DNA of 64,000 bases. Source: Rhodothermia bacterium (lineage in GTDB: Bacteria; Bacteroidota; Rhodothermia; Rhodothermales; JAAAOL01). Every line of letters starts with the position of its first letter. Within the stretch, counting starts at the first letter, position 1. Position numbers and translations under genes: made by a program. Of this stretch, positions 1 to 64,000 are shown piece by piece. Location of the stretch: assembly GCA_030428385.1 (NCBI GenBank), contig JAUIDY010000016.1, positions 1-64,000 on the forward strand, written 5' to 3'. A model generated the notes under the pieces. That model was given only the letters and a program-made list of their open reading frames with translations. It was not told where the DNA came from and did no database searches.

Positions 1-1680
1 AAGCATATTTTGAGCACCTCCTCATCGGTGGGTGCGCAGTTTTTACCTGCCCTCGGCTGTGCCATGGGTATCCAGCGGCGCGGCGATGATGCCTATACAT
101 ACGTCTCCGGCGGAGAAGGAGCCACCAGCCAGGGTTCATTCCATGAAGCCCTTAACTGGGCGGCCCGCATTCAGGCTCCGGTGCTGTTTTTTATCCAGGA
201 CAACAAATACGCCATCTCGGTCCCGGTGGAAGACCAGACGGCGGGCGGCACGCCCTACAAGCTAGCGGCGGGTTATGAGGGGCTGGAACGCATCCGCGTG
301 GATGGCACCGACTTCTTTAAGGTGTTCTCGGCTGCAAACGCTGCCCTGAATCACATCCGCAGCGGCAAAGGCCCCGTGTGTCTGGTGGCCGATGTCGTCC
401 GGCTTATGCCCCACTCGTCGTCCGACAACCACACCAAGTACCGCACCACCAAAGAACTGGAGGATGACCAGAAAGTCGATCCGATTGCCCGGTTCGAGAT
501 GGTGCTGACCGAAGCAGGCATTCTGAACGAGGACCGCATCCGGGCCTTCCGCAAAGAAGTGCATGCTACCGTCGAAACCGCCAACCGCTTCGCCGAGGCT
601 CAGCCCGACCCGGACCCCGCAACGGCTACCCGTCATGTCTTTTTCGAAGGCGACCTTGACCTGGCCTATGAAACCAGCGAGCCGTCGGGCGAACCGCTCG
701 TACTGGTTGACGCCGTCAACCAGGCCCTCAAGGAAGAGATGAGTCGCGACGAGCGGGTGCTGGTCTATGGCGAAGATGTGGCGGCTGAAAAAGGCGGTGT
801 CTTCACCGCCACGCGCGACCTGACCGATATGTTCGGCGAGGCCCGGTGCTTCAACTCGCCGCTGGCAGAAGCCTCCATTGTGGGCACAGCTGTGGGCATG
901 GCTGCCTCGGGCTTCCGCCCCGTCGTCGAGATTCAGTTTGCCGACTATATCTGGCCCGCCATGCAGCAGTTGCGCAACCAACTGGCCCCGATGCGCTACC
1001 GTTCGAACAACACCTGGAGTGTCCCGGTGGTGGTCCGTGTGCCCTGTGGCGGGTATATCCACGGCGGCCTGTGCCACTCGCAAAACGTCGAATCGATCTT
1101 TGCCCATTTCCCGGGCTTGCGGGTGGTGATGCCTTCCAACGCCGCTGATGCCAAAGGACTGCTCAAAACCGCCATCCGAAGCGAAGACCCGGTGCTTTTC
1201 CTGGAGCACAAGGCACTCTATCGCTCGGCTGCAGCACGTACGCCCACCCCGGACGCCGACTACCTCGTTCCGTTCGGCAAGGCCCGCTTGCATCGCGAGG
1301 GCTCTGACCTGACGATCATCACCTATGGCATGATGGTCCACAAGGCGATGAACGCCGCGCGACAACTAGAGAAAGAAGATGGGGCACAGGTGGAAATCAT
1401 TGACCTGCGCACGATGGTCCCGTTGGATACCGACACCATCTTTGCCTCCCTCAAGAAAACCAACCGGGCGTTGGTGGTATACGAGGACCACGAATTTGTA
1501 GGCTTCGGCGCCGAGATCAGCGCCCAGCTTGCCGATAAGGCTTTTGCCTACCTCGATGCGCCCGTCCGCCGGGTGGCTGGAGCATTTACGTACATCCCCT
1601 TCGCCGATCCGCTGGAACGTGCCGTCCTGCCGCAGGACCAAGACATTCTGCAAGCGGCGCGGGAGTTACTGGCGTTTTAA
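1..1680 (+). CDS. 2-oxoacid (branched-chain) dehydrogenase E1, fused alpha-beta, 5'-truncated
   Basis: Thiamine-diphosphate-dependent E1 of a 2-oxoacid dehydrogenase complex, which decarboxylates a 2-oxoacid (most likely branched-chain) and passes the acyl group to lipoyl-E2. The frame is open to base 1, so the TTG at base 10 is not the true start and the N-terminus lies outside the window. The visible part carries the end of an alpha subunit, with a TPP/Mg motif (SGGEGATSQGSFHEALNWAA, then DNKYAIS) and the phosphorylation-loop-like HSSSDNHTKYR. A beta subunit begins around visible residue 230 (VDAVNQALKEEM) and includes VYGEDVAAEKGGVF and GGYIHGGLCHSQNVES. Fused alpha-beta E1 proteins of about 650-700 aa are common in Bacteroidota, so roughly 100 residues are missing. 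The first TPP position reads GEG rather than GDG. The family is clear; substrate preference is inferred. Confidence 0.9.
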   Translation, partial: KHILSTSSSVGAQFLPALGCAMGIQRRGDDAYTYVSGGEGATSQGSFHEALNWAARIQAPVLFFIQDNKYAISVPVEDQTAGGTPYKLAAGYEGLERIRVDGTDFFKVFSAANAALNHIRSGKGPVCLVADVVRLMPHSSSDNHTKYRTTKELEDDQKVDPIARFEMVLTEAGILNEDRIRAFRKEVHATVETANRFAEAQPDPDPATATRHVFFEGDLDLAYETSEPSGEPLVLVDAVNQALKEEMSRDERVLVYGEDVAAEKGGVFTATRDLTDMFGEARCFNSPLAEASIVGTAVGMAASGFRPVVEIQFADYIWPAMQQLRNQLAPMRYRSNNTWSVPVVVRVPCGGYIHGGLCHSQNVESIFAHFPGLRVVMPSNAADAKGLLKTAIRSEDPVLFLEHKALYRSAAARTPTPDADYLVPFGKARLHREGSDLTIITYGMMVHKAMNAARQLEKEDGAQVEIIDLRTMVPLDTDTIFASLKKTNRALVVYEDHEFVGFGAEISAQLADKAFAYLDAPVRRVAGAFTYIPFADPLERAVLPQDQDILQAARELLAF

Positions 1681-1717
1681 GGCACTAAGACGGTTTGATC
1701 AGGTTGCTCTGAATGAG

Positions 1718-1738
1718 ATCCTGAACCAAGTTCAGGAT
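1718..1738. repeat. REP-like palindrome
   Basis: Perfect 9-bp inverted repeat ATCCTGAAC-CAA-GTTCAGGAT in the 83-bp gap between two convergent genes. The flanks (gag before, gacagg after) match a short intergenic palindrome that is widespread in bacterial genomes. It may also act as a bidirectional transcription barrier, but no T-run follows on either strand. Confidence 0.6.
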
Positions 1739-1763
1739 GACAGGTCAGCCGTTTGCTCCTCCG

Positions 1764-4700
1764 CTACTTCAACAACACCATCGAGCGGGTTTGGGAGAGG
1801 TGGCGGCCATCGACGGTTTGCGCTTCCAGGCGGTATAGATAGGTGCCGCTTGCAACAGCAGTTCCGGCCGCATTGCGACCGTCCCATGTCAGTGCAAAGG
1901 TGCCTGCGGGACGTGTGCGGGCTTCCAGCGTTGTTACCAACCGCCCCGCAAGGTCAAATACACGGACGTTCACCTCTGCTGGCTGCGCCAGGGTGTATTC
2001 AATCCGCGTGGAAGGGTTAAACGGGTTGGGGTAATTCTGAGCCAGTTGGAAACCCTCCGGCACCTCAGCCTCGTCGGTGGCCACGTTTTCATCTACGTTA
2101 ACCGTTACGGGGATATTTACATTTCCGCCATTGCTGTTCACCTGCAAGCTGCCTTGATACACGCCTGCCGCCACGCCTGAAGCATCCAGCGTTACCGTGA
2201 TGGTCTGGGCGTTGCCGGGTGCCACCGAGCCATTCGTCGGAGCAACAGAAAGGCTTGGGTTCCCCCCTCCGCCTCCGCCACCCAGCGTTCCAACGGCGCG
2301 AATCAAGAAGGCGCTGCCAGAGAACTGGGTATCTTCAAGGCTGGTGAAATTTGTCCCATCGCCGGAGAAAAAGCTTTGCCCCGAAACCTGAGCATTGGCG
2401 TCGACGCCTGCCGGGAAATTGACGCCGCCCTGTGTACCGATGATGATCCGAAACGCCTCACCTGCCTCAAAATTAATGACAGGATCCACAAACCCAGAAA
2501 ACCAATCTCCATTGGGTGCCGTGCTGAACTCTGCCGTCCCCGAAGCAAGCACATTTCCGGCGTCGTCTGTAACGGAAAGCGTCAGGTTATTCGCGGAGGC
2601 CTGTTCTGATTGCATGAAGAACAGAAAGTTTTCGAGCTGGAAACTTTGAGCAGGGCGGAACTCATTGGCCCAAATAAACGGGCTGACATTGCCAAAGCCT
2701 ATAAAGTCATCCGGGGCGTTGTCCCCATCATCCAGCACAAGCACATCATTTTGCGCAGGCACCGTGATGCCAGACGCGCTGTGCGTTGAGGGCACCCGTT
2801 TCAACGGATACGGCGTCGCTTCGGCTCCATCAAAACGTATTCGTTGATTCGTGTCAGAGGCGACCGTCTGCGAAATAACCGGCCCCGAAAAATCCACCGG
2901 CACATTTTCCGTCGGGTTATTGACACCGACGGAATAATCAAGCACTTCCCCACCTACGTTTTGAATCTGAAACGTGGTGGATGTCGCCGCACCGGGCGCA
3001 ACCTGGAAATTCAGACTTGAGACGTTGGTTGCCACCACGGCGGGGCCACCACCTGTTGTCCGAAACTCTGTCGAGAAAAACCCGCGCCCATGGGTAGCAG
3101 CCACCACCCGCCCGTCCGAAGGACGCGAGGTGATGTAGGAAACCACCACATTGCCCAGTTCCGTACCCGCTTCTTGCTCCCACACCGTACTGCCACCATT
3201 CAACGACGTGGTGCTAAATAGGCCGGTGCTTGTCGCCAACAGGTATTGCGTTTCGTTGCCGGTGGGCAAAATCGTGGCACACCGCAGCGACGGCCCCGGT
3301 GTGTTGGCATTGCCTTCAAGGTTGCCTTCTACGGCGGTCCAACTGCCTCCTGCATCCGTAGAGTGGAAAAGCCCCACAATGTTATAGTTGGACATTACCA
3401 CCAGCAGTTCATCCGCGTTACGCGGGTTCACGGCAATACAATTCGCATACGCCCCTGCTACGGCCTGCGGAATCGAAACGTCAAAGGCCTGAGGCGAAGC
3501 CCCGTTTGCCTCTTCGACCCGGGCTACCTGGGGCTGTCCGTTGCTTGATGCGGCGAAGTACAGCCGGTTTGGCACAGTGGCGTCCCGCGAGGCCGCCAGC
3601 GCTGAAATGACGCCGTTCGCCTGGAAATTAAATTGCTCCCATCCGGGCAGGGTGCCATCATTATTGGGAGCGGCACTCAGGTTTGTGTTGCGCCACAGGG
3701 TGTTCTGCACCGGATAGTAGATGGTGTTTTCATCCTGGGGATCCACTTCAAAAGGATGAATAAACAACTGCCCCTGTGCATTCGGAGGAACGACGAGCGC
3801 CCGCCCATTTTCTGGAAAATCGATGCCCGGTGCCTGGGCATTGGAGCCATACGTCACCTGGATCACATTGCCCTGCTGGGAGGAGGAATACATAAAGTCA
3901 TCGCCGAGGTAGGCAAACGCGCCATCGCCGCTGCTTACATCGAGCAAGCTGTTGCTGCTGGCACTGAGCACCATAAACGGTGAGCCGTTGTCCTGCGCCC
4001 CACCCACAATGCGTTCGTCGTTGGCGTCATCATGGATCGACACATGATAAAACTGCGTGACGTTGTAGGCATTGTTCTGCGACGTCCAGTTTACAGTTGC
4101 TGCGGTGACATCCGCCGTGCCAATGCCCCCATCATGTCCACTCCACAACCGGTTCGGGTTGGAGGGGTCGAATACGAGGCTGTGCTGGTCCGGGTGATGG
4201 CTGGGATATTGGGCATAGACATTGGGATTGGCGGGGCTGTACCCCCCAATCCAGTCATTTAATCCCACCGGGGTCGTAAACCCATCGCGGGTGCGGTACA
4301 GGTTGGTTCCCCCAAACACCACAAAGTCGGGATCGTCTGGCTTGACGGCCAGAATCATGTCGTAGCTCCCTTGCGTCGTCAGCACGCCACCTGCCGTGCC
4401 CAGGTTCATCGGCATGTTCGCCGACCGGTTTGACTGGTTGACGACGCCTTGATCCAAATCGAAATCGAAGCGATACACGCGCACGTCGTCGTCCACCTCG
4501 TAAAAATTCTGGCCACCGTCCGTGGTAAACCCGGTGAAGGTCATGAGATACGCCACGTTGGGATCGGAGGGCGCAAAAGCCGAAACACTGCGCTGGTGGG
4601 CCGTCGTAAAATCGTCAGGCGTCACATCTACCCACGTCCCGACGGCACCATCCTGCAGCGAGACGTGGATGCCGGGAGATGTACTAGGTGCGGCTCCACC

Positions 4701-5555
4701 TGTCTGTGACAGCACCGCCATGACCACTTCTCCGTTTCCTGATACCGAGACATCGGTGTATTCATGCTCGTTGGTGCCTCCCAGCACTTGCTCAAAAGAA
4801 TTGCCGCCATCCAACGAACGAAACAGCCCACAACAGTTGGTGGTGACAAACAAAGAGCCGGTGGCGGGATTAATTTCAAGCCGTGACACGAAGTCGAACA
4901 CATGGTCGAACTGCGTCAGGTTACCCGGAAGCGTCGCCGGGAGCAGTTGCCACGATTCGCCATTGTCCACCGACTTCCAGATCCCCGATCCGAAAAAGTT
5001 CGCCCCATTGCCCCGCGCCGAGTTGCCGCTGAACTCACCGGACGCATGATACCAGACGTTCGTGTTTCCGGGACGCGGGTCCTGCACCACCCACGTCACG
5101 CTGTGCGACTCGTCAAGGTCGGTTTTTAACACCCACGATTGGCCGCCATTGGTTGATTTCCAGATACCACCAGACACCCCACCCGCGATGATGATGTTGG
5201 GGTTGTTCACATCAATCGCCAGCGCTCGTGTGCGACCGCCCACATTATTGGGCCCGAGTTCATCCCAGAGTGCGGCCTTGCTAGCGTTTTGAGGCAGTGT
5301 CTTGGCAAAGGCCAGTTCTCGATTCCGGATGTTAGCCGGCACTTCGTCCGTGGTGGGATCCCGCAGCAACCGATGGAAATAATCCGCACGGGCTTTTTTA
5401 CGCTGCTGCTTTTCCAATTTCGAGGCCCGCTTTTCCGCAACGACATCAACATCAGGCGCTGACGGAGGGATGGAAATGAAAAAGAGCGCCAGCAAAAACC
5501 CGGTCAGGGTAAGGATAGAAAACAGGCGACGGCGAGAAGTAGAAAAGAAATGCAT
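1764..5555 (-). CDS. Secreted BNR/sortilin-repeat protein with T9SS type A sorting domain
   Basis: Large secreted or cell-surface protein of about 1263 aa. I chose the Met at 5555 because it is followed by a Lys/Arg-rich start and a hydrophobic segment (LFSILTLTGFLLALFFISI) typical of an export signal or anchor. The longer reading to 5666 adds residues unlike a leader and overlaps a palindrome. Residues ~90-740 hold many BNR/VPS10-like propeller repeats (GGIWKSTNGGQSWVL, GSGIWKSVDNGESWQLLP). An ASH-like beta domain follows (SSLNFQVAPGAATSTTFQI), then a Gly tract and a second beta domain. The last ~85 residues form the FlgD-like sorting tail (NYPNPFNPSTRIEYTL, then GTYLYRL). The cargo should cross the outer membrane by type IX secretion. 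Substrate or ligand is unknown. Confidence 0.85.
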   Translation of the reverse strand: MHFFSTSRRRLFSILTLTGFLLALFFISIPPSAPDVDVVAEKRASKLEKQQRKKARADYFHRLLRDPTTDEVPANIRNRELAFAKTLPQNASKAALWDELGPNNVGGRTRALAIDVNNPNIIIAGGVSGGIWKSTNGGQSWVLKTDLDESHSVTWVVQDPRPGNTNVWYHASGEFSGNSARGNGANFFGSGIWKSVDNGESWQLLPATLPGNLTQFDHVFDFVSRLEINPATGSLFVTTNCCGLFRSLDGGNSFEQVLGGTNEHEYTDVSVSGNGEVVMAVLSQTGGAAPSTSPGIHVSLQDGAVGTWVDVTPDDFTTAHQRSVSAFAPSDPNVAYLMTFTGFTTDGGQNFYEVDDDVRVYRFDFDLDQGVVNQSNRSANMPMNLGTAGGVLTTQGSYDMILAVKPDDPDFVVFGGTNLYRTRDGFTTPVGLNDWIGGYSPANPNVYAQYPSHHPDQHSLVFDPSNPNRLWSGHDGGIGTADVTAATVNWTSQNNAYNVTQFYHVSIHDDANDERIVGGAQDNGSPFMVLSASSNSLLDVSSGDGAFAYLGDDFMYSSSQQGNVIQVTYGSNAQAPGIDFPENGRALVVPPNAQGQLFIHPFEVDPQDENTIYYPVQNTLWRNTNLSAAPNNDGTLPGWEQFNFQANGVISALAASRDATVPNRLYFAASSNGQPQVARVEEANGASPQAFDVSIPQAVAGAYANCIAVNPRNADELLVVMSNYNIVGLFHSTDAGGSWTAVEGNLEGNANTPGPSLRCATILPTGNETQYLLATSTGLFSTTSLNGGSTVWEQEAGTELGNVVVSYITSRPSDGRVVAATHGRGFFSTEFRTTGGGPAVVATNVSSLNFQVAPGAATSTTFQIQNVGGEVLDYSVGVNNPTENVPVDFSGPVISQTVASDTNQRIRFDGAEATPYPLKRVPSTHSASGITVPAQNDVLVLDDGDNAPDDFIGFGNVSPFIWANEFRPAQSFQLENFLFFMQSEQASANNLTLSVTDDAGNVLASGTAEFSTAPNGDWFSGFVDPVINFEAGEAFRIIIGTQGGVNFPAGVDANAQVSGQSFFSGDGTNFTSLEDTQFSGSAFLIRAVGTLGGGGGGGNPSLSVAPTNGSVAPGNAQTITVTLDASGVAAGVYQGSLQVNSNGGNVNIPVTVNVDENVATDEAEVPEGFQLAQNYPNPFNPSTRIEYTLAQPAEVNVRVFDLAGRLVTTLEARTRPAGTFALTWDGRNAAGTAVASGTYLYRLEAQTVDGRHLSQTRSMVLLK

Positions 5556-5650
5556 AGCGAGCCGAAGTATGATCCAAAACATGGACGCCGCTCGGAAAAG
5601 CACATAGAGCAACATCCTGTAACACCCCTGCGCTGAACAGCCCACCCCAC

Positions 5651-5669
5651 CATGTGTCGACGACACATG
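5651..5669. promoter_or_regulatory. Perfect palindrome upstream of the BNR/T9SS gene
   Basis: CATGTGTC-GAC-GACACATG, 8-bp perfect arms around a 3-bp centre, about 95 bp upstream of the Met at 5555. It could be an operator or a 5'-UTR hairpin. No regulator is recognisable nearby. Confidence 0.35.
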
Positions 5670-5770
5670 AATGGCTGTCCTTTTTGTGCACGGTGGTTAT
5701 TTCTATTACCGTAAAGCGACCCGCAATTGGGTCATCCAGTCTGATCTTTCCGAAAACCGGCCCCGTTGAC

Positions 5771-6250
5771 TTAATACAAGCGGAGCACGGTCCAAGTAGC
5801 GGCTTCTCTGGTACTTCCCATCATCTGATTTCGTTGAATCAGCACCTCTAGGTCGGCGTCCGGTCCCAGCCGGGTTTCCAGGTCGGTTGGCATGGTAGCC
5901 TTGGGAAAATAGGCCTGCATCTGCGTCGCGGGCGCAAGGGGGGCCGTGGCCGACCCATACCCCTTTACCTCACGAATCGTCACGGCACATACAAAACGTC
6001 CCGCATCCTCCACACAATCCGTTACCGTGGCGCGCACGCGTGCGGTCCCCGGTGGCAATTGATCAGCAGGCGAAGGGCGCACAGGAATCACAGCAGAAGT
6101 GGTAGAAGAAGCTGTCGAGTCAGACATGGCATCGCTTTCGGCAGTTTTAGGCTGCATGGTGCAACATCCAGCCCCCAGCCAACCACCAACACACAGAATT
6201 AAAAAACCGGGCCTCAGAAATCGCAAGGAGCGCATGGGCATTGTTGTCAT
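5771..6250 (-). CDS. Hypothetical lipoprotein
   Basis: About 159 aa. The N-terminus is basic and hydrophobic and ends in a lipobox (LGAGC, Cys ~29), so the product is probably lipid-anchored. A Ser/Thr/Pro-rich linker follows, then a small beta-rich domain with an internal Cys pair (VTDCVEDAGRFVCAV). I do not recognise the family. Alternative Met codons at 6265, 6241 and 6235 are possible; any of them keeps the lipobox. It is on the same strand as the BNR protein and upstream of it across a 215-bp gap, so co-transcription is uncertain. Confidence 0.6.
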   Translation of the reverse strand: MTTMPMRSLRFLRPGFLILCVGGWLGAGCCTMQPKTAESDAMSDSTASSTTSAVIPVRPSPADQLPPGTARVRATVTDCVEDAGRFVCAVTIREVKGYGSATAPLAPATQMQAYFPKATMPTDLETRLGPDADLEVLIQRNQMMGSTREAATWTVLRLY

Positions 6251-6414
6251 ATCACAGAGGTGCAAGGCAAGGTAACCATTGATGCCCTAAAGTCCAATAT
6301 CGTGCCAGGGTTCATATGCTTAGGTACTCCTGAGACTATTGCTATCCCTCCTCCCTCAAATATGGGATTTTGATTAATGCCCTTTTTTCCCTTGCGATGA
6401 TCGCTCCTTACTAT

Positions 6415-6433
6415 TTAGATTAAGTCTACATAA
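6415..6433 (+). promoter_or_regulatory. Possible DtxR/IdeR-type iron box
   Basis: The 19-mer TTAGATTAAGTCTACATAA matches the DtxR/IdeR operator consensus TTAGGTTAGGCTAACCTAA at 13 of 19 positions, counted by eye. It ends 16 bp before the ATG of the heme receptor, where a bound repressor would block initiation. Iron control of heme uptake is expected, but the regulator is not in this window. Confidence 0.4.
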
Positions 6434-6449
6434 CAACAAAAGGCACCTC

Positions 6450-8558
6450 ATGCCCTCTCGATTGATTCTTTTGCTTGTGTTTTTGCTGGGTACGGCGGCT
6501 CCGCTGTATGCCCAGAACCAACCCGTGGTGCTGGACACGAGTAAGGTAATTCCCCTCGGACCCGTGGTGGTGACGGCCACCCGTACGGCGAAAGCACTCG
6601 AAGATGTGGCGGTACCGACGACGATCATCACCGCGGAAAAGATGGAGGTAGAAGGTTCGGTGCGGCTCGGTGAAGTGTTGGAATCAGTAACGGGGCTGGC
6701 GCTGTTTGACGACCACGGCAGCGGCATTCAGGTGCAGGGCTTCGACCCCGACTACACGCTGATTTTGCTCGACGGTGAACCGATCATCGGGCGGACAGCC
6801 GGAACCCTTGATCTAGACCGCCTGACCGTCTCCGGGCTCGAACGCGTGGAGATTGTGCGTGGGCCGTCTTCGTCGCTTTATGGCAGCGAGGCGCTGGCGG
6901 GCGTTATTAATCTGGTGACCCAAACGCCGCTCGAAGGTCGCGCCGCTTCCTTGCGCACCCGCTATGGCTCCCACGACACCGCGGACCTCGCTGCCACCCT
7001 CGAAGCGGGCAACGAGCAGTTTGGCGCGCGGGTGTTGTTTAACCGCTACAGTTCGGGCGGCTACGACCTTACGCCCGACGTTTTTGGCCCCACGACACCC
7101 AACTTCACTGACTACACCGCCGACGCCCGCCTGCGGGCTGCGCTGTCCGACAACACCACCCTGCGCTTCGGTGCCCGCCTCGCCGTGCAAGATCAGGCCA
7201 GCGAGTTTGCCATCTCTGCCATTGATGGCGGCATGATTCCGCACGATCAGCGCGAAGACCGCACCGATTGGAGCATCCATCCGGAAATCCAGCAGCGCCT
7301 TTCGCGCAAGCTGCAAGCGACAGGCTCGCTGTATGCTGCCCGGTACCAGACCGGCACCGACATGACCCGCCGCGACGACGGCTCGCGCTATTTCACCGAC
7401 TCGTTCGACCAGCGCTACGGCAAAGCCGAGGTCCAGCTTGACGCGCTGTGGAGTGCGAAACACCTTTCTTCGCTTGGCGGCGGCTACATCCAAGAGCAAC
7501 TGGGCGGCGACCGCTACGCCGACGCCGAACCCGAAGCACAGACCGCTTTTCTTTTTGGGCAGCACGAGTGGATTCCCTCGCGCCTGCTCACCATTGGCAT
7601 GAGCGCCCGCTTCGACGCCCATAGCGACTACGCTGCCCGCCTCTCGCCCAAAGCGTCGTTGCTCGTCCGCCCGTCCGAGAAGCTGCGGTTCCGCGCGTCG
7701 GTGGGCAGTGGCTTTAAGGCCCCGGCGTTCCGGCAGTTGTACCTCGTCTTCACCAACGCCGCCGCAGGCTACAGTGTTTTTGGAGCCACGCAGGTGCAGG
7801 GAGGGCTCGACCGCCTGCAAGAGGAAGGACAGATCACCGAGGTCTTCCTCGACCCCAGCACGTTTGCCGCCATCGAAGCCGAAAGCTCTATTGCGTTCAA
7901 CGCAGGCTTCACCGCCGAGCCGCTCGACGGGCTGACGGTGCAGGCCAATGGCTTCTACAACAACGTACACGACCTCATCGACACGCAGCCCGTGGCGCAG
8001 AAAACCAACGGCTCGTTTGTCTACAGCTATTTCAACCTCGAACGCATCTACACGCGCGGCGTGGAGACCGAAATCACCGTGCAGCCCTTGACCAACCTTA
8101 CACTCACGGGCGGCTACCAATGGCTACAGGCCCGCGACCGCAACGTCGTGGATGCCATTCAGGACGGCTCCGTGTTTGGACGGCGCGAAAACGGGCGCGA
8201 TTACCGCCTCACGCTTAGTGATTACCAGGGCCTGTTCGGACGCTCGCCGCACACGGGCACCCTTCGAGCCACCTATGCCCTCCCCGAATATCGCTTCACC
8301 GCCTCTGCGCGGGCGCGCTGGCGCAGCCGCTATGGCTACCGCGACGTGGACGGCAACAACATTCCCAACCGCGACGACGAGTTCGTGGATGCCTACGGCG
8401 TGTGGGACCTGACCCTAACCAAAAGCTGGGCCTTTCCCATCGTCGAACTGCTGTCCCTTCAACTCGGCGTAGACAATGTCCTCAATGTGACACGCCCGTC
8501 ACTGATCCCCTCCCTACCGGGTCGGACGCTCTACGCCGGGTTATCTTTTCAACTGTAA
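6450..8558 (+). CDS. hmuR: TonB-dependent heme receptor (HmuR-like)
   Basis: Outer-membrane receptor of 702 aa for TonB-driven import, most likely of heme. It has a signal peptide (residues 1-22, ending LYAQ), a TonB-box-like stretch (LGPVVVTATRT), a plug domain (~40-150; GSGIQVQGFDPDYTLILLDG, IVRGPSSSLYGSEALAGVIN) and a 22-strand-type barrel ending in an aromatic-rich tail (LYAGLSFQL). On sequence alone it resembles BtuB/HmuR receptors. The heme assignment rests on the following genes: HmuY, an ABC importer and HmuS. A DtxR-like iron box lies just upstream. The next gene starts 66 bp downstream, across a tandem repeat that begins at the stop codon. Confidence 0.85.
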   Translation: MPSRLILLLVFLLGTAAPLYAQNQPVVLDTSKVIPLGPVVVTATRTAKALEDVAVPTTIITAEKMEVEGSVRLGEVLESVTGLALFDDHGSGIQVQGFDPDYTLILLDGEPIIGRTAGTLDLDRLTVSGLERVEIVRGPSSSLYGSEALAGVINLVTQTPLEGRAASLRTRYGSHDTADLAATLEAGNEQFGARVLFNRYSSGGYDLTPDVFGPTTPNFTDYTADARLRAALSDNTTLRFGARLAVQDQASEFAISAIDGGMIPHDQREDRTDWSIHPEIQQRLSRKLQATGSLYAARYQTGTDMTRRDDGSRYFTDSFDQRYGKAEVQLDALWSAKHLSSLGGGYIQEQLGGDRYADAEPEAQTAFLFGQHEWIPSRLLTIGMSARFDAHSDYAARLSPKASLLVRPSEKLRFRASVGSGFKAPAFRQLYLVFTNAAAGYSVFGATQVQGGLDRLQEEGQITEVFLDPSTFAAIEAESSIAFNAGFTAEPLDGLTVQANGFYNNVHDLIDTQPVAQKTNGSFVYSYFNLERIYTRGVETEITVQPLTNLTLTGGYQWLQARDRNVVDAIQDGSVFGRRENGRDYRLTLSDYQGLFGRSPHTGTLRATYALPEYRFTASARARWRSRYGYRDVDGNNIPNRDDEFVDAYGVWDLTLTKSWAFPIVELLSLQLGVDNVLNVTRPSLIPSLPGRTLYAGLSFQL

Positions 8559-8597
8559 TTCTTTCCCCTGTAATTCCTTCCCCTGTAATTCCTTCCC
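8553..8597 (+). repeat. Three 15-bp tandem repeats spanning the hmuR stop codon
   Basis: Units 8553-8567, 8568-8582 and 8583-8597 read CTGTAATTCYTTCCC. The first differs from the other two at one base and contains the TAA stop of hmuR. Each unit repeats the in-frame TAA, so copy-number change would not alter the protein end but would change the hmuR-hmuY spacing. Confidence 0.85.
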
Positions 8598-8624
8598 CAA
8601 ACCCTTACGCTACGTAGTTCAACT

Positions 8625-9302
8625 ATGAAAACTCCTTTCCGCCTTCTGCTCCTTCTTTTTGCCGGTGTCCTTGTGATGGGATGCGACAGCGACGGCTCCG
8701 GTGACGACGGCCCGTTGGAATTAGCCTCGATTAATGACATCATTGCCGACCCCGCGTTGGGCCGCGACCCCAATACCGGCGCGCCGATTCAAACCAGCCG
8801 CTATTCCCTCGTGAGCCTCCGCACCGGAGAAGTGGTACTTTCGTACGACAACGACAACCGCGCCGACTCAGCTTCGACGGAGTGGGACCTGGGCTTTCAA
8901 GGAACAAACATCATCGTTAATGGCGGAACGAGCGGCCCCGGTCAGGGTGCAGCACTGTTGATGGAGGCACTCTTTGATGAAGTGGAAGAAGCTCCGGCAG
9001 ACGGCGAACTGCGGGTGGACGGCACTGCTACTTGCGACGGCGGCCCGGCGCTTGCGATTTGCCCGGGATCCGGCAATGGCTGGTACAACTACAACCCCGC
9101 CAACAACGTGATCTCCCCGATTCCGGGCCGCACCCTCGTCGTGCGCACCGCCGACGGTCGGTATGCCAAAGTACGTCTGCTGAGCTACTACCAGGGCAAC
9201 CCGTCACCGGATGCCATCACGCCCGAAACGCCCTCTCGGTATTACACCCTGGAGTATGTGTTCCAGGACGACGGCTCCCGTGACCTCACCACGGTTGAGT
9301 AA
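8625..9302 (+). CDS. hmuY: HmuY-family heme-binding lipoprotein
   Basis: 225-aa surface lipoprotein with a lipobox GVLVMGC (Cys20) and an acidic Gly/Asp/Ser linker. The body has HmuY hallmarks: a strand pair YSLVSLRTGEVV, the block WDLGFQGTNIIVNGG (residues ~87-101) and the C-terminal pattern TADGRYAKVRLLSYYQ followed by YTLEYVFQDDGS. HmuY proteins of Bacteroidota capture heme and hand it to the HmuR receptor, and here hmuY directly follows the receptor gene. A terminator-like hairpin after the gene could raise hmuRY expression relative to the ABC genes. The Cys pair around CDGGPALAIC is not something I associate with classical HmuY. Confidence 0.85.
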   Translation: MKTPFRLLLLLFAGVLVMGCDSDGSGDDGPLELASINDIIADPALGRDPNTGAPIQTSRYSLVSLRTGEVVLSYDNDNRADSASTEWDLGFQGTNIIVNGGTSGPGQGAALLMEALFDEVEEAPADGELRVDGTATCDGGPALAICPGSGNGWYNYNPANNVISPIPGRTLVVRTADGRYAKVRLLSYYQGNPSPDAITPETPSRYYTLEYVFQDDGSRDLTTVE

Positions 9303-9333
9303 GCTGGTAATCATACGGTCCACTTCACACGCG

Positions 9334-9365
9334 TCTTCCCCTTCAAGCAAGGAGGGGAAGATTTT
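9334..9365 (+). terminator. Intrinsic terminator or attenuator between hmuY and hmuT
   Basis: Stem TCTTCCCCT (9334-9342) pairs perfectly with AGGGGAAGA (9353-9361) over a 10-nt loop, followed by TTTT. The stem is strong and the T-run short, so partial termination inside the operon is likely. Confidence 0.6.
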
Positions 9366-9398
9366 GCGTCCCACCTCACCCACATTTTAAAAGCGACT

Positions 9399-10298
9399 AT
9401 GCAGCGTTTTTCCCTCGGACTCTGGCTGTTACTCCTTGGCGGTGTGCTTTCGGTGCATGCCCAGCCTGTGACGGTTACGGGCATCGACGGCGTCGCGGCG
9501 ACCATCGACAACCCCAACCGCATCGTCACGCTCGGTGGCCCGATCACTGAGATCCTGTATGCACTGGGGCTCGGCGACCGCGTGGTGGCCACGGATATTT
9601 CCAGCATTTACCCCGCCGACGTGCTCCAAAAGCCCCGCCTTGGTTATTTCCGGCAAGCCTCTGCCGAAGGAATCCTTTCGCAAACCCCGTCTTTGGTCAT
9701 CACCATCGACGGGTTCGGGCCGCCTGCGGTGGTGCAGCAGTTGCGTTCAGCCGGTGTGCCCGTGCTCATTCTGGCAAGCCCACAGAGTGCCGACGGTGCC
9801 TTTGAGCGGATTCGTACGTTGGCGCAGGCCTTCCACCGCACGGAGCAGGGCGAGCAGTTGATTACTACCATCCATGAGAAGCTGGCCGAAGCCCGCACGT
9901 TGCAACACGGAGATAAACCCGGCGTGCTGTTTATCTACGCACGCGGCGCGGGACTGGTTAATGTAGCTGGACAAGCCTCTCCCGCTGATGCCATTATCAA
10001 GTTGGCAGGCGGCACCAACGTCGTGACGGCGTTTGACGGCTTCCGCCCGATCACGTCCGAAGCTGTGGTTGTTGCGGCACCGGAGATCATTGTTATTCCC
10101 GAACGGGGCCTCGAAAGCCTGGGAGGTGTAACTGGTTTGCTGAAACAACCAGGACTTTCCCTTACACCTGCTGGGCAGAACCGTCAGGTAGCCACCGTAG
10201 ACGACGCGATGTTGCTCAACTTTGGCCCTCGCCTCGGCGATGGCGTGTTGGCCCTGACCAAGCGACTGTACCCGGACATGGCTGGAGGAACACAGTGA
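9399..10298 (+). CDS. hmuT: Heme ABC transporter, periplasmic binding protein (HmuT)
   Basis: 299-aa class III periplasmic binding protein that carries heme from the outer membrane to the HmuUV importer. A signal peptide (residues 1-21, ending VHAQ) precedes a typical BtuF/HmuT fold: NRIVTLGGPITEILYALGLG near residue 38, GYFRQASAEGILSQTPSLVI and the long linking helix with GGVTGLLKQPGLSLTPAG. The length fits the family. Its TGA overlaps the GTG start of hmuU, which points to translational coupling. Confidence 0.9.
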   Translation: MQRFSLGLWLLLLGGVLSVHAQPVTVTGIDGVAATIDNPNRIVTLGGPITEILYALGLGDRVVATDISSIYPADVLQKPRLGYFRQASAEGILSQTPSLVITIDGFGPPAVVQQLRSAGVPVLILASPQSADGAFERIRTLAQAFHRTEQGEQLITTIHEKLAEARTLQHGDKPGVLFIYARGAGLVNVAGQASPADAIIKLAGGTNVVTAFDGFRPITSEAVVVAAPEIIVIPERGLESLGGVTGLLKQPGLSLTPAGQNRQVATVDDAMLLNFGPRLGDGVLALTKRLYPDMAGGTQ

Positions 10299-11422
10299 CT
10301 TCCTCCAACGCCACGCTTACCCCTTCTTCCGCGAAGCCCATCGCCTCCAGCACCCCTGCGTCGTTTACGCATGTCCCCACCCGTACAGCATGGGTGCTGT
10401 TGGGCTTTGCCTTGGCCCTTGTTGTTGTTATGGTTGCCGCCGTTGGCATCGGTGCGGTGCGGATTCCACCGGGGCAGGTGCTGGCGATCCTCGCTGATCA
10501 GATTGGCCTTACGCTACCCTGGGAGTTTTCGCAACAGCAAGCGCTGGTGCTTACGGGCATCCGGCTTCCACGGGTGCTGCTTGGCGCCGTAGTTGGCATT
10601 GGGCTTTCGGTGAGTGGCGCGTTGATGCAAGGGCTTTTTCGTAATCCCCTCGCCGACCCGGGCCTTGTGGGCGTATCCAGCGGAGCCGCCCTCGGTGCGG
10701 CCACGATGATCGTCCTCAGCGGCTTGCTGCCCGGCTTCATCGCCTCGGTGCTGGGCTCGTTTGCGATTTCGGCGGCCGCTTTTCTCGGGGGACTCGTCAC
10801 CACGCTTATCGTCTACCGCCTTGCCACCAACGGAAACCGCACCTCGGTGGCAACCATGTTGCTGGCAGGCATTGCGGTGAACGCACTGTGCGGCGCTGGG
10901 ACCGGGGCACTGGTACTCCTCACCGACGACACCCAACTACGCGACCTCACGTTCTGGACCCTTGGAAGCCTGGGTGGGGCCACGTGGGACCTCTTGCTGT
11001 TTACTGCTCCGTTGATCTTGCTACCGGGCCTCCTCACCGTGCGCCTCGCACGGGCGCTGAATGCGCTGCTGCTGGGCGAAGCCGAAGCGCAACACCTCGG
11101 CATCAACACGAACCGTGTGAAACGCATGGTGGTTGTCCTAACAGCCCTTGCTGTGGGCGGAGCTACGGCGGTAAGTGGCCTGATCGGCTTTATCGGTCTC
11201 GTCGTGCCCCATCTTGTGCGGCTGATGCTCGGCCCGGATCACCGGCTGCTGCTTCCCGCTTCAGCGCTGCTCGGGGCCACCTTGCTCGTCGTGGCCGACC
11301 TCCTCGCCCGCATCGTGATCCAGCCTGCCGAGGTGCCCATTGGCATTCTCACGGCACTGGCGGGAGCCCCGTTCTTCCTAGCGCTATTGCTGCGTCAGCA
11401 ACGACGTTCGTTTGCGTTTTAA
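10295..11422 (+). CDS. hmuU: Heme ABC transporter permease (HmuU, FecCD family)
   Basis: 375-aa inner-membrane permease with about ten hydrophobic segments. It shows FecCD-family signatures: RLPRVLLGAVVGIGLSVSGA with LFRNPLADPGLVGVSSGAAL near residues 90-135, and GLIGFIGLVVPHLVRL with GPDHRLLLPASALLGA near 300-330. The N-terminal ~30 residues are Ser/Thr/Pro-rich. The GTG start overlaps the hmuT stop (GTGA). It pairs with the ATPase encoded 385 bp downstream; one small gene separates the two. Confidence 0.9.
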   Translation: MTSSNATLTPSSAKPIASSTPASFTHVPTRTAWVLLGFALALVVVMVAAVGIGAVRIPPGQVLAILADQIGLTLPWEFSQQQALVLTGIRLPRVLLGAVVGIGLSVSGALMQGLFRNPLADPGLVGVSSGAALGAATMIVLSGLLPGFIASVLGSFAISAAAFLGGLVTTLIVYRLATNGNRTSVATMLLAGIAVNALCGAGTGALVLLTDDTQLRDLTFWTLGSLGGATWDLLLFTAPLILLPGLLTVRLARALNALLLGEAEAQHLGINTNRVKRMVVVLTALAVGGATAVSGLIGFIGLVVPHLVRLMLGPDHRLLLPASALLGATLLVVADLLARIVIQPAEVPIGILTALAGAPFFLALLLRQQRRSFAF

Positions 11423-11433
11423 CCCTGTGCGCC

Positions 11434-11802
11434 ATGCCCCCTTGCCATAATCTTCCGTATCTTTACCATACCCGCCACGGGCATGTGCTACATTGCGGCT
11501 GCTGTAACCGGTTCGAGTTGCGGTTTCGCACCACCTTGGTCAGGCTCGACGGCGACTTCTTCCCCAAGTTGGTAAGTGAAGTGAACGCCTTGCCCGTGGA
11601 CCACTGGGAGCCTGAGAGCTACGGCGTGCTACGACTAACTCCACCGCCCTCGCCTGTAGACATCAACCTTTTGCTGTTCCGCCACGATATCCTGGAACTG
11701 CAAGACCTGCTTAGCGGAGCCGCCGCCATGGCAGAACTTGACACGATGCTCGACGAAACCTTATCGCCGAAAAAGCGCCTTCCCCCTTCGGACATCCACT
11801 GA
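11434..11802 (+). CDS. Small Cys-rich protein inside the heme operon (DUF6686-like)
   Basis: 122-aa cytosolic-looking protein with a Cys cluster near the N-terminus (PPCHN, then LHCGCCNRFELRF), fitting a small metal-binding knuckle. It lacks a signal peptide. It resembles the small DUF6686-type proteins found beside heme genes in Bacteroidota; that name is from memory and the function is unknown. It starts 11 bp after hmuU and ends 4 bp before hmuV, so it is almost certainly expressed with the importer. Its start (ATG 11434) lies far inside a longer open frame whose upstream part only shadows hmuU. Confidence 0.7.
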   Translation: MPPCHNLPYLYHTRHGHVLHCGCCNRFELRFRTTLVRLDGDFFPKLVSEVNALPVDHWEPESYGVLRLTPPPSPVDINLLLFRHDILELQDLLSGAAAMAELDTMLDETLSPKKRLPPSDIH

Positions 11803-11806
11803 ACCC

Positions 11807-12634
11807 ATGATTGAGGCGCGAAACCTGACGTACCAAATCGGCCCTAAAACGCTGGTCAACGACGTGTCGCTGTCGTTGACGCCCGGCGAATTGGTGGCAG
11901 TGGTAGGACCGAATGGGGCAGGCAAAACCACCATGCTGCGCCTGCTCAGTGGCGAACTCACACCCAGCCAAGGAACGGTGACGTTTGACCAACAGCCGTT
12001 TGCCGCATGGAAAAGTGAGCGGTTGGCAAAACGACGGGCCGTGCTCCCGCAACACTCGGCGCTCGCGTTTGGCTTTACGGTGCAGGAAGTGGTGTTGCTC
12101 GGGCGTACGCCCCATCCCACGCCCCACGCACACAACCTCGGCGTCATGCAGTGGGCGATGGAAGAAGCAGGCGTGGCGCACCTCGCCGCACGGCGCTATC
12201 CCACACTATCGGGCGGCGAGCAGCAGCGTGTTCATCTGGCGCGGGTGCTGGCCCAGTTAGGCACACCCGACGAACGCACCGACGACACCTACGTCCTCTT
12301 TCTCGACGAACCTACCGCCAGCCTCGACCTGTCGTTTCAGCACCAGACGTTGCAGACCGCGCAGCGCTGTGTCGAAGATGGGATGGCCGTGTTGGCGGTG
12401 TTGCACGACTTGAACCTCGCGGCCCAATATGCCGACAAAATCGCCGTCATGCACAATGGAAACCTCGTTGAATTGGGCACGCCGCATGAGGTGCTGACAC
12501 CTGAAGTGATTCAGTCTGTGTTTGGAATGCCCGTTCATGTCACCGCAAACCCTTGCGTGGCCTGCCCGTTGGTGATCCCGATGCCTGCAGGCATGGCCCT
12601 CCCTATTTTGAAACAACCGGCTGCTGTGGTATAG
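11807..12634 (+). CDS. hmuV: Heme ABC transporter ATPase (HmuV)
   Basis: 275-aa ABC ATPase that powers HmuU. Visible motifs are Walker A GPNGAGKTT (residues 34-42), Q-loop LPQHSALAFGFTV, signature LSGGEQQRVHLARVL, Walker B VLFLDEPTASLDL and switch His in VLHDLNLAAQYAD. The start is set at ATG 11807, which gives the usual N-terminus (MIEARNLTYQIG). A Cys-containing tail (NPCVACPL) is present. It ends 35 bp before hmuS. Confidence 0.92.
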   Translation: MIEARNLTYQIGPKTLVNDVSLSLTPGELVAVVGPNGAGKTTMLRLLSGELTPSQGTVTFDQQPFAAWKSERLAKRRAVLPQHSALAFGFTVQEVVLLGRTPHPTPHAHNLGVMQWAMEEAGVAHLAARRYPTLSGGEQQRVHLARVLAQLGTPDERTDDTYVLFLDEPTASLDLSFQHQTLQTAQRCVEDGMAVLAVLHDLNLAAQYADKIAVMHNGNLVELGTPHEVLTPEVIQSVFGMPVHVTANPCVACPLVIPMPAGMALPILKQPAAVV

Positions 12635-12669
12635 CAGCGCCCCCTCTTTCACCACGACCCTTTTTACTC

Positions 12670-13740
12670 ATGGCTGAAGTCTTGACCCCTGCTACTACGT
12701 CCCTTAAAGCACGCTGGACCGCTTTTCAAAAAGAAAACCCCAAAGTACGTATTCGCAACGCCACCGCCGAACTCGGCGTGAGTGAAGCCGAACTGGTCGC
12801 CACCGACTGCGGCGACCTAGTAACCCGGCTGGATGCCAACTGGGGCGCGTTGCTTCAGGAAGTCGAAGCACTGGACGAGGTGATGGCGCTGACCCGCAAC
12901 GACGCCTGTGTGCATGAAAAGCACGGCGTCTACCGGGATGTCAAGCTGATTAACGGGCACCGGATGGGCCTCGTGGTGCAAGAAGACATCGACCTCCGCA
13001 TCTTCTTCGACTACTGGCATTTCGGCTTTGCCGTCGCCACGCCGTGGGAAGGCGGCAAGGATGGCTTCCGCCGCAGTCTGCAATTTTTCGACAAAGACGG
13101 CACCGCGGTGCACAAGATCTACCTGACCCGCAAAAGTGACCTCGACGCTTACTTCGCGCTGGTGGAGAAGTACCGCCACGCCGACCAGACGCCCGAAATC
13201 AGCGTCACGCCCCGCGACGCCACCAAGGCCGACACACCCGACGCTGAACTCGACGTGGATGGCTTCCTCAACGGCTGGCGCGACCTTCAGGACACCCATG
13301 ACTTCTTCCCGCTGATGCGCAAGTTTGGCGTAGGCCGCACGCAAGCACTCCGCCTCGGCGAAGGCGAGTTCACCGAGCGCGTGACGCTCACCAGCGCCCG
13401 CCACGTCCTCGATCAGGCCGCTGCCACCGAAACGCCGATCATGGTTTTTGTGGGCAGTCCCGGGTGCATCCAGATCCACACGGGGCCGGTGAAGAAGCTG
13501 GTGGAGCACGGCCCTTGGTACAACGTGCTGGACCCCGGCTTTAACCTGCATCTGAACGAAACCCACATCACCGACGCCTGGGTGGTGCGCAAGCCTACCG
13601 AAGATGGCGACGTGACTTCGCTCGAAACCTTCAACGCCGACGGCGAACTGATCGCGCAGTTTTTCGGCAAGCGCAAGCCCGGACTGCCCGAGTTGGAGGC
13701 CTGGCGGGAAGTCGCTGCTGGTATCCCACGCCTCGCCTAA
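12670..13740 (+). CDS. hmuS: Hemin-degrading factor HmuS/HemS family
   Basis: 356-aa cytoplasmic heme-handling protein with two tandem HemS/ChuS-type repeats, the full length of the family. Repeat 1 includes EVMALTRNDACVHEKHGVY; repeat 2 holds DTHDFFPLMRKFGVGRTQAL near residues 208-227, the region where the family has its heme-contacting His. Members bind heme delivered by HmuTUV and release iron by cleaving the ring, or traffic heme. The start at ATG 12670 is chosen over the longer frame because the upstream part overlaps hmuV. It is the last gene of the operon; 189 bp without a clear terminator separate it from the SAM riboswitch. Confidence 0.9.
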   Translation: MAEVLTPATTSLKARWTAFQKENPKVRIRNATAELGVSEAELVATDCGDLVTRLDANWGALLQEVEALDEVMALTRNDACVHEKHGVYRDVKLINGHRMGLVVQEDIDLRIFFDYWHFGFAVATPWEGGKDGFRRSLQFFDKDGTAVHKIYLTRKSDLDAYFALVEKYRHADQTPEISVTPRDATKADTPDAELDVDGFLNGWRDLQDTHDFFPLMRKFGVGRTQALRLGEGEFTERVTLTSARHVLDQAAATETPIMVFVGSPGCIQIHTGPVKKLVEHGPWYNVLDPGFNLHLNETHITDAWVVRKPTEDGDVTSLETFNADGELIAQFFGKRKPGLPELEAWREVAAGIPRLA

Positions 13741-13929
13741 TGTTGGGTGTGGGAGTGATTGTGTTTGGGAGTATGGGAGTGCTGTGTTCGTTCAAAACAC
13801 CATACCCGCTCTCCCTTTCTCGCGCTTTCCCCGTCCTTCATCGCCAGTGCCAACAAAAATTTCCCGTCGTTTGGAACACCGCCGTACACCTTCCGTTTGA
13901 CGGCGAAATGAAACGATGTTTCTAAATAG

Positions 13930-14040
13930 CTCATCCAGAAGGGTGGAGGGATTAGGCCCGTTGAAACCCTGGCAACCGTCGGCGCACTTCGGTGCAACGG
14001 AAAGGTGCCAACTCCTACCCCGGATACGGGGACAGATGAG
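13930..14040 (+). ncRNA. SAM-I (S-box) riboswitch
   Basis: P1 is formed by CTCATC (13930) and GATGAG (ending 14040). The core GGTGGAGGGA, then CCTGGCAACC and GGTGCCAACTCC, is that of the SAM-I aptamer. Binding of S-adenosylmethionine should favour the terminator at 14109-14145 and switch off metY-metX. A possible promoter lies just upstream (TTTGAC at 13896, TAAATA at 13923, with long spacing). Confidence 0.95.
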
Positions 14041-14108
14041 CGGGAGAGCACGTCTGCACCAGTTGACATAGCAGGCGTTATGGATGCAAAACAGCATCCC
14101 GCAGCTTT

Positions 14109-14145
14109 ACCTCTTCCGCTGACTTGATGTGGAAGGGGTTTTTTT
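14109..14145 (+). terminator. SAM riboswitch expression-platform terminator
   Basis: Stem ACCTCTTCC pairs with GGAAGGGGT (one G-U) over a 13-nt loop, followed by a run of seven T. It lies 68 nt after the aptamer, so SAM-dependent premature termination is the expected mechanism. Confidence 0.85.
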
Positions 14146-14195
14146 ATGCCCTTCTCTGAGTCAGCACTGCTGCCCTTCCCGCCTCGAAGTCTGGA

Positions 14196-15587
<1,392 letters not shown>

Positions 15588-15602
15588 GCCTGATCTGACA
15601 GA

Positions 15603-15634
15603 GGCCGGTGGGCCCTTGCTAGGGCTCACCGGCC
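15603..15634 (+). promoter_or_regulatory. Strong intercistronic hairpin between metY and metX
   Basis: 13-bp stem GGCCGGTGGGCCC / GGGCTCACCGGCC (one G-U) with loop TTGCTA, 16 bp before the metX ATG. No T-run follows, so it is more likely a processing or stability element than a terminator. Confidence 0.6.
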
Positions 15635-15650
15635 CGTTGTACCTAGACCT

Positions 15651-16709
15651 ATGCCTACGCTTACCCTTCCCGTATTTACAACCGAAGGCGGTGCGACACT
15701 GTACGAGGTCCCCGTTGCCTACGAGACGTGGGGAACGTTGGACGCCGACAAGCGCAACGTGCTGGTGGTGTGTCATGCCTTGACGGGAAATGCCCACGTT
15801 GACGAGTGGTGGGGGCCGTTCCTCGGACCCGGCCGCCCCTTCGATACGGACCGGTTCTTCGTCATCTGCCTCAACATCGCCGAATCGCCGTATGGAAGCA
15901 TTTCGGCGCTGAGCACCAATCCCGCCACCGGGCAGCCCTATGGCGCCAGCCTCCCGCCCTTCACCATCCGCGACACCGTGGCCTTGCACAAAGCCGCACT
16001 TGATCAACTGGGGATCCAGCAAATCAAGCTCGCTTTCGGTGGCTCCATGGGCGGCATGCAGGTGTTGGAGTGGAGCTTTTACGGTGACTTCGTCGAAGCC
16101 TTGGCAATAGTAGCCGTGGGCGGTCGCCACTCCCCGTGGTGCATCGGCTGGAGCGAGGCCCAACGGCAGGCGATTTATGCCGACCCGAACTGGAACGACG
16201 GCCACTACGCCCCCGACGTCCCGCCTGCTGCCGGGCTGGCCGCAGCACGCATGATGGGCATGGTTTCCTATCGCTCGCATGATTCGTTCGTGGAGCGTTT
16301 CAGGCGCGATCGCATGGACGACCAACCCGGTCAACCGTTTAGCATCGAAAGTTACCTACGCTACCAGGGGCAGAAACTGGTTGACCGCTTTGATGCCAAC
16401 TGCTACGTCGACCTGACACTGCAAATGGACACCCACGATGTGGCCCGCGGGCGCGGAGCCTATGCGGATGTGCTACGCGCCATCACCCAACCGACGCTGA
16501 TCATGGGCATCGACTCGGACATCCTGTATCCCCTTACCGAACAGAAAGAACTGGCCAACCACTTGCCCCACGCTGAATTCAGACTCTTAACCTCCTTGCA
16601 TGGACATGATGCCTTCCTCATAGAATTTGATCAAATGTGCGACGCGCTGCAACCGTGGATGGACCGGCATGTGATGCCTACCCTCCCGTCCCCCGTTGCC
16701 GCGTACTGA
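15651..16709 (+). CDS. metX: Homoserine O-acetyltransferase (MetX)
   Basis: 352-aa alpha/beta-hydrolase acyltransferase that activates homoserine for MetY. The nucleophile elbow is GGSMGGMQ. The acid-base pair is in DSDILYPLTEQ and LHGHDAFLIE, and HALTGNAHVDEWW is the N-terminal oxyanion region. The block usually read as GGCYGSTGP or GSPYGT is here NIAESPYGSISALS. That segment lies by the acyl pocket and is unusual, so acetyl versus succinyl preference should not be assumed from homology alone. The pairing with MetY and the operon position favour acetyl. Confidence 0.9.
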   Translation: MPTLTLPVFTTEGGATLYEVPVAYETWGTLDADKRNVLVVCHALTGNAHVDEWWGPFLGPGRPFDTDRFFVICLNIAESPYGSISALSTNPATGQPYGASLPPFTIRDTVALHKAALDQLGIQQIKLAFGGSMGGMQVLEWSFYGDFVEALAIVAVGGRHSPWCIGWSEAQRQAIYADPNWNDGHYAPDVPPAAGLAAARMMGMVSYRSHDSFVERFRRDRMDDQPGQPFSIESYLRYQGQKLVDRFDANCYVDLTLQMDTHDVARGRGAYADVLRAITQPTLIMGIDSDILYPLTEQKELANHLPHAEFRLLTSLHGHDAFLIEFDQMCDALQPWMDRHVMPTLPSPVAAY

Positions 16710-16881
16710 GCCCCCAACCCGGTACGGACACTTGTCGACGAGCAGGTCTTGTGTGGCTACGCGAGTGCCACCTCAGCCTCGCGATTTCCCTGCTCCCCAT
16801 TGACTCCCCCGCAATGAGACAGGTGTTCGTGCCGGGATATTTTTGCCCGAGTATCTACGTCCTCTGCTTTCCCGACTCGAC

Positions 16882-17946
16882 ATGACTAACTTCCCCATAG
16901 ATATCTACCTCGCCGGTATTGGCTCCGTGGGGCATGCGTTTGCCCAGCAATTGGCCACGTTGCCCACCACTTCGCTCCGGCTCCGAGGGGCGTGTACGTC
17001 CCGCCACGCCTTCTGGCTACCCGAAACGGCGGACCCCGCACACACACTTTCCTTCGACGAACCTGCCACAACGACGGCATGGCCTGACTTGCTGACCCAA
17101 CTCACCCAACATGCCCGTCCGCTGATCTTTGTGGACGCCACCGGCAGCCCCGATGTCGCCCGGCTGTATGCCCCGCTGCTGCGCCAGGGGGTTCATATTG
17201 TAACGCCCAGCAAACACGCCAACACGTTGGAACAGACCTATTTTGACGAGTTGCATCATCTCAGTCACGCCAACGGCACCCACTACCGCTTCGAAACCAC
17301 CGTTGGCGCGGGGTTGCCTGTGGTTCAGGTGGTGCAAGACCTCGTGGCAACGGGCGACCGCATCCGCTCGATTCGAGGGGCGGTCTCGGGAACGCTCACG
17401 TTTCTTTTTAGCGAGATGGAGCAAGGGCGTTCGTATAGCGAGGCAGTTACCGCTGCCATCGAACGGGGATACACGGAGCCCGACTTCCGCGATGACCTCT
17501 CAGGCGAAGACGTGGCCCGCAAGTTCCTCATTCTGGCCCGCACCGCTGGCTATTCACTGGAGCGAAGCGACGTTACTGTCGAGTCGCTGGTGCCGCCCGC
17601 CTTAAACGTGGTATCGCAGGAACTGGCGCTGCAAGGCTTTGCTGCACTCAACGACCGCTGGCAACACATGATTAAGGCCGCCCGCGCCGATAACGCCGTG
17701 CTGCGGTATGCCGGTGAACTCGCCAATGGGAAGATAACGGTGGGCGTGCAAGCGTTCTCCACCGACGCCCCCCTCGGCCAGTTGCATGGCACGGACAACC
17801 TGATCGAGATCCACACGGATCGCTATGCGACCTCGCCTATCGTCGTGCGGGGCCCTGGTGCCGGACCGGCGGTTACAGCGGCAGGCGTATTGGCTGATGT
17901 GTTAAAGATAGCCCGAACGATTCAGCCTGCCCCGGTGGCCGCGTAA
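16882..17946 (+). CDS. hom: Homoserine dehydrogenase
   Basis: 354-aa NAD(P)-dependent enzyme that reduces aspartate semialdehyde to homoserine, the substrate of MetX. It has a Rossmann start (LAGIGSVGHAFAQQL), the catalytic domain with RGAVSGTLTFLFSEM, and TEPDFRDDLSGEDVARKFLI. No ACT regulatory domain follows, and no aspartokinase is fused. This catalytic region is of the ThrA/MetL type. The 172-bp gap after metX holds a TATTTTTG at 16838-16845, which fits the Bacteroidota -7 element, so hom may have its own promoter besides read-through. ATG 16882 gives the expected N-terminus. Confidence 0.88.
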   Translation: MTNFPIDIYLAGIGSVGHAFAQQLATLPTTSLRLRGACTSRHAFWLPETADPAHTLSFDEPATTTAWPDLLTQLTQHARPLIFVDATGSPDVARLYAPLLRQGVHIVTPSKHANTLEQTYFDELHHLSHANGTHYRFETTVGAGLPVVQVVQDLVATGDRIRSIRGAVSGTLTFLFSEMEQGRSYSEAVTAAIERGYTEPDFRDDLSGEDVARKFLILARTAGYSLERSDVTVESLVPPALNVVSQELALQGFAALNDRWQHMIKAARADNAVLRYAGELANGKITVGVQAFSTDAPLGQLHGTDNLIEIHTDRYATSPIVVRGPGAGPAVTAAGVLADVLKIARTIQPAPVAA

Positions 17947-17966
17947 ACCGCCTCGTTTTCTACTTC

Positions 17967-18305
17967 CTAACGGGGGCTTTCGTAGAAAATGTAGGGGGTT
18001 GAGTAGTCGCTAAACTCGAAGTAGACGCGCTTTTCGCCGCTGTCAACCTGTCCGTTCAGGTTTTCGTCGAGGACACCGTACCCAAACCGATAGGGCCGCG
18101 CCTCCGATCCGCCCGTGGCCGACGCCGTCGTGAGCTTGTCGATCTTCATGAACCGTTTGACCAGCGAATCGGCGGCGTAGATCTCCAGCACGCCGTCGGT
18201 CCCGGTCCAGTTCTGGATCGAGCGTCCGATGCGGTTTTGTGATTCCTGGGTACAGCCTACTGCAATGAATACGAGGAAAACAGGAAACAAAAGCCAAACC
18301 TTCAT
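17967..18305 (-). CDS. Hypothetical lipoprotein
   Basis: 112 aa with a clear lipobox (FIAVGC, Cys18), then a small domain of about 90 residues. The middle part reads NRIGRSIQNWTGTDGVLEIYAADSL; this part might bind a partner, but I recognise no family. The C-terminal half contains DENLNGQVDSGE, an Asp-rich loop that resembles a calcium-binding EF-hand/dockerin turn. The gene converges on hom with 20 bp between stops. It lies 57 bp beyond the end of the ppk1 gene, on the opposite side of ppk1 from its promoter. Confidence 0.65.
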   Translation of the reverse strand: MKVWLLFPVFLVFIAVGCTQESQNRIGRSIQNWTGTDGVLEIYAADSLVKRFMKIDKLTTASATGGSEARPYRFGYGVLDENLNGQVDSGEKRVYFEFSDYSTPYIFYESPR

Positions 18306-18362
18306 GACACCTTAAATCGGATTTTACATCAATGAAACATCCCCACGCCATTACTCCCATAC

Positions 18363-20597
18363 TTACCCGATGTCCCACGGACGATCAGACTCGGTGGTGC
18401 GTTCGCGGGCACGACGCATGAGCAGGTTATGCAGTCCTTCTTCTTCTGCCTCTTCGTTGGGCTGGCGCTGGATATAAAAACCATCCGGGAATAAATCCCA
18501 GGCCAGCCGCTGATCTTCGAGGCAAAAGCGTATCAACCGGCGGAGGCGATTGCGCATTTCCTCGTCCTCAATCGGTGCAATGGCCTCAACGCGGTCGTCG
18601 AGGTTCCGGCGCATCCAGTCTGCGCTGCCGATGTAGAACAACGGCTCGCCGTTGTTGCCGAAGTAATAGACGCGGCTGTGCTCTAGAAAACGCCCGATAA
18701 TACTGATGATTCGGATGTTGTCGCTGAAACCTGGCAGTCCGGGGCGCAACCGGCAATGCCCGCGCACGATCAGGTCGATCTTGACCCCCGCCTGCGAGGC
18801 CCGATACAATTCCTGGATCATCTCTACGTCATCCAAGCCGTTCATTTTTGCCACTATCCGGCCATTGCCGCTGCGCTTCTGGTGGCGCACCTCTTCCCGA
18901 ATCAGTTTAAAAAACGTCTTGCGCATCTCGCGAGGGGCAATCAGGAGCTTGCGGTAGTGCTGCTCGGGCGCATAGCCAGTGAGATAGTGGAACAGGTTGG
19001 TCACGTCGTAGCCCAGGTCGGTGGAGCAGGTAAACAGCCCCAGGTCCGTGTAGAGCCGCGCCGTCTTGCTATTGTAGTTCCCCGTCCCAATATGGCAATA
19101 GGTGCGCAACCCGCCCGGTTCTTCCCTGATAATCAGCGTTGTTTTGGTGTGTGTTTTTAGCCCTACCAGGCCATACGTCACGTGCACCCCCGACTTTTCG
19201 AGCATCTGCGCCCACTCAATGTTGTTTTCCTCATCAAACCGCGCCTTCACCTCCACCAGCACCGCCACCTGCTTGCCAAGCTCTGCTGCCCGGATGAGGG
19301 CCGCTACAATGGGCGACTCCTCAGACGTCCGGTACAGCGTGAGTTTCATGGCCAGCACCTGCGGATCCACGGCGGCCTCCTCTACAAAACGCTGCACGCT
19401 GGCGGTGAATGATTCGTAGGGATGGTGAACCATGATGTCGCCTTCGCGGATCATGCTGAACATATTCACGTGCTCCTTTCCCTCTGGATCGCGCAGCAGC
19501 CGCGAGGGAATGACGGGCTCCCACGGCGCAAACTGGTGCTCGGGCACATCCAGCCCCGCCAGTACAAACAGGTCGGTGTAGTTGAGCAGCCCTTCGGTTT
19601 CGTACACATCCACTTCCTCAAGCTGCAACTCGCGGATCAGCACCCCGCGGACCTCTTGCGGCATCCCCTGTTCGAGTTCGAGGCGCACCACGGGTGCAAA
19701 CCGGCGCTCCCGGAGTTCTTCCGAGATCATCTCCAGCAAGTCTTCGGCTTCTTCTTCATCGCGGCGAATATCCGCGTTGCGGGTGATGCGGAAAGCATGC
19801 GCATCCACCAGTTCCATCCCCCGAAACAGTTCGCTGAGGTTGTGCTTGATGACCTGTTCGAGCGGGACGAAGTGGTTGGGCTTGGCCAGCGGCACCCACC
19901 GCCCCCGGCTCGTCGGTACCTTGAGGCGGGCAAAATGGGTGGTGCCCCGTGTCGGATGGCGGAGCGTCACGGCCAACGACAGGCTCAGGTTGGAGATAAA
20001 AGGAAACGGATGCCCCGGATCGACGGCCAGGGGCGTGAGGATGGGGAAAATGTTCTCCTGAAAATAGACATCGAGCTTGCGCTGGCGGTGCTTGCTCAGG
20101 TCTTCGTAGTTATGAATAACGATGCCGGCATCCGCTTCCAGTTGCGGCTTCAGGTCTTCTTTCCACAGCTTCGTGAGGGTGCGAAAGATAGGGCGCACCG
20201 CCGCCCGGCAAAGCTCCAGTTGCTCCTGCGGCGTCCGCCCATCCGGAGACAGCGCCCGCACCCCGGCCAGTTTCTGCCGCTTCAGGCCCCCAATGCGCTT
20301 GCGAAAAAACTCATCGAGGTTGCTCGACGTGATGGCCAGGAACCGAACGCGCTCCAGCAGCGGCATGCGGGTATCCATCGCCTGATACAAAACGCGCCAA
20401 TTAAAATCGAGCCAGCTTAGCTCCCGGTTGAAGTACAGCGTCGGATGGTCCAGCGAGGCGTTGCGGGGTACGGGGCGCGGCGAGGTGGCCGTCGGCACCG
20501 TAAATTCCAGTTGATGCGACGCACCGTTCGTGGCTTCTGCCGCCCCGGCACCGGACGCCTTTTCTATGTTGATTGGGGTTTTTGTTTTATCAGACAT
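18363..20597 (-). CDS. ppk1: Polyphosphate kinase 1
   Basis: 744-aa cytoplasmic or membrane-associated enzyme that polymerises ATP gamma-phosphate into polyphosphate. All four PPK1 domains are visible: N-terminal (YFNRELSWLDFNWRVLYQA), head, and two PLD-like C domains. The autophosphorylated His is in VGLKTHTKTTLI, followed by YCHIGTGNYNSKTARLYTDL. The second-domain His is in LEHSRVYYFGNNGEP. ATG 20597 is chosen; the longer frame adds residues not seen in PPK1. An acidic, Ala/Ser-rich tail of about 45 residues precedes the conserved start. The gene is divergent from glgB across 213 bp. Confidence 0.95.
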   Translation of the reverse strand: MSDKTKTPINIEKASGAGAAEATNGASHQLEFTVPTATSPRPVPRNASLDHPTLYFNRELSWLDFNWRVLYQAMDTRMPLLERVRFLAITSSNLDEFFRKRIGGLKRQKLAGVRALSPDGRTPQEQLELCRAAVRPIFRTLTKLWKEDLKPQLEADAGIVIHNYEDLSKHRQRKLDVYFQENIFPILTPLAVDPGHPFPFISNLSLSLAVTLRHPTRGTTHFARLKVPTSRGRWVPLAKPNHFVPLEQVIKHNLSELFRGMELVDAHAFRITRNADIRRDEEEAEDLLEMISEELRERRFAPVVRLELEQGMPQEVRGVLIRELQLEEVDVYETEGLLNYTDLFVLAGLDVPEHQFAPWEPVIPSRLLRDPEGKEHVNMFSMIREGDIMVHHPYESFTASVQRFVEEAAVDPQVLAMKLTLYRTSEESPIVAALIRAAELGKQVAVLVEVKARFDEENNIEWAQMLEKSGVHVTYGLVGLKTHTKTTLIIREEPGGLRTYCHIGTGNYNSKTARLYTDLGLFTCSTDLGYDVTNLFHYLTGYAPEQHYRKLLIAPREMRKTFFKLIREEVRHQKRSGNGRIVAKMNGLDDVEMIQELYRASQAGVKIDLIVRGHCRLRPGLPGFSDNIRIISIIGRFLEHSRVYYFGNNGEPLFYIGSADWMRRNLDDRVEAIAPIEDEEMRNRLRRLIRFCLEDQRLAWDLFPDGFYIQRQPNEEAEEEGLHNLLMRRARERTTESDRPWDIG

Positions 20598-20810
20598 GGG
20601 TCGGGACACCAGCTCGTTATCATGAATCCCTCTGGGAGGTACGCCTAACATAGCGATCCGCGCCTTTTTAATCGATAGCCGCCGCAAACCTTTGCAAAGG
20701 CAGAAGGAAGAGCGTATGTGCTTTTCGCGAGGATCCGCGCCGTTCCGTACTTTGGTTGTATCTTCCGAGCCCCATTCACTTTAACTCTTGCGTTTTAGAA
20801 GCATCCTACC

Positions 20811-22700
20811 ATGCCGGAGCTGACCAACGACGATTTTTATTACTGGAACCAGGGCACGCACGTCAAAGCCTATGAGCGGCTGGGCGCCCACCCCGACGCC
20901 GATGGCACCTGGTTCACCACCTGGGCGCCCCATGCCAGTTCCGTGGCCGTGATCGGCGAGTTTAATAGCTGGCACCCCGGCACACCGATGCAGCGCACCG
21001 ATGCCGGGCTCTGGCAGGTCTACATCCCCGGTGTGCGCCCCGGTCACCATTACAAGCTCCGTATTCGCCGAGGCGACTACCAGTCCGACAAAACCGATCC
21101 CTATGCCTTCGCCATCGAAGCTCCAGCCAGCGGCGGCAGCAGCATTGCCGGTCTGTCGTCCATCGTGACCGACATGGACTATGCCTGGCAGGACAGCGAT
21201 TGGATGGCCAAGCGCAAAGGTCCCGAACTGTTAAACGGGCCGCTTTCCATCTATGAAGTCCACCTTGGCTCGTGGCAACACAAAGGACATGGCACCTCGC
21301 TGTCTTACCGCGATATCGCCGAGCCGCTCGCCGCGCATGTCAACAAACTCGGCTTCACACATGTGGAGCTGATGCCCGTCGCCGAGCATCCGTACTATGG
21401 TTCCTGGGGCTATCAGACGGTGGGCTACTTCGCGCCCACGCACCGGTATGGCTCGCCGCAGGATTTTATGTATCTCGTGGACTACCTGCATCAACATGGG
21501 ATCGGGGTGCTGCTGGACTGGGTGCCGGGCCACTTCGCCGCCGATCCGCAGGGGCTGGTCTTCTTCGACGGCTCGACGCTGTACGAATACGACGATCCGC
21601 TGATGCGCTATCACCCCGACTGGGGCACGTACGTGTTCGACTACAACAAACCGGGAGTCAAGAACTTCCTCGTCTCCAACGCACTTTTTTGGCTCGACAA
21701 ATACCACATCGACGGGCTGCGCGTAGACGCTGTCGCCTCCATGCTCTACCGGGACTACTCACGCGGGAGCCATTGGAGCCCCAACATGTTTGGCGGGCGG
21801 GAAAACCTGGAAGCCATCGACGTGATCAAGCAGACCAACGAGGCGGTTTATTCGCATTTTCCGACGGCGCTAATGATCGCCGAAGAATCCACCGCATGGC
21901 CCGGGGTCTCGGCACCGACGTACAACAACGGACTGGGCTTTCTCTACAAGTGGAACATGGGCTGGATGAACGACATGCTGGCCTACATGAAGGAAGACCC
22001 TGTCAACCGCAAATACCACCACGATCATCTCACCTTTTCGATGATCTATGCCTACTCCGAGCATTACATTATCCCGCTCTCGCACGATGAGGTGGTGCAC
22101 GGCAAAGGCTCGCTTTGGGGCAAGATGCCGGGCGATCCGTGGCAGAAGGCCGCCAACTTGCGGCTGCTCTACGGGCACCAGTTCGGGCATCCGGGCAAGC
22201 AAATGCTGTTTATGGGCAGCGAATTTGGGCAGCCCCGCGAATGGAATCACGACACTAGCCTCGACTGGCACCTGACCGACGACCCGCTACACGGCGGGTT
22301 GATGCGCTGGGTGGGCGACCTCAACGCACTCTATCGTGAAAATGAAGCCCTGTGGAACGATGCCCCCGGCGGTTTTGACTGGGTGGACTTTAGCGACCGG
22401 GACCAGAGCCTGATTGCCTACGAACGTATTGCCGACGACCAACGGCTGACCTTCATCTTCAACTTCACGCCGGTCCCGCGCCAGAATTACCGCATCGGTG
22501 TTTCTGCAAATGGGACCTACCGCGAGCGCCTCAACAGCGATGCCGAGATTTACGGCGGCAGTGGGATGGGCAACTATGGTTCTCTTGAAACCAATCCGGT
22601 GCCCTACCACGGACGTCCGGCTTCGGTGGTCGTAACCGTTCCGCCGCTGGCGGTGCTAGTGCTGGAAAAAGCCGAGGAGGAGGATTCAGGGGAAGCATGA
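20811..22700 (+). CDS. glgB: 1,4-alpha-glucan branching enzyme
   Basis: 629-aa GH13 enzyme that introduces alpha-1,6 branches into glycogen. Domains in order are a CBM48-like N domain ([20 protein letters not shown]), the barrel with [20 protein letters not shown], the nucleophile region [18 protein letters not shown], the acid [12 protein letters not shown] and the transition-state Asp in [13 protein letters not shown], and a C-terminal beta domain. It lacks the extra N1 module of E. coli GlgB and so matches the shorter class. No other glycogen genes are adjacent. The upstream region has TTGTATCTTC (20756-20765), a 10-mer shared with the RDD gene. Confidence 0.95.
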
Positions 22701-22792
22701 TCGGCGTTGATGGGATTTCCGAGCACGCGCCGCGCCTTGGCACGTCGCTACGGATGTCGATTTTCACGCTTGGTTGCTCCCGGTTCGTCTCC

Positions 22793-24709
22793 TCACTCTT
22801 CTTCCCGTAATGTCTCGTCCAGCAGTTGCCCGGCGATGTGCATAAAATCGCGCTCGGTGACGATGCCGACGAGGTGGTCATCGCGAACGACGGGCAATGC
22901 GCCGATCTTGTGCTTTCGCATCAGTGAGATCGCGTCGAAGCTTTTCATTTCGGGCGTGACGGAAATGGGATTGCGCACCATGATGTCACGCACAGCGAGT
23001 TCGCTCTGGCGCTCAGAGTCGTATTCAGTAAGATACCGAATCACGCTCCGGTGGCTCACTAACCCGATGAGGCGATGATGTTCGTCTTCGACCAGGACAT
23101 GCCGGATGCGCTGCCAATCCATCAGGCAAGCAACCAGTTCGACGAGTTCGTCTTCATGGACCGTGAACAGGTCGGTGCTCATGTAGTGCTCCACCCGCGA
23201 CGAGCGGATGCGGCGTGGCGACGCGGCTTCTCCCAACTCGGCGAGGGGCCATGTGTGCACCGGATGGCCTTTCTCCTGCCGTTCGACCATGCCTTTCACC
23301 AGTGCATCGAGCCGGTCTGAGCGGGTGCCTTTGCTCATATGGGCGAGCGACGCCAGTTGCCACTCTGAGCCCGTCTGTCCGTGTTCTACCCGTGCAGCCA
23401 GCAAGCCCAGGTAATGGTCGATGTCTGCATCATCGATGCCAGCAGTCGCCAGCCCATTCTGTGCAATCGGCAAGAGGTCTTCGAGAATAAGTTGGGGCGC
23501 TGGCTTGCGTTTGCCGTGCAGCCACGTCAGTTGCGCATTTAGCCCGAGCCGCGCAGCCGCGATGAAGTTGTTTTTTGCATCATCGAACGCAAGCACGTCG
23601 GCGATGTCCTCATATGCTTCGGCCAATCCACTCACCAACCCGAACCAGAACGCCGCATTCGCCACCTCATCCGCTGGTGTAGGCCCGGAAGGCAGGATGC
23701 GGTTTTCAATGCGGAGGTGGGGTTTACCATTCATTACGCCATAACACGCCCGGTTCCAGCGATACACGGTGCCATTGTGCAGCATCAAAGCCTTCAACTT
23801 GGGGATATCGCCTTTGCGTAGCGCGGCAAACGGATCGTCGATGCCTTCTGCGGTGAGCAGCACCCGGAAGCGGGCGATGTCTTCTTTAAAAATCTCGGTG
23901 ACCGACTCTTTCACCCAACTCGTCCCAAAGTTCACGCGGGGACTCATTTCGCGGATGTAGAGGTTGGACGAGCGCGTATCAACGGCTTGCTGAAAAAGCG
24001 CGATGCGGGTTTCTTGCCACAGCCGTTTGCCAAACAAAATCGGGGAGTTGACTGCCGCCGCCAACACGGGCCCTGCCACCGCCTGCGCCAGGTTGTACAT
24101 CCGCGCAAACTCGTTGGGGGCCACCTGAAAATGTGTCTGGAAGCTGGTGTTGCACCCTTCGAGCATGATGGAGTCATGCTTGACGTAGAGTTCGTCCACC
24201 CCCCGGATCTGGTACTGCGCCTGCCCGCCACGCAACCGCTGGATGGCGTCATTCAGGGCGAAGTAGCGGGGCATACGCGTCATGTTGTCCAGCACCACGT
24301 CCGAAATATGGATCGTTGGCAAAATGCCCACCATGGCCACATCGCCGCCCGCTTTGCGGACCACCTCTCGCGTGTAGGCCATCTTTTCGTTGATGGTTTG
24401 CTCAATCTGACTCAAACATGTCCCGCCAAAAACTTGCGGGGTCATGTTGAACTCCAGATTAAACCGGGTCAACTCCGTCACCACATCCGGGTCTTCATTG
24501 AGCGCCATCACCGCTTCCACGATGGGCGCGGGATGTCCGCGTTCATCCACGAGGAACAGTTCCTGCTCTGCCCCAATACGGCGAATGTCCGTCTCGAACA
24601 TGCCTTCGGCGAGCATATGCTCCATTGCTCGCACATCTTGAATTAGTTGCCGTGCGAAGTCGCGCAGGCTGGCTTCGTTGTCTAGCCGCTGTACGTTATG
24701 CTCACCCAT
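22793..24709 (-). CDS. GCS2-type glutamate-cysteine ligase-like protein with C-terminal CBS pair
   Basis: 638 aa. Residues ~30-440 belong to the carboxylate-amine ligase/GCS2 family: IGAEQELFLVDERGHPAPIV, LTRFNLEFNMTPQVFGG, GCNTSFQTHFQV and NPNLYIREMSPRV-like text. These enzymes join glutamate to Cys or another amine using ATP. The last ~145 residues form two CBS domains (HYMSTDLFTVHEDELVELV; VRDIMVRNPISVTPEMKS), which usually sense adenine nucleotides. The fusion suggests energy-controlled thiol or gamma-glutamyl synthesis; the amine substrate is unknown. ATG 24709 is chosen because it sits about 34 nt after a good promoter and starts with MGEHNVQRLDN. Confidence 0.82.
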   Translation of the reverse strand: MGEHNVQRLDNEASLRDFARQLIQDVRAMEHMLAEGMFETDIRRIGAEQELFLVDERGHPAPIVEAVMALNEDPDVVTELTRFNLEFNMTPQVFGGTCLSQIEQTINEKMAYTREVVRKAGGDVAMVGILPTIHISDVVLDNMTRMPRYFALNDAIQRLRGGQAQYQIRGVDELYVKHDSIMLEGCNTSFQTHFQVAPNEFARMYNLAQAVAGPVLAAAVNSPILFGKRLWQETRIALFQQAVDTRSSNLYIREMSPRVNFGTSWVKESVTEIFKEDIARFRVLLTAEGIDDPFAALRKGDIPKLKALMLHNGTVYRWNRACYGVMNGKPHLRIENRILPSGPTPADEVANAAFWFGLVSGLAEAYEDIADVLAFDDAKNNFIAAARLGLNAQLTWLHGKRKPAPQLILEDLLPIAQNGLATAGIDDADIDHYLGLLAARVEHGQTGSEWQLASLAHMSKGTRSDRLDALVKGMVERQEKGHPVHTWPLAELGEAASPRRIRSSRVEHYMSTDLFTVHEDELVELVACLMDWQRIRHVLVEDEHHRLIGLVSHRSVIRYLTEYDSERQSELAVRDIMVRNPISVTPEMKSFDAISLMRKHKIGALPVVRDDHLVGIVTERDFMHIAGQLLDETLREEE

Positions 24710-24749
24710 CCCGAGTAGAAGAAAGTGAATCAAAAAAGTGTGGCACCGA

Positions 24750-24778
24750 TAAATAGGGTGATCCGGGGTAAGAGTCAA
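24750..24778 (-). promoter_or_regulatory. Sigma70-type promoter for the GCS2-CBS gene
   Basis: On the minus strand TTGACT (24778-24773), 17-nt spacer, TATTTA (24755-24750). The expected transcript start is near 24743, giving a 5' leader of about 34 nt to the ATG at 24709. Confidence 0.5.
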
Positions 24779-24984
24779 CATGCAACCCACCGCGGCGGAG
24801 TGTGGAGTTGAATCTGGTGCCTTCCTGCCGAAACCTCCCCTTTCAGCCCTCGTTCTTTTGCACCAACGGTAGAGACGGCAACCTGCTGTGCCAGCCCCGT
24901 CTCTTCTGCCCCCCTTTTCATGGATGGTTCTGCGGAACATCCTCCCCGTATTCTTCCTGTTTTCCGGTCCCCTTTGTGTTGCGT

Positions 24985-26739
24985 ATGCGTCAACATCCCC
25001 TGACTTCTGTGCTGGTCAAGGCGATTGGCTTTTTCCTCGGTAGCCTGAGCCTGCTGCATGCACCTGCGGCTTGGGGTCAACGCTCGGTGACAACCCCTGA
25101 AACAGAAGCCACCACACCTCAAGCGATTCAGGCCCAACAGTTGTTGGTCCGAGGCATGACCTATCAGCAACTGGACGATCAGGAAACCGCCCTTCAATAT
25201 TTTAATGAAGCGTTGGGCCTGGCCCCCAACGAACCCGCCATCCTTGCGGCCTTGGCCGCTACCCACGAAGTCCTCGACGACATCCCGACCGCCCTTTTCT
25301 TTGCAGAACAGGCCCGGCAACACGGCTCCGACAATGTGTATCATTTTTTCCTGGTGGCGGAGTTACACATGCGGGCGGGGGAGCTATCCACGGCTGAAGC
25401 GGCGTATCAAACCCTGCTGGCTCAATTTCCCGACAACTGGGACGCCCGGCAGTCGCTGGCGCAGGTCCAAACTATGCTGGGCCGTGACCACGACGCCATT
25501 GCCACCTACGAGCATCTTATCGCGCAGGCCCAGCATTATGCCGACGTACGGCGCCAGATTCTTCCCCTTTATTTGCGCGTCGGGGACATGGAAGGGGCAG
25601 AACGTACCCTCCAGGCCATCACGGAACTGGACCCTCGGGATGCCCCTGCCTGGCGCTCGCTGGGCGATTTGTATGTTCGCCAGAACAAATTGGAAGCCGC
25701 CGTCCATGCTTATGAGCAAGCGCTTCATGCCAACCTGAATGATGTCTATGCTGCGATGGCCTTGGCCGATGTATACCGGGCGCTGGGACAAAACAATCAG
25801 GCCGACGCCTTGCTCGACCATTCCTTGCATCTTGAAAGTGCGTCCGTAGAGGAGTTGCTCACCCGTGCCGAACTACTGGCTGCCACGGTGCCCCCCGATG
25901 AAGAGACGCACCGCTCTGCCGTTCAAATCCTGGAACACGTCCTGGAGCGTGCCCCCCAAAACAGCAACGCCCTTTCCCTGCTTGGACAGTTGTACTTTGT
26001 GCAGGGACGCTACGCGGAAGCCGCCCCGTTGCTAGAACAGGCCCTGCGCGAAAACCCCCGCGACCCCGATGGCTGGTGCCAGGCGGCGGCGGCCTATATC
26101 GAGGCCGGCGACCCGGAACACGCCGTGGAAGTAACCGAAGAAGCCTTGTTGCTTTTTCCCGGCCACCTGCGCGTGCTCCGCACCTCGGCCTTGAGTCTGT
26201 CACGGTCCTACCGCCATGAGGAAGCCGTCCTCCGCTTCGAAGAGGCCCTGGCGATTGCCCACGAAGACACCCCCGATGACATTACCCTGATCTCTGACCT
26301 CTACGCCGCCCTTGCCCAGGTGTACGACCGGCAGCAACAGTTTGCCACGGCTGACTCGATCTACGGCCGCGCCCTTGCTACCGACCCTCAAAATGCTGTG
26401 GCGTTAAACAACCATGCCTACAGCCTCGTCAACCGGGGCGAACGACTGCGGGAGGCCCGGCGGCTGGCAGAGCGGGCGGTAGACCAGGCACCCCGTAACC
26501 CGCGTTATCTCGACACCCTTGGCTGGGTGTTGTTTCACCTCGAACGCCTGGATGAAGCCGAAGAAATCTTTACCCGTGCTCTTGCGTCTGAACAGGCCAG
26601 CGCTGCGGTGTATGAACATTATGGCGACCTGCGGGCACGACGTGGGGACCTAGAGTCGGCCCGGCAGTATTGGCAGCAAGCCCTGGATAAATCCCCGGAT
26701 AATGTGGCCCTTCAAGAAAAGCTCAAGGAAGACAGTTAA
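24985..26739 (+). CDS. Exported TPR-repeat protein
   Basis: 584 aa with a signal peptide (about residues 1-31, ending AAWGQ) and then back-to-back tetratricopeptide repeats over nearly the whole length (DQETALQYFNEALGLAPNEP, EAAPLLEQALRENPRDPDGW). Such proteins act as periplasmic or outer-membrane scaffolds. It is 20 bp upstream of a DUF4292 lipoprotein and an EnvC-like protein, an order conserved in Bacteroidota, which suggests an envelope-assembly or lipoprotein-handling role. ATG 24985 is chosen because the longer frame has no export signal at its front. Confidence 0.85.
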   Translation: MRQHPLTSVLVKAIGFFLGSLSLLHAPAAWGQRSVTTPETEATTPQAIQAQQLLVRGMTYQQLDDQETALQYFNEALGLAPNEPAILAALAATHEVLDDIPTALFFAEQARQHGSDNVYHFFLVAELHMRAGELSTAEAAYQTLLAQFPDNWDARQSLAQVQTMLGRDHDAIATYEHLIAQAQHYADVRRQILPLYLRVGDMEGAERTLQAITELDPRDAPAWRSLGDLYVRQNKLEAAVHAYEQALHANLNDVYAAMALADVYRALGQNNQADALLDHSLHLESASVEELLTRAELLAATVPPDEETHRSAVQILEHVLERAPQNSNALSLLGQLYFVQGRYAEAAPLLEQALRENPRDPDGWCQAAAAYIEAGDPEHAVEVTEEALLLFPGHLRVLRTSALSLSRSYRHEEAVLRFEEALAIAHEDTPDDITLISDLYAALAQVYDRQQQFATADSIYGRALATDPQNAVALNNHAYSLVNRGERLREARRLAERAVDQAPRNPRYLDTLGWVLFHLERLDEAEEIFTRALASEQASAAVYEHYGDLRARRGDLESARQYWQQALDKSPDNVALQEKLKEDS

Positions 26740-26759
26740 CGCACCCACTCGCTTACCCT

Positions 26760-27557
26760 ATGCGCTCTTTTAAGCGTCTCTTGCCTGTATTTTGGGGACT
26801 GGTCCTTGTTTCCGTTGCGGGCTGTTCCGGTTCTCGCGCCCTCGCGCCCCGCCCCGAACTTCCTGAAGCCTTTCCGCATCACTCGCTGCTTCAGATTCAG
26901 CAACACCTGCGTCCTACTGCGCTAGACACCCTGCTGGCGTTTACAGCCAAAGCCAGCCTCTCCATCCGCTCGCCGCAACAAAATGCCAACCTGACGGCCG
27001 ACATCCGTCATCGGCGCAACGATTCGCTCTACATGACCCTCAGCCCGGGGCTCGGGCTGGAAGCCGCACGGATTCTCATCACTCCTGACAGCTTCTTTGT
27101 CCATGACCGTATCAACAAACGGCTGATGTACGGCAACCTGGAAGATGCCTCCGCGCAGTTGCCCTTCCCGGTCACGGGCGATGACATTTTTCTGGGACTC
27201 CTCGGCCTGCTTTCCCCAGACGACCAAACCAACTGGCAGTTGGATGCCGATAGCGCACATTACCACCTGCGGGACCCGGAACGCGACCGGCTGTTTGTCA
27301 TCGACCCCGCTCTGTGGCGCGTGGTTCGCTATGAGGAACGTGATGAGCAGGGCGATTTGGTGGAAGCGCGTGTCTTCGAAGAATTTGATCAGTTCGAACA
27401 CCTTTTCCTGCCCCGGGAGGTCACATTCCGCCGCCCGTCCCAAGAGACCAGCGCCACGTTGTATTACCGCTCCCTGAACCTTTCCCCAACTACCGTGTCC
27501 TTCCCATCTCGTATCGGCGAGGGTGCGGACCCGGTGTTGATTACAGGACCGCAATAA
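26760..27557 (+). CDS. DUF4292 lipoprotein (LolB-like fold likely)
   Basis: 265-aa lipoprotein with lipobox SVAGC (Cys22). The body matches DUF4292: FTAKASLSIRSPQQNANLTA, LYMTLSPGLGLEAARILIT, DSFFVHDRINKRLMYGNL. The family is thought to share the half-barrel fold of LolA/LolB, so it may carry lipids or lipoproteins to the outer membrane; this is inference. It lies 20 bp after the TPR gene and 92 bp before the EnvC-like gene. Confidence 0.82.
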   Translation: MRSFKRLLPVFWGLVLVSVAGCSGSRALAPRPELPEAFPHHSLLQIQQHLRPTALDTLLAFTAKASLSIRSPQQNANLTADIRHRRNDSLYMTLSPGLGLEAARILITPDSFFVHDRINKRLMYGNLEDASAQLPFPVTGDDIFLGLLGLLSPDDQTNWQLDADSAHYHLRDPERDRLFVIDPALWRVVRYEERDEQGDLVEARVFEEFDQFEHLFLPREVTFRRPSQETSATLYYRSLNLSPTTVSFPSRIGEGADPVLITGPQ

Positions 27558-27649
27558 TACCATCTGGCTTCCGTTATAGGTACGCTTCTTTCTTCCGATA
27601 CTCGGCACGGACCTCTTTCTGCTTTTTTGAACCTCTGTTTCACGGTGCG

Positions 27650-28849
27650 ATGGTTTCTCTTTTCCGCACGATAGGCCTTGGCGTTGTCTTGCTCCTCTTG
27701 CTGGTGCTTCCCGCTTCGGCCCAGATCGACGGCAACCGAACGGCCACCGAGCAGCGACTTTACGAACTGCGTGAACAAATCCGGCTCGATGAACAGCGGC
27801 TCTCCCTTGCGGCCCAGGCCGAACAGGCTTCACTCCACGACCTCCGCAACCTCGACCGCCAAATCGCGCTGCGGCGTGAACTGACTACCCACCTCCAGCA
27901 ACGCCTGATCGAACTAGGCGAACAAAGCGACTCCCTGATTCTTTCGACGAGTATCCTGGAAGCTGACATCGGTGCCCTCAAGGAGCAGTATCAACACCGG
28001 GCGCGCCATGCTTATAAACACGGGCGGCTGCACGATATTGCCCTTATCCTGGCCGCCCAGTCCATCAACCAGATGCTGATCCGCATTCGGTACCTCACCC
28101 GTTTTGCCAATGAGCGGCGGGATAAACTGCGGGGCATCCAGGCGGCTGCCGATACGTTGGCGAAGCGCCAGCAAGCCCTGAACGACGCCCGCGATGAAAC
28201 CCAACTGCTCATTCAACAGGCCGAAGAAGAGCAGCAACAACTCAGTTATCTTCAGCGCAGCCGGCAGAATGTGGTGCAGCAACTACAGGCCGAACGAAAC
28301 ACCATCCAGCATGACCTGACCCAGAACCGTCAGGCAGCCTCGGCTTTCGAGGCCCAGTTGCGCCAGGTGATTGCCGCTGAAACCAACCGCCGCCGGAATA
28401 CCGCCGACACACGCGTCCTCCGCGAGTTTCGCGAACTTTCGGGCTCCTTCCTCTCGAACCAGGGCCGCCTCCCGTGGCCTGCACGCGGCGTCGTGGTTGA
28501 ACCGTTTGGCGAAGTCATCAACCCGGTGTATGGCACCAGCACCCCCAACCCCGGCGTCTTCATCGCCACCAACCCTCAGGAGGAAGTGGTCTCCGTCTTC
28601 GATGGCACCATCCTTAGCGTTTCCGTCATCCCGGAATTTGGACGCTACATCTTGATTGAGCACGGTGAATATCAGACGGCCTACAGCAACTTCTCGCTCA
28701 TCTATGTGGGCGAAGGGGAGCGCATCAAAGCCGGACAAACACTCGGACGCGCAGGCACCGAGGACGAACCTAAAGGAGCCGGGCTCTTCTTTGCGCTGTT
28801 CCAAAACGGGGAAGCCATCAATCCCGTCCCGTGGCTCGGACGCCGATAA
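27650..28849 (+). CDS. EnvC-like coiled-coil protein with degenerate LytM (M23) domain
   Basis: 399 aa. A signal peptide (1-24, ending PASAQ) is followed by a long Gln/Leu/Arg-rich coiled coil (~30-265) and a C-terminal LytM fold (~270-398; GRYILIEHGEYQTAYSNFSL, GERIKAGQTLGRAG). The M23 zinc ligands are missing: the first block (GxxxD) reads NPGVFIAT and the HxH block reads LFFALFQ. The protein is therefore probably an amidase activator such as EnvC/NlpD rather than a peptidase. It acts in the periplasm at septal peptidoglycan and is the last gene of the TPR-DUF4292 trio. Confidence 0.88.
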   Translation: MVSLFRTIGLGVVLLLLLVLPASAQIDGNRTATEQRLYELREQIRLDEQRLSLAAQAEQASLHDLRNLDRQIALRRELTTHLQQRLIELGEQSDSLILSTSILEADIGALKEQYQHRARHAYKHGRLHDIALILAAQSINQMLIRIRYLTRFANERRDKLRGIQAAADTLAKRQQALNDARDETQLLIQQAEEEQQQLSYLQRSRQNVVQQLQAERNTIQHDLTQNRQAASAFEAQLRQVIAAETNRRRNTADTRVLREFRELSGSFLSNQGRLPWPARGVVVEPFGEVINPVYGTSTPNPGVFIATNPQEEVVSVFDGTILSVSVIPEFGRYILIEHGEYQTAYSNFSLIYVGEGERIKAGQTLGRAGTEDEPKGAGLFFALFQNGEAINPVPWLGRR

Positions 28850-28888
28850 CATTACTTTCGCCTCCAACCATCCAAGAACGCCCCGGCC

Positions 28889-30256
28889 TCAAAACAGCCC
28901 GCGTGCCTTGAGTTCAAGGTATTTGTTGATGGTGTTCACGGTGAGGTGTTCAGGTGGGGTCAGAACCGAGTAAATGCCGTAGCGCCGCAACTCTTCTACA
29001 ATTTCACGCTTCTCGAACGCGAATTTTTCCGCGATGGTTTTTATGTAGATGGCCTCGGTGTCATCCGGTGTGGTACCCAGTAGCGTCCGCAGTTCCGTGT
29101 TTTCGAAGAAGACCACCACCACCACGTGCTGCCGAGCGAGGGCGCGCAGGAAGGGCAGTTGCCGCCGCATGGATGTTCGGGTTTCGAAGTTGGTGAACAG
29201 CACCACCAGACTCCGTTGCCGCAACACCTGCCGTAGGTGGGCCGTCAGGCGGGAATAATCAGACTCCTGGAACTGCGTATCCAGATGGTACAATGCTTCC
29301 TGAATGCGGTAGATCTGGCCCTGTTTGCGCTGGGCAGGCACCACAGTCCCGATCGCTTGCGCAAAGGTGACCAGCCCCGACCGGTCTTGCTTCAGCAAAG
29401 CAATGTTGCTCAACACCAGGCTGGCATTAATACTGTAATCGAGCAGCGTCATTTCTTCAAACGGCATCTTCATCACCCGCCCCATGTCGATCACGCAGTA
29501 GACGGGTTGTGCCCGCTCATCCCGGTACTGATTTACCATCAGGTTGCCGCGCCGCGCCGTCGCCTTCCAGTTGATCGTTCGTGGGTCATCCCCGCGCACG
29601 TAGTCGCGCACATGGTCGAACTCCATCGTATGACCAACACGCCGCTGCTTTTTCACCCCAATCTCCTCCAGTCGGTTGGAGATGGCGAGCAGTTCATATT
29701 GCCGCATCTGCAAAAACGAAGGATACACCGGAACTTCCTTCTCCTCGTCGAACCGATAGCCCCGTTGCACAAAACCAATTTGGCTTTGACCGTATGCATG
29801 GAGCGCGCCAAACCCATACCGTCCGCGTCGAACAGGACGCACCGCGTACTGAACAGAGCGCTCCTCCCCCGATGCCAACTGTAGCGTATGGGCGGTATCC
29901 CGGCGTTGCAACTGGGCAGGCAGTTCATCGAGCAACGTGACCCGTACGGAAAAACGATAGGTGTTGCCTACGATCAGCCGAAGCGGGTTCGCATCACCAT
30001 TGGACAGGCGCTCGGGCATCTCTCGTCTTGCAAAAAGGCCGTCCCTAATGCCATACAGCAGCAGCACATCCACCACCAGAAGGACCGCCACCAGCACCAC
30101 GCCCACCTGCGCCACGGCCGTGAGCACCCCCCAAAAGTGCCCCCCTACAAATAACACCGCATTCGCTACCAGGGCGATAAACAGCCGCGGCGTCAGAAAA
30201 AAAGATCGAAAAAAGACTTGCACAGGCAGCAAAAATTGCAGAGGCGTCAGAGGCAA
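28889..30256 (-). CDS. DUF58 (vWA-like) membrane protein
   Basis: 455 aa. Two N-terminal membrane segments (LFIALVANAVLFVGGHFWG; VGVVLVAVLLVVDVLLLYG) are followed by a cytosolic or periplasmic beta region and the DUF58 block DYVRGDDPRTINWKATARRG, then a vWA-like fold (VYCVIDMGRVMKMPFEEM). In DUF58 proteins the MIDAS is often incomplete; here the canonical DxSxS is DMGRV. DUF58 proteins normally work with MoxR, but here MoxR lies 6.6 kb away beyond five genes. The start is uncertain: only TTG 30256 or GTG 30223 fits. Confidence 0.85.
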   Translation of the reverse strand: MPLTPLQFLLPVQVFFRSFFLTPRLFIALVANAVLFVGGHFWGVLTAVAQVGVVLVAVLLVVDVLLLYGIRDGLFARREMPERLSNGDANPLRLIVGNTYRFSVRVTLLDELPAQLQRRDTAHTLQLASGEERSVQYAVRPVRRGRYGFGALHAYGQSQIGFVQRGYRFDEEKEVPVYPSFLQMRQYELLAISNRLEEIGVKKQRRVGHTMEFDHVRDYVRGDDPRTINWKATARRGNLMVNQYRDERAQPVYCVIDMGRVMKMPFEEMTLLDYSINASLVLSNIALLKQDRSGLVTFAQAIGTVVPAQRKQGQIYRIQEALYHLDTQFQESDYSRLTAHLRQVLRQRSLVVLFTNFETRTSMRRQLPFLRALARQHVVVVVFFENTELRTLLGTTPDDTEAIYIKTIAEKFAFEKREIVEELRRYGIYSVLTPPEHLTVNTINKYLELKARGLF

Positions 30257-30293
30257 GACCTCTAGATGCCGAGGGACGTTGACCGCGCACCGC

Positions 30294-31241
30294 CTATTCT
30301 TTCACCGCCACCACCAGATAGCGCGAGACCTGCCAAAACGCGTAGGTATCATACAGGGTGAGAAATACTTCCCCGTCGCGCTCGGCAAAATCGTAGAGGT
30401 GCTTGTTCGCTTTGTGGTTCGAAAGAATTTCGTACCGGGACAGGTTGGTACCAACCGGAATCTCTTTAACTTCTACATCGGCTTCGGTGAAATGCTCAGG
30501 GTTGATCATATCAAGTTGTGTGGTACGCCCAATGCCCAACACGCCGCCGCTTCGCTCGATGATTCCTTTGTCTAGCAGCGCCTGCTGGGTACCGACCACA
30601 TAAAACGCCTGCTTTAATTCTGTATTCTCAACAAATAGTTCGGCGTTTTCTTCCTGAAGCAGTTCGATGCGGCTCAGCAGTTCTTGCGCCTCCAGGCGAA
30701 GCTGTGTGATGGCGCGTTCTTTTTGCTCCACAAGGCTGTTCAACCGCTCAATGGTGCTTTCGAACCGGGAAATGTCGGGCTGCGGGAGGGGCTCCGGGGG
30801 CTCCTCTACCATGCGTTGCAGTTCATCGCGCTGGCGCTTGCTTTCGCGGATATAGCCCTCGATGGCGGCCAGGTTGTCATTGATTCGGTCTTCGATGGTC
30901 GTCAGGTTTGGGGACGACTCGCCCCGTTCCCCGGCCTCGATATCCATTCGTATCTCCCGCATGATCCCCTCCCGTCGCGTCAGCGACTCCATGTCCTCGA
31001 GGGTCTGGTTGATCAGTTGGGTATATTCTTCGAAAATGTCATTGCGCAGGCTATCCTGGGTGCGCAGGCTTTCATTTTCTGTTTGAAGAGCAATCACTTC
31101 TGTTTCCAGAAGTTGCATCCGATTCCGGCTCGCGTCATCGTTCCCGCTGCGATCCCCGCAGCCGCTCCCCAACATCGCGGAGGCTACGAGTGCCATCAGC
31201 ACCCAGCTTCGCATGGACCTAGGATTTCTCCAGCTATCCAT
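30294..31241 (-). CDS. Coiled-coil lipoprotein of the kinase operon
   Basis: 315 aa. Lipobox LGSGC (Cys28) is followed by a long heptad-rich coiled coil (~35-215, many Glu/Leu/Arg) and a small C-terminal beta domain (GGVLGIGRTTQLDMINPEHF, then NLSRYEILSNHKANKHLYDF). The overall plan resembles the Cbp1-type adhesin-like proteins of Bacteroidota, a weak similarity. Its ATG overlaps the TAA of the kinase gene (TAATG), so it is translationally coupled and probably a partner of the kinase's extracytoplasmic part. A second Met (31214) would also keep the lipobox. Confidence 0.75.
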   Translation of the reverse strand: MDSWRNPRSMRSWVLMALVASAMLGSGCGDRSGNDDASRNRMQLLETEVIALQTENESLRTQDSLRNDIFEEYTQLINQTLEDMESLTRREGIMREIRMDIEAGERGESSPNLTTIEDRINDNLAAIEGYIRESKRQRDELQRMVEEPPEPLPQPDISRFESTIERLNSLVEQKERAITQLRLEAQELLSRIELLQEENAELFVENTELKQAFYVVGTQQALLDKGIIERSGGVLGIGRTTQLDMINPEHFTEADVEVKEIPVGTNLSRYEILSNHKANKHLYDFAERDGEVFLTLYDTYAFWQVSRYLVVAVKE

Positions 31242-32917
31242 TAATCTGTCTTGGTGACTTGCAACAGGGGCGTTTCTTCACCTTCAGCCATCAACGAGGT
31301 AAGCATCACCTGGTTGTTCTGGTTGAAGCTTACATCCAAGATGTATTGATTTTCCAAGTCGATCTGCTTCGTCCCGGGGTCATAGATGCCAATCCCTTCA
31401 ACCTGGTACAGCCTGGAGTTCATTGAAAACTGAAGTTGCTCGGGGCTATCCAAAGAACTGGGGGGTTCCAGGGTCAACCCCAGCGCTTCCCGCGTGCCAT
31501 CGGGGCGGGTGGTATAGCCTACATAAAAGCCGGGAAGGTCGTTGGCCGAAACCGAACGGGGCGGGAGCGGGGGCGGCGCTGTTTGCTCCGTGGCCTCTGG
31601 AACAGTGGGAGTTGGATCGGTTTGCTGCTCTCCAACCGGAATAAAGGCAATGGCGGCGATGGCACCCAGAAGTAAAATCGCTATCGCCACCACCCAGCCA
31701 ATAATTCGTGCCGTATTGTTAGACCCGCTTTTCTTCGGTGCCTGGACTTTGTCTGCCGCTGCCGCTTTGGGTTGGGGTGCTCGGTCCTGTGGTGCCGCAG
31801 TGGACGGCTCCGCCTGGGCCTGTTTGGCAGCCCGTGCCCGTTCTACTTCCTGCATCATCATGCGAGGATCAAACTCCACCGTTTCCATCGCTTCCAGGGC
31901 GGGGTCGATCTTGGGTTGCGATTCCTGAGGGATCGGCACGGACACTGAGGGAGATTCGGGGGGAGCCGAACGGGACACCGAAGGCCCCTTGCCCTTGATG
32001 GCGTTTTCAAGGGTAGGCAACCCTTTGATGGAAGCAAGACAATACCGTTCGAGCATATCGGTTAGCTTCCGAACTTCCAGGTCTTTGCTGCTGCGCAGGT
32101 TGGGCCAAATGGGAGTACTCCCCGGTTTTTTATAGTCGTCTTGGACGAAAATGAGGTTGTCCCCCATGTGGTACACATCCCACAAATCGGGATCTGCCGC
32201 AAGCGCCAAGATGGATACATAGATTACCAACGACGCAAAGGCATCCACATCGGCGGCATAATAGCCGTAATGCGGGCCGCCTTCTGCCAACCGGGCCGGG
32301 TGCTGATAATTGGGCTTCCCCAGTTCACTCGGGGGCTTGTCATGCAGCGGGGGTACAAAGGCCGCATCATAATCAATCAGTCGGATCTTCCCCTCTTTAT
32401 CCACCAGCACATTGCCATCTGACAAATCGCCGTGGGCCACGTCTTTTGATCGCAGCCGCTTCATCAAAGATCGCCACGACTTCGCAAGCTTGCGCAACGC
32501 GTCCGGGTCGTCGAGGTGGTCTTCTATATAGAGATGAAGCTGGCGTCCGGGTAGCCAGGGCATCATGGCGACGGGATACAACCCCTCCGCCACGAAGATT
32601 TCATCCATCAACAGTTCCGTCTCTACCAGCGCGTCCAGCTTATGACGGGAAAAATATTTGTTGAGCACGGCATACCGCTCTGCCACTTCATCAAGAGGCA
32701 GACGGCGCGTAAAACAGCGAAGCGCGTAATCCTGTCCGTTCCTAACAATGCGAAAGACAACCGCTACATTCCCGGTAGCTACCAGCGGGAGCCCCAACAT
32801 GCTGGTTTTCACCTCGGCCTGTTGCATTTCCTCGCTCTGAAAACATATCGCGGGTATTTGTAACGCGGTTTGGTAGTCAACGGCGGTGGGCCAACGGGTG
32901 GCAGCACTAGCGGACAT
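31241..32917 (-). CDS. Membrane-anchored TerY-P-type protein kinase
   Basis: 558 aa. The N-terminal kinase fold (~40-290) shows AHGDLSDGNVLVD (catalytic Asp164, Asn169) and LIDYDAAF in place of DFG. The beta-3 strand reads DYALRCF, with Arg67 where most kinases have Lys. A Pro/Ala-rich linker (~310-400) precedes one TM helix (404-427) and an extracytoplasmic domain of about 100 residues (DLPGFYVGYTTRPDGTREA). It sits with a PP2C phosphatase and a vWA protein, the TerY-P triad layout. It probably relays an envelope signal; phosphorylation targets are unknown. A TM plus outer domain replaces the helix-hairpin-helix tail I would expect in this kinase group. Confidence 0.82.
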   Translation of the reverse strand: MSASAATRWPTAVDYQTALQIPAICFQSEEMQQAEVKTSMLGLPLVATGNVAVVFRIVRNGQDYALRCFTRRLPLDEVAERYAVLNKYFSRHKLDALVETELLMDEIFVAEGLYPVAMMPWLPGRQLHLYIEDHLDDPDALRKLAKSWRSLMKRLRSKDVAHGDLSDGNVLVDKEGKIRLIDYDAAFVPPLHDKPPSELGKPNYQHPARLAEGGPHYGYYAADVDAFASLVIYVSILALAADPDLWDVYHMGDNLIFVQDDYKKPGSTPIWPNLRSSKDLEVRKLTDMLERYCLASIKGLPTLENAIKGKGPSVSRSAPPESPSVSVPIPQESQPKIDPALEAMETVEFDPRMMMQEVERARAAKQAQAEPSTAAPQDRAPQPKAAAADKVQAPKKSGSNNTARIIGWVVAIAILLLGAIAAIAFIPVGEQQTDPTPTVPEATEQTAPPPLPPRSVSANDLPGFYVGYTTRPDGTREALGLTLEPPSSLDSPEQLQFSMNSRLYQVEGIGIYDPGTKQIDLENQYILDVSFNQNNQVMLTSLMAEGEETPLLQVTKTD

Positions 32918-33042
32918 TGCTCCTCACAAATATTCTTGATACTCGAATGAACAAGGCAGAAACATGGAAAGTCGTCATCAGGCACGATGGGGCCTGCGTC
33001 TTGTGTGGTGCCACGCAGCCATGCCAGAAACAGCTTAAGTTA

Positions 33043-33840
33043 TTAAACCGCCTCCTCTTCTTCCACCACATGAACGACCAGCAGCGTGACATCATCGTTG
33101 CGGATCAGGCCATCATCCCGAAACTGCCCAATTAACCCTTCAAAATCTTCGTTGACGAGGGTTAGAATACTTTCCCAATCGGGTAACCCCACGTTCAGTT
33201 CCTCAAGATCGGCTAATTGATAGAGTCGCTCGGCGATGGCATCACTAGCAAGCAGGAAGATGTCCCCTGGCCTGCAAGTCCCTTCACACGTGTGTAATTC
33301 ATCATCATCAATGATGAATTCGTTTTGTTCCAGGCGCGTACAGAGCAAGGTTGGTGTGGTGTCAAACCCATCGGTGGTTTCGATAGGAAAGCGGACTAAC
33401 AACTTGTTGTCGCGAATATGTAGAAGGCAGGCATCGCCAACAGCAAGCGCCCGCCAAAGGGTGTCGTTGTTCTTTTTAGCGTTCTTCTTTTCCTCGGGCA
33501 TTAAATAAAACCCGATTAAGGTAGCTAGGCCACCCACATCGCGGGCTTTTTGTTCGGCATACCACGGGAGGTCATCCCACGGCAACACAATGTTCCAGGC
33601 CCGGGAAGGCAGGTGTAACCACTCCATAAACGCTTCCCGCGTGGGTTCAGGAGGGGTCTTCACAAAGCTTTGTGTAAGGGTACTGGCCCAGTCTCTTGCC
33701 TCAAACGAATCACTTGCCCCGTCTGCAACGGCCGCTCGCCCCGTCACTGTATCGAATGCATAGGCATCCTCATAGTGTTCGGGTTGGTTTCCAGCTTTGT
33801 GTACTGCGTGCGCCGATATGTTCAACGTTACCATCGCCAC
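33043..33840 (-). CDS. PP2C-type protein phosphatase of the TerY-P-like triad
   Basis: 265-aa metal-dependent Ser/Thr phosphatase. The metal-binding Asp residues are visible in EDAYAFD, AAVADGASDSFEARDWA and the C-terminal RNDDVTLLVV. GDIFLLASDAIAER is the family's central block, and WRALAVGDACLLHIRD precedes it. The length fits a lone PP2C domain. It lies between the vWA gene and the kinase gene on the same strand (80 bp after the vWA gene, 125 bp before the kinase) and should reverse the kinase's action. Confidence 0.88.
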   Translation of the reverse strand: MAMVTLNISAHAVHKAGNQPEHYEDAYAFDTVTGRAAVADGASDSFEARDWASTLTQSFVKTPPEPTREAFMEWLHLPSRAWNIVLPWDDLPWYAEQKARDVGGLATLIGFYLMPEEKKNAKKNNDTLWRALAVGDACLLHIRDNKLLVRFPIETTDGFDTTPTLLCTRLEQNEFIIDDDELHTCEGTCRPGDIFLLASDAIAERLYQLADLEELNVGLPDWESILTLVNEDFEGLIGQFRDDGLIRNDDVTLLVVHVVEEEEAV

Positions 33841-33920
33841 ATGATTGGGTGGGGAAAAGGAGAGCGCCTAAGAATACGGACTCTCACCTTAGAAATCACC
33901 CATCCAACACATGACAAATT

Positions 33921-34787
33921 TTATCGGCGCATTTTCAGGCGCGTTCCGATGTCGAGACATTGGACGACATCGCCAATGTCGGCGTTAAAAACAAACGCCC
34001 GGGCGTTTTCCTCTACCTTGTATCCTTCCTCGGCAAACCGGTCCCGAAAAGCCCCTGGCATGACGCTCGACATTTCGTAGAGTTGCTTCGCGTAGTCATC
34101 CGCCAGCCCTTTGGACGACGACGGGTAATGTACGGGAGGCTCTTCAATAGAGGAAAGGTGCACGTTGAACAACAGGGCCGCTCCGTCTTCTGTTTCCAGG
34201 CTCCGTAGCTTGGCCGCAGGCTCGCGTGGGTCGCCATCCGACGCCTCCCCGTCCGTAATATTAAAAATGAGCGGCGGGAAGGACGTTGCATTTCGGTCCA
34301 CCCACGGCTTCAAGATATCATAGGTGTGCTCCATCGCCTCGCACATGGGCGTTTTGCCCAGGGCATCGAGGTCAAACCAAACCGGGAAGCGTACCTGCGC
34401 CTCTACAAACCCGCCACGCCCGTTCGGAATTTTCCGGGTGACGGTTTCCAGACGCAACGGATGTTCGGCAACTTCTCGGATGGAAACCAGGTCTTTCCCT
34501 GCAAGATCGCCACCAAGCGCGGGGCCAAATTGCTCACTTCCATACCCAAAAACTCCGACATCGAAGTACTCGCGGACTCCTTCATCCTGAGATTTGGTGC
34601 ATCGAACGACCATCTCCTGCAAGAGCCGATTGATCGCAATCGTCAGGTGCTCTGCTCGGCTTTCATCACCCGGCCCCCCCATCGGCAAATTCATGGATGT
34701 GGACTGGTCGATCATGAAGAAGATGCAACCCGGATTCCGGCGGCTAATTTCCGCTGAATAGGCCATGGCTTCTACGGAATACGACAT
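33921..34787 (-). CDS. TerY-like vWA domain protein
   Basis: 288-aa cytosolic von Willebrand A domain protein. The MIDAS is intact: FMIDQSTSMNLP (DxSxS, residues 27-31), the Thr in LGKTPMCEAMEHTYD and the Asp in NITDGEASDGDP. Its start (SAEISRRNPGCIFFMIDQ) is that of TerY proteins of the TerY-P triad. It is the first gene of a likely unit vWA-PP2C-kinase-lipoprotein-DUF58, insulated from the upstream YfbK-like gene by a terminator. Met8 (34766) is an alternative start. Confidence 0.88.
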   Translation of the reverse strand: MSYSVEAMAYSAEISRRNPGCIFFMIDQSTSMNLPMGGPGDESRAEHLTIAINRLLQEMVVRCTKSQDEGVREYFDVGVFGYGSEQFGPALGGDLAGKDLVSIREVAEHPLRLETVTRKIPNGRGGFVEAQVRFPVWFDLDALGKTPMCEAMEHTYDILKPWVDRNATSFPPLIFNITDGEASDGDPREPAAKLRSLETEDGAALLFNVHLSSIEEPPVHYPSSSKGLADDYAKQLYEMSSVMPGAFRDRFAEEGYKVEENARAFVFNADIGDVVQCLDIGTRLKMRR

Positions 34788-34947
34788 GCGCAGTCTGTGC
34801 TAAACGGTTGTGTGGCGTCAATACTTAGAATGTGGTGCCCTAAAAGTATGCCAAATTCTTACGGCTCCATCGCTAAATGGAATCGTCCGATTAAGAGAAA
34901 AGTTAAGGTTCTGCCAGATGCCCCACAAGATAATGCGTCAAAATGAA

Positions 34948-34987
34948 TAAAGACAGCGTTTTGGACAAAGCCATTCCGCTGTCTTTA
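34948..34987 (-). terminator. Intrinsic terminator after the YfbK-like gene
   Basis: Perfect 11-bp arms TAAAGACAGCG (34948-34958) and CGCTGTCTTTA (34977-34987) with an 18-nt loop, 28 bp past the stop of the YfbK-like gene. On the minus strand a moderately T-rich tail (TTCATTTTG) follows. It separates that gene from the TerY-P-like unit. Confidence 0.6.
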
Positions 34988-35014
34988 AAGGGGTACCGGG
35001 TAGGATTTATGCTT

Positions 35015-36736
35015 TTATCGCGCTGCCGTGGGTCCCGTCTCGGCTGTATCAATCCCCCAATAGGTCTCAACAAGATCAACAAACGAGGCTCGATATCCTC
35101 CCGGATCATCACCGAGGGCGTCTTTGGCCAGGGCCAACACCTGCTCTACCGTCGCCTCGCCACGATTCGGCGAATCACGCAAAATCATCCCGAACGCAGC
35201 TACCGCAGCCGAGAAAAAAAAGTTGTCCGTTTGCTCCCATTCGGTGCCTGCCAAGACAGGCTGTTCAATGAGTTGGCTGGTGTCCTCCTCGGGTTGTTTG
35301 TACCGGAGCTTGACGGTTAATAGTTCACCCGAGCCGAGGGCATCGGGGCTTAGGTAATTCTGTTGATACTTCAGGTCGCCCTGGCTGCGCACATCGGTAT
35401 CACTTTCGGCACCAACGGGAATAATCTCATACAGGGCCGTGACGGTATGGCCTGCACCCAACTCGCCCGCATCCTTCGTGTCGTCGTCAAAATCTTCGTT
35501 CGCCAGCAGCCGGTTTTCGTAGCCGATGAGCCGGTACGAAGCCACATGCAGCGGGTTAAACTCCACCTGGATCTTCACGTCCTTCGCGATGGTGAAGAGC
35601 GTCCCGCCGAGTTCGCTAACGAGGACTTTTTTGGCTTCCATCTCGCTGTCGAGGTAGTAGTAATTTCCATTGCCGTGGTTGGCAATCTGCTCCATCTTGT
35701 TGTCCTTCAAGTTGCCGCTGCCAAAGCCCAGCACCGTCAGGAATGTGCCCTGCTCGCGTTTTTCTTCGATGAGGCGGATGAGTTCGCTGTCGCTGGAGGT
35801 GCCCACATTGAAGTCGCCGTCGGTGGCAAGGATGATGCGGTTGTTGCCACCTTCAATGAAGTGTTCTTCGGCCACCTGATACGCCAGTTGAATCCCGGCG
35901 GCACCGGCGGTGGAGCCGCCCGCTTCGAGCCGGTTGATGGCGTCTATCATAGCATCGCGCTCACTACCGGGCGTGGACGGCAGCACGAGCCCCGCCGCCC
36001 CGGCATACACAACCACCGCCACGCGGTCCTCTTCGCCAAGTTCATTGACGAGCAGGCCAAACGCTTTTTTGAGCAATGGCAGTTTATTGGGGCTGTTCAT
36101 AGAACCCGACACGTCGAGCAAAAACACGAGGTTGCTGTTCGGACGGTTGGCGGCATCGATGGCTCTGCCCTGCAACCCAATGTGTACGAGTTGGTGGTTG
36201 GTGTTCCACGGTGCCATACCTACCTCAGTCACGACGGCAAACGGATGGTCACTGGTGGGCTGTGGGTAGTCGTAGACGAAATAGTTGACCATTTCCTCAA
36301 TGCGCACGGCATCAGTGGGTGGCTTCTGGCCCTGTCCCTGTATATAGCGGCGGATGTTGGTGTACGACGCCGCATCAACATCAATTGAGAACGTGGAAAG
36401 GGGGTTCTCAGTAGCCAGCCGGAACGGATTCTCCGAGATATGGGCGTAGTCTTCGGTGTTAAACTCGCCGGACACGTCGCGGTCGTCGGCACGTCCACCC
36501 TGCACGTGTTTAGTAGCCAACCCTGTAAGTCCTTGCGTCATTTGCTCACGGGCAGGCGCTGCCTCGGTGAGGTTGGGCAATGGGGCTTGGGGTTGGGTGT
36601 TTGCCCGCGTCTCATCCTGAGGCACGACCGCATGATCGGCTTCTTCGGGGACCTGTTGGGCGTGGCGGTCGGCACAGCCAACCAAAAGCACGGCGGCAAG
36701 AAAAGCGGTGCCGCACAGCATGAAGGATGCATTCAT
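35015..36736 (-). CDS. YfbK-like vWA lipoprotein with DUF3520-type tail
   Basis: 573 aa. Lipobox LLVGC (Cys21) and an acidic, Pro-rich linker precede a von Willebrand N-like region (NPLSTFSIDVDAASYTNIRR) and a vWA domain with an intact MIDAS (LLDVSGSMNSPNKLP, GGSTAGAAGIQLAY, LATDGDFNVG). The last ~190 residues match the DUF3520 tail of E. coli YfbK. Such proteins are envelope-bound and often sit beside MoxR ATPases, as here (139 bp). The function is unknown; a chaperone or assembly role with MoxR is commonly proposed. Confidence 0.88.
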   Translation of the reverse strand: MNASFMLCGTAFLAAVLLVGCADRHAQQVPEEADHAVVPQDETRANTQPQAPLPNLTEAAPAREQMTQGLTGLATKHVQGGRADDRDVSGEFNTEDYAHISENPFRLATENPLSTFSIDVDAASYTNIRRYIQGQGQKPPTDAVRIEEMVNYFVYDYPQPTSDHPFAVVTEVGMAPWNTNHQLVHIGLQGRAIDAANRPNSNLVFLLDVSGSMNSPNKLPLLKKAFGLLVNELGEEDRVAVVVYAGAAGLVLPSTPGSERDAMIDAINRLEAGGSTAGAAGIQLAYQVAEEHFIEGGNNRIILATDGDFNVGTSSDSELIRLIEEKREQGTFLTVLGFGSGNLKDNKMEQIANHGNGNYYYLDSEMEAKKVLVSELGGTLFTIAKDVKIQVEFNPLHVASYRLIGYENRLLANEDFDDDTKDAGELGAGHTVTALYEIIPVGAESDTDVRSQGDLKYQQNYLSPDALGSGELLTVKLRYKQPEEDTSQLIEQPVLAGTEWEQTDNFFFSAAVAAFGMILRDSPNRGEATVEQVLALAKDALGDDPGGYRASFVDLVETYWGIDTAETGPTAAR

Positions 36737-36875
36737 GACGCACCTCCTCCTACGTTTGAATGAGCATGAGTTGAGAAATGAGCCTGCTCGAACTGCGCGC
36801 TACTTCTTTGAAATGACCAGTCTTCCCCACAAACGCAACGTGGAGATGGAATATTGCCCTACAGTGTTTTTTTCG

Positions 36876-37856
36876 TCAGCGGGGCACTTCAATCCGTTCC
36901 AGGATGCGGCGGATAACATCGTCGGTGCGGTGGCCTTCCATCTCCTGCTCGGGCGTCAGGATGAGGCGGTGGCGCAGCACGGGATAGGCCACTTCCTGCA
37001 CGTCTTCCGGCGTGATGAAGTCGCGCCCGCGCATGGCGGCGAAGGCTTTGGCAGCGGTCATGAGCGCCACCGACGCACGCGGCGACGCGCCCAGGTAGAG
37101 GTCGCTGTTGTCGCGGGTGTGCCCCACCACTTGCGCCACATACCGCAGCACGGGCGGCTCCACATGCACCTGTCGGACCTGTGCCTGATACGCGGTGATG
37201 GCTTCGGCGGTGAGGACGGGTTGTACCAGATCCAAATGGCTTGCGTCGCGCCCCGCGTGGTGCCCGCTCAGGATCTCTACTTCTTCTTCCAGCGACGGAT
37301 AGCCGACTTCGATCTTAAACAGGAATCGGTCGAGTTGGGCTTCGGGGAGACGGTACGTGCCTTCGTGTTCCAGCGGGTTTTGCGTAGCGAAGACGATAAA
37401 CGGGGCGGCCATCGGATAGGTCGTGCCGTCTACGGTGGCCTGCCGCTCTTCCATCACTTCAAACAGCGCCGACTGCGTTTTGGCGGGGGCGCGGTTTACC
37501 TCGTCGATGAGGGTGAGGTTGGAGAACACAGGGCCTTCCTTAAACTCGAAATCGGTGGTTTTTGGGTTAAAGACCGACGTGCCGAGGATGTCGCTCGGCA
37601 TAAGGTCGGGCGTAAACTGGATGCGGGCAAAGCCCGCCGACACCGTACGCGCCAGCAGCTTCGCCGTCAGCGTCTTCGCCACGCCCGGCACGCCTTCGAT
37701 GAGCACATGGCCATTGGCGAGCAGCGCCGCCACGAGCAGGTCGAGCATCTGGTGCTGCCCGACGATGATTTTATGCACCTCGCTCCGCACTTGCTCCACG
37801 GCGGCTTGGAGTTGGCTGAGGTCGATGCGGGTGGTAAAAACTTCGGGGTTTTCCAA
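36876..37856 (-). CDS. MoxR-family AAA+ ATPase
   Basis: 326-aa AAA+ ATPase thought to act as a chaperone for vWA proteins. Walker A is EGVPGVAKT (around residue 54) and Walker B LTLIDEVNRAP. Sensor 1 is VFATQNPLEHEGTYRLPEAQ, and the Arg finger region is DRFLFKI. The lid domain with YLGASPRASVALMTAAKA follows. It lies 51 bp after the DUF4350 gene on the same strand and before the YfbK-like gene, and is the fifth gene of the SpoIIM-to-MoxR run. Confidence 0.93.
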   Translation of the reverse strand: MENPEVFTTRIDLSQLQAAVEQVRSEVHKIIVGQHQMLDLLVAALLANGHVLIEGVPGVAKTLTAKLLARTVSAGFARIQFTPDLMPSDILGTSVFNPKTTDFEFKEGPVFSNLTLIDEVNRAPAKTQSALFEVMEERQATVDGTTYPMAAPFIVFATQNPLEHEGTYRLPEAQLDRFLFKIEVGYPSLEEEVEILSGHHAGRDASHLDLVQPVLTAEAITAYQAQVRQVHVEPPVLRYVAQVVGHTRDNSDLYLGASPRASVALMTAAKAFAAMRGRDFITPEDVQEVAYPVLRHRLILTPEQEMEGHRTDDVIRRILERIEVPR

Positions 37857-37872
37857 GGGCTTGTTTTGGTCT

Positions 37873-37903
37873 TTCAGGTCAACAGGTCGTTCAGGTCAGC
37901 AGG
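37873..37903. repeat. Direct repeat before the MoxR start
   Basis: Two copies of TTCAGGTCARCAGG (37873-37886 and 37890-37903), 17-bp period, in the 51-bp gap between the DUF4350 stop and the MoxR ATG. This could be a tandem protein-binding site or replication slippage. Confidence 0.5.
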
Positions 37904-37907
37904 ACCA

Positions 37908-39113
37908 TCACCGTTTGCTCATCTTGTAGAACGCCTCTATCTGATCGCTGAGTTGGTTCAGTTCAATATCGGTGACACGTTCTTGGGCTTGCAGGCGGTT
38001 GATGAGGCGGAAGAGGGCTTGCACGTCCTCGTAGGGCACACCGGAGCGCTCGGCGATGCGTTCGAGCAGGGTGTCGTCGCGGGTATGGGTGGACAGGTTG
38101 AGGGTGGTGCGAACGTAATCTAGGAAAAACGTGATCTTTTTTTGGGCGAGGTCGGTGTGGTTGCCGTGCTGGAAATACAACCGCCCAATGGTCTCCACAA
38201 ACTCCAGCGTGTCGTTGCGCGGCGGCGTGATGACGGGGATAATGCGCTGCCGTCGCTTCGCCCGAAAAACCACAAACAGCACCGTGCCCCCCAGCAGCAG
38301 GTAATACGCCCATTTCAGGTTAGGGTGCAGCAGGATGTAGCGCAGAGGCGTGCTGGCCTGCACGTTTAACGGCTTGTAATGCGCATCCCACCAAGTGGTC
38401 TGCACGGGCAGGTACGACAGCGCCCGCGCTGCATAACTAGCCCCGTCTGCCTGCAGCAGGTGGTAGTTCGTAAACGCAAGCGGCATGAGGTTCATGTAAA
38501 TGGCCCCTTGCCCCCATTCAACGCGGAGAAAATTGGGTTCCTCGACGGCAGCTACATAGCCAAGCACCGACGTGCGGGTGGTGTCGAACGACGTATATAC
38601 CAGCCCGGCCACCCCTTCGCGGAACGTCCACGCTGAATCGGCCTGCAACGCCGGGTTGACAAAGTTAACGCCGAGGGAGTCTTCGCTGAATACCCCCGCC
38701 AAGGCCTGCAACTCATCGGACAGGTTGGTTTTGAGCTTGAGCGTGTCGGCGAAGGTCCCTTTAAAACCGGCGGCCCCCACAAACACCGTATTGCCGCGCC
38801 CCACGAAGTCGAGCAGCCGGCGGGTTTCGGCGGCATCGGGCTCAAACGTTGTGGTCAAAAACACATAGTTGACGTTCCTGAAGGTGGTATCGCCGAGCAC
38901 GAGGTATGGCGGCAAATCCTGCGTCATGATTTCCGCATCGGGGAAAAGTGCTGGGAGCACCTCATACGTCACCTCGCTGCCGTACGGGCGGTCGTCGTCG
39001 CGTTCCAGGCTCCACGTCCAGTCGAGCGCTTCGGGGCTGATCCACTGCGCTGCCACGGCTACCACCAGCGTGGCGACCAGGATGAGCAAATATTTGCGGT
39101 CGTTTTTGGACAA
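37908..39113 (-). CDS. DUF4350 membrane protein
   Basis: 401 aa with an N-terminal TM (LLILVATLVVAVAAQWI, ~9-25) and a second one near 270 (YYLLLGGTVLFVVFRAKRR). The extracytoplasmic part between them has a GATase1/ThuA-like DUF4350 fold (NYVFLTTTFEPDAAETRRLL, GRGNTVFVGAAGF). The C-terminal ~110 residues are a helical cytosolic region. DUF4350 genes typically accompany MoxR and DUF4129, as here. It lies 16 bp after the DUF4129 gene. Confidence 0.82.
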   Translation of the reverse strand: MSKNDRKYLLILVATLVVAVAAQWISPEALDWTWSLERDDDRPYGSEVTYEVLPALFPDAEIMTQDLPPYLVLGDTTFRNVNYVFLTTTFEPDAAETRRLLDFVGRGNTVFVGAAGFKGTFADTLKLKTNLSDELQALAGVFSEDSLGVNFVNPALQADSAWTFREGVAGLVYTSFDTTRTSVLGYVAAVEEPNFLRVEWGQGAIYMNLMPLAFTNYHLLQADGASYAARALSYLPVQTTWWDAHYKPLNVQASTPLRYILLHPNLKWAYYLLLGGTVLFVVFRAKRRQRIIPVITPPRNDTLEFVETIGRLYFQHGNHTDLAQKKITFFLDYVRTTLNLSTHTRDDTLLERIAERSGVPYEDVQALFRLINRLQAQERVTDIELNQLSDQIEAFYKMSKR

Positions 39114-39129
39114 ACGGGTTGGTGTTCTT

Positions 39130-39900
39130 TTAAGGGTGCGCTACAACCGCTCCGGCCTGTGATTCTTCGAACGTGCGAAAGGCTGCTTTGGCGCGGTCGT
39201 AGCGGGCATCATCCACGGGAAGGTCGCCGTACCAGATATACTCAAACAGGTAGGTGACCCGCGCAAAGGCAGGCCGCAGCGACGTCGGCGTCAGTTCGGC
39301 CAGATATTCGTGGTTGGTCTTGTCGGGCTTCCACACGATGCCGCCCTGTTCCTCCAACTGTTGCAACACCTTCAGGTAGCGCAGCCGCACCGCCCGGCGG
39401 TAGTCATGGTCAACCTCCGCCTCGGCAATACGCTCGGCAAAGTTGATGGCCTGCAAGTCACCCTCCATGTCCTCGAACGCCAGCCCTTTCTCCTTGCGGG
39501 TCCCCATAAACAGGCTGCGTGGACTAACCTGCAAAAGCTTGGTAATGGCGAAAAAAAGAACGGCCGCTATCAGCAGGTAAAACAACCACTTGTAGACCCA
39601 TAATGGCACGCGCCCGAATATAGGAATGAGCACTTTTTGCAGCAGCCAATTGCCCAGTTGCGACCACCACGACTCCGTCGTTCCGCTAGCCTCATCATAG
39701 ACAAAATCGGGGTTGTTGCGGAAGGCGTCGAGAACATCAGCAGGCACCGCACGAACGGCCACCGCGCTGGAGTCGTACCGCACGGTCAAGGAGTCCTGGG
39801 CCTGCACCACCGACACGCAGCCCATAAGGACAAAAAGCCATGCGCACCCTCGAAAGCCAAGCCATCCACGGGTAAATATGGACACCGTCCTATTCCTCAT
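39130..39900 (-). CDS. DUF4129 membrane protein
   Basis: 256 aa from ATG 39900. An N-terminal signal or anchor (LFVLMGCVSVVQAQ) and a TM near 110-135 (LFYLLIAAVLFFAITKLL) precede the DUF4129 domain at the C-terminus (HDYRRAVRLRYLKVLQQLEE, then ATYLFEYIWYG-like text). The start overlaps the end of the preceding membrane gene by 11 bp, indicating coupling. In this conserved cluster DUF4129 proteins are likely part of a membrane complex with DUF58/DUF4350 proteins; the role is unknown. Confidence 0.82.
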   Translation of the reverse strand: MRNRTVSIFTRGWLGFRGCAWLFVLMGCVSVVQAQDSLTVRYDSSAVAVRAVPADVLDAFRNNPDFVYDEASGTTESWWSQLGNWLLQKVLIPIFGRVPLWVYKWLFYLLIAAVLFFAITKLLQVSPRSLFMGTRKEKGLAFEDMEGDLQAINFAERIAEAEVDHDYRRAVRLRYLKVLQQLEEQGGIVWKPDKTNHEYLAELTPTSLRPAFARVTYLFEYIWYGDLPVDDARYDRAKAAFRTFEESQAGAVVAHP

Positions 39901-40855
39901 TAGCAGGCGGCTCCAACGGAGGCGGTTCCGTAGCGGGTCGTTCGGGCGGGGCGATCGGACCCACGGCGTCGATGCGGGCCATGAGCCCCGCGTGTTCTTC
40001 CTGCTCGACGAGGCTGTAGTACTGAAAAGCAATGGCGGTGAGGGGAATACAGGCCAGTAGCACCGACGCTACCGTTTGCAGCACCGTTGAGACACCCAAC
40101 ACAACCTGATAGATCATGCTGCCATCGACTTCGCCTTCCAGAGCATGGAATCCATACAAAAAGCCAACGATCATGGCCGGTATCCCAAAGGCATTGCTCA
40201 CCACGTAAAAGATCAGATACGCCAGAAAAATGACGCCCGCCGTCGGCCAGAAGCGCCCTTTAATCAGCGCCCGTGCGCGGCTGAAGGCATCAAGCGCCCC
40301 AATGGACTCCTCTATACGCATGGGATACATGATGGAAAAGGTAAACCCGGCATACACCATCCATACCAAGTACGCAACGGCCCCAAGGCAGGGAATAATA
40401 ACGATGGGAATGGGTACAAAGAGCACCAGCATTAAGAGGAGCGAGGTGACAAACAGCTTCCCAAAATTTGCCTTGGTGGCTGTCCACATCTCATCCACGC
40501 TGATGTCGCCAGACTTCCGTTCCTGATAGTGTTGTATATAACTGAGCAGCACCGCCATCAACACGATGTTCGTGACGATACTCAACACCATCGCCAACCC
40601 CAGGGTGCCCAGGATCGAGGTAAAAAACGCCAACATTTCCTCCTCTCCCTGTGTACTCACTCCCAGCCATTCACCAAAAAACTGCACCTGAAACAGGGCC
40701 ATAAACGCCGAGGTGAGCAGCACCAGCGGCCCCACGATATAAAGCAGGGCTTTACCCAACGGGCGAAAGTTTTCACGGAGGAACTGAAACGTCACATTGA
40801 TGACGTCACCAACCGTTCGAACCTTCCGAAACTCGATAAACGAAGGGGTTTCCAT
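39890..40855 (-). CDS. Polytopic membrane protein of the MoxR cluster
   Basis: 321 aa with about six membrane segments (ALLYIVGPLVLLTSAFMALF; LAMVLSIVTNIVLMAVLL; LFVTSLLLMLVLFVPIPIVI and further ones). The overall pattern resembles DUF975/GDPD-membrane-domain-like proteins that accompany SpoIIM and RDD proteins. The tail is Pro/Glu-rich and cytosolic. It starts 6 bp after SpoIIM and overlaps the DUF4129 gene. The precise family is not certain. Confidence 0.75.
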   Translation of the reverse strand: METPSFIEFRKVRTVGDVINVTFQFLRENFRPLGKALLYIVGPLVLLTSAFMALFQVQFFGEWLGVSTQGEEEMLAFFTSILGTLGLAMVLSIVTNIVLMAVLLSYIQHYQERKSGDISVDEMWTATKANFGKLFVTSLLLMLVLFVPIPIVIIPCLGAVAYLVWMVYAGFTFSIMYPMRIEESIGALDAFSRARALIKGRFWPTAGVIFLAYLIFYVVSNAFGIPAMIVGFLYGFHALEGEVDGSMIYQVVLGVSTVLQTVASVLLACIPLTAIAFQYYSLVEQEEHAGLMARIDAVGPIAPPERPATEPPPLEPPANEE

Positions 40856-40861
40856 AGCGGT

Positions 40862-41824
40862 TTAACTCGTTAACAGGCGTCGTTCGAGGCGAATGGGATA
40901 CACAATAAAATACCACAGCATAAACACCAGCGACCCACCGATGATCGTAAGGCTGAGGGCGAGCGGCATGCCCGTATACCGTGTCACAAATCCTTCCAGG
41001 GTTGCTGCCACGATGATGATCGGCACCACGCCAACCACAATTTTGAGGCCCCGCTTAGCGCCCATCGTGAACGAGCGGAGGCGCGAATAGGTACCGGGAA
41101 ACAGCAACCCGTTCCCCAGAACCAGTCCGGCGGCTCCGGCCACAATAATGGCGAGGATTTCGAGCGTGCCATGAATGTAGACCACCAACAAGGATGACCC
41201 CAGCAATCCTTCGCGGAAAAACAGGGTATGAAACGTGCCCAGCATCACGCCATTGTAGAACAACACCAACCCGGTCCCCACCGAAAACAAAAGCCCCGCT
41301 GCGAAGGCCAGAAACGTAACCCGCACGTTGTTCAACGCGATGTAAAAAGTCATGTCGGCCTGGCGCATCTTTTTGTACACCGCCATCGGGTCGCCCTTTT
41401 CGATGTTTTCGAGGGTCATGTTGACGTACGCATCGCCGAGGATGAGGCGGGTGAAATCGGCATCGCCGAGGGTGGAGAGGACGCCCAGTCCCAGGGCCAG
41501 GATAAAGATGATAAACGCCGTGGCGAGTTCGCGGTGGGCTTCCCGCACCGCCACCGGCACCTCATACCGCCAAAAATACAACAGGCGGCCCGTCTCTTCC
41601 TTTTTGTTGCGGTAAACAGCGGCATGCACCTCGGCGGCCAATTCGTTCAGATACCGTGTGGTCTTGCTGTTCGGATAAAACGTGCGGGCGTACGCAAGGT
41701 CGTCTGTTACCTCGATAAACAACTCGGCGAGGCGGTCCGGGTCGCCGGTGCGGTCGTGGCGCACCAACTGCTCGAACTGCTTCCATTTCTCGGCGTTTTG
41801 CTTTAAAAAGGCGACTTCGCGCAT
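40862..41824 (-). CDS. Stage II sporulation protein M-like membrane protein
   Basis: 320 aa of the SpoIIM superfamily. A cytosolic helical N-terminus (~1-95) is followed by five or six TM helices. Family motifs are NNVRVTFLAFAAGLLFSVGT and VYIHGTLEILAIIVAGAAGL, with the conserved HG(T)xE. The organism need not sporulate; the family occurs widely beside RDD and DUF4129 genes. It is the first gene of the minus-strand run and is divergent from the RDD gene across 159 bp that contains a palindrome. Confidence 0.88.
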   Translation of the reverse strand: MREVAFLKQNAEKWKQFEQLVRHDRTGDPDRLAELFIEVTDDLAYARTFYPNSKTTRYLNELAAEVHAAVYRNKKEETGRLLYFWRYEVPVAVREAHRELATAFIIFILALGLGVLSTLGDADFTRLILGDAYVNMTLENIEKGDPMAVYKKMRQADMTFYIALNNVRVTFLAFAAGLLFSVGTGLVLFYNGVMLGTFHTLFFREGLLGSSLLVVYIHGTLEILAIIVAGAAGLVLGNGLLFPGTYSRLRSFTMGAKRGLKIVVGVVPIIIVAATLEGFVTRYTGMPLALSLTIIGGSLVFMLWYFIVYPIRLERRLLTS

Positions 41825-41939
41825 ATGCGTTTTGGATTTAACAAACGGGTCTGATCAACTATTATCCCCTTCCCCCGTGCTCATAATCTCCCACGCTTCC
41901 ATTCTCCCTTTCCTAGAATCCTTGTATCTTCAGGCGACG

Positions 41940-41955
41940 TTGCGCCGTGGCGCAA
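41940..41955. promoter_or_regulatory. Palindrome in the SpoIIM/RDD divergent promoter region
   Basis: TTGCGCC-GT-GGCGCAA, perfect 7-bp arms. It lies 28 bp upstream of the RDD GTG and 115 bp upstream of the SpoIIM start, placed to control both operons. TTGTATCTTC (41922-41931) lies just before it. Confidence 0.45.
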
Positions 41956-41983
41956 GATAAACATCCGACGTACCGAAAATCTC

Positions 41984-42703
41984 GTGGATCGCGTACATAT
42001 TCAAACCGCACAGAATGTTGCCATTCAATTTGAGGTAGCGGGCCTGGGCGACCGGGTGGTGGCCGCCTTGCTCGATTGGTTGATCACGTCAGCCTATCTC
42101 ATGGCGGCCATTATTACGCTGGCAGCCATGGAAATCCAAAGTGTGGCTGCTTTTGGCTTTGCCTCCCTCCCCTATTTCCTCTATTACTTCGGCTGCGAAG
42201 TCCTAATGAATGGCCAGACCATTGGGAAGATGGCGGTCAAGATCAAGGTGGTACGCCTGGATGGCAGCCAGCCTGCGGTGAGCCACTTCCTCCTGCGCGC
42301 CATTCTTCGCCCCATCGACGTCACCCTCACTTCGGGCATGGTGGGACTGATCACCATCCTCGTTAACGGCAAAGGCCAACGCCTCGGCGACCTGGCTGCC
42401 GGTACCACGGTCGTTAAGCTTGTCCAGCGCACCCGCCTCAGCGACACGGTTTTTGCCCGCCTCGACGCCGCCCACACCGTCACCTTTCCCGAGGTGAACG
42501 CGTTGACCGACCACGATGTGGAAACCGCGAAAGAGGTGCTCAATACCCTGGTTACGCAATCGCGCTCGCACATCACCCAGCAGTTGGGCTTGAAGATGAA
42601 AGCCGCTCTCGAACACAAGATGGGCACCTCGTCTGACCTGCCCCTCGTCGAGTTTCTGCGCACCGTTATTAAGGACTATAACTGGGTAGCAGGACGGGTT
42701 TAG
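41984..42703 (+). CDS. RDD family membrane protein
   Basis: 239 aa from GTG 41984. The RDD domain is typical: FEVAGLGDRVVAALLDWLI, GCEVLMNGQTIGKMAVKIKV, RAILRPIDV and GKGQRLGDLAAGTTVV. Two to three TM helices are followed by a cytosolic helical tail of about 100 residues. RDD proteins recur with SpoIIM/DUF4129/MoxR clusters; the molecular role is unknown. The stop codon lies in the loop of a hairpin (42688-42710). Confidence 0.9.
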   Translation: MDRVHIQTAQNVAIQFEVAGLGDRVVAALLDWLITSAYLMAAIITLAAMEIQSVAAFGFASLPYFLYYFGCEVLMNGQTIGKMAVKIKVVRLDGSQPAVSHFLLRAILRPIDVTLTSGMVGLITILVNGKGQRLGDLAAGTTVVKLVQRTRLSDTVFARLDAAHTVTFPEVNALTDHDVETAKEVLNTLVTQSRSHITQQLGLKMKAALEHKMGTSSDLPLVEFLRTVIKDYNWVAGRV

Positions 42704-42710
42704 TCCTGCT
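42688..42710 (+). terminator. Hairpin over the RDD stop codon
   Basis: AGCAGGAC (42688-42695) pairs perfectly with GTCCTGCT (42703-42710); the loop holds part of the TAG stop. There is no T-run, so its function as a terminator is doubtful; it may protect the 3' end. Confidence 0.35.
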
Positions 42711-43067
42711 GGGCTACCGGTGAACCGATCCGTTCCTCAATACCACCGACTACATCTCCACATATGACCGCAACCCAATCAGCGACCTACGCGGGGTCTA
42801 GGCCCGGTATTTTTTCCAAAGGCGAGGCGTTTCCTTGTACAAGGTCCCCTGAAATTGCACAAGTGAGAAGCCGAGACAATGGGAGTGAGAAACAAAAGTT
42901 CTAAAAGCATTCAGAAGCATGAAATCAAAACCATTATTGCTTGTAGCCCTTTGGCTTTCTGACGATTGAATCCTTATTATGAAGAAGCAGACTCAACATG
43001 TATAATAAGTAGTTCTAGTTCTCTACGGGGCTGTCATATTAGCCTCGCTTTTTATCTCGCTTCTCTC
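42704..43067. other. Gene-free stretch leading into the accessory islet
   Basis: 364 bp with no credible gene. Base composition shifts from GC-rich to AT-rich from about 42.85 kb, marking the edge of the glycosyltransferase/FkbM islet. No transposase remnant, tRNA or clear direct repeat was seen. Confidence 0.5.
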
Positions 43068-44036
43068 ATGTCTAGTTCTATTCGGCTGTACTTCAATACG
43101 TCCGGTGATCGCTTTTGGAACCGCCAGGAGTGGTTTGGGATGCTAGACCGACTTGCTCCCCATGCCCAACGAGCGACGGTGGTAGATCGGGAATACGACG
43201 CCGACCTTGTTGTCGTAACCCGAGCACCGTGGAAGGGGTGGGCCTCGCTCTGCCCGGTTGCAGGGCGGGGTATTCTTGCCCGAAAAGGCGAGGGGCCACC
43301 AGCAGTTGCTTGGGACACCTGCGACTACGCAGTGGGAGTTCTCCCGGGCCTCTATGCCTCTCTCCCCCGTGCCTTTTTCGATCCTCGGCGGCACCGGGCC
43401 TGTTCGTACCCTCTCACGTATAACGATAGAATTCACAGCTTCGACCTAAGCGATGCGGAGGTCCTTGTCACGTTCCATGGGAGTATGACCCACCCCGTCC
43501 GCCGAGCTGTTGTAGCTGGCCTTGCTCACCACGATCGGTGCGCTGTCGAGATCCAAGAGAATGCTTGGGGAGATGTGTTGAAACCGGACGGCGAAAACAT
43601 GCGGCGGGCGTACGCGGAGTCTCTGCGGCGATCAAAGTTCTTCCTATGTCCTCGTGGGAAGGGGACGGGATCCATTCGGCTGTTCGAGACAATGCGTGCC
43701 GGACGGGTGCCTGTCGTTCTATCCGACGACTACGTTTTCCATGGAGAGGGGTTGGAAGATGGGCCGGATTGGGAGTCGTTTTGCCTCGTTGTCCCTGAGG
43801 CAGAGGCCGCAACAGTGCACGCAATGTGCGAAAGAGCAGAGGACCGATGGAAAGAAATGGCGACCCGTGCACGCGAGGCATGGGAGTTGTACTACTCGGA
43901 CGAAGTACTTTTGGATCAGGTGGCGAACGATCTCTCCGATGTGGCGAGGCAGGAGACGGGGGTGGTCGGAGCTGCTCGTATCGTGGCGGCAATCGGCCGG
44001 AATGCGGTAACCAGGACAGTAGGAAGGCTCCGTTAA
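43068..44036 (+). CDS. Exostosin-like (GT47) glycosyltransferase
   Basis: 322-aa cytosolic glycosyltransferase. The C-terminal half matches the exostosin/GT47 donor domain: LVTFHGSMTHPVRRA, SLRRSKFFLCPRGKGTGSIR, then LFETMRAGRVPVVLSDDYVF. In this family the Arg and Glu of the last block contact the sugar nucleotide. The target glycan is unknown. ATG 43068 is chosen because the longer frame begins with a low-complexity run. It is followed by an FkbM methyltransferase gene, so the pair may modify a surface glycan. Confidence 0.82.
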   Translation: MSSSIRLYFNTSGDRFWNRQEWFGMLDRLAPHAQRATVVDREYDADLVVVTRAPWKGWASLCPVAGRGILARKGEGPPAVAWDTCDYAVGVLPGLYASLPRAFFDPRRHRACSYPLTYNDRIHSFDLSDAEVLVTFHGSMTHPVRRAVVAGLAHHDRCAVEIQENAWGDVLKPDGENMRRAYAESLRRSKFFLCPRGKGTGSIRLFETMRAGRVPVVLSDDYVFHGEGLEDGPDWESFCLVVPEAEAATVHAMCERAEDRWKEMATRAREAWELYYSDEVLLDQVANDLSDVARQETGVVGAARIVAAIGRNAVTRTVGRLR

Positions 44037-44193
44037 GTGGCGTCGATGCCCGGAGTACTGCAATCACTTTCTAGCTGAAGAGGGTGTCAAAGTTCGACGC
44101 TTACATTCTGCCGACCCTTCTTCTTAGTTTTTTAATCCAAACCTTGCCCCCCCTCGGCCCAATAACATTCATGCTATAGCCGTTAGCTCAGAT

Positions 44194-45003
44194 ATGAACA
44201 AAGTGATATACGATTTTGGATCAAACAACGGAGATGATATACCGTATTATCTTTTGAAATCTGACATCGTAGTCGCAATAGAAGCAAATCCAGATCTATG
44301 TCAATGTATCAGTGATAGGTTCAATGATGAGATAGCACAAGGAAGAGTTATTCTTGAGAATTGTGTTATAAATACAAATGATGATAAAAATTATAATGAC
44401 TTCTATATACATAAAAAAAATCATGTTAAAAGCCAGATAGATGAACCTGATAATAGCATAATCCACGAATTTGATAAATACCTACTTCCTTCCAAATCGG
44501 TTAGGCAAATCATTCATGATCACGGAGATCCTTTCTACATAAAGATAGATTTAGAAGGATATGACGGGACTGTCCTTAAAAATTTACTAAACGAAGGCAT
44601 CATACCACCATATATATCGGCGGAGTCACATAGCATAGATACCCTGTCATCCCTTATTTGTATGGGGTATCCAGCTTTTAAACTCGTCAAAGGAAAGGAA
44701 GTAGCCGACTTATACTCTGAGTGTCAAGTGCATAGTCCTCAAGGGGTGGTTAACTATTCATTTCCTCACCATTCGGCTGGCCCCTTTGGCAATGATATAA
44801 ATAGTCCCTGGATGTCGGCTGAATACCTGTTCCGCTACTTAGCGTTTGATGGATGGGGTTGGAAAGATATTCATGCATCAATGTTAGATGCACCAGACAC
44901 AAGCTTGAACATTAATGCAACGAAATACTATACTAATAAGTATTATAATAAGATAATAAAAAAGTTAAGAAAACAATCAAATTGGTTGCACAACAGGAAA
45001 TGA
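44194..45003 (+). CDS. FkbM-like methyltransferase, AT-rich
   Basis: 269 aa. The SAM-binding core reads VIYDFGSNNGDDIPYYL and VVAIEANPDLCQCISDRF; FYIKIDLEGYDGTVLKNLL is the FkbM DxEG block. FkbM enzymes O-methylate sugars or small molecules. The gene is strikingly AT-rich, with runs such as aaaaaaaat and A/T third positions, unlike all of its neighbours, which points to recent horizontal transfer. The C-terminal ~100 residues (around NDINSPWMSAEYLFRYLAFD) are an extra region with a Lys/Asn-rich tail. A 157-bp gap separates it from the glycosyltransferase. Confidence 0.82.
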   Translation: MNKVIYDFGSNNGDDIPYYLLKSDIVVAIEANPDLCQCISDRFNDEIAQGRVILENCVINTNDDKNYNDFYIHKKNHVKSQIDEPDNSIIHEFDKYLLPSKSVRQIIHDHGDPFYIKIDLEGYDGTVLKNLLNEGIIPPYISAESHSIDTLSSLICMGYPAFKLVKGKEVADLYSECQVHSPQGVVNYSFPHHSAGPFGNDINSPWMSAEYLFRYLAFDGWGWKDIHASMLDAPDTSLNINATKYYTNKYYNKIIKKLRKQSNWLHNRK

Positions 45004-45205
45004 ACATAGCTGGGCAAATCCTAGGGTGAGCCAACCAAGGTATGTTGGGAAATCCAAACACTGAAAACTTGGAGGCATGCACATAGCAAAAGCTCGACTA
45101 TGTCCTAATGCTGCATTGGCCTGTATAAGAAAGCATCACTCGAACCTGAGATACCCAGGATCGGCAACCATTCCTGTCCACTTGGAGCCTTACCAAAGGC
45201 ATCGT

Positions 45206-45649
45206 TCAATTATCGGGGGCACCATCCAGAATCCACTGCCGGATTGCGTCAATCTCATCGGCAGATAATGCGGTCCGCCCCAACGGCATCCGCCCGCCTG
45301 AAATATCCGAATCGCCCTGTACCTTTTTCACCAGATAACTGGCATCCGGATCACCAGGAGCAATGCGCAATAAGTCCGAACGCCCGATGCTGGATACATT
45401 CACGGTGTTATTTCGGGTGGACCCTCCTTCCAGGCTCATGCCCTGCGCCGGGCTGCCCCCGGCATGACATCCTGAGGTGGCACATTTGGGGCTGAAAATG
45501 AGTTGCTGAATTGAAGAAAGCGTGGGTTCCAGTTGTACAGGGGTGGGGTTGTTATCTCCATTGCCATCGTCGTTTGCAGAAACAGGGTCACTTTCGCTGC
45601 ACCCAGCGAGCACAAACAGGGCGAGACAGAAGACAAGAAAAAGCCGCAT
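45206..45649 (-). CDS. Lipoprotein with CX4CH cytochrome-c-like domain
   Basis: 147 aa. Lipobox LAGC (Cys17) and an acidic Asn/Asp-rich linker precede a domain that matches the planctomycete-type cytochrome c pattern: CATSGCHAGG (C56, C61, H62), GDPDASYLVKKVQGD, GGRMPLGRTALSADEIDAIR and WILDGAPDN. The heme motif is CX4CH rather than CXXCH; such spacing is known but uncommon. The Met of GGRMP could be the second ligand. It is downstream of, and on the same strand as, the TonB receptor (124 bp), so a role in redox handling of an imported metal or heme is possible. Confidence 0.8.
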   Translation of the reverse strand: MRLFLVFCLALFVLAGCSESDPVSANDDGNGDNNPTPVQLEPTLSSIQQLIFSPKCATSGCHAGGSPAQGMSLEGGSTRNNTVNVSSIGRSDLLRIAPGDPDASYLVKKVQGDSDISGGRMPLGRTALSADEIDAIRQWILDGAPDN

Positions 45650-45773
45650 GAGGGAGAGGGGTTGGGGGTGGTGAGAACACGTTGGCGGCCGTACCCATTT
45701 GAGGGAGAACAGCGCAACGCCGTAACACCCTCACAGTACATGATCCCTCACAAATGACCAGTGCCAGCGGTAT

Positions 45774-48542
45774 TTAATAGCCCAGTCGCAGCGCAAAGGT
45801 CGTATGGCGTCCGGGTAAGGTCCGCGACAGGGTGCTCCAACCGTCTCCCGTAGGCTCCAGGCTGCGGTCGAAGACGTTGGCGCGGTTGGTCAGGTTAACC
45901 ACAAAGGCACGGACCTGCACCGACACCGGCCCGACTGACCGGGTATAGGTCACCCCAACGTCCACGTTGTGATGCGCAGGCAGGGTTTGCTGCGCGGGGT
46001 CATCCAGGTTGTAGGGCGCAAAAGAAGCGCTGTTGGCCCCCGAGGTGAGATAATCGTAGTAGGCGCGCCGAAAGGCCCAGGTCCGTCCCCAGACCCCACG
46101 CCAGTGCGCCTCCGCGCCGATGCCATTCCAAACGGAGGCTTTGGCGTTGACGCCGAGCCGATGCGGCTCGCTCCACGGCGCGGGGACGCGCTCATCATTA
46201 AAGCGACCGGGGAAGGTGCGGCGGGTGTGGTTATAGCCATAACTCACTTCGGTTGCCAGCCTGCGTCCTTTCCGCTCTACCCGAATGCTTCCGCCATAGG
46301 CTTGCCCTTCGGCTACATCGACCAGCATGGCCTGAGACAACATTTCGGGGTCCGGCGTGGGGCGGGTGGAAGGATAGGCTTCCATGAGCGCCGGGTAGTT
46401 CAGGTCCAGCAATCGTGGTTGTACCTTGAGATAGCCTTCCAGTTGAACGGTCCACGTCTCGTTAGGTAACAACAACACATCACCTGCGAGGTGATACGCC
46501 TGTGTCGGAGCCATCGAGTCGTCAACGGGGAGCCAGAACACCACATATGGTACCACGGCGGCAGCCCCGGAGCTGGTCAGTTCGAACGAATTGATAAACT
46601 GGCGATAATATCCAGCCGCTACCCGCAAGGCATACGGCCCGATGTTGCTCTCGGCGCGGTCGTATCGCAGCGAAAGGCGCGGCTCGGCATAAACGGTCTG
46701 GCGTGAGCCAACATAGGTGAGCCGAACGCTGGGTTCCAGCGTGGCCAGCGCCCCAAACGAGAGACTGCCCTTCGCATAGCTCGCCACACTCAACAGATCG
46801 CCTTCATACCCCACAGGGGCAATGAACTGGTTGCCAAACTGAAACTCGCTGTGGGTCTGCTTTGCTTCGAGCCCGAGTTCCAATTGATACTGCGGCGACA
46901 AGCTATACCCCCAGTCGGCCTTGAGACCAAATTCACTAATGCGGTTTTCCTCCAGGGCACCGGATGTTTCGAGCAACTCTTCGCGCAGCACATTGGTCGC
47001 CTGCTCCACCAGCGAGAGTTCGGAAGTGGTGGGAAGTTGGGTGCGCCGCGCCCGGTATTGAAACTGAGAATCGTGGTAGCTGCCCAGGGCTTGCACGCTA
47101 AACACTGACCGTGCGCCCAGCAGCCAACTATGCCGCACCTGCCCCGCCCAGTTGAGCCAGTCGTAATCGTCCCTGGTGAGCATCAGGTTGTCCGTATCAG
47201 GCGAGAGCCCCTGGTTAAAAGCCCCCAGTTCAGAATCGACGTGGTTGCCGGCACGGTACACCGAAGCCCGCAGCATGCGAAACGGGCTCAACGGCAAAAA
47301 CAGGGCAGCGTGGGCATCGGAGAAGGTGATGTCGGGCTGGCTCAGAAATTCAGACAACGACACGGTCGTTACGGTCTGATCGAGCCACAAGGCGGTAAGC
47401 TGCGGGTCGGTGACTTTCCAGTGCTGCAGCAACGACCGCGTCCCGGGATCTTGATACAGGTCCCATACGCTGTGTCGTAAGGCCAGCATCAGCGCCCCCT
47501 GTTGCGTGCCCGGTAAGGCAAAGCGCGTCTGCACGCGTCCATTAAAACTGACGGGATCCGCGCTAAAAACCACGTTGGTTGCCGCCGACGCTGCCACATC
47601 CTGATGTGCGACCACCACGCCCGACAGATGACTCCCGTGCTCCGCGCCAAAACCGGCTTTATGAACCGTCAGGCGCTTGATGGCGAGGGGGCTGAACGCG
47701 CCCAGGTGCCGACCCAGGCTCACGGGATCTCGGACGGGCACACCATCCAGCAGCATCAAGTGTTCACCGCTGGCTCCCCCCTGAATGTGGAGATCGGCCA
47801 CGGGCTGTTGCACCGTCACCCCCGCGATGCGCGTGGCCCCGCGGGCCACATCCGGCGTCCCCGCCGAGGAGATCGCCATCAGGTCAACGGGCGTAGCTTC
47901 GCTCGCGCCCAGCCCCCGCGAAGGCAACCGCTGTTCCAGGCCATTCACCACCACCGCACCCAACGCCACTTCTTTCGCCTGCAACGCCACATCTACCCGC
48001 TGGCGCTCATCTCCCGTCACCCACACGCTGTCCATCGTCATCTCGTAGCCCACATAACTCACCACCATCCGATGTGCCCCCGTCATCAACGACGAAAAGC
48101 TAAACAAGCCGTCTTCGTTGGTGGTTGTGCCTGTAGACGCATCGGCGAGCAGCACATTGGCATATGGCAACGGCTCGCCCGTTTCACCGTCGATGATACG
48201 CCCCGACAGGTTGCCAAAACGCGGCGGATCCTCCATGGTCTCGATTAGCACATACGCCCCGGAGGAGGACCGTACATAGTCCAGCAAGGAGTTCGCCAAG
48301 ACACACCGCAGCAATTGCTCCGCCTCCAACAAGCGTCCCGCACAATACACGTACTTGTGCGCAACCATCTCGGACGTGTAGACGAGGTCCATGCCCGTCA
48401 CGCGCACCAGTTGCTCCAGCGACTCCGCCATTGGAACGCCGCGAAGCACCAGGGTATATTTATCCTCCTCCTCGTTTTGTCCCAGGGCAGGATGTGCCAC
48501 ACCACCTATCGTTAGCAGCACAAAGAGAAAGAGAACACGCAT
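45774..48542 (-). CDS. STN-domain TonB-dependent transducer/receptor
   Basis: 922 aa from ATG 48542. Order: signal peptide (1-21, ending ALGQ), STN signalling domain (~25-100; TLVLRGVPMAESLEQLVRVT, with Cys residues in VYCAGRL and LLRCVL), carboxypeptidase-like beta domain (~110-190; GRIIDGETGEPLPYANVLL), plug (~210-310; QGGASGEHLMLLDGVPVRDP) and an outer-membrane barrel ending TTFALRLGY. The STN domain passes a ligand signal to FecR, encoded 41 bp upstream. The substrate is unknown; a SusD partner is absent, so siderophore, metal or cofactor uptake is more likely than polysaccharide. Confidence 0.9.
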   Translation of the reverse strand: MRVLFLFVLLTIGGVAHPALGQNEEEDKYTLVLRGVPMAESLEQLVRVTGMDLVYTSEMVAHKYVYCAGRLLEAEQLLRCVLANSLLDYVRSSSGAYVLIETMEDPPRFGNLSGRIIDGETGEPLPYANVLLADASTGTTTNEDGLFSFSSLMTGAHRMVVSYVGYEMTMDSVWVTGDERQRVDVALQAKEVALGAVVVNGLEQRLPSRGLGASEATPVDLMAISSAGTPDVARGATRIAGVTVQQPVADLHIQGGASGEHLMLLDGVPVRDPVSLGRHLGAFSPLAIKRLTVHKAGFGAEHGSHLSGVVVAHQDVAASAATNVVFSADPVSFNGRVQTRFALPGTQQGALMLALRHSVWDLYQDPGTRSLLQHWKVTDPQLTALWLDQTVTTVSLSEFLSQPDITFSDAHAALFLPLSPFRMLRASVYRAGNHVDSELGAFNQGLSPDTDNLMLTRDDYDWLNWAGQVRHSWLLGARSVFSVQALGSYHDSQFQYRARRTQLPTTSELSLVEQATNVLREELLETSGALEENRISEFGLKADWGYSLSPQYQLELGLEAKQTHSEFQFGNQFIAPVGYEGDLLSVASYAKGSLSFGALATLEPSVRLTYVGSRQTVYAEPRLSLRYDRAESNIGPYALRVAAGYYRQFINSFELTSSGAAAVVPYVVFWLPVDDSMAPTQAYHLAGDVLLLPNETWTVQLEGYLKVQPRLLDLNYPALMEAYPSTRPTPDPEMLSQAMLVDVAEGQAYGGSIRVERKGRRLATEVSYGYNHTRRTFPGRFNDERVPAPWSEPHRLGVNAKASVWNGIGAEAHWRGVWGRTWAFRRAYYDYLTSGANSASFAPYNLDDPAQQTLPAHHNVDVGVTYTRSVGPVSVQVRAFVVNLTNRANVFDRSLEPTGDGWSTLSRTLPGRHTTFALRLGY

Positions 48543-48582
48543 AAAAAGAGCCCGAAATACGCAGGGGAAGGGGCAACCACGC

Positions 48583-49578
48583 CTACGGCTGTTCGGGAAG
48601 GAGCACAAACCCGTCGTTCGTCTGGCGGTACCGGCAGCGATGGGCCAGGCAGAGGTCATGAATAATGTTTTCTGCGGTCGCCTTGCTGCCATAGAATAAG
48701 TTCACCGAGTCGGTAAGCGCAATGCCGGCTTCCGTTTCAATTTGAATATTAAACCGCCGCTCTACTTCAGACAGAATATGAGACAGCGGCTGGTTGACAA
48801 CATAAAAGCCCTGCTGCCGCCACACAAGAATCCGTTCCAGATCTGCGTCTTGTGTTACAGAAAGCGACGCACTGGCAGGTCCCACCGTGGTGGCAGCCCC
48901 TGCTTCTTCCAATACCACCGTGGCGGCAGGGTTATCCTGCGCCGTGACGCGCACACGTCCGGTTGCCACCGCCACCTGCGTCTCGCCACCTGGTTCGGAG
49001 CGCGCCTTCACATTAAACGAGGTGCCAAGCACTTCAACGGTGGAGTTAAAGGTTTCGACGCGGAACGGACGTCCATCCTCCTCCACCTCAAAAAAGCCTT
49101 CGCCCTCCAGCGTCACCGTACGCTCGGATGCGGCCATCAAAGGGAGCACCTGAAAGCCCCGTTGGTAGGTCACTTGCGATCCGCTGTTCAGCTCCACCAC
49201 CGAGCCATCGGGCAGCGTGACGGCCTGTTGCATGCCATAGGGCACCTGCACCACCACCGGATGCTGCCACCACCAAAGCCCGGCGGCCATCAGAACGAGG
49301 AAGGAGGCCACGAAGGTAATACTACGCTGGATGCGTCGGCTGCTCCGCCGCGCCGTACGGTCTGCGCCGCGGCGTGGCTGTGCCGTTTGCGAGACGGTGT
49401 GCAGGCGCTGTTGGAGGTCGTCCCACGCGCTATCGGTGCTGGGGATGCCCGACTCTTCCGGGGCGGCCTGCCCCAGGAGTTCCCATACATGTTCGAGTTG
49501 GCGACACTCCTCCGGCGTCCGTTGCGCCATTTCGTCGCGCAGCTCCATCGGAAAAGGAGGCTGTTGTTTAGGGTTCAT
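48583..49578 (-). CDS. FecR-family anti-sigma factor/regulator
   Basis: 331 aa. A cytosolic N-terminal part (1-82) would bind the sigma factor; one TM (86-104, ITFVASFLVLMAAGLWWW) follows, then the periplasmic FecR domain (VTLPDGSVVELNSGSQVTYQ; VEVLGTSFNVKA) and a C-terminal STN-like module (VVNQPLSHILSEVERRFNIQ). The C-terminal module carries two Cys (DLCLAHRCRY). Its ATG overlaps the TGA of the sigma gene (ATGA), so the two are coupled. Confidence 0.92.
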   Translation of the reverse strand: MNPKQQPPFPMELRDEMAQRTPEECRQLEHVWELLGQAAPEESGIPSTDSAWDDLQQRLHTVSQTAQPRRGADRTARRSSRRIQRSITFVASFLVLMAAGLWWWQHPVVVQVPYGMQQAVTLPDGSVVELNSGSQVTYQRGFQVLPLMAASERTVTLEGEGFFEVEEDGRPFRVETFNSTVEVLGTSFNVKARSEPGGETQVAVATGRVRVTAQDNPAATVVLEEAGAATTVGPASASLSVTQDADLERILVWRQQGFYVVNQPLSHILSEVERRFNIQIETEAGIALTDSVNLFYGSKATAENIIHDLCLAHRCRYRQTNDGFVLLPEQP

Positions 49579-50147
49579 GGCTGCAACAAGCTAGGTTCAT
49601 AGGCCATGATCTGTTTTTGCAGATTTTCGAGGGCCCGCATGATGTGGTTATTGACGGTCCGGGGCGAGACGCCCATGACCGAGGCAATTTCTTTATGACT
49701 CATTTCGTGATACCGGCTCAGTACCAAGGCTTCCCGCTGGCGCTCGGGCAGATTAACGATCCACTTGCGCAAGCGCTGGGCCAGGGTGTCCCCTTCCAAC
49801 GCATCCGCCTGGTAGTCATGGCTCGTCGATACCACCGCACTTTGTTTGATTTGCGCGTGTTTTTCGGCGTGGTTGCGTTCATCACGCAGATGGCGAAGGG
49901 CGCGGTTCCGGGCCATACGATAGAGATACGCTTTCAAAGGCTGGGAAGGATCGAGCCGTTCGCGCAGGCCCCAGAGATCCACGAAGACATCTTGCACCAA
50001 ATCGTGGGCCAGGGCTTCTTCGTAGACGATTGAGCGGACATAGCGCACCAGTTCTTCCCGCAGCAACCGAAAAATTTGCTCGAAGGCGTGGCGATCCGAT
50101 GCCTTAAGGCGCTGGCACCACTCGCCCAGCCGGGTGCTTGAGCTCAT
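49575..50147 (-). CDS. ECF-type RNA polymerase sigma factor
   Basis: 190 aa. Region 2 shows ALAHDLVQDVFVDLWGLRER; region 4 has LPERQREALVLSRYHEMSHK and IASVMGVSPRTVNNHIMRAL. It is of the Bacteroidota ECF group that pairs with FecR. It should direct transcription of the receptor operon when the TonB receptor senses its ligand. ATG 50147 is preferred over 50210 because it gives a normal N-terminus. A terminator-like hairpin lies 48 bp upstream. Confidence 0.92.
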   Translation of the reverse strand: MSSSTRLGEWCQRLKASDRHAFEQIFRLLREELVRYVRSIVYEEALAHDLVQDVFVDLWGLRERLDPSQPLKAYLYRMARNRALRHLRDERNHAEKHAQIKQSAVVSTSHDYQADALEGDTLAQRLRKWIVNLPERQREALVLSRYHEMSHKEIASVMGVSPRTVNNHIMRALENLQKQIMAYEPSLLQP

Positions 50148-50194
50148 AAGTCTCTGCGTTCGTGGATAAAGGGGTAGCTGCACTAAAAAGAACG

Positions 50195-50238
50195 GGAGGA
50201 TGGGCGTCACTTTTGACCCACACGACGCCCACCCCTCC
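50195..50238 (-). terminator. Terminator-like hairpin in the sigma-factor leader
   Basis: On the minus strand a stem of about 14 bp (50238-50224 with 50208-50195, one bulge; core TGGGCGTC/GACGCCCA) is followed by CGTTCTTTTTAG. It lies upstream of the sigma start, so it would act as an attenuator if the promoter is further upstream. It could also simply block read-through from outside. Confidence 0.5.
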
Positions 50239-50437
50239 GTTCACTCACCCGCTCTCAGGGTACTGAGCAACTGTATAGTTCCCAGAACAGACCGGATGAC
50301 TACTCGGCGCTGATTTTTTTTGCGTGATAGATCCAGCCCCTGCAAAAACTACATGCTCTTCATCATACCTGCTGCGTTCTCTTTCTCTGTTCTCGTAGCT
50401 TGCACCTGTTTTTCTGTGCCAACCAACACGCTCCCCC

Positions 50438-51289
50438 ATGGCTCGGATACTTGTTGCAGGCGCTACCGGACATCTCGGACGCGCCGTCACTGCCGTTTTG
50501 AAAGAACGAGGCTGGTGGATTCGGGCCCTCACCCGCCAGCCGCTCTCCTCACTGCCTCACGTCGATGAAATTGTGGTGGGTGATTTGCAGGAAGCAGGCG
50601 CTCTTACGGCCCCCTGCAACGACGTAGATGCCATCTTTTCTTGTGCCGGGGCTTCGGTGGACCTCAGCCTGACTTTTCGCTCGGCTTCGTTTCGTCAGGT
50701 CGACTATGAGGGCAACCGCAACCTGCTGAGGGCGGCGCAAGACGCGGGCGTACGCCGCTTTGTCTACGTTTCCGTCTTCAATACCCCCGCCTATGCTAAC
50801 ACTGCATATGTACGTGCCCACGAAGATGTAGCTGCATTGCTGAAGGCGTCCGGACTCAGCTACGGGGTTGTGCGGCCCACGGGCTTTTTTTCGGCGTTTG
50901 AGGCGCTGATTCCCATGGTAAAACGGGGCCGGGCCCCGCTGCTGGGCGGCGGCACGGCCCGCACCAACCCCATCCACGATGCCGACCTCGCCGCTGTCTG
51001 TGTCGATGTCCTTGAAGGCGGCAACCAGGAAGTAGAGGTGGGCGGCCCCGAGATCCTCACCCGAAAGGAAATCTTCGAGCAGGCCTTCGAAGCGGTGGGC
51101 ACACCGCCACGCTTTATTTCGGTGCCCAGCGGCGTGCTCACCATCAATAAATGGTTGGTGCGCCCGTTCGACCCGCGCCTGTCGGACCTGCTCGCCTTTT
51201 TCCGGCACGTCGCGCAAACCGATGTGGTAGCCCCTGCGTATGGCACCCAGCGGCTCGACGCCTATTTCCACGCCTGTTTATCCAAGTGA
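50438..51289 (+). CDS. NAD(P)-dependent NmrA/SDR-like oxidoreductase
   Basis: 283-aa atypical short-chain dehydrogenase fold. The dinucleotide motif is ILVAGATGHLGRAV at the N-terminus; GDLQEAGAL and CNDVDAIFSCAGAS follow, with AAQDAGVRRFVYVSVFNT at strand 5 and YGVVRPTGFF later. The active-site YxxxK is not clear, as in many NmrA-like proteins that only sense the cofactor or reduce quinones. Substrate unknown. It is divergent from the sigma-factor gene and followed by a DinB-like gene across a gap with three hairpins. Confidence 0.85.
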   Translation: MARILVAGATGHLGRAVTAVLKERGWWIRALTRQPLSSLPHVDEIVVGDLQEAGALTAPCNDVDAIFSCAGASVDLSLTFRSASFRQVDYEGNRNLLRAAQDAGVRRFVYVSVFNTPAYANTAYVRAHEDVAALLKASGLSYGVVRPTGFFSAFEALIPMVKRGRAPLLGGGTARTNPIHDADLAAVCVDVLEGGNQEVEVGGPEILTRKEIFEQAFEAVGTPPRFISVPSGVLTINKWLVRPFDPRLSDLLAFFRHVAQTDVVAPAYGTQRLDAYFHACLSK

Positions 51290-51314
51290 AGCTTCCCCTT
51301 TGATGGGCTCGCCG

Positions 51315-51380
51315 GGGTGTTCAACGGTCGTCTTTACACCCTCCGACCTCGCGTTGCGAGGCCACCTCCCTCCGGGGAGG
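51315..51380 (+). repeat. Cluster of three short hairpins
   Basis: Consecutive inverted repeats: GGGTGT/ACACCC (51315-51320 with 51336-51341), CCTCGC-GTT-GCGAGG (51347-51361) and CCTCCC-TCCG-GGGAGG (51365-51380). They lie between the SDR and DinB-like genes and resemble a REP-type intergenic element. Confidence 0.45.
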
Positions 51381-51436
51381 AGTTTAAACCACATTGGTGT
51401 ACGTTACTATCAACAGTTCATCTGCTACCTGATTTT

Positions 51437-51952
51437 ATGACTGACAACGGTTCCGCCTTCCTCGACGCATCACGGGATTATCTGCTGCGCACTTACCTGC
51501 CTAAGATCGAGCGGTGTGTGGACAAACTTACGACCGACGATGTGTGGTGGCGTCCCAATGAATCATCGAACAGTATCGGCAACCTGATCCTGCACCTCGC
51601 GGGCAACGTCCGGCAGTGGATCATTCATGGCGTGGGTGGGGCCACCGATGTGCGCAAGCGGCAGTATGAGTTCGACGAGCGCAACCCCATCCCGCCCACC
51701 GAGTTGCTGAACTACCTGCGCTCCACCCTGGCCGAGGTTGATGCCGTGCTGGCCCGCGTCTCGCCCGATGCCTTGCAAGACGTGAGGCACATCCAGGGGC
51801 TCGACCGCACCGTGATGGAGGCGATATATCACGTGGTGGAACACTTCGGCATGCACACGGGACAAATCATCTACATCACCAAGCTGCGTACGAGCACCGA
51901 CCTGGGTTTCTGGAAGATCGGCGCGGACGGCTCGGCGCAGAAAAACTGGTGA
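51437..51952 (+). CDS. DinB-like/DUF1572 protein
   Basis: 171-aa four-helix-bundle protein. The DinB-type metal site is visible: His in NLILHLAGNVRQWI and the pair in YHVVEHFGMHTGQI. DWLR-like helices fill the rest. Family members are metal-dependent and often thiol-linked enzymes, and the specific role is unknown. ATG 51437 is chosen; the longer frame would translate the hairpin cluster upstream. Confidence 0.82.
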   Translation: MTDNGSAFLDASRDYLLRTYLPKIERCVDKLTTDDVWWRPNESSNSIGNLILHLAGNVRQWIIHGVGGATDVRKRQYEFDERNPIPPTELLNYLRSTLAEVDAVLARVSPDALQDVRHIQGLDRTVMEAIYHVVEHFGMHTGQIIYITKLRTSTDLGFWKIGADGSAQKNW

Positions 51953-51976
51953 CCCCGTTGGGAAGTGGGAAGAGAA

Positions 51977-52183
51977 TTAAGGGAATAGGGGTTGGGGAAT
52001 AGGCAGTAGGGATTTTTGATACATGTCCTTGTTTTTCCCATAATCCACGCCCAATCGTTCTGCTTCAAATTCTGCTACACGCAATGACTCAAAGTCTGCA
52101 TCTTTGATAGCTATCCACATATGAGCTTCAGGAGCCGTTGTCAGATCAAAGACGTAGCCACATTTGCAAACAAGCTTTCCCAT
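51977..52183 (-). CDS. Small CxCG protein, possibly 3'-truncated
   Basis: 68 aa beginning MGKLVCKCGYVFDL, a Cys pair like half of a zinc ribbon. Small proteins with this start usually have a second CPxCG pair near the C-terminus, from memory. Here the last ~15 residues (SLLPIPQPLFP) are read from a low-complexity GGGGAATAGG-like spacer and contain no Cys. The gene therefore looks truncated. Function unknown. Confidence 0.5.
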   Translation of the reverse strand: MGKLVCKCGYVFDLTTAPEAHMWIAIKDADFESLRVAEFEAERLGVDYGKNKDMYQKSLLPIPQPLFP

Positions 52184-52213
52184 TGGCGAATCAAATAGTT
52201 GTAAAAACCTGAC

Positions 52214-53626
52214 CTACCGGCTTTGCTGATACGCTTGCGTGGTGATGTAGTATTTCGTCAGCAGGTTGGTGCGCTCCCATTCTGGCAGTTCGCCGTCCAC
52301 CAGATAACGCAGGTACTGCTCCGTCACGCGGGTGAAATGTTCTTCGTGGCCTTCCTTGTATTCTTCCGGGATCACAATCTCCCAGCCTCCCTCTGCCGGA
52401 ATGGCCCGCAGGCCCGCATACTGGCTGTCTATCGACGACAACGCCCGCTGCAAGGCGGCTTCCAGCACCAACGGATCGGCAGCTTCGGTGGGTTCGACAT
52501 ACAGCGTGGCTTTGTACTCCTGCGGCGCGTCCTGACGAATGACGAGGTTGGCCTGGGTGCCGCGCATGATCGAATAGTGGGTGTCGCCCCCGGTCGGGTT
52601 TTCGTAGCCCCAGCGCACGGAAACTTTGCCATGCACGCCGCGCACGGCGAACACAAACTCGCCGTTGGCTGCTACGTGCAACGTCGAGTCGGCGTCGACA
52701 TCAGGCAACAGATAGTTAGGATAGCCGGACGATTGTGTCACATGGCGAAACTGAGCGGGGGTCATTTCCGTCGCCCAGCTTCGGGCCGTCAGCACGTCGA
52801 TGCCGTTGGTGGCGTCTTGATAGTCGATGGGCTCTTCAGGAAAAACTTCCCACAGGATCAGATCGACGAGGTGCGTGGAGACATCCACGATGGCCTCCCC
52901 CTGCTGGTCGACGTCGAAGAACCAAGGCGGGCGCACCAGCGGAGCCCCGGCCACCTGCTTCGAGAAATAGTGGACGCTTTCTTTCGAAATGGCGGGCTCC
53001 TCGACGGTGCCGGGCACCAGTTCGCCGAACAGCGCGGGGATTTGCGACAGCTCTTTCTGCAAGATCGACGTGATTTCGTTCCGCTCGGTCATGATGTCGT
53101 AGACGAGCAAGCCTCCTGCATCGGCGGCTTCGAGCGTGGCTTTGAGCGTGGCAAATTGGTCGGGGTGAATCACCATCGGCTTGTCGGCCAGCACGTTGAG
53201 GCCCGCGTCCACGGCGCGCTGGATGTATTCGATCTTGCGGGCGTTATTGCCCGCCACCACCATCACATTGCCGGGTTTATCTTCGAGCATTTTTTCCAGA
53301 TAATCGTCGCCCCGGTACACCTCCTCCACCCAGTTCGTCGGCGCTTCGTCGCGGGTGTTGAACCGGTTGATGAGGGCGAGGTGGGTTTCCACTTCCTGCG
53401 CGTCAGGCGCGTAGACATGCACCACCGAGTCCACCTGCGGATAGCTGTATTTTTGCACCAGCCCCGCATGGAAATGGCCGGGGTTCAGCGTCATCAGCCG
53501 GACCTCACCGTCGGCTCCGGTGAATGAGGCCGACGGAGTCGGTGCAGGCGATGAGCCATCCTCTGAGGATTGACAGCCGGTAGCAATCAACAAAAGGGCG
53601 AAAAAGAAGATAGAGAGTCGTTTCAT
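52214..53626 (-). CDS. Lipid-anchored Gfo/Idh/MocA-type oxidoreductase
   Basis: 470 aa. Lipobox IATGC (Cys18), then a Gfo/Idh/MocA-type Rossmann core (LMTLNPGHFHAGLVQ; LNVLADKPMVIHPDQFATLK, the EKP-like motif with Lys) and a long C-terminal domain (GHEEHFTRVTEQYLRYLVDG). The first Rossmann loop lacks the usual GxGxxG. A lipoprotein of this family acts outside the cytoplasm, so the cofactor must be bound tightly or the protein has another role. It is the last gene of the probable sugar-modification operon. Confidence 0.85.
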   Translation of the reverse strand: MKRLSIFFFALLLIATGCQSSEDGSSPAPTPSASFTGADGEVRLMTLNPGHFHAGLVQKYSYPQVDSVVHVYAPDAQEVETHLALINRFNTRDEAPTNWVEEVYRGDDYLEKMLEDKPGNVMVVAGNNARKIEYIQRAVDAGLNVLADKPMVIHPDQFATLKATLEAADAGGLLVYDIMTERNEITSILQKELSQIPALFGELVPGTVEEPAISKESVHYFSKQVAGAPLVRPPWFFDVDQQGEAIVDVSTHLVDLILWEVFPEEPIDYQDATNGIDVLTARSWATEMTPAQFRHVTQSSGYPNYLLPDVDADSTLHVAANGEFVFAVRGVHGKVSVRWGYENPTGGDTHYSIMRGTQANLVIRQDAPQEYKATLYVEPTEAADPLVLEAALQRALSSIDSQYAGLRAIPAEGGWEIVIPEEYKEGHEEHFTRVTEQYLRYLVDGELPEWERTNLLTKYYITTQAYQQSR

Positions 53627-53665
53627 ATTGAAGAATGTTGTGATTAAATCTCCGTACACCAATTA

Positions 53666-53766
53666 TCGTGTCATCTCGAACGAATGTGAGAGATCTCCCA
53701 TGTTCAGGTTCAGCTAAACGATCAGGTGGGAGATCTCTCCTCGCGATGCTCGTCGAGATGACACGA
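53666..53766. repeat. 101-bp inverted-repeat (MITE/REP-like) element
   Basis: Left arm 53666-53700 and right arm 53727-53766 are imperfect inverted copies, starting TCGTGTCATCTCGA and ending AGATCTCCCA toward the centre. It fills most of the gap between the two Gfo/Idh genes. The sequence type (TGTCATCTCGA...GGAGAGATCT) recurs as a palindromic element in many bacterial genomes. Confidence 0.75.
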
Positions 53767-53805
53767 TTGAGCGCTTTGTTGTATATCTGCCACTTAAGAC
53801 GGGGT

Positions 53806-53840
53806 GAGATTGCCACGGCGCGATGCGCCTCGCAATGACG
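53806..53840. repeat. REP-like palindrome
   Basis: GAGATTGCCACGGCGC-GAT-GCGCCTCGCAATGACG: outer ATTGC/GCAAT and inner GGCGC/GCGCC arms. It is a second, unrelated REP-type element directly next to the Gfo/Idh stop codon. Confidence 0.6.
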
Positions 53841-53846
53841 CTTAGA

Positions 53847-55274
53847 CTACCCCTTCAGCCCCTTCACCATCTCCACGCTATACGGATAACGCTGGGGGCG
53901 TGAGAGCATGGCGTTGGCTTCATCGTCGTTTTTGAACCGCTCGTTGACGGGGTCCCAGTAGAGTTTACGGGGCAGCTTCATGGCGATGTGCGCCAGCAGA
54001 CATGCGCTCGTCGAGCGGTGGGCCACCTCCACCGGAGCCACGGTCGTCTCGCGGCTTTTGATGCAGCGCACCCAGTTGGTATGCTGCTCTTCGCTGACGT
54101 ACAGATGTAATTCGTCCGGGCCGATGACGGATTCCAGCATGGCGGGGTCGCTGGCCTGAATTGGCGACTCACGCTCGTTCGCCGAAGGATCACTGCCGGT
54201 GACGGGAGCCCCGCTGCGGGTGACGAAGATCCAGCCATTTTCGCCCTCGAACCGGACGCCATTGGGAAACTCGCCGGAGATGAGCATGGTGACGCCGTTG
54301 GCATATTTGGCCGTCACGTTGAAGTCGCCGTGCACGTTCCACAGGCCGCCGCTGGCAAACTGGGCCGCCGCTTCGAGTTCGATGGGGCCAGTGTACTCGG
54401 TGCCCATGCCCCAATGCGCGGTATCCACGTGGTGTGCGCCCCAGCCCGTAATCATGCCCGCCGAATACGCCTCGCAGCGCAGCCAGCCGGGCCGCGAATA
54501 GCCTTGCTGCGGATGCACGCGCTCAACGGTGTACGGCTCGGCGGGCGTTGTGCCCAACCACATGTCGTAGTCGAGGTTTTCCGGCACCGGCATCGGCGTG
54601 GGATCGCCGCCGGGCGGGTCGCCGGGAAGGCCCACGCGCACGGTATGCAACGCCCCAATCCGACCGTTTCGGACCAACTCACACGCCCGCTTAAAATGCG
54701 GCCACGGATCCACCGAACGCTGCTGGCTGCCCACCTGAAACACGGTGCCCAACCGATGCAGCACGTTGCTCAACATCCGCCCCTCGGCGATGGTCAGCGA
54801 AAACGGTTTTTGCATGTAGATGTCTTTGCCCGCCAGCGCGGCTTCGAGCGCGGGCAGGAAGTGCTGATGGTCGGGCGTGCTGATGACAACGGCGTCGATG
54901 TCGGGCTGGGCAAGCAGTTCGCGGTAGTCCTGATACATCCGCACGTCTACAAAGTCGGCGCTGCCCTGGTGCTCGGCGTACCACTCGCGGACCAGTTGTT
55001 TCCCTTCGGCCATGCGGTTGGCATCCAGATCACTCACCGCCACCAGCCGCACGTCGTCATGCTTCAACACTTCGGGCAAATCGTGCACGCGGGCAATGCG
55101 ACCGCAGCCAATCTGTGCGATGTTGATGTTGTTGCTGGGTGCGGTTTTTCCGAATACCGTCGAGGGCACAATCGTTGGTGCGGCAAACAACCCCGCCGCG
55201 CCGAGGAAGGTTGTTTTGAGGTAATCGCGGCGCGACAGTCCGGTGGGTTTTGATCCGCGTTGTTGGTCGTCCAT
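53847..55274 (-). CDS. Tat-exported Gfo/Idh/MocA oxidoreductase
   Basis: 475 aa. Twin-arginine signal SRRDYLKTTFLGAAGL (residues 14-29) shows export of a folded, cofactor-loaded enzyme. The Rossmann motif is IAQIGCGRIARVHDL; STPDHQHFLPALEAALAGKD is followed by IYMQKPFSLT, with the catalytic-region Lys. GWGAHHVDTAHWGMG is the family's C-terminal His block. Such enzymes oxidise or reduce sugar hydroxyls (often C3) in the periplasm. It lies 124 bp after the PmoA-ThuA gene. Confidence 0.9.
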   Translation of the reverse strand: MDDQQRGSKPTGLSRRDYLKTTFLGAAGLFAAPTIVPSTVFGKTAPSNNINIAQIGCGRIARVHDLPEVLKHDDVRLVAVSDLDANRMAEGKQLVREWYAEHQGSADFVDVRMYQDYRELLAQPDIDAVVISTPDHQHFLPALEAALAGKDIYMQKPFSLTIAEGRMLSNVLHRLGTVFQVGSQQRSVDPWPHFKRACELVRNGRIGALHTVRVGLPGDPPGGDPTPMPVPENLDYDMWLGTTPAEPYTVERVHPQQGYSRPGWLRCEAYSAGMITGWGAHHVDTAHWGMGTEYTGPIELEAAAQFASGGLWNVHGDFNVTAKYANGVTMLISGEFPNGVRFEGENGWIFVTRSGAPVTGSDPSANERESPIQASDPAMLESVIGPDELHLYVSEEQHTNWVRCIKSRETTVAPVEVAHRSTSACLLAHIAMKLPRKLYWDPVNERFKNDDEANAMLSRPQRYPYSVEMVKGLKG

Positions 55275-55334
55275 GTGGCCAAGCGTTTGAGGTGAGCGAA
55301 GGAGGGAGGGTCAGAAGCGGTTTTTGATTGTGAT

Positions 55335-55378
55335 CTTGGGCTATGCAAGCGCCCTCGCGGCGTCTTGCTCGCTCCAAG
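55335..55378. repeat. REP-like nested hairpin
   Basis: Nested arms CTTGG/CCAAG, GCAAG/CTTGC and GCC/GGC around CTCGC, in the gap between the PmoA-ThuA and Gfo/Idh genes. Confidence 0.5.
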
Positions 55379-55398
55379 CTGAAGTCAGAAACCACTTC

Positions 55399-57402
55399 TC
55401 AGGGCGTGGCGGAGCGGGCGGCCCATTGAAGGCCCCCCAGAATATGTTTTAAAAAGGTTGGGTCGACGTAGTGTTCAGGGCGGTGGCCGAGGCTGGTGTA
55501 CCACTGCCGCCCACCATCAAACGTCTGGTACCAGGCGATGGGAAAGCGGTCGCCGAAGAGCGTGCCGGGAAATTCGTCCCCTTGCTCGTCCGCCACCGTG
55601 GTCAGGTCGGCAGCCAGCAACACCTTGATGCGCGGATTCAGCGCCTTGAGATAATAACATTCGTCATCCTCAATGTCCCAGGTCGCGCCCAGAAACGCGG
55701 TGGACGGATGCGACGCATCGATCACCTCGGCGGTGAAATCCTGACGCGGCGCGTGCCGCTCGAAGTTGCCCCCCATCAACTGCGAAAACCATGGCCAGTC
55801 CCGCTCCGAGCCGCTGGCAGAATGAATACCCACCACCCCGCCGCCGTTGCGCACGTAGATCTGCAACGCCATGCGCTGCGCCTCGGTGTCGAAGGTTTGG
55901 TTGTTGGTGTTGGAAAAAACCAGCGCGGCATATTGCGCAAGATTGGCGTCGGTAAACACGGCTGGATCATCGGACGCATCCACGCCAAAACCGTACGTCT
56001 CACCCAGCTTTTCGATGGCGGCGATGGAATGCGGGATGTTGTCGTGGACGTAGCCTTCGCCGTTTTTGGTATACACCAGCACCTTCGCTCCACGCAGCGA
56101 ACCGGTCGGGTAGACTTTAACCTGAGGCGGATATGCGAAGTCGTGCCAGTGCCGTTCGGCCTCGGCGGGTGTCATCGTGCCATCGTAAAGTACCATGCGG
56201 TAGTTCAGCGCATAGGTGTGGCCCGGCTCCAGCTTCCAGTCGCGGTCCTGCGCCGGGTTGAAGTTGATGTACACATTCTCGGTCCCCCCATTGGCACCGG
56301 TCGGCCAAAGACGCAGTTGTTCAGGATAGTTGTAGTTGCCGGGATGGGTCAGGAAAAGCACGCCGGAGGTGCCGGATTCGGCATCAGTTTCACCATTTAC
56401 GTCGAGCCAGCGGGCGCGGGTGGCGTTGCCATTGCTCTTGTTGAAGCCTTCCGAGGTGAGTAGCGTGGCATTGGTGTCATTCCAGCGCTCGGTGGCACGC
56501 AGGCTGAACCCCTGATACCGATACGCAAGGATGGTAAGCGGCGCATCCGAGGCGGGGCTCAGCGTCGAGGTAAAATCCACCAGCCACGTCTTCTGTTCAG
56601 GATCGGCATTCCACACCGAAACGCCCCACTGCTCGTTCATGGCCACTTTCTCGGTGCGCATCGAGTCGTAAAACACCACATGATCAAGGGCGGCCCGGAA
56701 ACCACCCGCAACATCCCCAGCATGGCGTTCCAGCAGGTGGGAGGCACGGACGGTGCCCTGCCTGCCGTGGAGGTTCCAGAAATCAACTTCGCGTCCCTCA
56801 AACTCGGTGTGCGTCCACGGATTCCAGATGCCGTAGTGGTGATAGTGGTCGGGCGGCTGGATACGCGACAGGACTTCACCTTCGGGCGAGCGGAGCGGAT
56901 GGATAAACCCGCTGCGGCGGTAGATCGGATCAACGCCTTCCGGCACATCTTGCATGGCATAGCGATACGTCAGCACCGGAGCCTCGCCCATCTGTACGGC
57001 CAGTCCTTCGCCGTCATCCACAACACGAACCGCGGAGGGTGGGCGTGCGGTCGTGGAATCCGTTGGCAGCAAGCGCCACTGGTACCGGCGCACGGTGCCC
57101 GGCGGGGTGTCGCCAGCGAGAATCCAGACCAAAAAATGCGGACGACCCGGCTCCAACTGCGAGGCCACCGGCTCGTCCATGCCATCCGTTGTTTCGAAGA
57201 GTTGAAACTCTCCCGCGAGTGCCTGCAACGAGACTCCTTCAAGGTTTGCGCGCACCGGCACATTAACCCGCGCATACGCGCCTGCCTCCACAGCAAAATC
57301 CGCCACGACAGTCTGACCATAGAGCGGTATGCCCGAGAACGCCCAGAGTACAGCAGCCGGCCATAAAAAAAAGAGCGCGGCAAGCGGGAGATGCCGGTTC
57401 AT
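55399..57402 (-). CDS. Secreted DUF6807 (PmoA)-ThuA fusion protein
   Basis: 667 aa with a signal peptide (1-30, ending IPLYGQ). Residues ~30-400 match the DUF6807/PmoA family (PPDHYHHYGIWNPWTHTEFE; LTHPGNYNYPEQLRLWPTG), a fold related to galactose mutarotases. Residues ~415-660 are a ThuA/GATase1-like domain (KVLVYTKNGEGYVHDNIPHS; GVVGIHSASGSERDWPWF; TSLGHRPEHYVDPTFLKHIL). ThuA and Gfo/Idh proteins act together on keto-sugars in other bacteria. Here it is the promoter-proximal gene of the operon and is exported, so periplasmic keto-glycoside processing is a fair inference. Confidence 0.88.
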   Translation of the reverse strand: MNRHLPLAALFFLWPAAVLWAFSGIPLYGQTVVADFAVEAGAYARVNVPVRANLEGVSLQALAGEFQLFETTDGMDEPVASQLEPGRPHFLVWILAGDTPPGTVRRYQWRLLPTDSTTARPPSAVRVVDDGEGLAVQMGEAPVLTYRYAMQDVPEGVDPIYRRSGFIHPLRSPEGEVLSRIQPPDHYHHYGIWNPWTHTEFEGREVDFWNLHGRQGTVRASHLLERHAGDVAGGFRAALDHVVFYDSMRTEKVAMNEQWGVSVWNADPEQKTWLVDFTSTLSPASDAPLTILAYRYQGFSLRATERWNDTNATLLTSEGFNKSNGNATRARWLDVNGETDAESGTSGVLFLTHPGNYNYPEQLRLWPTGANGGTENVYINFNPAQDRDWKLEPGHTYALNYRMVLYDGTMTPAEAERHWHDFAYPPQVKVYPTGSLRGAKVLVYTKNGEGYVHDNIPHSIAAIEKLGETYGFGVDASDDPAVFTDANLAQYAALVFSNTNNQTFDTEAQRMALQIYVRNGGGVVGIHSASGSERDWPWFSQLMGGNFERHAPRQDFTAEVIDASHPSTAFLGATWDIEDDECYYLKALNPRIKVLLAADLTTVADEQGDEFPGTLFGDRFPIAWYQTFDGGRQWYTSLGHRPEHYVDPTFLKHILGGLQWAARSATP

Positions 57403-57522
57403 ATAGTCCCTGCTTTGGAATGAACAAACAAAAGGTTTCGATGTGGCGGCGTGCCTAGCCTACGGTGTGGGGATGGAAAAAACAACCGATCGCGTCCATC
57501 TCTTCTTCAGAAAACAAACCGC

Positions 57523-57574
57523 AAAAAAAAACCAAGCGATGCTGTCCCGGGGGAACAGACAGCAAAGCTTGGTT
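57523..57574 (-). terminator. Strong intrinsic terminator in the leader
   Basis: On the minus strand AACCAAGC pairs with GCTTGGTT (57574-57567 with 57538-57531), enclosing a second stem (GCTGTC/GACAGC). At least eight T follow. It lies 120 bp before the PmoA-ThuA ATG. Confidence 0.8.
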
Positions 57575-57894
57575 GGGTCACCTGCACAAGGCCGACAGGT
57601 CAAGCGGCCCGCCCTTCACTCGGAAAAGTTGAGGCGCCGAAATGAAGAAAAGCAGGTGTTGAGGCTGTAGGGTGGGCCAGCCTCGGAATGACGGGTTCGC
57701 GGACATCGGAAGTCGAGGCGGATGTCCGATCTTGTTCACCCTCTGTGTGCGTCAGACGAGCGTTGTAAACGACCGTCGCGGTAGCTGATTTTAACACTTC
57801 CATCGAATCGGGGGCTTGGGGATAGACTTTGACGATGGTATCCGAATAAGAACACCTACCATTTGTTATCAAATCATATGATGACTTGATGTTT
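57575..57894 (-). ncRNA. Structured leader or candidate small RNA
   Basis: About 320 nt from a predicted start near 57894 to the terminator. Perfect stems in order on the minus strand: CGGACATC/GATGTCCG (57728-57721 with 57707-57700), GAGGCTG/CAGCCTC (57684-57678 with 57667-57661) and CACCTGC/GCAGGTG (57658-57652 with 57585-57579), the last enclosing smaller stems. It is either a terminator-controlled 5' leader of the sugar operon or an independent sRNA. A 67-codon frame from ATG 57803 to 57600 (MEVLKSATATVVYNARL...) ends 26 bp before the terminator, so a small unknown protein is a third option. I recognise no known RNA family. Confidence 0.45.
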
Positions 57895-57900
57895 ACAAAT
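57861..57900. repeat. AT-rich 40-bp imperfect palindrome
   Basis: Core arms ATCAAATCAT (57868-57877) and ATGACTTGAT (57881-57890) match at 9 of 10; outer ATTTGT/ACAAAT also pair. Two TTTACAAA copies (57892-57899, 57903-57910) adjoin it. It covers the predicted transcript start and is a likely protein-binding site. Confidence 0.5.
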
Positions 57901-57928
57901 AATTTACAAAAACGCGGCTCATTGTCAA
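57901..57928 (-). promoter_or_regulatory. Promoter of the leader/sugar operon
   Basis: On the minus strand a perfect -35 TTGACA (57928-57923), 16-nt spacer and TAAATT (57906-57901). Transcription would start near 57894. Confidence 0.5.
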
Positions 57929-57946
57929 GCGCAGGAGTGCAATTTT

Positions 57947-57960
57947 TAGAAGCGCTTCCA
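57947..57960. promoter_or_regulatory. LacI/CRE-type operator
   Basis: TAGAAGCGCTTCCA matches the palindromic LacI-family core TGGAAGCGCTTCCA at 13 of 14 positions. It lies 18 bp upstream of the TTGACA promoter, suiting sugar-responsive control of the downstream oxidoreductase operon. No LacI-type gene is in the window. Confidence 0.55.
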
Positions 57961-58066
57961 GAATTTTTTCGGTTTCGTTCAGAATATGCTTAATGAAAAC
58001 CTTTTCTAAAAAAATAAACCCACCGCCCCGCCTTTTTTTCCAACGAACATCCTGCTTGCCAACCCC

Positions 58067-61000
58067 TTACCGTTTCGGATACTGTGTGCGCAGAAGCGTA
58101 AACGGCGAGGGGGATTTGCGTGTGCGTAGCATATGCAAAAGATGGCGATAACCCGCCCCGTACACATCATTGCGGGCAACCTGACGGGCGATGTGTTCTT
58201 TGGCAATGCCTTTTGCTTCGAGGCATTGCAGCCCGGCCCAGAGCGCATGTCCTTCGATGAGCAGCAGCCCATGCTCGGCGTGCATCCGCTGCACGTCAAG
58301 GTGATCAAATTGCCAGATGTGTGTCAGTTCGTGGGCCACCGTTTCGAGCATGAGGTGGTACGGCTGCCCGTTCTCGATCAAAATAGCATAGTGTCCGGGT
58401 CCATCCTGTATGGCCAGTCCGATGGCCCGTTCGTCGAAGTCCGCCGTGGGCAAAAACGTCCCCCCGTGCGCAGCCGCGATTTCCTGTGGATTGGCAAAGC
58501 GGATGTCGATGTCGCGGGTGAGCTTCAGGTCGAAGCGCCCCGTCAGGAAGGCGCGTGCTTCCTTGTATACTTTTTTTAACCCCTTCACGGTATCCACCGC
58601 CTGCCCGGTGCAGGTCTGACACCGCTCGCGCCCGTCCGGGAGGCGTTTGAGCTTTTTGCTGGCGGTGGGTCGCCCACAGAAATCGCAGACGGTGCCGTCG
58701 TCTTGCGTCGGCGGTTTTTCGTGGGCGCTGGAATAATAGCCCCGCCGCTGGGCCGTGATCTGGTACTCGGTCAGGAAAAGCGCATTCAGAATCGACTTTG
58801 TCTTTTCCAGATCGAGGGCCGCAGACACCTCGCTTTTGCCGTAGCGTAAAAAAGTGTCCCGGTCGGCGATTTGCTTCTTCCATCCGGTGCTGGGCTTTTC
58901 TGATGGTTTGAGCAGCCAGGTCAAGTAATCCCCCAGTTGCTCCAATACATAGCTCCACTCGGTAAACATGGCCTGTACCAGCCCAACATCGGCGGTGGAA
59001 TCCTCCACGAAATACAGGTCAATGCTGCGACCGTCATCTTGCCACTCCAGTGCCAGGTACGGAAGGGCATGCCGTAGCGTAGCGAGGGAGGCACTGGTGG
59101 AAGCACGCGGCGAGACGCAGGCATGCAACAGCGTATGGGTTTCGGGAAAGAGGGTAACAAACGCCTCGTTGCACAACACCGCCAGCGTTCGCGCCACGGC
59201 ATGGCGCTCCTCCACCGCCATGCGGTCAGCCAGTTTGAGCTTCAGATGCATCAGCCGTCCCGCCGGATACACACGCACGGGCACGTCGTGATCGCGCACC
59301 TCGGTGAAGGTATACGCGCCTTCGCGCATGCTGAGATCATGCAAAAACGTGTAGTACCCCTTTGTCTTTACCCGAAACCGTCCTTTTCCGAGGCGTCGCT
59401 CAATCGTCAGCCGCCCCTTGCGCACCGTCTCGGGCGGCGACCAGTCGTGCACGTCATCGACGGTGATTTGCAGCGCGGGGCGATACATCAGGTGGCGCTG
59501 GGCCGGGCGGTGGCGCGTACGCACGGTGGCGGTCGCCGGGTCGATGGCGACGACCTCAAAGGGTTTGTCTTCGTAGGTGCCGTGCTCCTGCGTCCGAAAC
59601 GTATGAACCTGCCCCGGCAAGTACGTCTGGTACAGATGGTCGGCCGTGACAAAGCCCTGCACATGCCCGCCGTCGTCTACGATCTGATACCGTCGCAGCC
59701 AACCGAGGTGGTCGTGGTTTTTGATATGGGGATCGAGCCGGAAGAACGTGATTTCTTCGAACGCACCCGTGGCCTCGTTAAACACGGTGTCGCGCTGGGC
59801 CTTGAGGTAGCCCCGTTCGCGCAGGTCGAGGTCGAACATAAACAGAAACAGCCCATGCAGGGCATCCTCCACGACGCGGGCCTCGGGCAGCACGCTGCGC
59901 AGTTGATCCAGCACCTCGGCTTCGGTCATCGGCCCTGCCACGAGCCGCTCCAGCAAGCCATACGCCACGGCATAGCGGCTGGTGGCGGCCAGCCGGGGCG
60001 TGAGGGCCTGTGCAAACAGGGGTGTGGCGAGGAAAAACTCGACGTTGTCCGCAAAATAGTCCCGCAGCAGATAAGGCGGCGAGACGAGGTTTACGAAGGC
60101 GAGCCGCCGCCCGAGCGGGATGTATTCACGCAGCGCCGCGATGAGGTTGTGCTCGCGGTCGTGGACGAGCAGCGGCGCTTGCTCGCGGGGCTTCGCCATC
60201 CACGAAATCTCGCTTGGCCCGAGGCTGTTCTCTTTAAAATGCTGGGCGCGGAGGGTGTCGTCTTTCGCGAGTTCTTCCACGAATTCGTCCCACGGCTGCT
60301 CCTCCTGCCCCACCGCCACAAACTCTCGCACTCCAGCCTGCCATGCCAACAGCGCCAACACCGGCTCGGCCCCGAGGTAATCGGGAGAGCCACTGAGCAA
60401 CCCGCGTTGCGTGGCCGCGTGCGCAAACGGGTGCTCCCCTTCGAGCTGCCACGTCAGCACGAACACGTTATCCGACACAGACCCGGCCAGGTGATGCTCC
60501 CGGAAATTGCCCGTCAGGAAGCCACGCATACCTGATTCCAGCGCTTTCCGCCCGTCGGAGGTAGCGATGAGTTGCAGCGAGGGCGAATGCGCCCGTAGCA
60601 CCTGAATGAGTGCCCGCACCGAGGGCAGGTGGTTCATCACTGTGGCCGATGCGTTCAGGGCCAGCACCACATCCACGGCTTCGAACCAGCGCTCGCGGAC
60701 GGTGTCGGCGTTCAGCAGGGCACCAGCGGATGACACCAGCACATGCGGATCGTCGTGGACGCGGCGGTAGTGATCCAGCGTCTCCACCTGCCATGTCATG
60801 GCTCCATCGAAATAACTCCCCAGTTCTGTCCGCAGCCAGCGGGCCACTTCCTCCTGCCGCGCAGGCGCATCGCGGCGATCCGGCTCCACCAACACCAAGA
60901 TGCGGTGCCCGTCGATGAGGTGGGCATGCAAGGCCGCAAACAGCACCGGCGCGAGGTCGTCATAAATCACGCTGCTGATGAGCACATCATGCCCCCGCTG

Positions 61001-61903
61001 CAGATCGGAAAGCACGTTAAAATGCTCGGGCGTGAGGGTGTGCCCCCGGCTGAGCAGATCGTTCCAGAGGCGCTCCAGTTCGTACGTCTGCGGATCGGCG
61101 TCGGGTGTCTGTCGGTAGCTGATCGGGTGGTGTTCGGGGCGCGGTAGCGCCAGCTTGTCTGTGGCCACCAGCACCCGCTCGGGCCAGATCTTCTGATACC
61201 GCTCCCACAGTTTTTGATAATCGATGGCTTTTTCGGCCGTGACATCGTCGCCGCCGAACCGCTCGGCGGAGTCGGCGGGACGCGCACCATCGAGAAACCA
61301 GCCCAGTTCGAGCAGCACCACCAGCGCGGGCGCGGGAAGCAAGGTGAGCATGACGGGCACCGGAAGCAGCGTTGCATCGAAGATGAGCGCCACAAACAGC
61401 GGGATGGCCGCCAGAAACGCGAGCCGCCGTGCCAAGATGCCAGACAGCACCCACTCTTCGCGGATGAGCACGCCGTGTTCGGGGTCGTGGCGGTGAAACA
61501 GCAGCCGCTTCGAGGGCGCATGTTCTTTCCGAAACCACGCGACAAGCCGTTGCACGCCGTTGTTGATGAGCTTGATGCCTGCGAAGGCCAGCAACAACCC
61601 CAGATTGAGCAGTACGTGGACTCCTTCCGTCACTTCCCACCCTAACGGGTCTGCCCGCAGCAGTTGGGCCACGGCGGTGAGAACGGGCGTCAGCGCGGCT
61701 TCGACCTGTGCCTGGATCGGCGGGTAGTATTTGAAGTAGGCATACAACGCCCCACCGGCTGCTCCCAGCGCCGTCAGCACCTCTCCCTGCTGCCGGTACC
61801 GCATGGGCTTGGGCAGGTTAAGCTTGTGGAGCAGCCATACCACCGCCGCCAGCGCTACCAGCGCTACCAGCGTCAACCGCCAAATGTGTGGTTCGGGAGG
61901 CAT
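58067..61903 (-). CDS. Membrane-anchored pseudo-helicase with zinc ribbon and HExxH peptidase domain
   Basis: 1278 aa, function unknown. TM helices lie at ~10-27, 95-113 and 160-204 (probably two in the last). Residues ~280-466 follow an SF2 helicase lobe strand by strand: GHTLTPEHFNVLSDLQRGHD, ILVLVEPDRRDA, VLVSSAGALLNA, DVVLALNAS, LQLIATSDGR. But Walker A (HDVLISSVIYDD) and DEAD (DVVLALNA) have lost the catalytic residues. Residues ~900-997 resemble a DUF1998/MrfA-type tail (RHALPYLALEW, DLYFVEDSTADVGLVQ). A four-Cys ribbon (C1073, C1076, C1095, C1098) follows, then a zincin, HELTH 1191-1195 with a likely third ligand E1217 (LIEGHALW), as in DA1-like peptidases. The domain order is directly visible; the family assignments are inference. 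It is the last gene of the operon, 36 bp after the SRPBCC gene. Confidence 0.75.
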   Translation of the reverse strand: MPPEPHIWRLTLVALVALAAVVWLLHKLNLPKPMRYRQQGEVLTALGAAGGALYAYFKYYPPIQAQVEAALTPVLTAVAQLLRADPLGWEVTEGVHVLLNLGLLLAFAGIKLINNGVQRLVAWFRKEHAPSKRLLFHRHDPEHGVLIREEWVLSGILARRLAFLAAIPLFVALIFDATLLPVPVMLTLLPAPALVVLLELGWFLDGARPADSAERFGGDDVTAEKAIDYQKLWERYQKIWPERVLVATDKLALPRPEHHPISYRQTPDADPQTYELERLWNDLLSRGHTLTPEHFNVLSDLQRGHDVLISSVIYDDLAPVLFAALHAHLIDGHRILVLVEPDRRDAPARQEEVARWLRTELGSYFDGAMTWQVETLDHYRRVHDDPHVLVSSAGALLNADTVRERWFEAVDVVLALNASATVMNHLPSVRALIQVLRAHSPSLQLIATSDGRKALESGMRGFLTGNFREHHLAGSVSDNVFVLTWQLEGEHPFAHAATQRGLLSGSPDYLGAEPVLALLAWQAGVREFVAVGQEEQPWDEFVEELAKDDTLRAQHFKENSLGPSEISWMAKPREQAPLLVHDREHNLIAALREYIPLGRRLAFVNLVSPPYLLRDYFADNVEFFLATPLFAQALTPRLAATSRYAVAYGLLERLVAGPMTEAEVLDQLRSVLPEARVVEDALHGLFLFMFDLDLRERGYLKAQRDTVFNEATGAFEEITFFRLDPHIKNHDHLGWLRRYQIVDDGGHVQGFVTADHLYQTYLPGQVHTFRTQEHGTYEDKPFEVVAIDPATATVRTRHRPAQRHLMYRPALQITVDDVHDWSPPETVRKGRLTIERRLGKGRFRVKTKGYYTFLHDLSMREGAYTFTEVRDHDVPVRVYPAGRLMHLKLKLADRMAVEERHAVARTLAVLCNEAFVTLFPETHTLLHACVSPRASTSASLATLRHALPYLALEWQDDGRSIDLYFVEDSTADVGLVQAMFTEWSYVLEQLGDYLTWLLKPSEKPSTGWKKQIADRDTFLRYGKSEVSAALDLEKTKSILNALFLTEYQITAQRRGYYSSAHEKPPTQDDGTVCDFCGRPTASKKLKRLPDGRERCQTCTGQAVDTVKGLKKVYKEARAFLTGRFDLKLTRDIDIRFANPQEIAAAHGGTFLPTADFDERAIGLAIQDGPGHYAILIENGQPYHLMLETVAHELTHIWQFDHLDVQRMHAEHGLLLIEGHALWAGLQCLEAKGIAKEHIARQVARNDVYGAGYRHLLHMLRTRKSPSPFTLLRTQYPKR

Positions 61904-61939
61904 GGATACAAAACCGCCGGATTGCCCCTGCGCGGTCGG

Positions 61940-62500
61940 TTATTGATAGTCAGGGATGAGGTCTTCTGCCTTTTCAGCGGGTTGACGAAGCCGAGGCACG
62001 ACTTGCTTCCGTGCTTTTCCGCCGGTTAGTACCCACCGCAACCCCCTTACCCACGGCGACCAAGGAACCACCGTCGGGGTGTTGCCGAGTGCCGCCTCGG
62101 CCTTGGCGAGGGCGTCTTCCAACAAGGCGTCGTGGAGGGGACGAAAGATGAGCGGCCAGGACAGCAGCGCCAGTCCACGCGCACGCATCTTCAGTGTGTG
62201 ACGCAGCAGCGTAGACTGCTCGTCCAACGAAAGGACCTCGAACTGGTGGTAGCCATCAAATCCGGACGGGCCTGTAAATCGAAACGTCGCCTGCCGCCCG
62301 GGGGCGTAGGCTTCCACGAAATAGCGAATCGGCCCGTGCCCGCCCCGTGCGCCTACGGCCAGCGGACGATCAAATATCATCCGGGGCCATCGCTCAAACG
62401 GAAAAAGCAAATCCTTGCGAGAGGCTAACGAATCAAGCAGTTTCCCCACCTGCTCCGCATCGGCTGTCACTTCGCGTTTATGTATGTTCAGAACGTTCAT
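61940..62500 (-). CDS. SRPBCC (START-like) family protein
   Basis: 186 aa. The helix-grip pattern is visible in GHGPIRYFVEAYAPGRQATF, FTGPSGFDGYHQFEVL and LLRHTLKMRARGLALLSWPL, and FRPLHDALLEDALAKAEAAL is the long C-terminal helix. These proteins bind hydrophobic ligands or act as cyclases. A basic, Trp-containing tail (SPWVRGLRWVLTGGKARKQV) extends beyond the fold. It lies 30 bp after the two-TM gene and 36 bp before the pseudo-helicase gene, so the three are probably co-transcribed. Confidence 0.8.
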   Translation of the reverse strand: MNVLNIHKREVTADAEQVGKLLDSLASRKDLLFPFERWPRMIFDRPLAVGARGGHGPIRYFVEAYAPGRQATFRFTGPSGFDGYHQFEVLSLDEQSTLLRHTLKMRARGLALLSWPLIFRPLHDALLEDALAKAEAALGNTPTVVPWSPWVRGLRWVLTGGKARKQVVPRLRQPAEKAEDLIPDYQ

Positions 62501-62530
62501 GCATTCTCATTAACTAAAGGACGAACCTCC

Positions 62531-64000
62531 TTAGCGCTTCATGTTGCCCAGCAACACCGCATCTTCGCGCAGGACGAGCCGCTGTAGACCAGGCAACGCG
62601 GAGCCACCTGCGGCGATGTCAGCACTGCCAACCTGAACGGTGTAGGCAGGGATCTCACGCCCAGCGTAACTGATAGGGGCATAAGCAGCATTGGCTTCCG
62701 GGGGGGTGCCGGGTATAATGGCAGGGGCACTGGGTGGATCTGTTGCCGCTTCTTCGTCCACCGCTAAACCACTGATCTTGCGCTGGTGCAGCCGTATCTG
62801 GTCGGCGTGGTGTTTTTCATAAAGGACGCGCTCTGCCGTGGCCCGTTGCGCGTCCTGCGCCACGGCATCGTTGAGCCGCGCGACACGGGTGCGGCACAGT
62901 TGGCCCACATACGCGCGCTGCTGCTCGAAGACCCGCTCCTGGTTCAACGCCACATTGGCCGCCACGGTATGCGCCGCCGTGAGGGCCTTGCGCAACCGCC
63001 GCGCCACGGCATACAAGGCCGCGATGGCGGCCACCAACACAAGCACCATCAACCCTGCGATCATGACCCGATAGTCCCAATCGGTGGGTGCCCCTTTCCA
63101 CAGTTGCAAGGCAGGAGGAATAAAAAAGATCAAGGTGCCCAAGATGCCGTTCACGATGAATCGCTGCGGACGGTGCCGGATGTCGAGCACGTCCCGCACC
63201 CGGCGCATAACGCCCGCCATCGCTTCGGTGAGTGGAGGCGACGCACTCTTGGGAAAAGGTTGGGCGATAAGAGAGCGGCGAGCCGATTCGAAGGAGGCGT
63301 GCCGCGCCGTGGCGACGGTGGCGAGATTGGCATATTCCTCCGCCTCTGAGGGCGGCGGTTTGTGGACATCAGCGAGGCAGTCCTGCACGCGTGCACGGCC
63401 CTCGCGTTGTGCGTCGTCCAGCTTCTCCTGTGCCCCCGCCAGCCACTGGCTCCATCGCCCCCGGTCATCATGTCGTTGAAACCAGCCGTAGCGGGGTGTG
63501 GACAGGTCGGGGCGGTGGTTGCCGCCATAACAGGCACACTGGTCATCCCGATACGTCGTTAAATGCACCGGCCCATGGCCCGACACACCCGCCTGCAACC
63601 GCTGGGCTTCTTTGGTCAACTGTGCCTGATACGGCCCTGCGACCGCCTGCAACGCGCCCTCGTCGATACGAACTTCCGCGACGGTGTGAATCGGCATCAG
63701 GGGATGGCGCTCGCGTTTGTCGCGGAAGTCAGTGCCCAGCGCCTCGTGGGAGGCCAGCACGCCGAGTGTATAGGCCAGTTCGAGCCAGGCCCGTTGCCCC
63801 ACCGCCCGGCGGCGCTCGCGTAGCGGAAACCGGAGGAGAAACACATCGCCCGAAAAGGCCCGCAGGCTGAAGGTGCGCGACAACGAATCGGCGAGGACGG
63901 CCTGCGGTGTGGCGCGGGCAATATCGCGCTTGCGCGTCGCGGCGAGACGCCTGGAAAATCGCTGTAAGGCTTCGCGGTAGCGCTCGATGCGAACCAGCGC
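62531..64000 (-). CDS. Two-TM protein of unknown function, 5'-truncated
   Basis: The frame is open to the window edge; 489 residues are visible and the N-terminus is missing. No family is recognised. The first ~240 residues are soluble, with an unusual CACYGGNH motif that could bind metal. Two TM helices follow near visible residues 285-305 (FIVNGILGTLIFFIPPALQL) and 313-337 (VMIAGLMVLVLVAAIAALYA), then a helical, Arg/Gln-rich stretch of ~70 residues and a Pro/Ala-rich tail. It is the upstream gene of the SRPBCC and pseudo-helicase unit. The membrane link suggests it forms a complex with the pseudo-helicase at the inner membrane. Confidence 0.7.
   Translation of the reverse strand, partial: ALVRIERYREALQRFSRRLAATRKRDIARATPQAVLADSLSRTFSLRAFSGDVFLLRFPLRERRRAVGQRAWLELAYTLGVLASHEALGTDFRDKRERHPLMPIHTVAEVRIDEGALQAVAGPYQAQLTKEAQRLQAGVSGHGPVHLTTYRDDQCACYGGNHRPDLSTPRYGWFQRHDDRGRWSQWLAGAQEKLDDAQREGRARVQDCLADVHKPPPSEAEEYANLATVATARHASFESARRSLIAQPFPKSASPPLTEAMAGVMRRVRDVLDIRHRPQRFIVNGILGTLIFFIPPALQLWKGAPTDWDYRVMIAGLMVLVLVAAIAALYAVARRLRKALTAAHTVAANVALNQERVFEQQRAYVGQLCRTRVARLNDAVAQDAQRATAERVLYEKHHADQIRLHQRKISGLAVDEEAATDPPSAPAIIPGTPPEANAAYAPISYAGREIPAYTVQVGSADIAAGGSALPGLQRLVLREDAVLLGNMKR

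Follow-up and report, generated by a model that had tools for sequence, protein, structure and literature searches.

FtsZl1 (Tubulin_2)/vWA operons were predicted to act in membrane remodelling by Makarova and Koonin in 2010 (PMC2875224), and have been known since then without an assigned function; the main text of that paper leaves the associated gene families unrecognised and mentions neither a helicase nor a peptidase component. Tubulin also occurs in GTPase-centric conflict systems (Kaur et al., 2020; PMC7159879), together with extracellular vWA proteins, transmembrane (TM) partners and variable effectors including peptidases, with no MrfA-like component described there. Most described branches of the YprA helicase family are defensive according to a dedicated survey (PMC12458937), in which MrfA-type helicases define DISARM, Druantia, Dpd and ARMADA, and tubulin, transmembrane and peptidase are not mentioned. 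The FtsZl1/vWA operons have been in print since 2010 and the YprA/MrfA defence helicases since 2025, and we found no published description joining them, nor any tubulin-helicase link in the literature on tubulin and defence.

The window analysed here comprises the first 64,000 nucleotides of a Rhodothermia bacterium contig, and positions 58067–64000 contain three co-directional minus-strand ORFs separated by 36 and 30 bp, the tightly spaced trio recognised in the original prediction. These encode a 1278-aa protein (58067–61903), a 186-aa SRPBCC-like protein (61940–62500) and a 693-aa two-TM protein (62531–64000, open at the window edge and reaching 64612 in contig numbering). Further along the contig, the gene immediately upstream of the two-TM gene encodes a Tubulin_2/FtsZl1 protein (64561–67848, minus strand, outside the window), so the operon extends beyond the window in the order Tubulin_2, two-TM protein, SRPBCC-like gene, 1278-aa protein. 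Computationally, the window segment is the 3′ portion of a Tubulin_2/FtsZl1-vWA-type operon. Four proteins make up the conserved core of this type: a vWA protein, Tubulin_2, a coiled-coil protein with two TM helices, and a pseudo-helicase of the MrfA/YprA family that is anchored in the membrane. The original prediction was right on the three ORFs and on the domain content of the 1278-aa protein, while its operon end, ribbon assignment, TM count and gene set are corrected here; it also knew of no characterised system with such a set, although the system type is partly described (FtsZl1/vWA, PMC2875224; tubulin/vWA/GTPase conflict systems, PMC7159879).

The Tubulin_2 protein matched PF13809 (E = 2.2e-53, and 7.6e-53 in a second search) over profile positions 72–353; the stretch corresponding to the first 71 falls beyond the end of the contig, which truncates the gene at its 5′ side. 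Its GTP-binding loop, G-[GA]-T-G-[ST]-G, is intact as SLAGGTGSG (SLAGGTGSGIF in the alignment), and its length of at least 1095 aa would fit the coiled-coil and helical C-terminal extension typical of FtsZl1 proteins. The vWA gene is present in the same genome but unlinked (contig C209, 29595–31661; E = 6.5e-121), and encodes a signal-peptide-like N-terminus followed by a vWA domain and a single TM helix; in most related loci it is adjacent. Like the FtsZl1 operons treated in the main text of PMC2875224, the present system combines a Tubulin_2 protein of ~1100 aa, a vWA partner and membrane proteins in one operon with a patchy spread.

The two-TM protein had been named as such from the sequence, and hydropathy agrees: an alpha/beta N-domain is accompanied by TM helices at residues 486–504 and 516–534 and a long coiled coil. 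Translation more likely starts at a GTG at 64564 than at 64612. A homologue (L025, E = 3.8e-38) occupies the equivalent position in a related locus, and its model (pLDDT 73) gave no significant match to solved structures, the best having E = 0.05.

The 1278-aa protein has full-length homologues in other phyla, with E-values down to 2.8e-195, and is therefore not a chance ORF. An AlphaFold2 model of residues 215–1278 (pLDDT 82.9, pTM 0.77) was searched with Foldseek, and the best solved-structure match by far was the DUF1998 helicase MrfA (6znp_A, E = 3.5e-23, probability 1.00). The N-terminal membrane region, common to the family, spans residues 1–198 (61310–61903, minus strand, as are all features below) and has by hydropathy about four TM segments, a likely count because a fifth hydrophobic stretch (residues 307–325) falls within the RecA1-like lobe. 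That lobe (residues ~271–486; 60446–61093) was delimited by model secondary structure, a motif table and profile matches to DDX47 (3ber, E = 0.0017) and YprA/MrfA (6znp, E = 0.017). Walker A is gone, residues 309–316 reading ISSVIYDD (SSVIYDDLAP in the motif I column), and so is motif II, with DVVLALN at residues 411–417 (DVVLALNASAT in its column). A RecA2-like lobe follows at residues ~512–634 (60002–60370; model secondary structure, boundary approximate), carrying the conserved SPPYLLRDY at 608–616.

Beyond the lobes, model strands define a beta-rich region (residues ~700–891; 59231–59806), and the model, Foldseek and the motif table define a DUF1998-equivalent helical region (~897–1060; 58724–59215). 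The Foldseek alignment with MrfA covers 863 columns, and the beta-rich and helical segments follow one another in an order compatible with the OB-connector-DUF1998 canopy; the beta-rich region is probably the positional equivalent of the MrfA OB and connector elements, following the layout in PMC12458937. Within the helical region, VEDSTADVG (966–974) aligns with FVDRHPGDAG of an MZB-positive homologue; a Pfam match to MZB/DUF1998 was obtained only in the distant homologue L074 (E = 9e-8). The zinc cysteines of DUF1998 are lost, and the region has no cysteine cluster. The TM helices, the SF2-like core without catalytic residues, the RecA-like fold placed at residues 280–466 and the DUF1998-like region that had been proposed for this protein are all recovered in this way.

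None of the close homologues has Walker A or motif II. An intact Walker A occurs only in three distant homologues, and distant homologues at the equivalent gene position gave significant DEAD and MZB/DUF1998 matches, so the inactive state looks derived. For the same reason, and given that no solved structure matched better than MrfA, we rejected an inactive STAND NTPase (iSTAND; PMC7159879, PMC12839542) as the identity of the dead core. The large protein is a membrane-anchored MrfA/YprA relative in which the motor residues are lost and a peptidase domain has been acquired. It shares with MrfA/YprA (6znp; PMC12458937) two RecA-like lobes and probably a beta-rich and DUF1998-equivalent canopy, but differs in its membrane anchor, in the absence of Walker A, motif II and the DUF1998 zinc cysteines, in its C-terminal peptidase instead of a nuclease, and in its tubulin partner. 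A helicase family so far described with nucleases thereby gains a membrane-anchored, catalytically dead, peptidase-armed branch.

The C-terminal module begins with a zinc ribbon at residues 1073–1098 (CDFC at 1073, CQTC at 1095; 58610–58687; motif table), continuing into a DA1-like/gluzincin peptidase domain at residues ~1106–1274 (58082–58588; model pLDDT mostly 84–96). HELTH lies at residues 1191–1195 (58319–58333), and Glu1217 is the likely candidate for the third metal ligand. Comparison by hhalign with bacterial LIM/DA1-like peptidases gave 99.6%, and a homologue (L055) matched Pfam BSP above cut-off (E = 2.8e-7), which upholds the HExxH zincin of the original prediction. As in DA1-like peptidases (PF12315) that carry LIM-type ribbons, a CxxC...CxxC ribbon precedes HExxHxWQ...EG and a Y-G-x-G-[FY]-R tail; unlike them, the domain is fused to a membrane pseudo-helicase, and a Pfam search found no PF12315 match to the 1278-aa protein up to E = 1, whereas related LIM/DA1 proteins do match. 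The peptidase ligands are conserved wherever the domain is retained, yet the domain is optional, being missing in alphaproteobacteria and some Bacteroidota and degenerate in some Clostridia; since it is often absent, it cannot be the general output. The ribbon is found in peptidase-bearing members and is missing from alphaproteobacterial and several Bacteroidota members. The four-Cys ribbon noticed earlier is thus real but belongs to this optional module and not to DUF1998.

Related loci were found by a tubulin-led scan of genome contigs. A single-protein scan of those contigs gave no relative, family look-ups with the three window proteins returned nothing above cut-off, and tblastn of the large and two-TM proteins against plasmids gave no match. 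The set of vWA, tubulin, two-TM and MrfA-like proteins recurs in several phyla: of the 59 tubulin loci with at least 6 kb downstream, 36 encode the large protein, and a vWA gene occurs in 46 of 86 loci. Linkage is not always kept. In a panel from a single order of Bacteroidota, the large protein occurs in 11 genomes, each of which also encodes Tubulin_2, often elsewhere, and the association persists when genomes chosen for tubulin are left out (5 of 5, p = 4e-7); conversely, eight of nine Bacteroidota genomes chosen for a tubulin gene without an adjoining large protein carry one at another place. The spread is patchy (one of 245 genomes of the class), and the Tubulin_2 of the present operon groups with Desulfobacca (SH-aLRT 98), with apparent transfer between phyla. 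In some Bacillaceae (Ectobacillus, Bacillus sp. 165) vWA and tubulin are retained with no detectable large protein, so the complete set is not needed for some of its members to work. A dead helicase lobe at the membrane with an intact-looking peptidase had been correctly discerned, but the idea of an operon built around that protein is not supported: the shared core is the tubulin, vWA, two-TM and MrfA-like set.

The neighbourhoods of these loci point in different directions. In three Bacillaceae loci, the gene immediately downstream encodes a CARF-HEPN RNase (PADLOC, E down to 1e-134). Type III CRISPR was rejected as its source, Cas10 not being detected in the Sutcliffiella genome (G479); other Bacillaceae gave Cas10 model matches of about 29 bits, which probably represent GGDEF proteins, because the same model also matches in E. 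coli. Clostridial loci have housekeeping-looking surroundings. On plasmids of Thermus and Meiothermus, a shorter Tubulin_2 subtype adjoins BREX-type genes, and since this link is confined to that subtype, a BREX association was set aside for the present operon. Despite the shared tubulin, extracellular vWA, TM partners and variable effectors including peptidases, membership in the DO-GTPase conflict systems was not supported either: DO-GTPase2 (PF19993) is absent from the genome, with a positive control in C. glutamicum.

Taken as a whole, an envelope complex encoded by a Tubulin_2/vWA-type operon with a pseudo-helicase is the best explanation, and a modestly probable one; its function would lie in conflict or envelope stress. 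Zorya joins an envelope complex to an SF2 helicase component, and an anti-phage or anti-plasmid system of similar outline is quite possible, if short of probable. By that analogy, an envelope-spanning sensor would detect injection and the helicase-derived membrane subunit would handle DNA, actively in myxococcal forms and here as a non-hydrolysing sensor that triggers the protease. The defence systems defined by MrfA-type helicases, the Bacillaceae RNase, the BREX-type neighbours of the shorter tubulin and the intact Walker A of distant homologues all speak for it. Against these stand the role of MrfA itself as a repair helicase, the different subtype of the Thermus/BREX form, which has no large protein, and PADLOC, in which the operon proteins of the window gave no significant match; unlike Zorya, the present operon shows no motor-stator proteins. 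An immune role is plausible and only slightly preferred to envelope maintenance.

Maintenance would be served by an envelope- or membrane-remodelling machine in which the tubulin drives the shaping of membrane or the biogenesis of vesicles, the pseudo-helicase is an anchor and the peptidase performs quality control or processing. We regard this as possible though doubtful. A membrane-shaping or vesicle role was proposed for FtsZl1 operons in the main text of PMC2875224, TM segments occur in three of the four core proteins, the vWA protein has its signal-peptide-like N-terminus, the clostridial surroundings are of housekeeping type, and the set is retained in Bacteroidota genomes even with its genes scattered; but very patchy distribution, apparent cross-phylum transfer and a peptidase gained and lost are unusual for a housekeeping machine, which moreover has no obvious role for a nucleic-acid helicase ancestor. 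That the helicase died as the system degenerated, leaving a non-functional operon, is very improbable. Split ORFs in Ornithinibacillus (L023), the loss of motifs in all close homologues and the several lineages without peptidase would suit such decay, whereas the frames are open and full-length, the family motifs SPPYLLRDY, EDSxxDLG, HELTH and the CxxC pairs are conserved across phyla, and co-occurrence with Tubulin_2 is significant.

We favour the envelope complex, in which the dead helicase would be the sensor or scaffold and the peptidase the effector, and offer its mechanism, all steps together, tentatively. The four core proteins would assemble at the inner membrane as one complex, with the vWA domain outside the cytoplasm reporting an envelope disturbance or surface ligand. 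The pseudo-helicase, no longer moving on nucleic acid, would act as a scaffold or as a nucleic-acid sensor whose MrfA-like canopy would grip DNA. The peptidase would become exposed on clustering or on binding of a ligand, and would then cut one or more target proteins; in members with a missing or degenerate peptidase, another module or a separate effector would take its role. A more specific version, tubulin-based envelope immunity, is unlikely as a complete account: the pseudo-helicase would sense incoming nucleic acid, GTP-driven tubulin assembly would set the threshold, and the effectors would be exchangeable proteases (the DA1-like zinc peptidase or a transglutaminase-like domain) or the adjacent CARF-HEPN RNase. 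For the FtsZl1 operons, one recurrent partner is now MrfA/YprA-derived, an origin that leads to specific biochemical hypotheses: that nucleic acid is bound but no ATP is hydrolysed, and that proteolysis takes place at the membrane under regulation. The complete set also occurs in cultivable Bacillaceae, which makes the question accessible to deletion experiments.

The 186-aa SRPBCC-like gene is a local insertion outside the conserved set. Its product matched no Pfam, NCBIfam or PADLOC model and no solved structure, and its homologues, 40–42% identical, are single genes that occur in three further genomes from the same phylum. With no homologue in the related loci, it was rejected as a system component, so that of the three window genes expected to be conserved together, the two-TM and MrfA-like genes recur and this one does not. 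The genes neighbouring the operon within the window resemble sugar-metabolism genes.

Contig C178 extends past the window (1-64,000) to position 67848, and read on the full contig the two-TM gene (from 62531, minus strand) encodes 693 aa. It is preceded, with overlapping ends, by an ORF of at least 1095 aa that is cut by the contig end. This ORF encodes a Tubulin_2 protein (PF13809, E 2.2e-53; 7.6e-53 in a second search), and the alignment revealed its SLAGGTGSG loop. The original prediction described at least three tightly spaced minus-strand genes, and both the three ORFs and their spacing were confirmed. As a whole it held in part: its domain reading was largely right, but its interpretation has to include the Tubulin_2 gene, which lay out of its sight and is the key to the operon.

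A tubulin ORF was present in 86 loci, of which 59 had at least 6 kb of sequence downstream; 36 of these 59 carried the large protein. A long ORF, nearly always with about two TM segments, lay between the two genes in 34/36 loci; in a few clostridial cases the script had selected a second tubulin instead. A vWA gene was found in 46/86. The set of tubulin, vWA, two-TM and large protein recurs, but the SRPBCC-like gene (61940-62500, minus strand), which had been expected to be conserved with its two neighbours, has no homologue in related tubulin loci. Elsewhere in the phylum, three genomes carry a homologue as a single gene; the SRPBCC-like gene is a local insertion.

The link between tubulin and the large protein persists where operons are broken up: in nine Bacteroidota genomes picked for a tubulin gene without an adjacent large protein, eight encoded the latter elsewhere. 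Across 199 genomes of one order, Tubulin_2 occurred in 11/11 with a near-full-length large protein versus 8/188 others (Fisher p 2e-13), and in 5/5 versus 7/187 (p 3.8e-7) once seven tubulin-chosen genomes were removed. Within the window's own class (245 genomes), the pair was convincing only in the window genome. Its tubulin groups with Desulfobacca beside Bacillaceae and apart from Bacteroidota (quick tree method, SH-aLRT 98), which, together with this rarity, makes transfer of the set between phyla likely. The vWA gene of this genome (E 6.5e-121) lies on another contig, in a neighbourhood without tubulin (L094:14574-16691; G000:C209:29595-31661); its product combines a signal-peptide-like N-terminus with a DDSGS motif and a single TM helix, and gives no Pfam vWA match.

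The large protein (P0001, 58067-61903, minus strand) had no significant match in Pfam, NCBIfam or PADLOC; going through the tubulin gene led to homologues that can be aligned with it from end to end. A model of residues 215-1278, built from a 24-row alignment, was confident (pLDDT 82.9, pTM 0.77). In agreement with the proposed SF2/MrfA-like fold, Foldseek ranked the DUF1998 helicase MrfA at the top (four chains, E 3.5e-23 to 1.1e-13), above Hel308 and DEAD-box proteins, and a sequence-only profile search of the same region returned DDX47 (E 0.0017) and MrfA/YprA (E 0.017). In the model, two alpha/beta lobes are followed by helices, then by a long beta-rich stretch and finally by a helical domain, an order that agrees with the RecA1-RecA2-OB-connector-DUF1998 layout of the YprA/MrfA family (PMC12458937); the domain borders are approximate.

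The core lacks catalytic residues, as had been claimed: the motif I and II columns read SSVIYDDLAP and DVVLALNASAT, and both motifs are missing in all close homologues. A full Walker A occurs only in three distant homologues, of Myxococcota type plus one proteobacterial MAG (L077, APEGAGKS; L081, APEGSGKT; L088, APAGAGKS). Three others (L061, L069, L074) are intermediate; VEDSTADVG of the large protein aligns with FVDRHPGDAG of L074. Pfam DEAD matches occur in L061, L069, L074 and L077, with MZB (MrfA zinc-binding) also in L074. From this series we infer that the dead state derives from an MrfA-like helicase. The active forms fall in a separate group of the tubulin tree, whose root is a midpoint only.

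The predicted zincin also held up: HELTH (1191-1195) and Glu1217 occupy two helices within a domain that was modelled well, and ribbon plus peptidase matched bacterial LIM/DA1-like domain proteins (hhalign probability 99.6%; P0001 itself, E 1.4e-4 to 1.9e-4). The peptidase-related family BSP scored above cut-off in homologue L055. The module is optional: it is absent from alphaproteobacterial and several Bacteroidota members and degenerate in a Rubrivivax member (RQLAFLW) and in six clostridial ones. The latter (L052, 16203-21416; L051, L053, L057, L059, L083; ~1735-1944 aa) share an extra C-terminal transglutaminase-like region (E 1.7e-8 in L052), which looks like the exchange of one protease module for another. 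This variable end resembles, by analogy, the exchangeable effectors of conflict systems (PMC7159879). The match of a 537-aa ORF (G544:C8:499296-499931) to the family profile is confined to the C-terminal ribbon-peptidase portion (E 2e-50), so the module occurs without the helicase as well.

FtsZl1/vWA operons, YprA/MrfA helicases and DA1-like peptidases have all been described separately; our search of freely accessible main texts found none joining them. The 2010 text on FtsZl1 operons (PMC2875224) has neither helicase nor peptidase, whereas the window operon has domains of both types. The YprA survey (PMC12458937) includes no tubulin, transmembrane segment or peptidase, unlike the large protein with its TM, peptidase and tubulin partner. 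The passages found in the 2020 conflict-systems paper (PMC7159879) describe no MrfA-like partner of tubulin, which the window operon has; DO-GTPase2, a hallmark of the tubulin systems of that paper, is absent from the window genome.

We favour an envelope-bound sensor complex whose regulated output would be proteolysis, every functional step of which is inferred. An immune role is plausible: the main branches of the YprA/MrfA family are defence systems (PMC12458937), and a Csx1/Csm6-type CARF-HEPN RNase (NCBIfam TIGR02710) is encoded immediately downstream, in the same orientation, in three Bacillaceae, Sutcliffiella, Evansella and Alteribacter (L018:19437-20894, L019:12121-13599, L021:19380-20876); Cas10 was not detected in the genome of Sutcliffiella. 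Clostridial loci, however, have housekeeping neighbours. Membrane remodelling, proposed for FtsZl1 in 2010 (PMC2875224), is the rival role and only slightly less likely for this operon.

Several loci depart from the common layout. Two tandem tubulin-like genes precede the two-TM gene in several clostridial loci (L065, L066, L084, L085), like the paired Firmicutes tubulins reported in PMC7159879. In Ornithinibacillus (L023:13277-19277), the two-TM and large genes each appear as a pair of ORFs, suggesting that this copy is decaying or was affected by sequencing errors. A Bacillaceae clade (Ectobacillus, Bacillus sp. 165; L026, L027, L029, L038) keeps vWA and tubulin with the large protein undetected, and there the pair alone may suffice for function. 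A shorter Tubulin_2 subtype (~910 aa) occurs on Allomeiothermus, Meiothermus and Thermus plasmids (L009, L011, L012) in vWA-tubulin-hypothetical sets adjoining brxL, with methyltransferase, helicase or RecQ genes in the loci.
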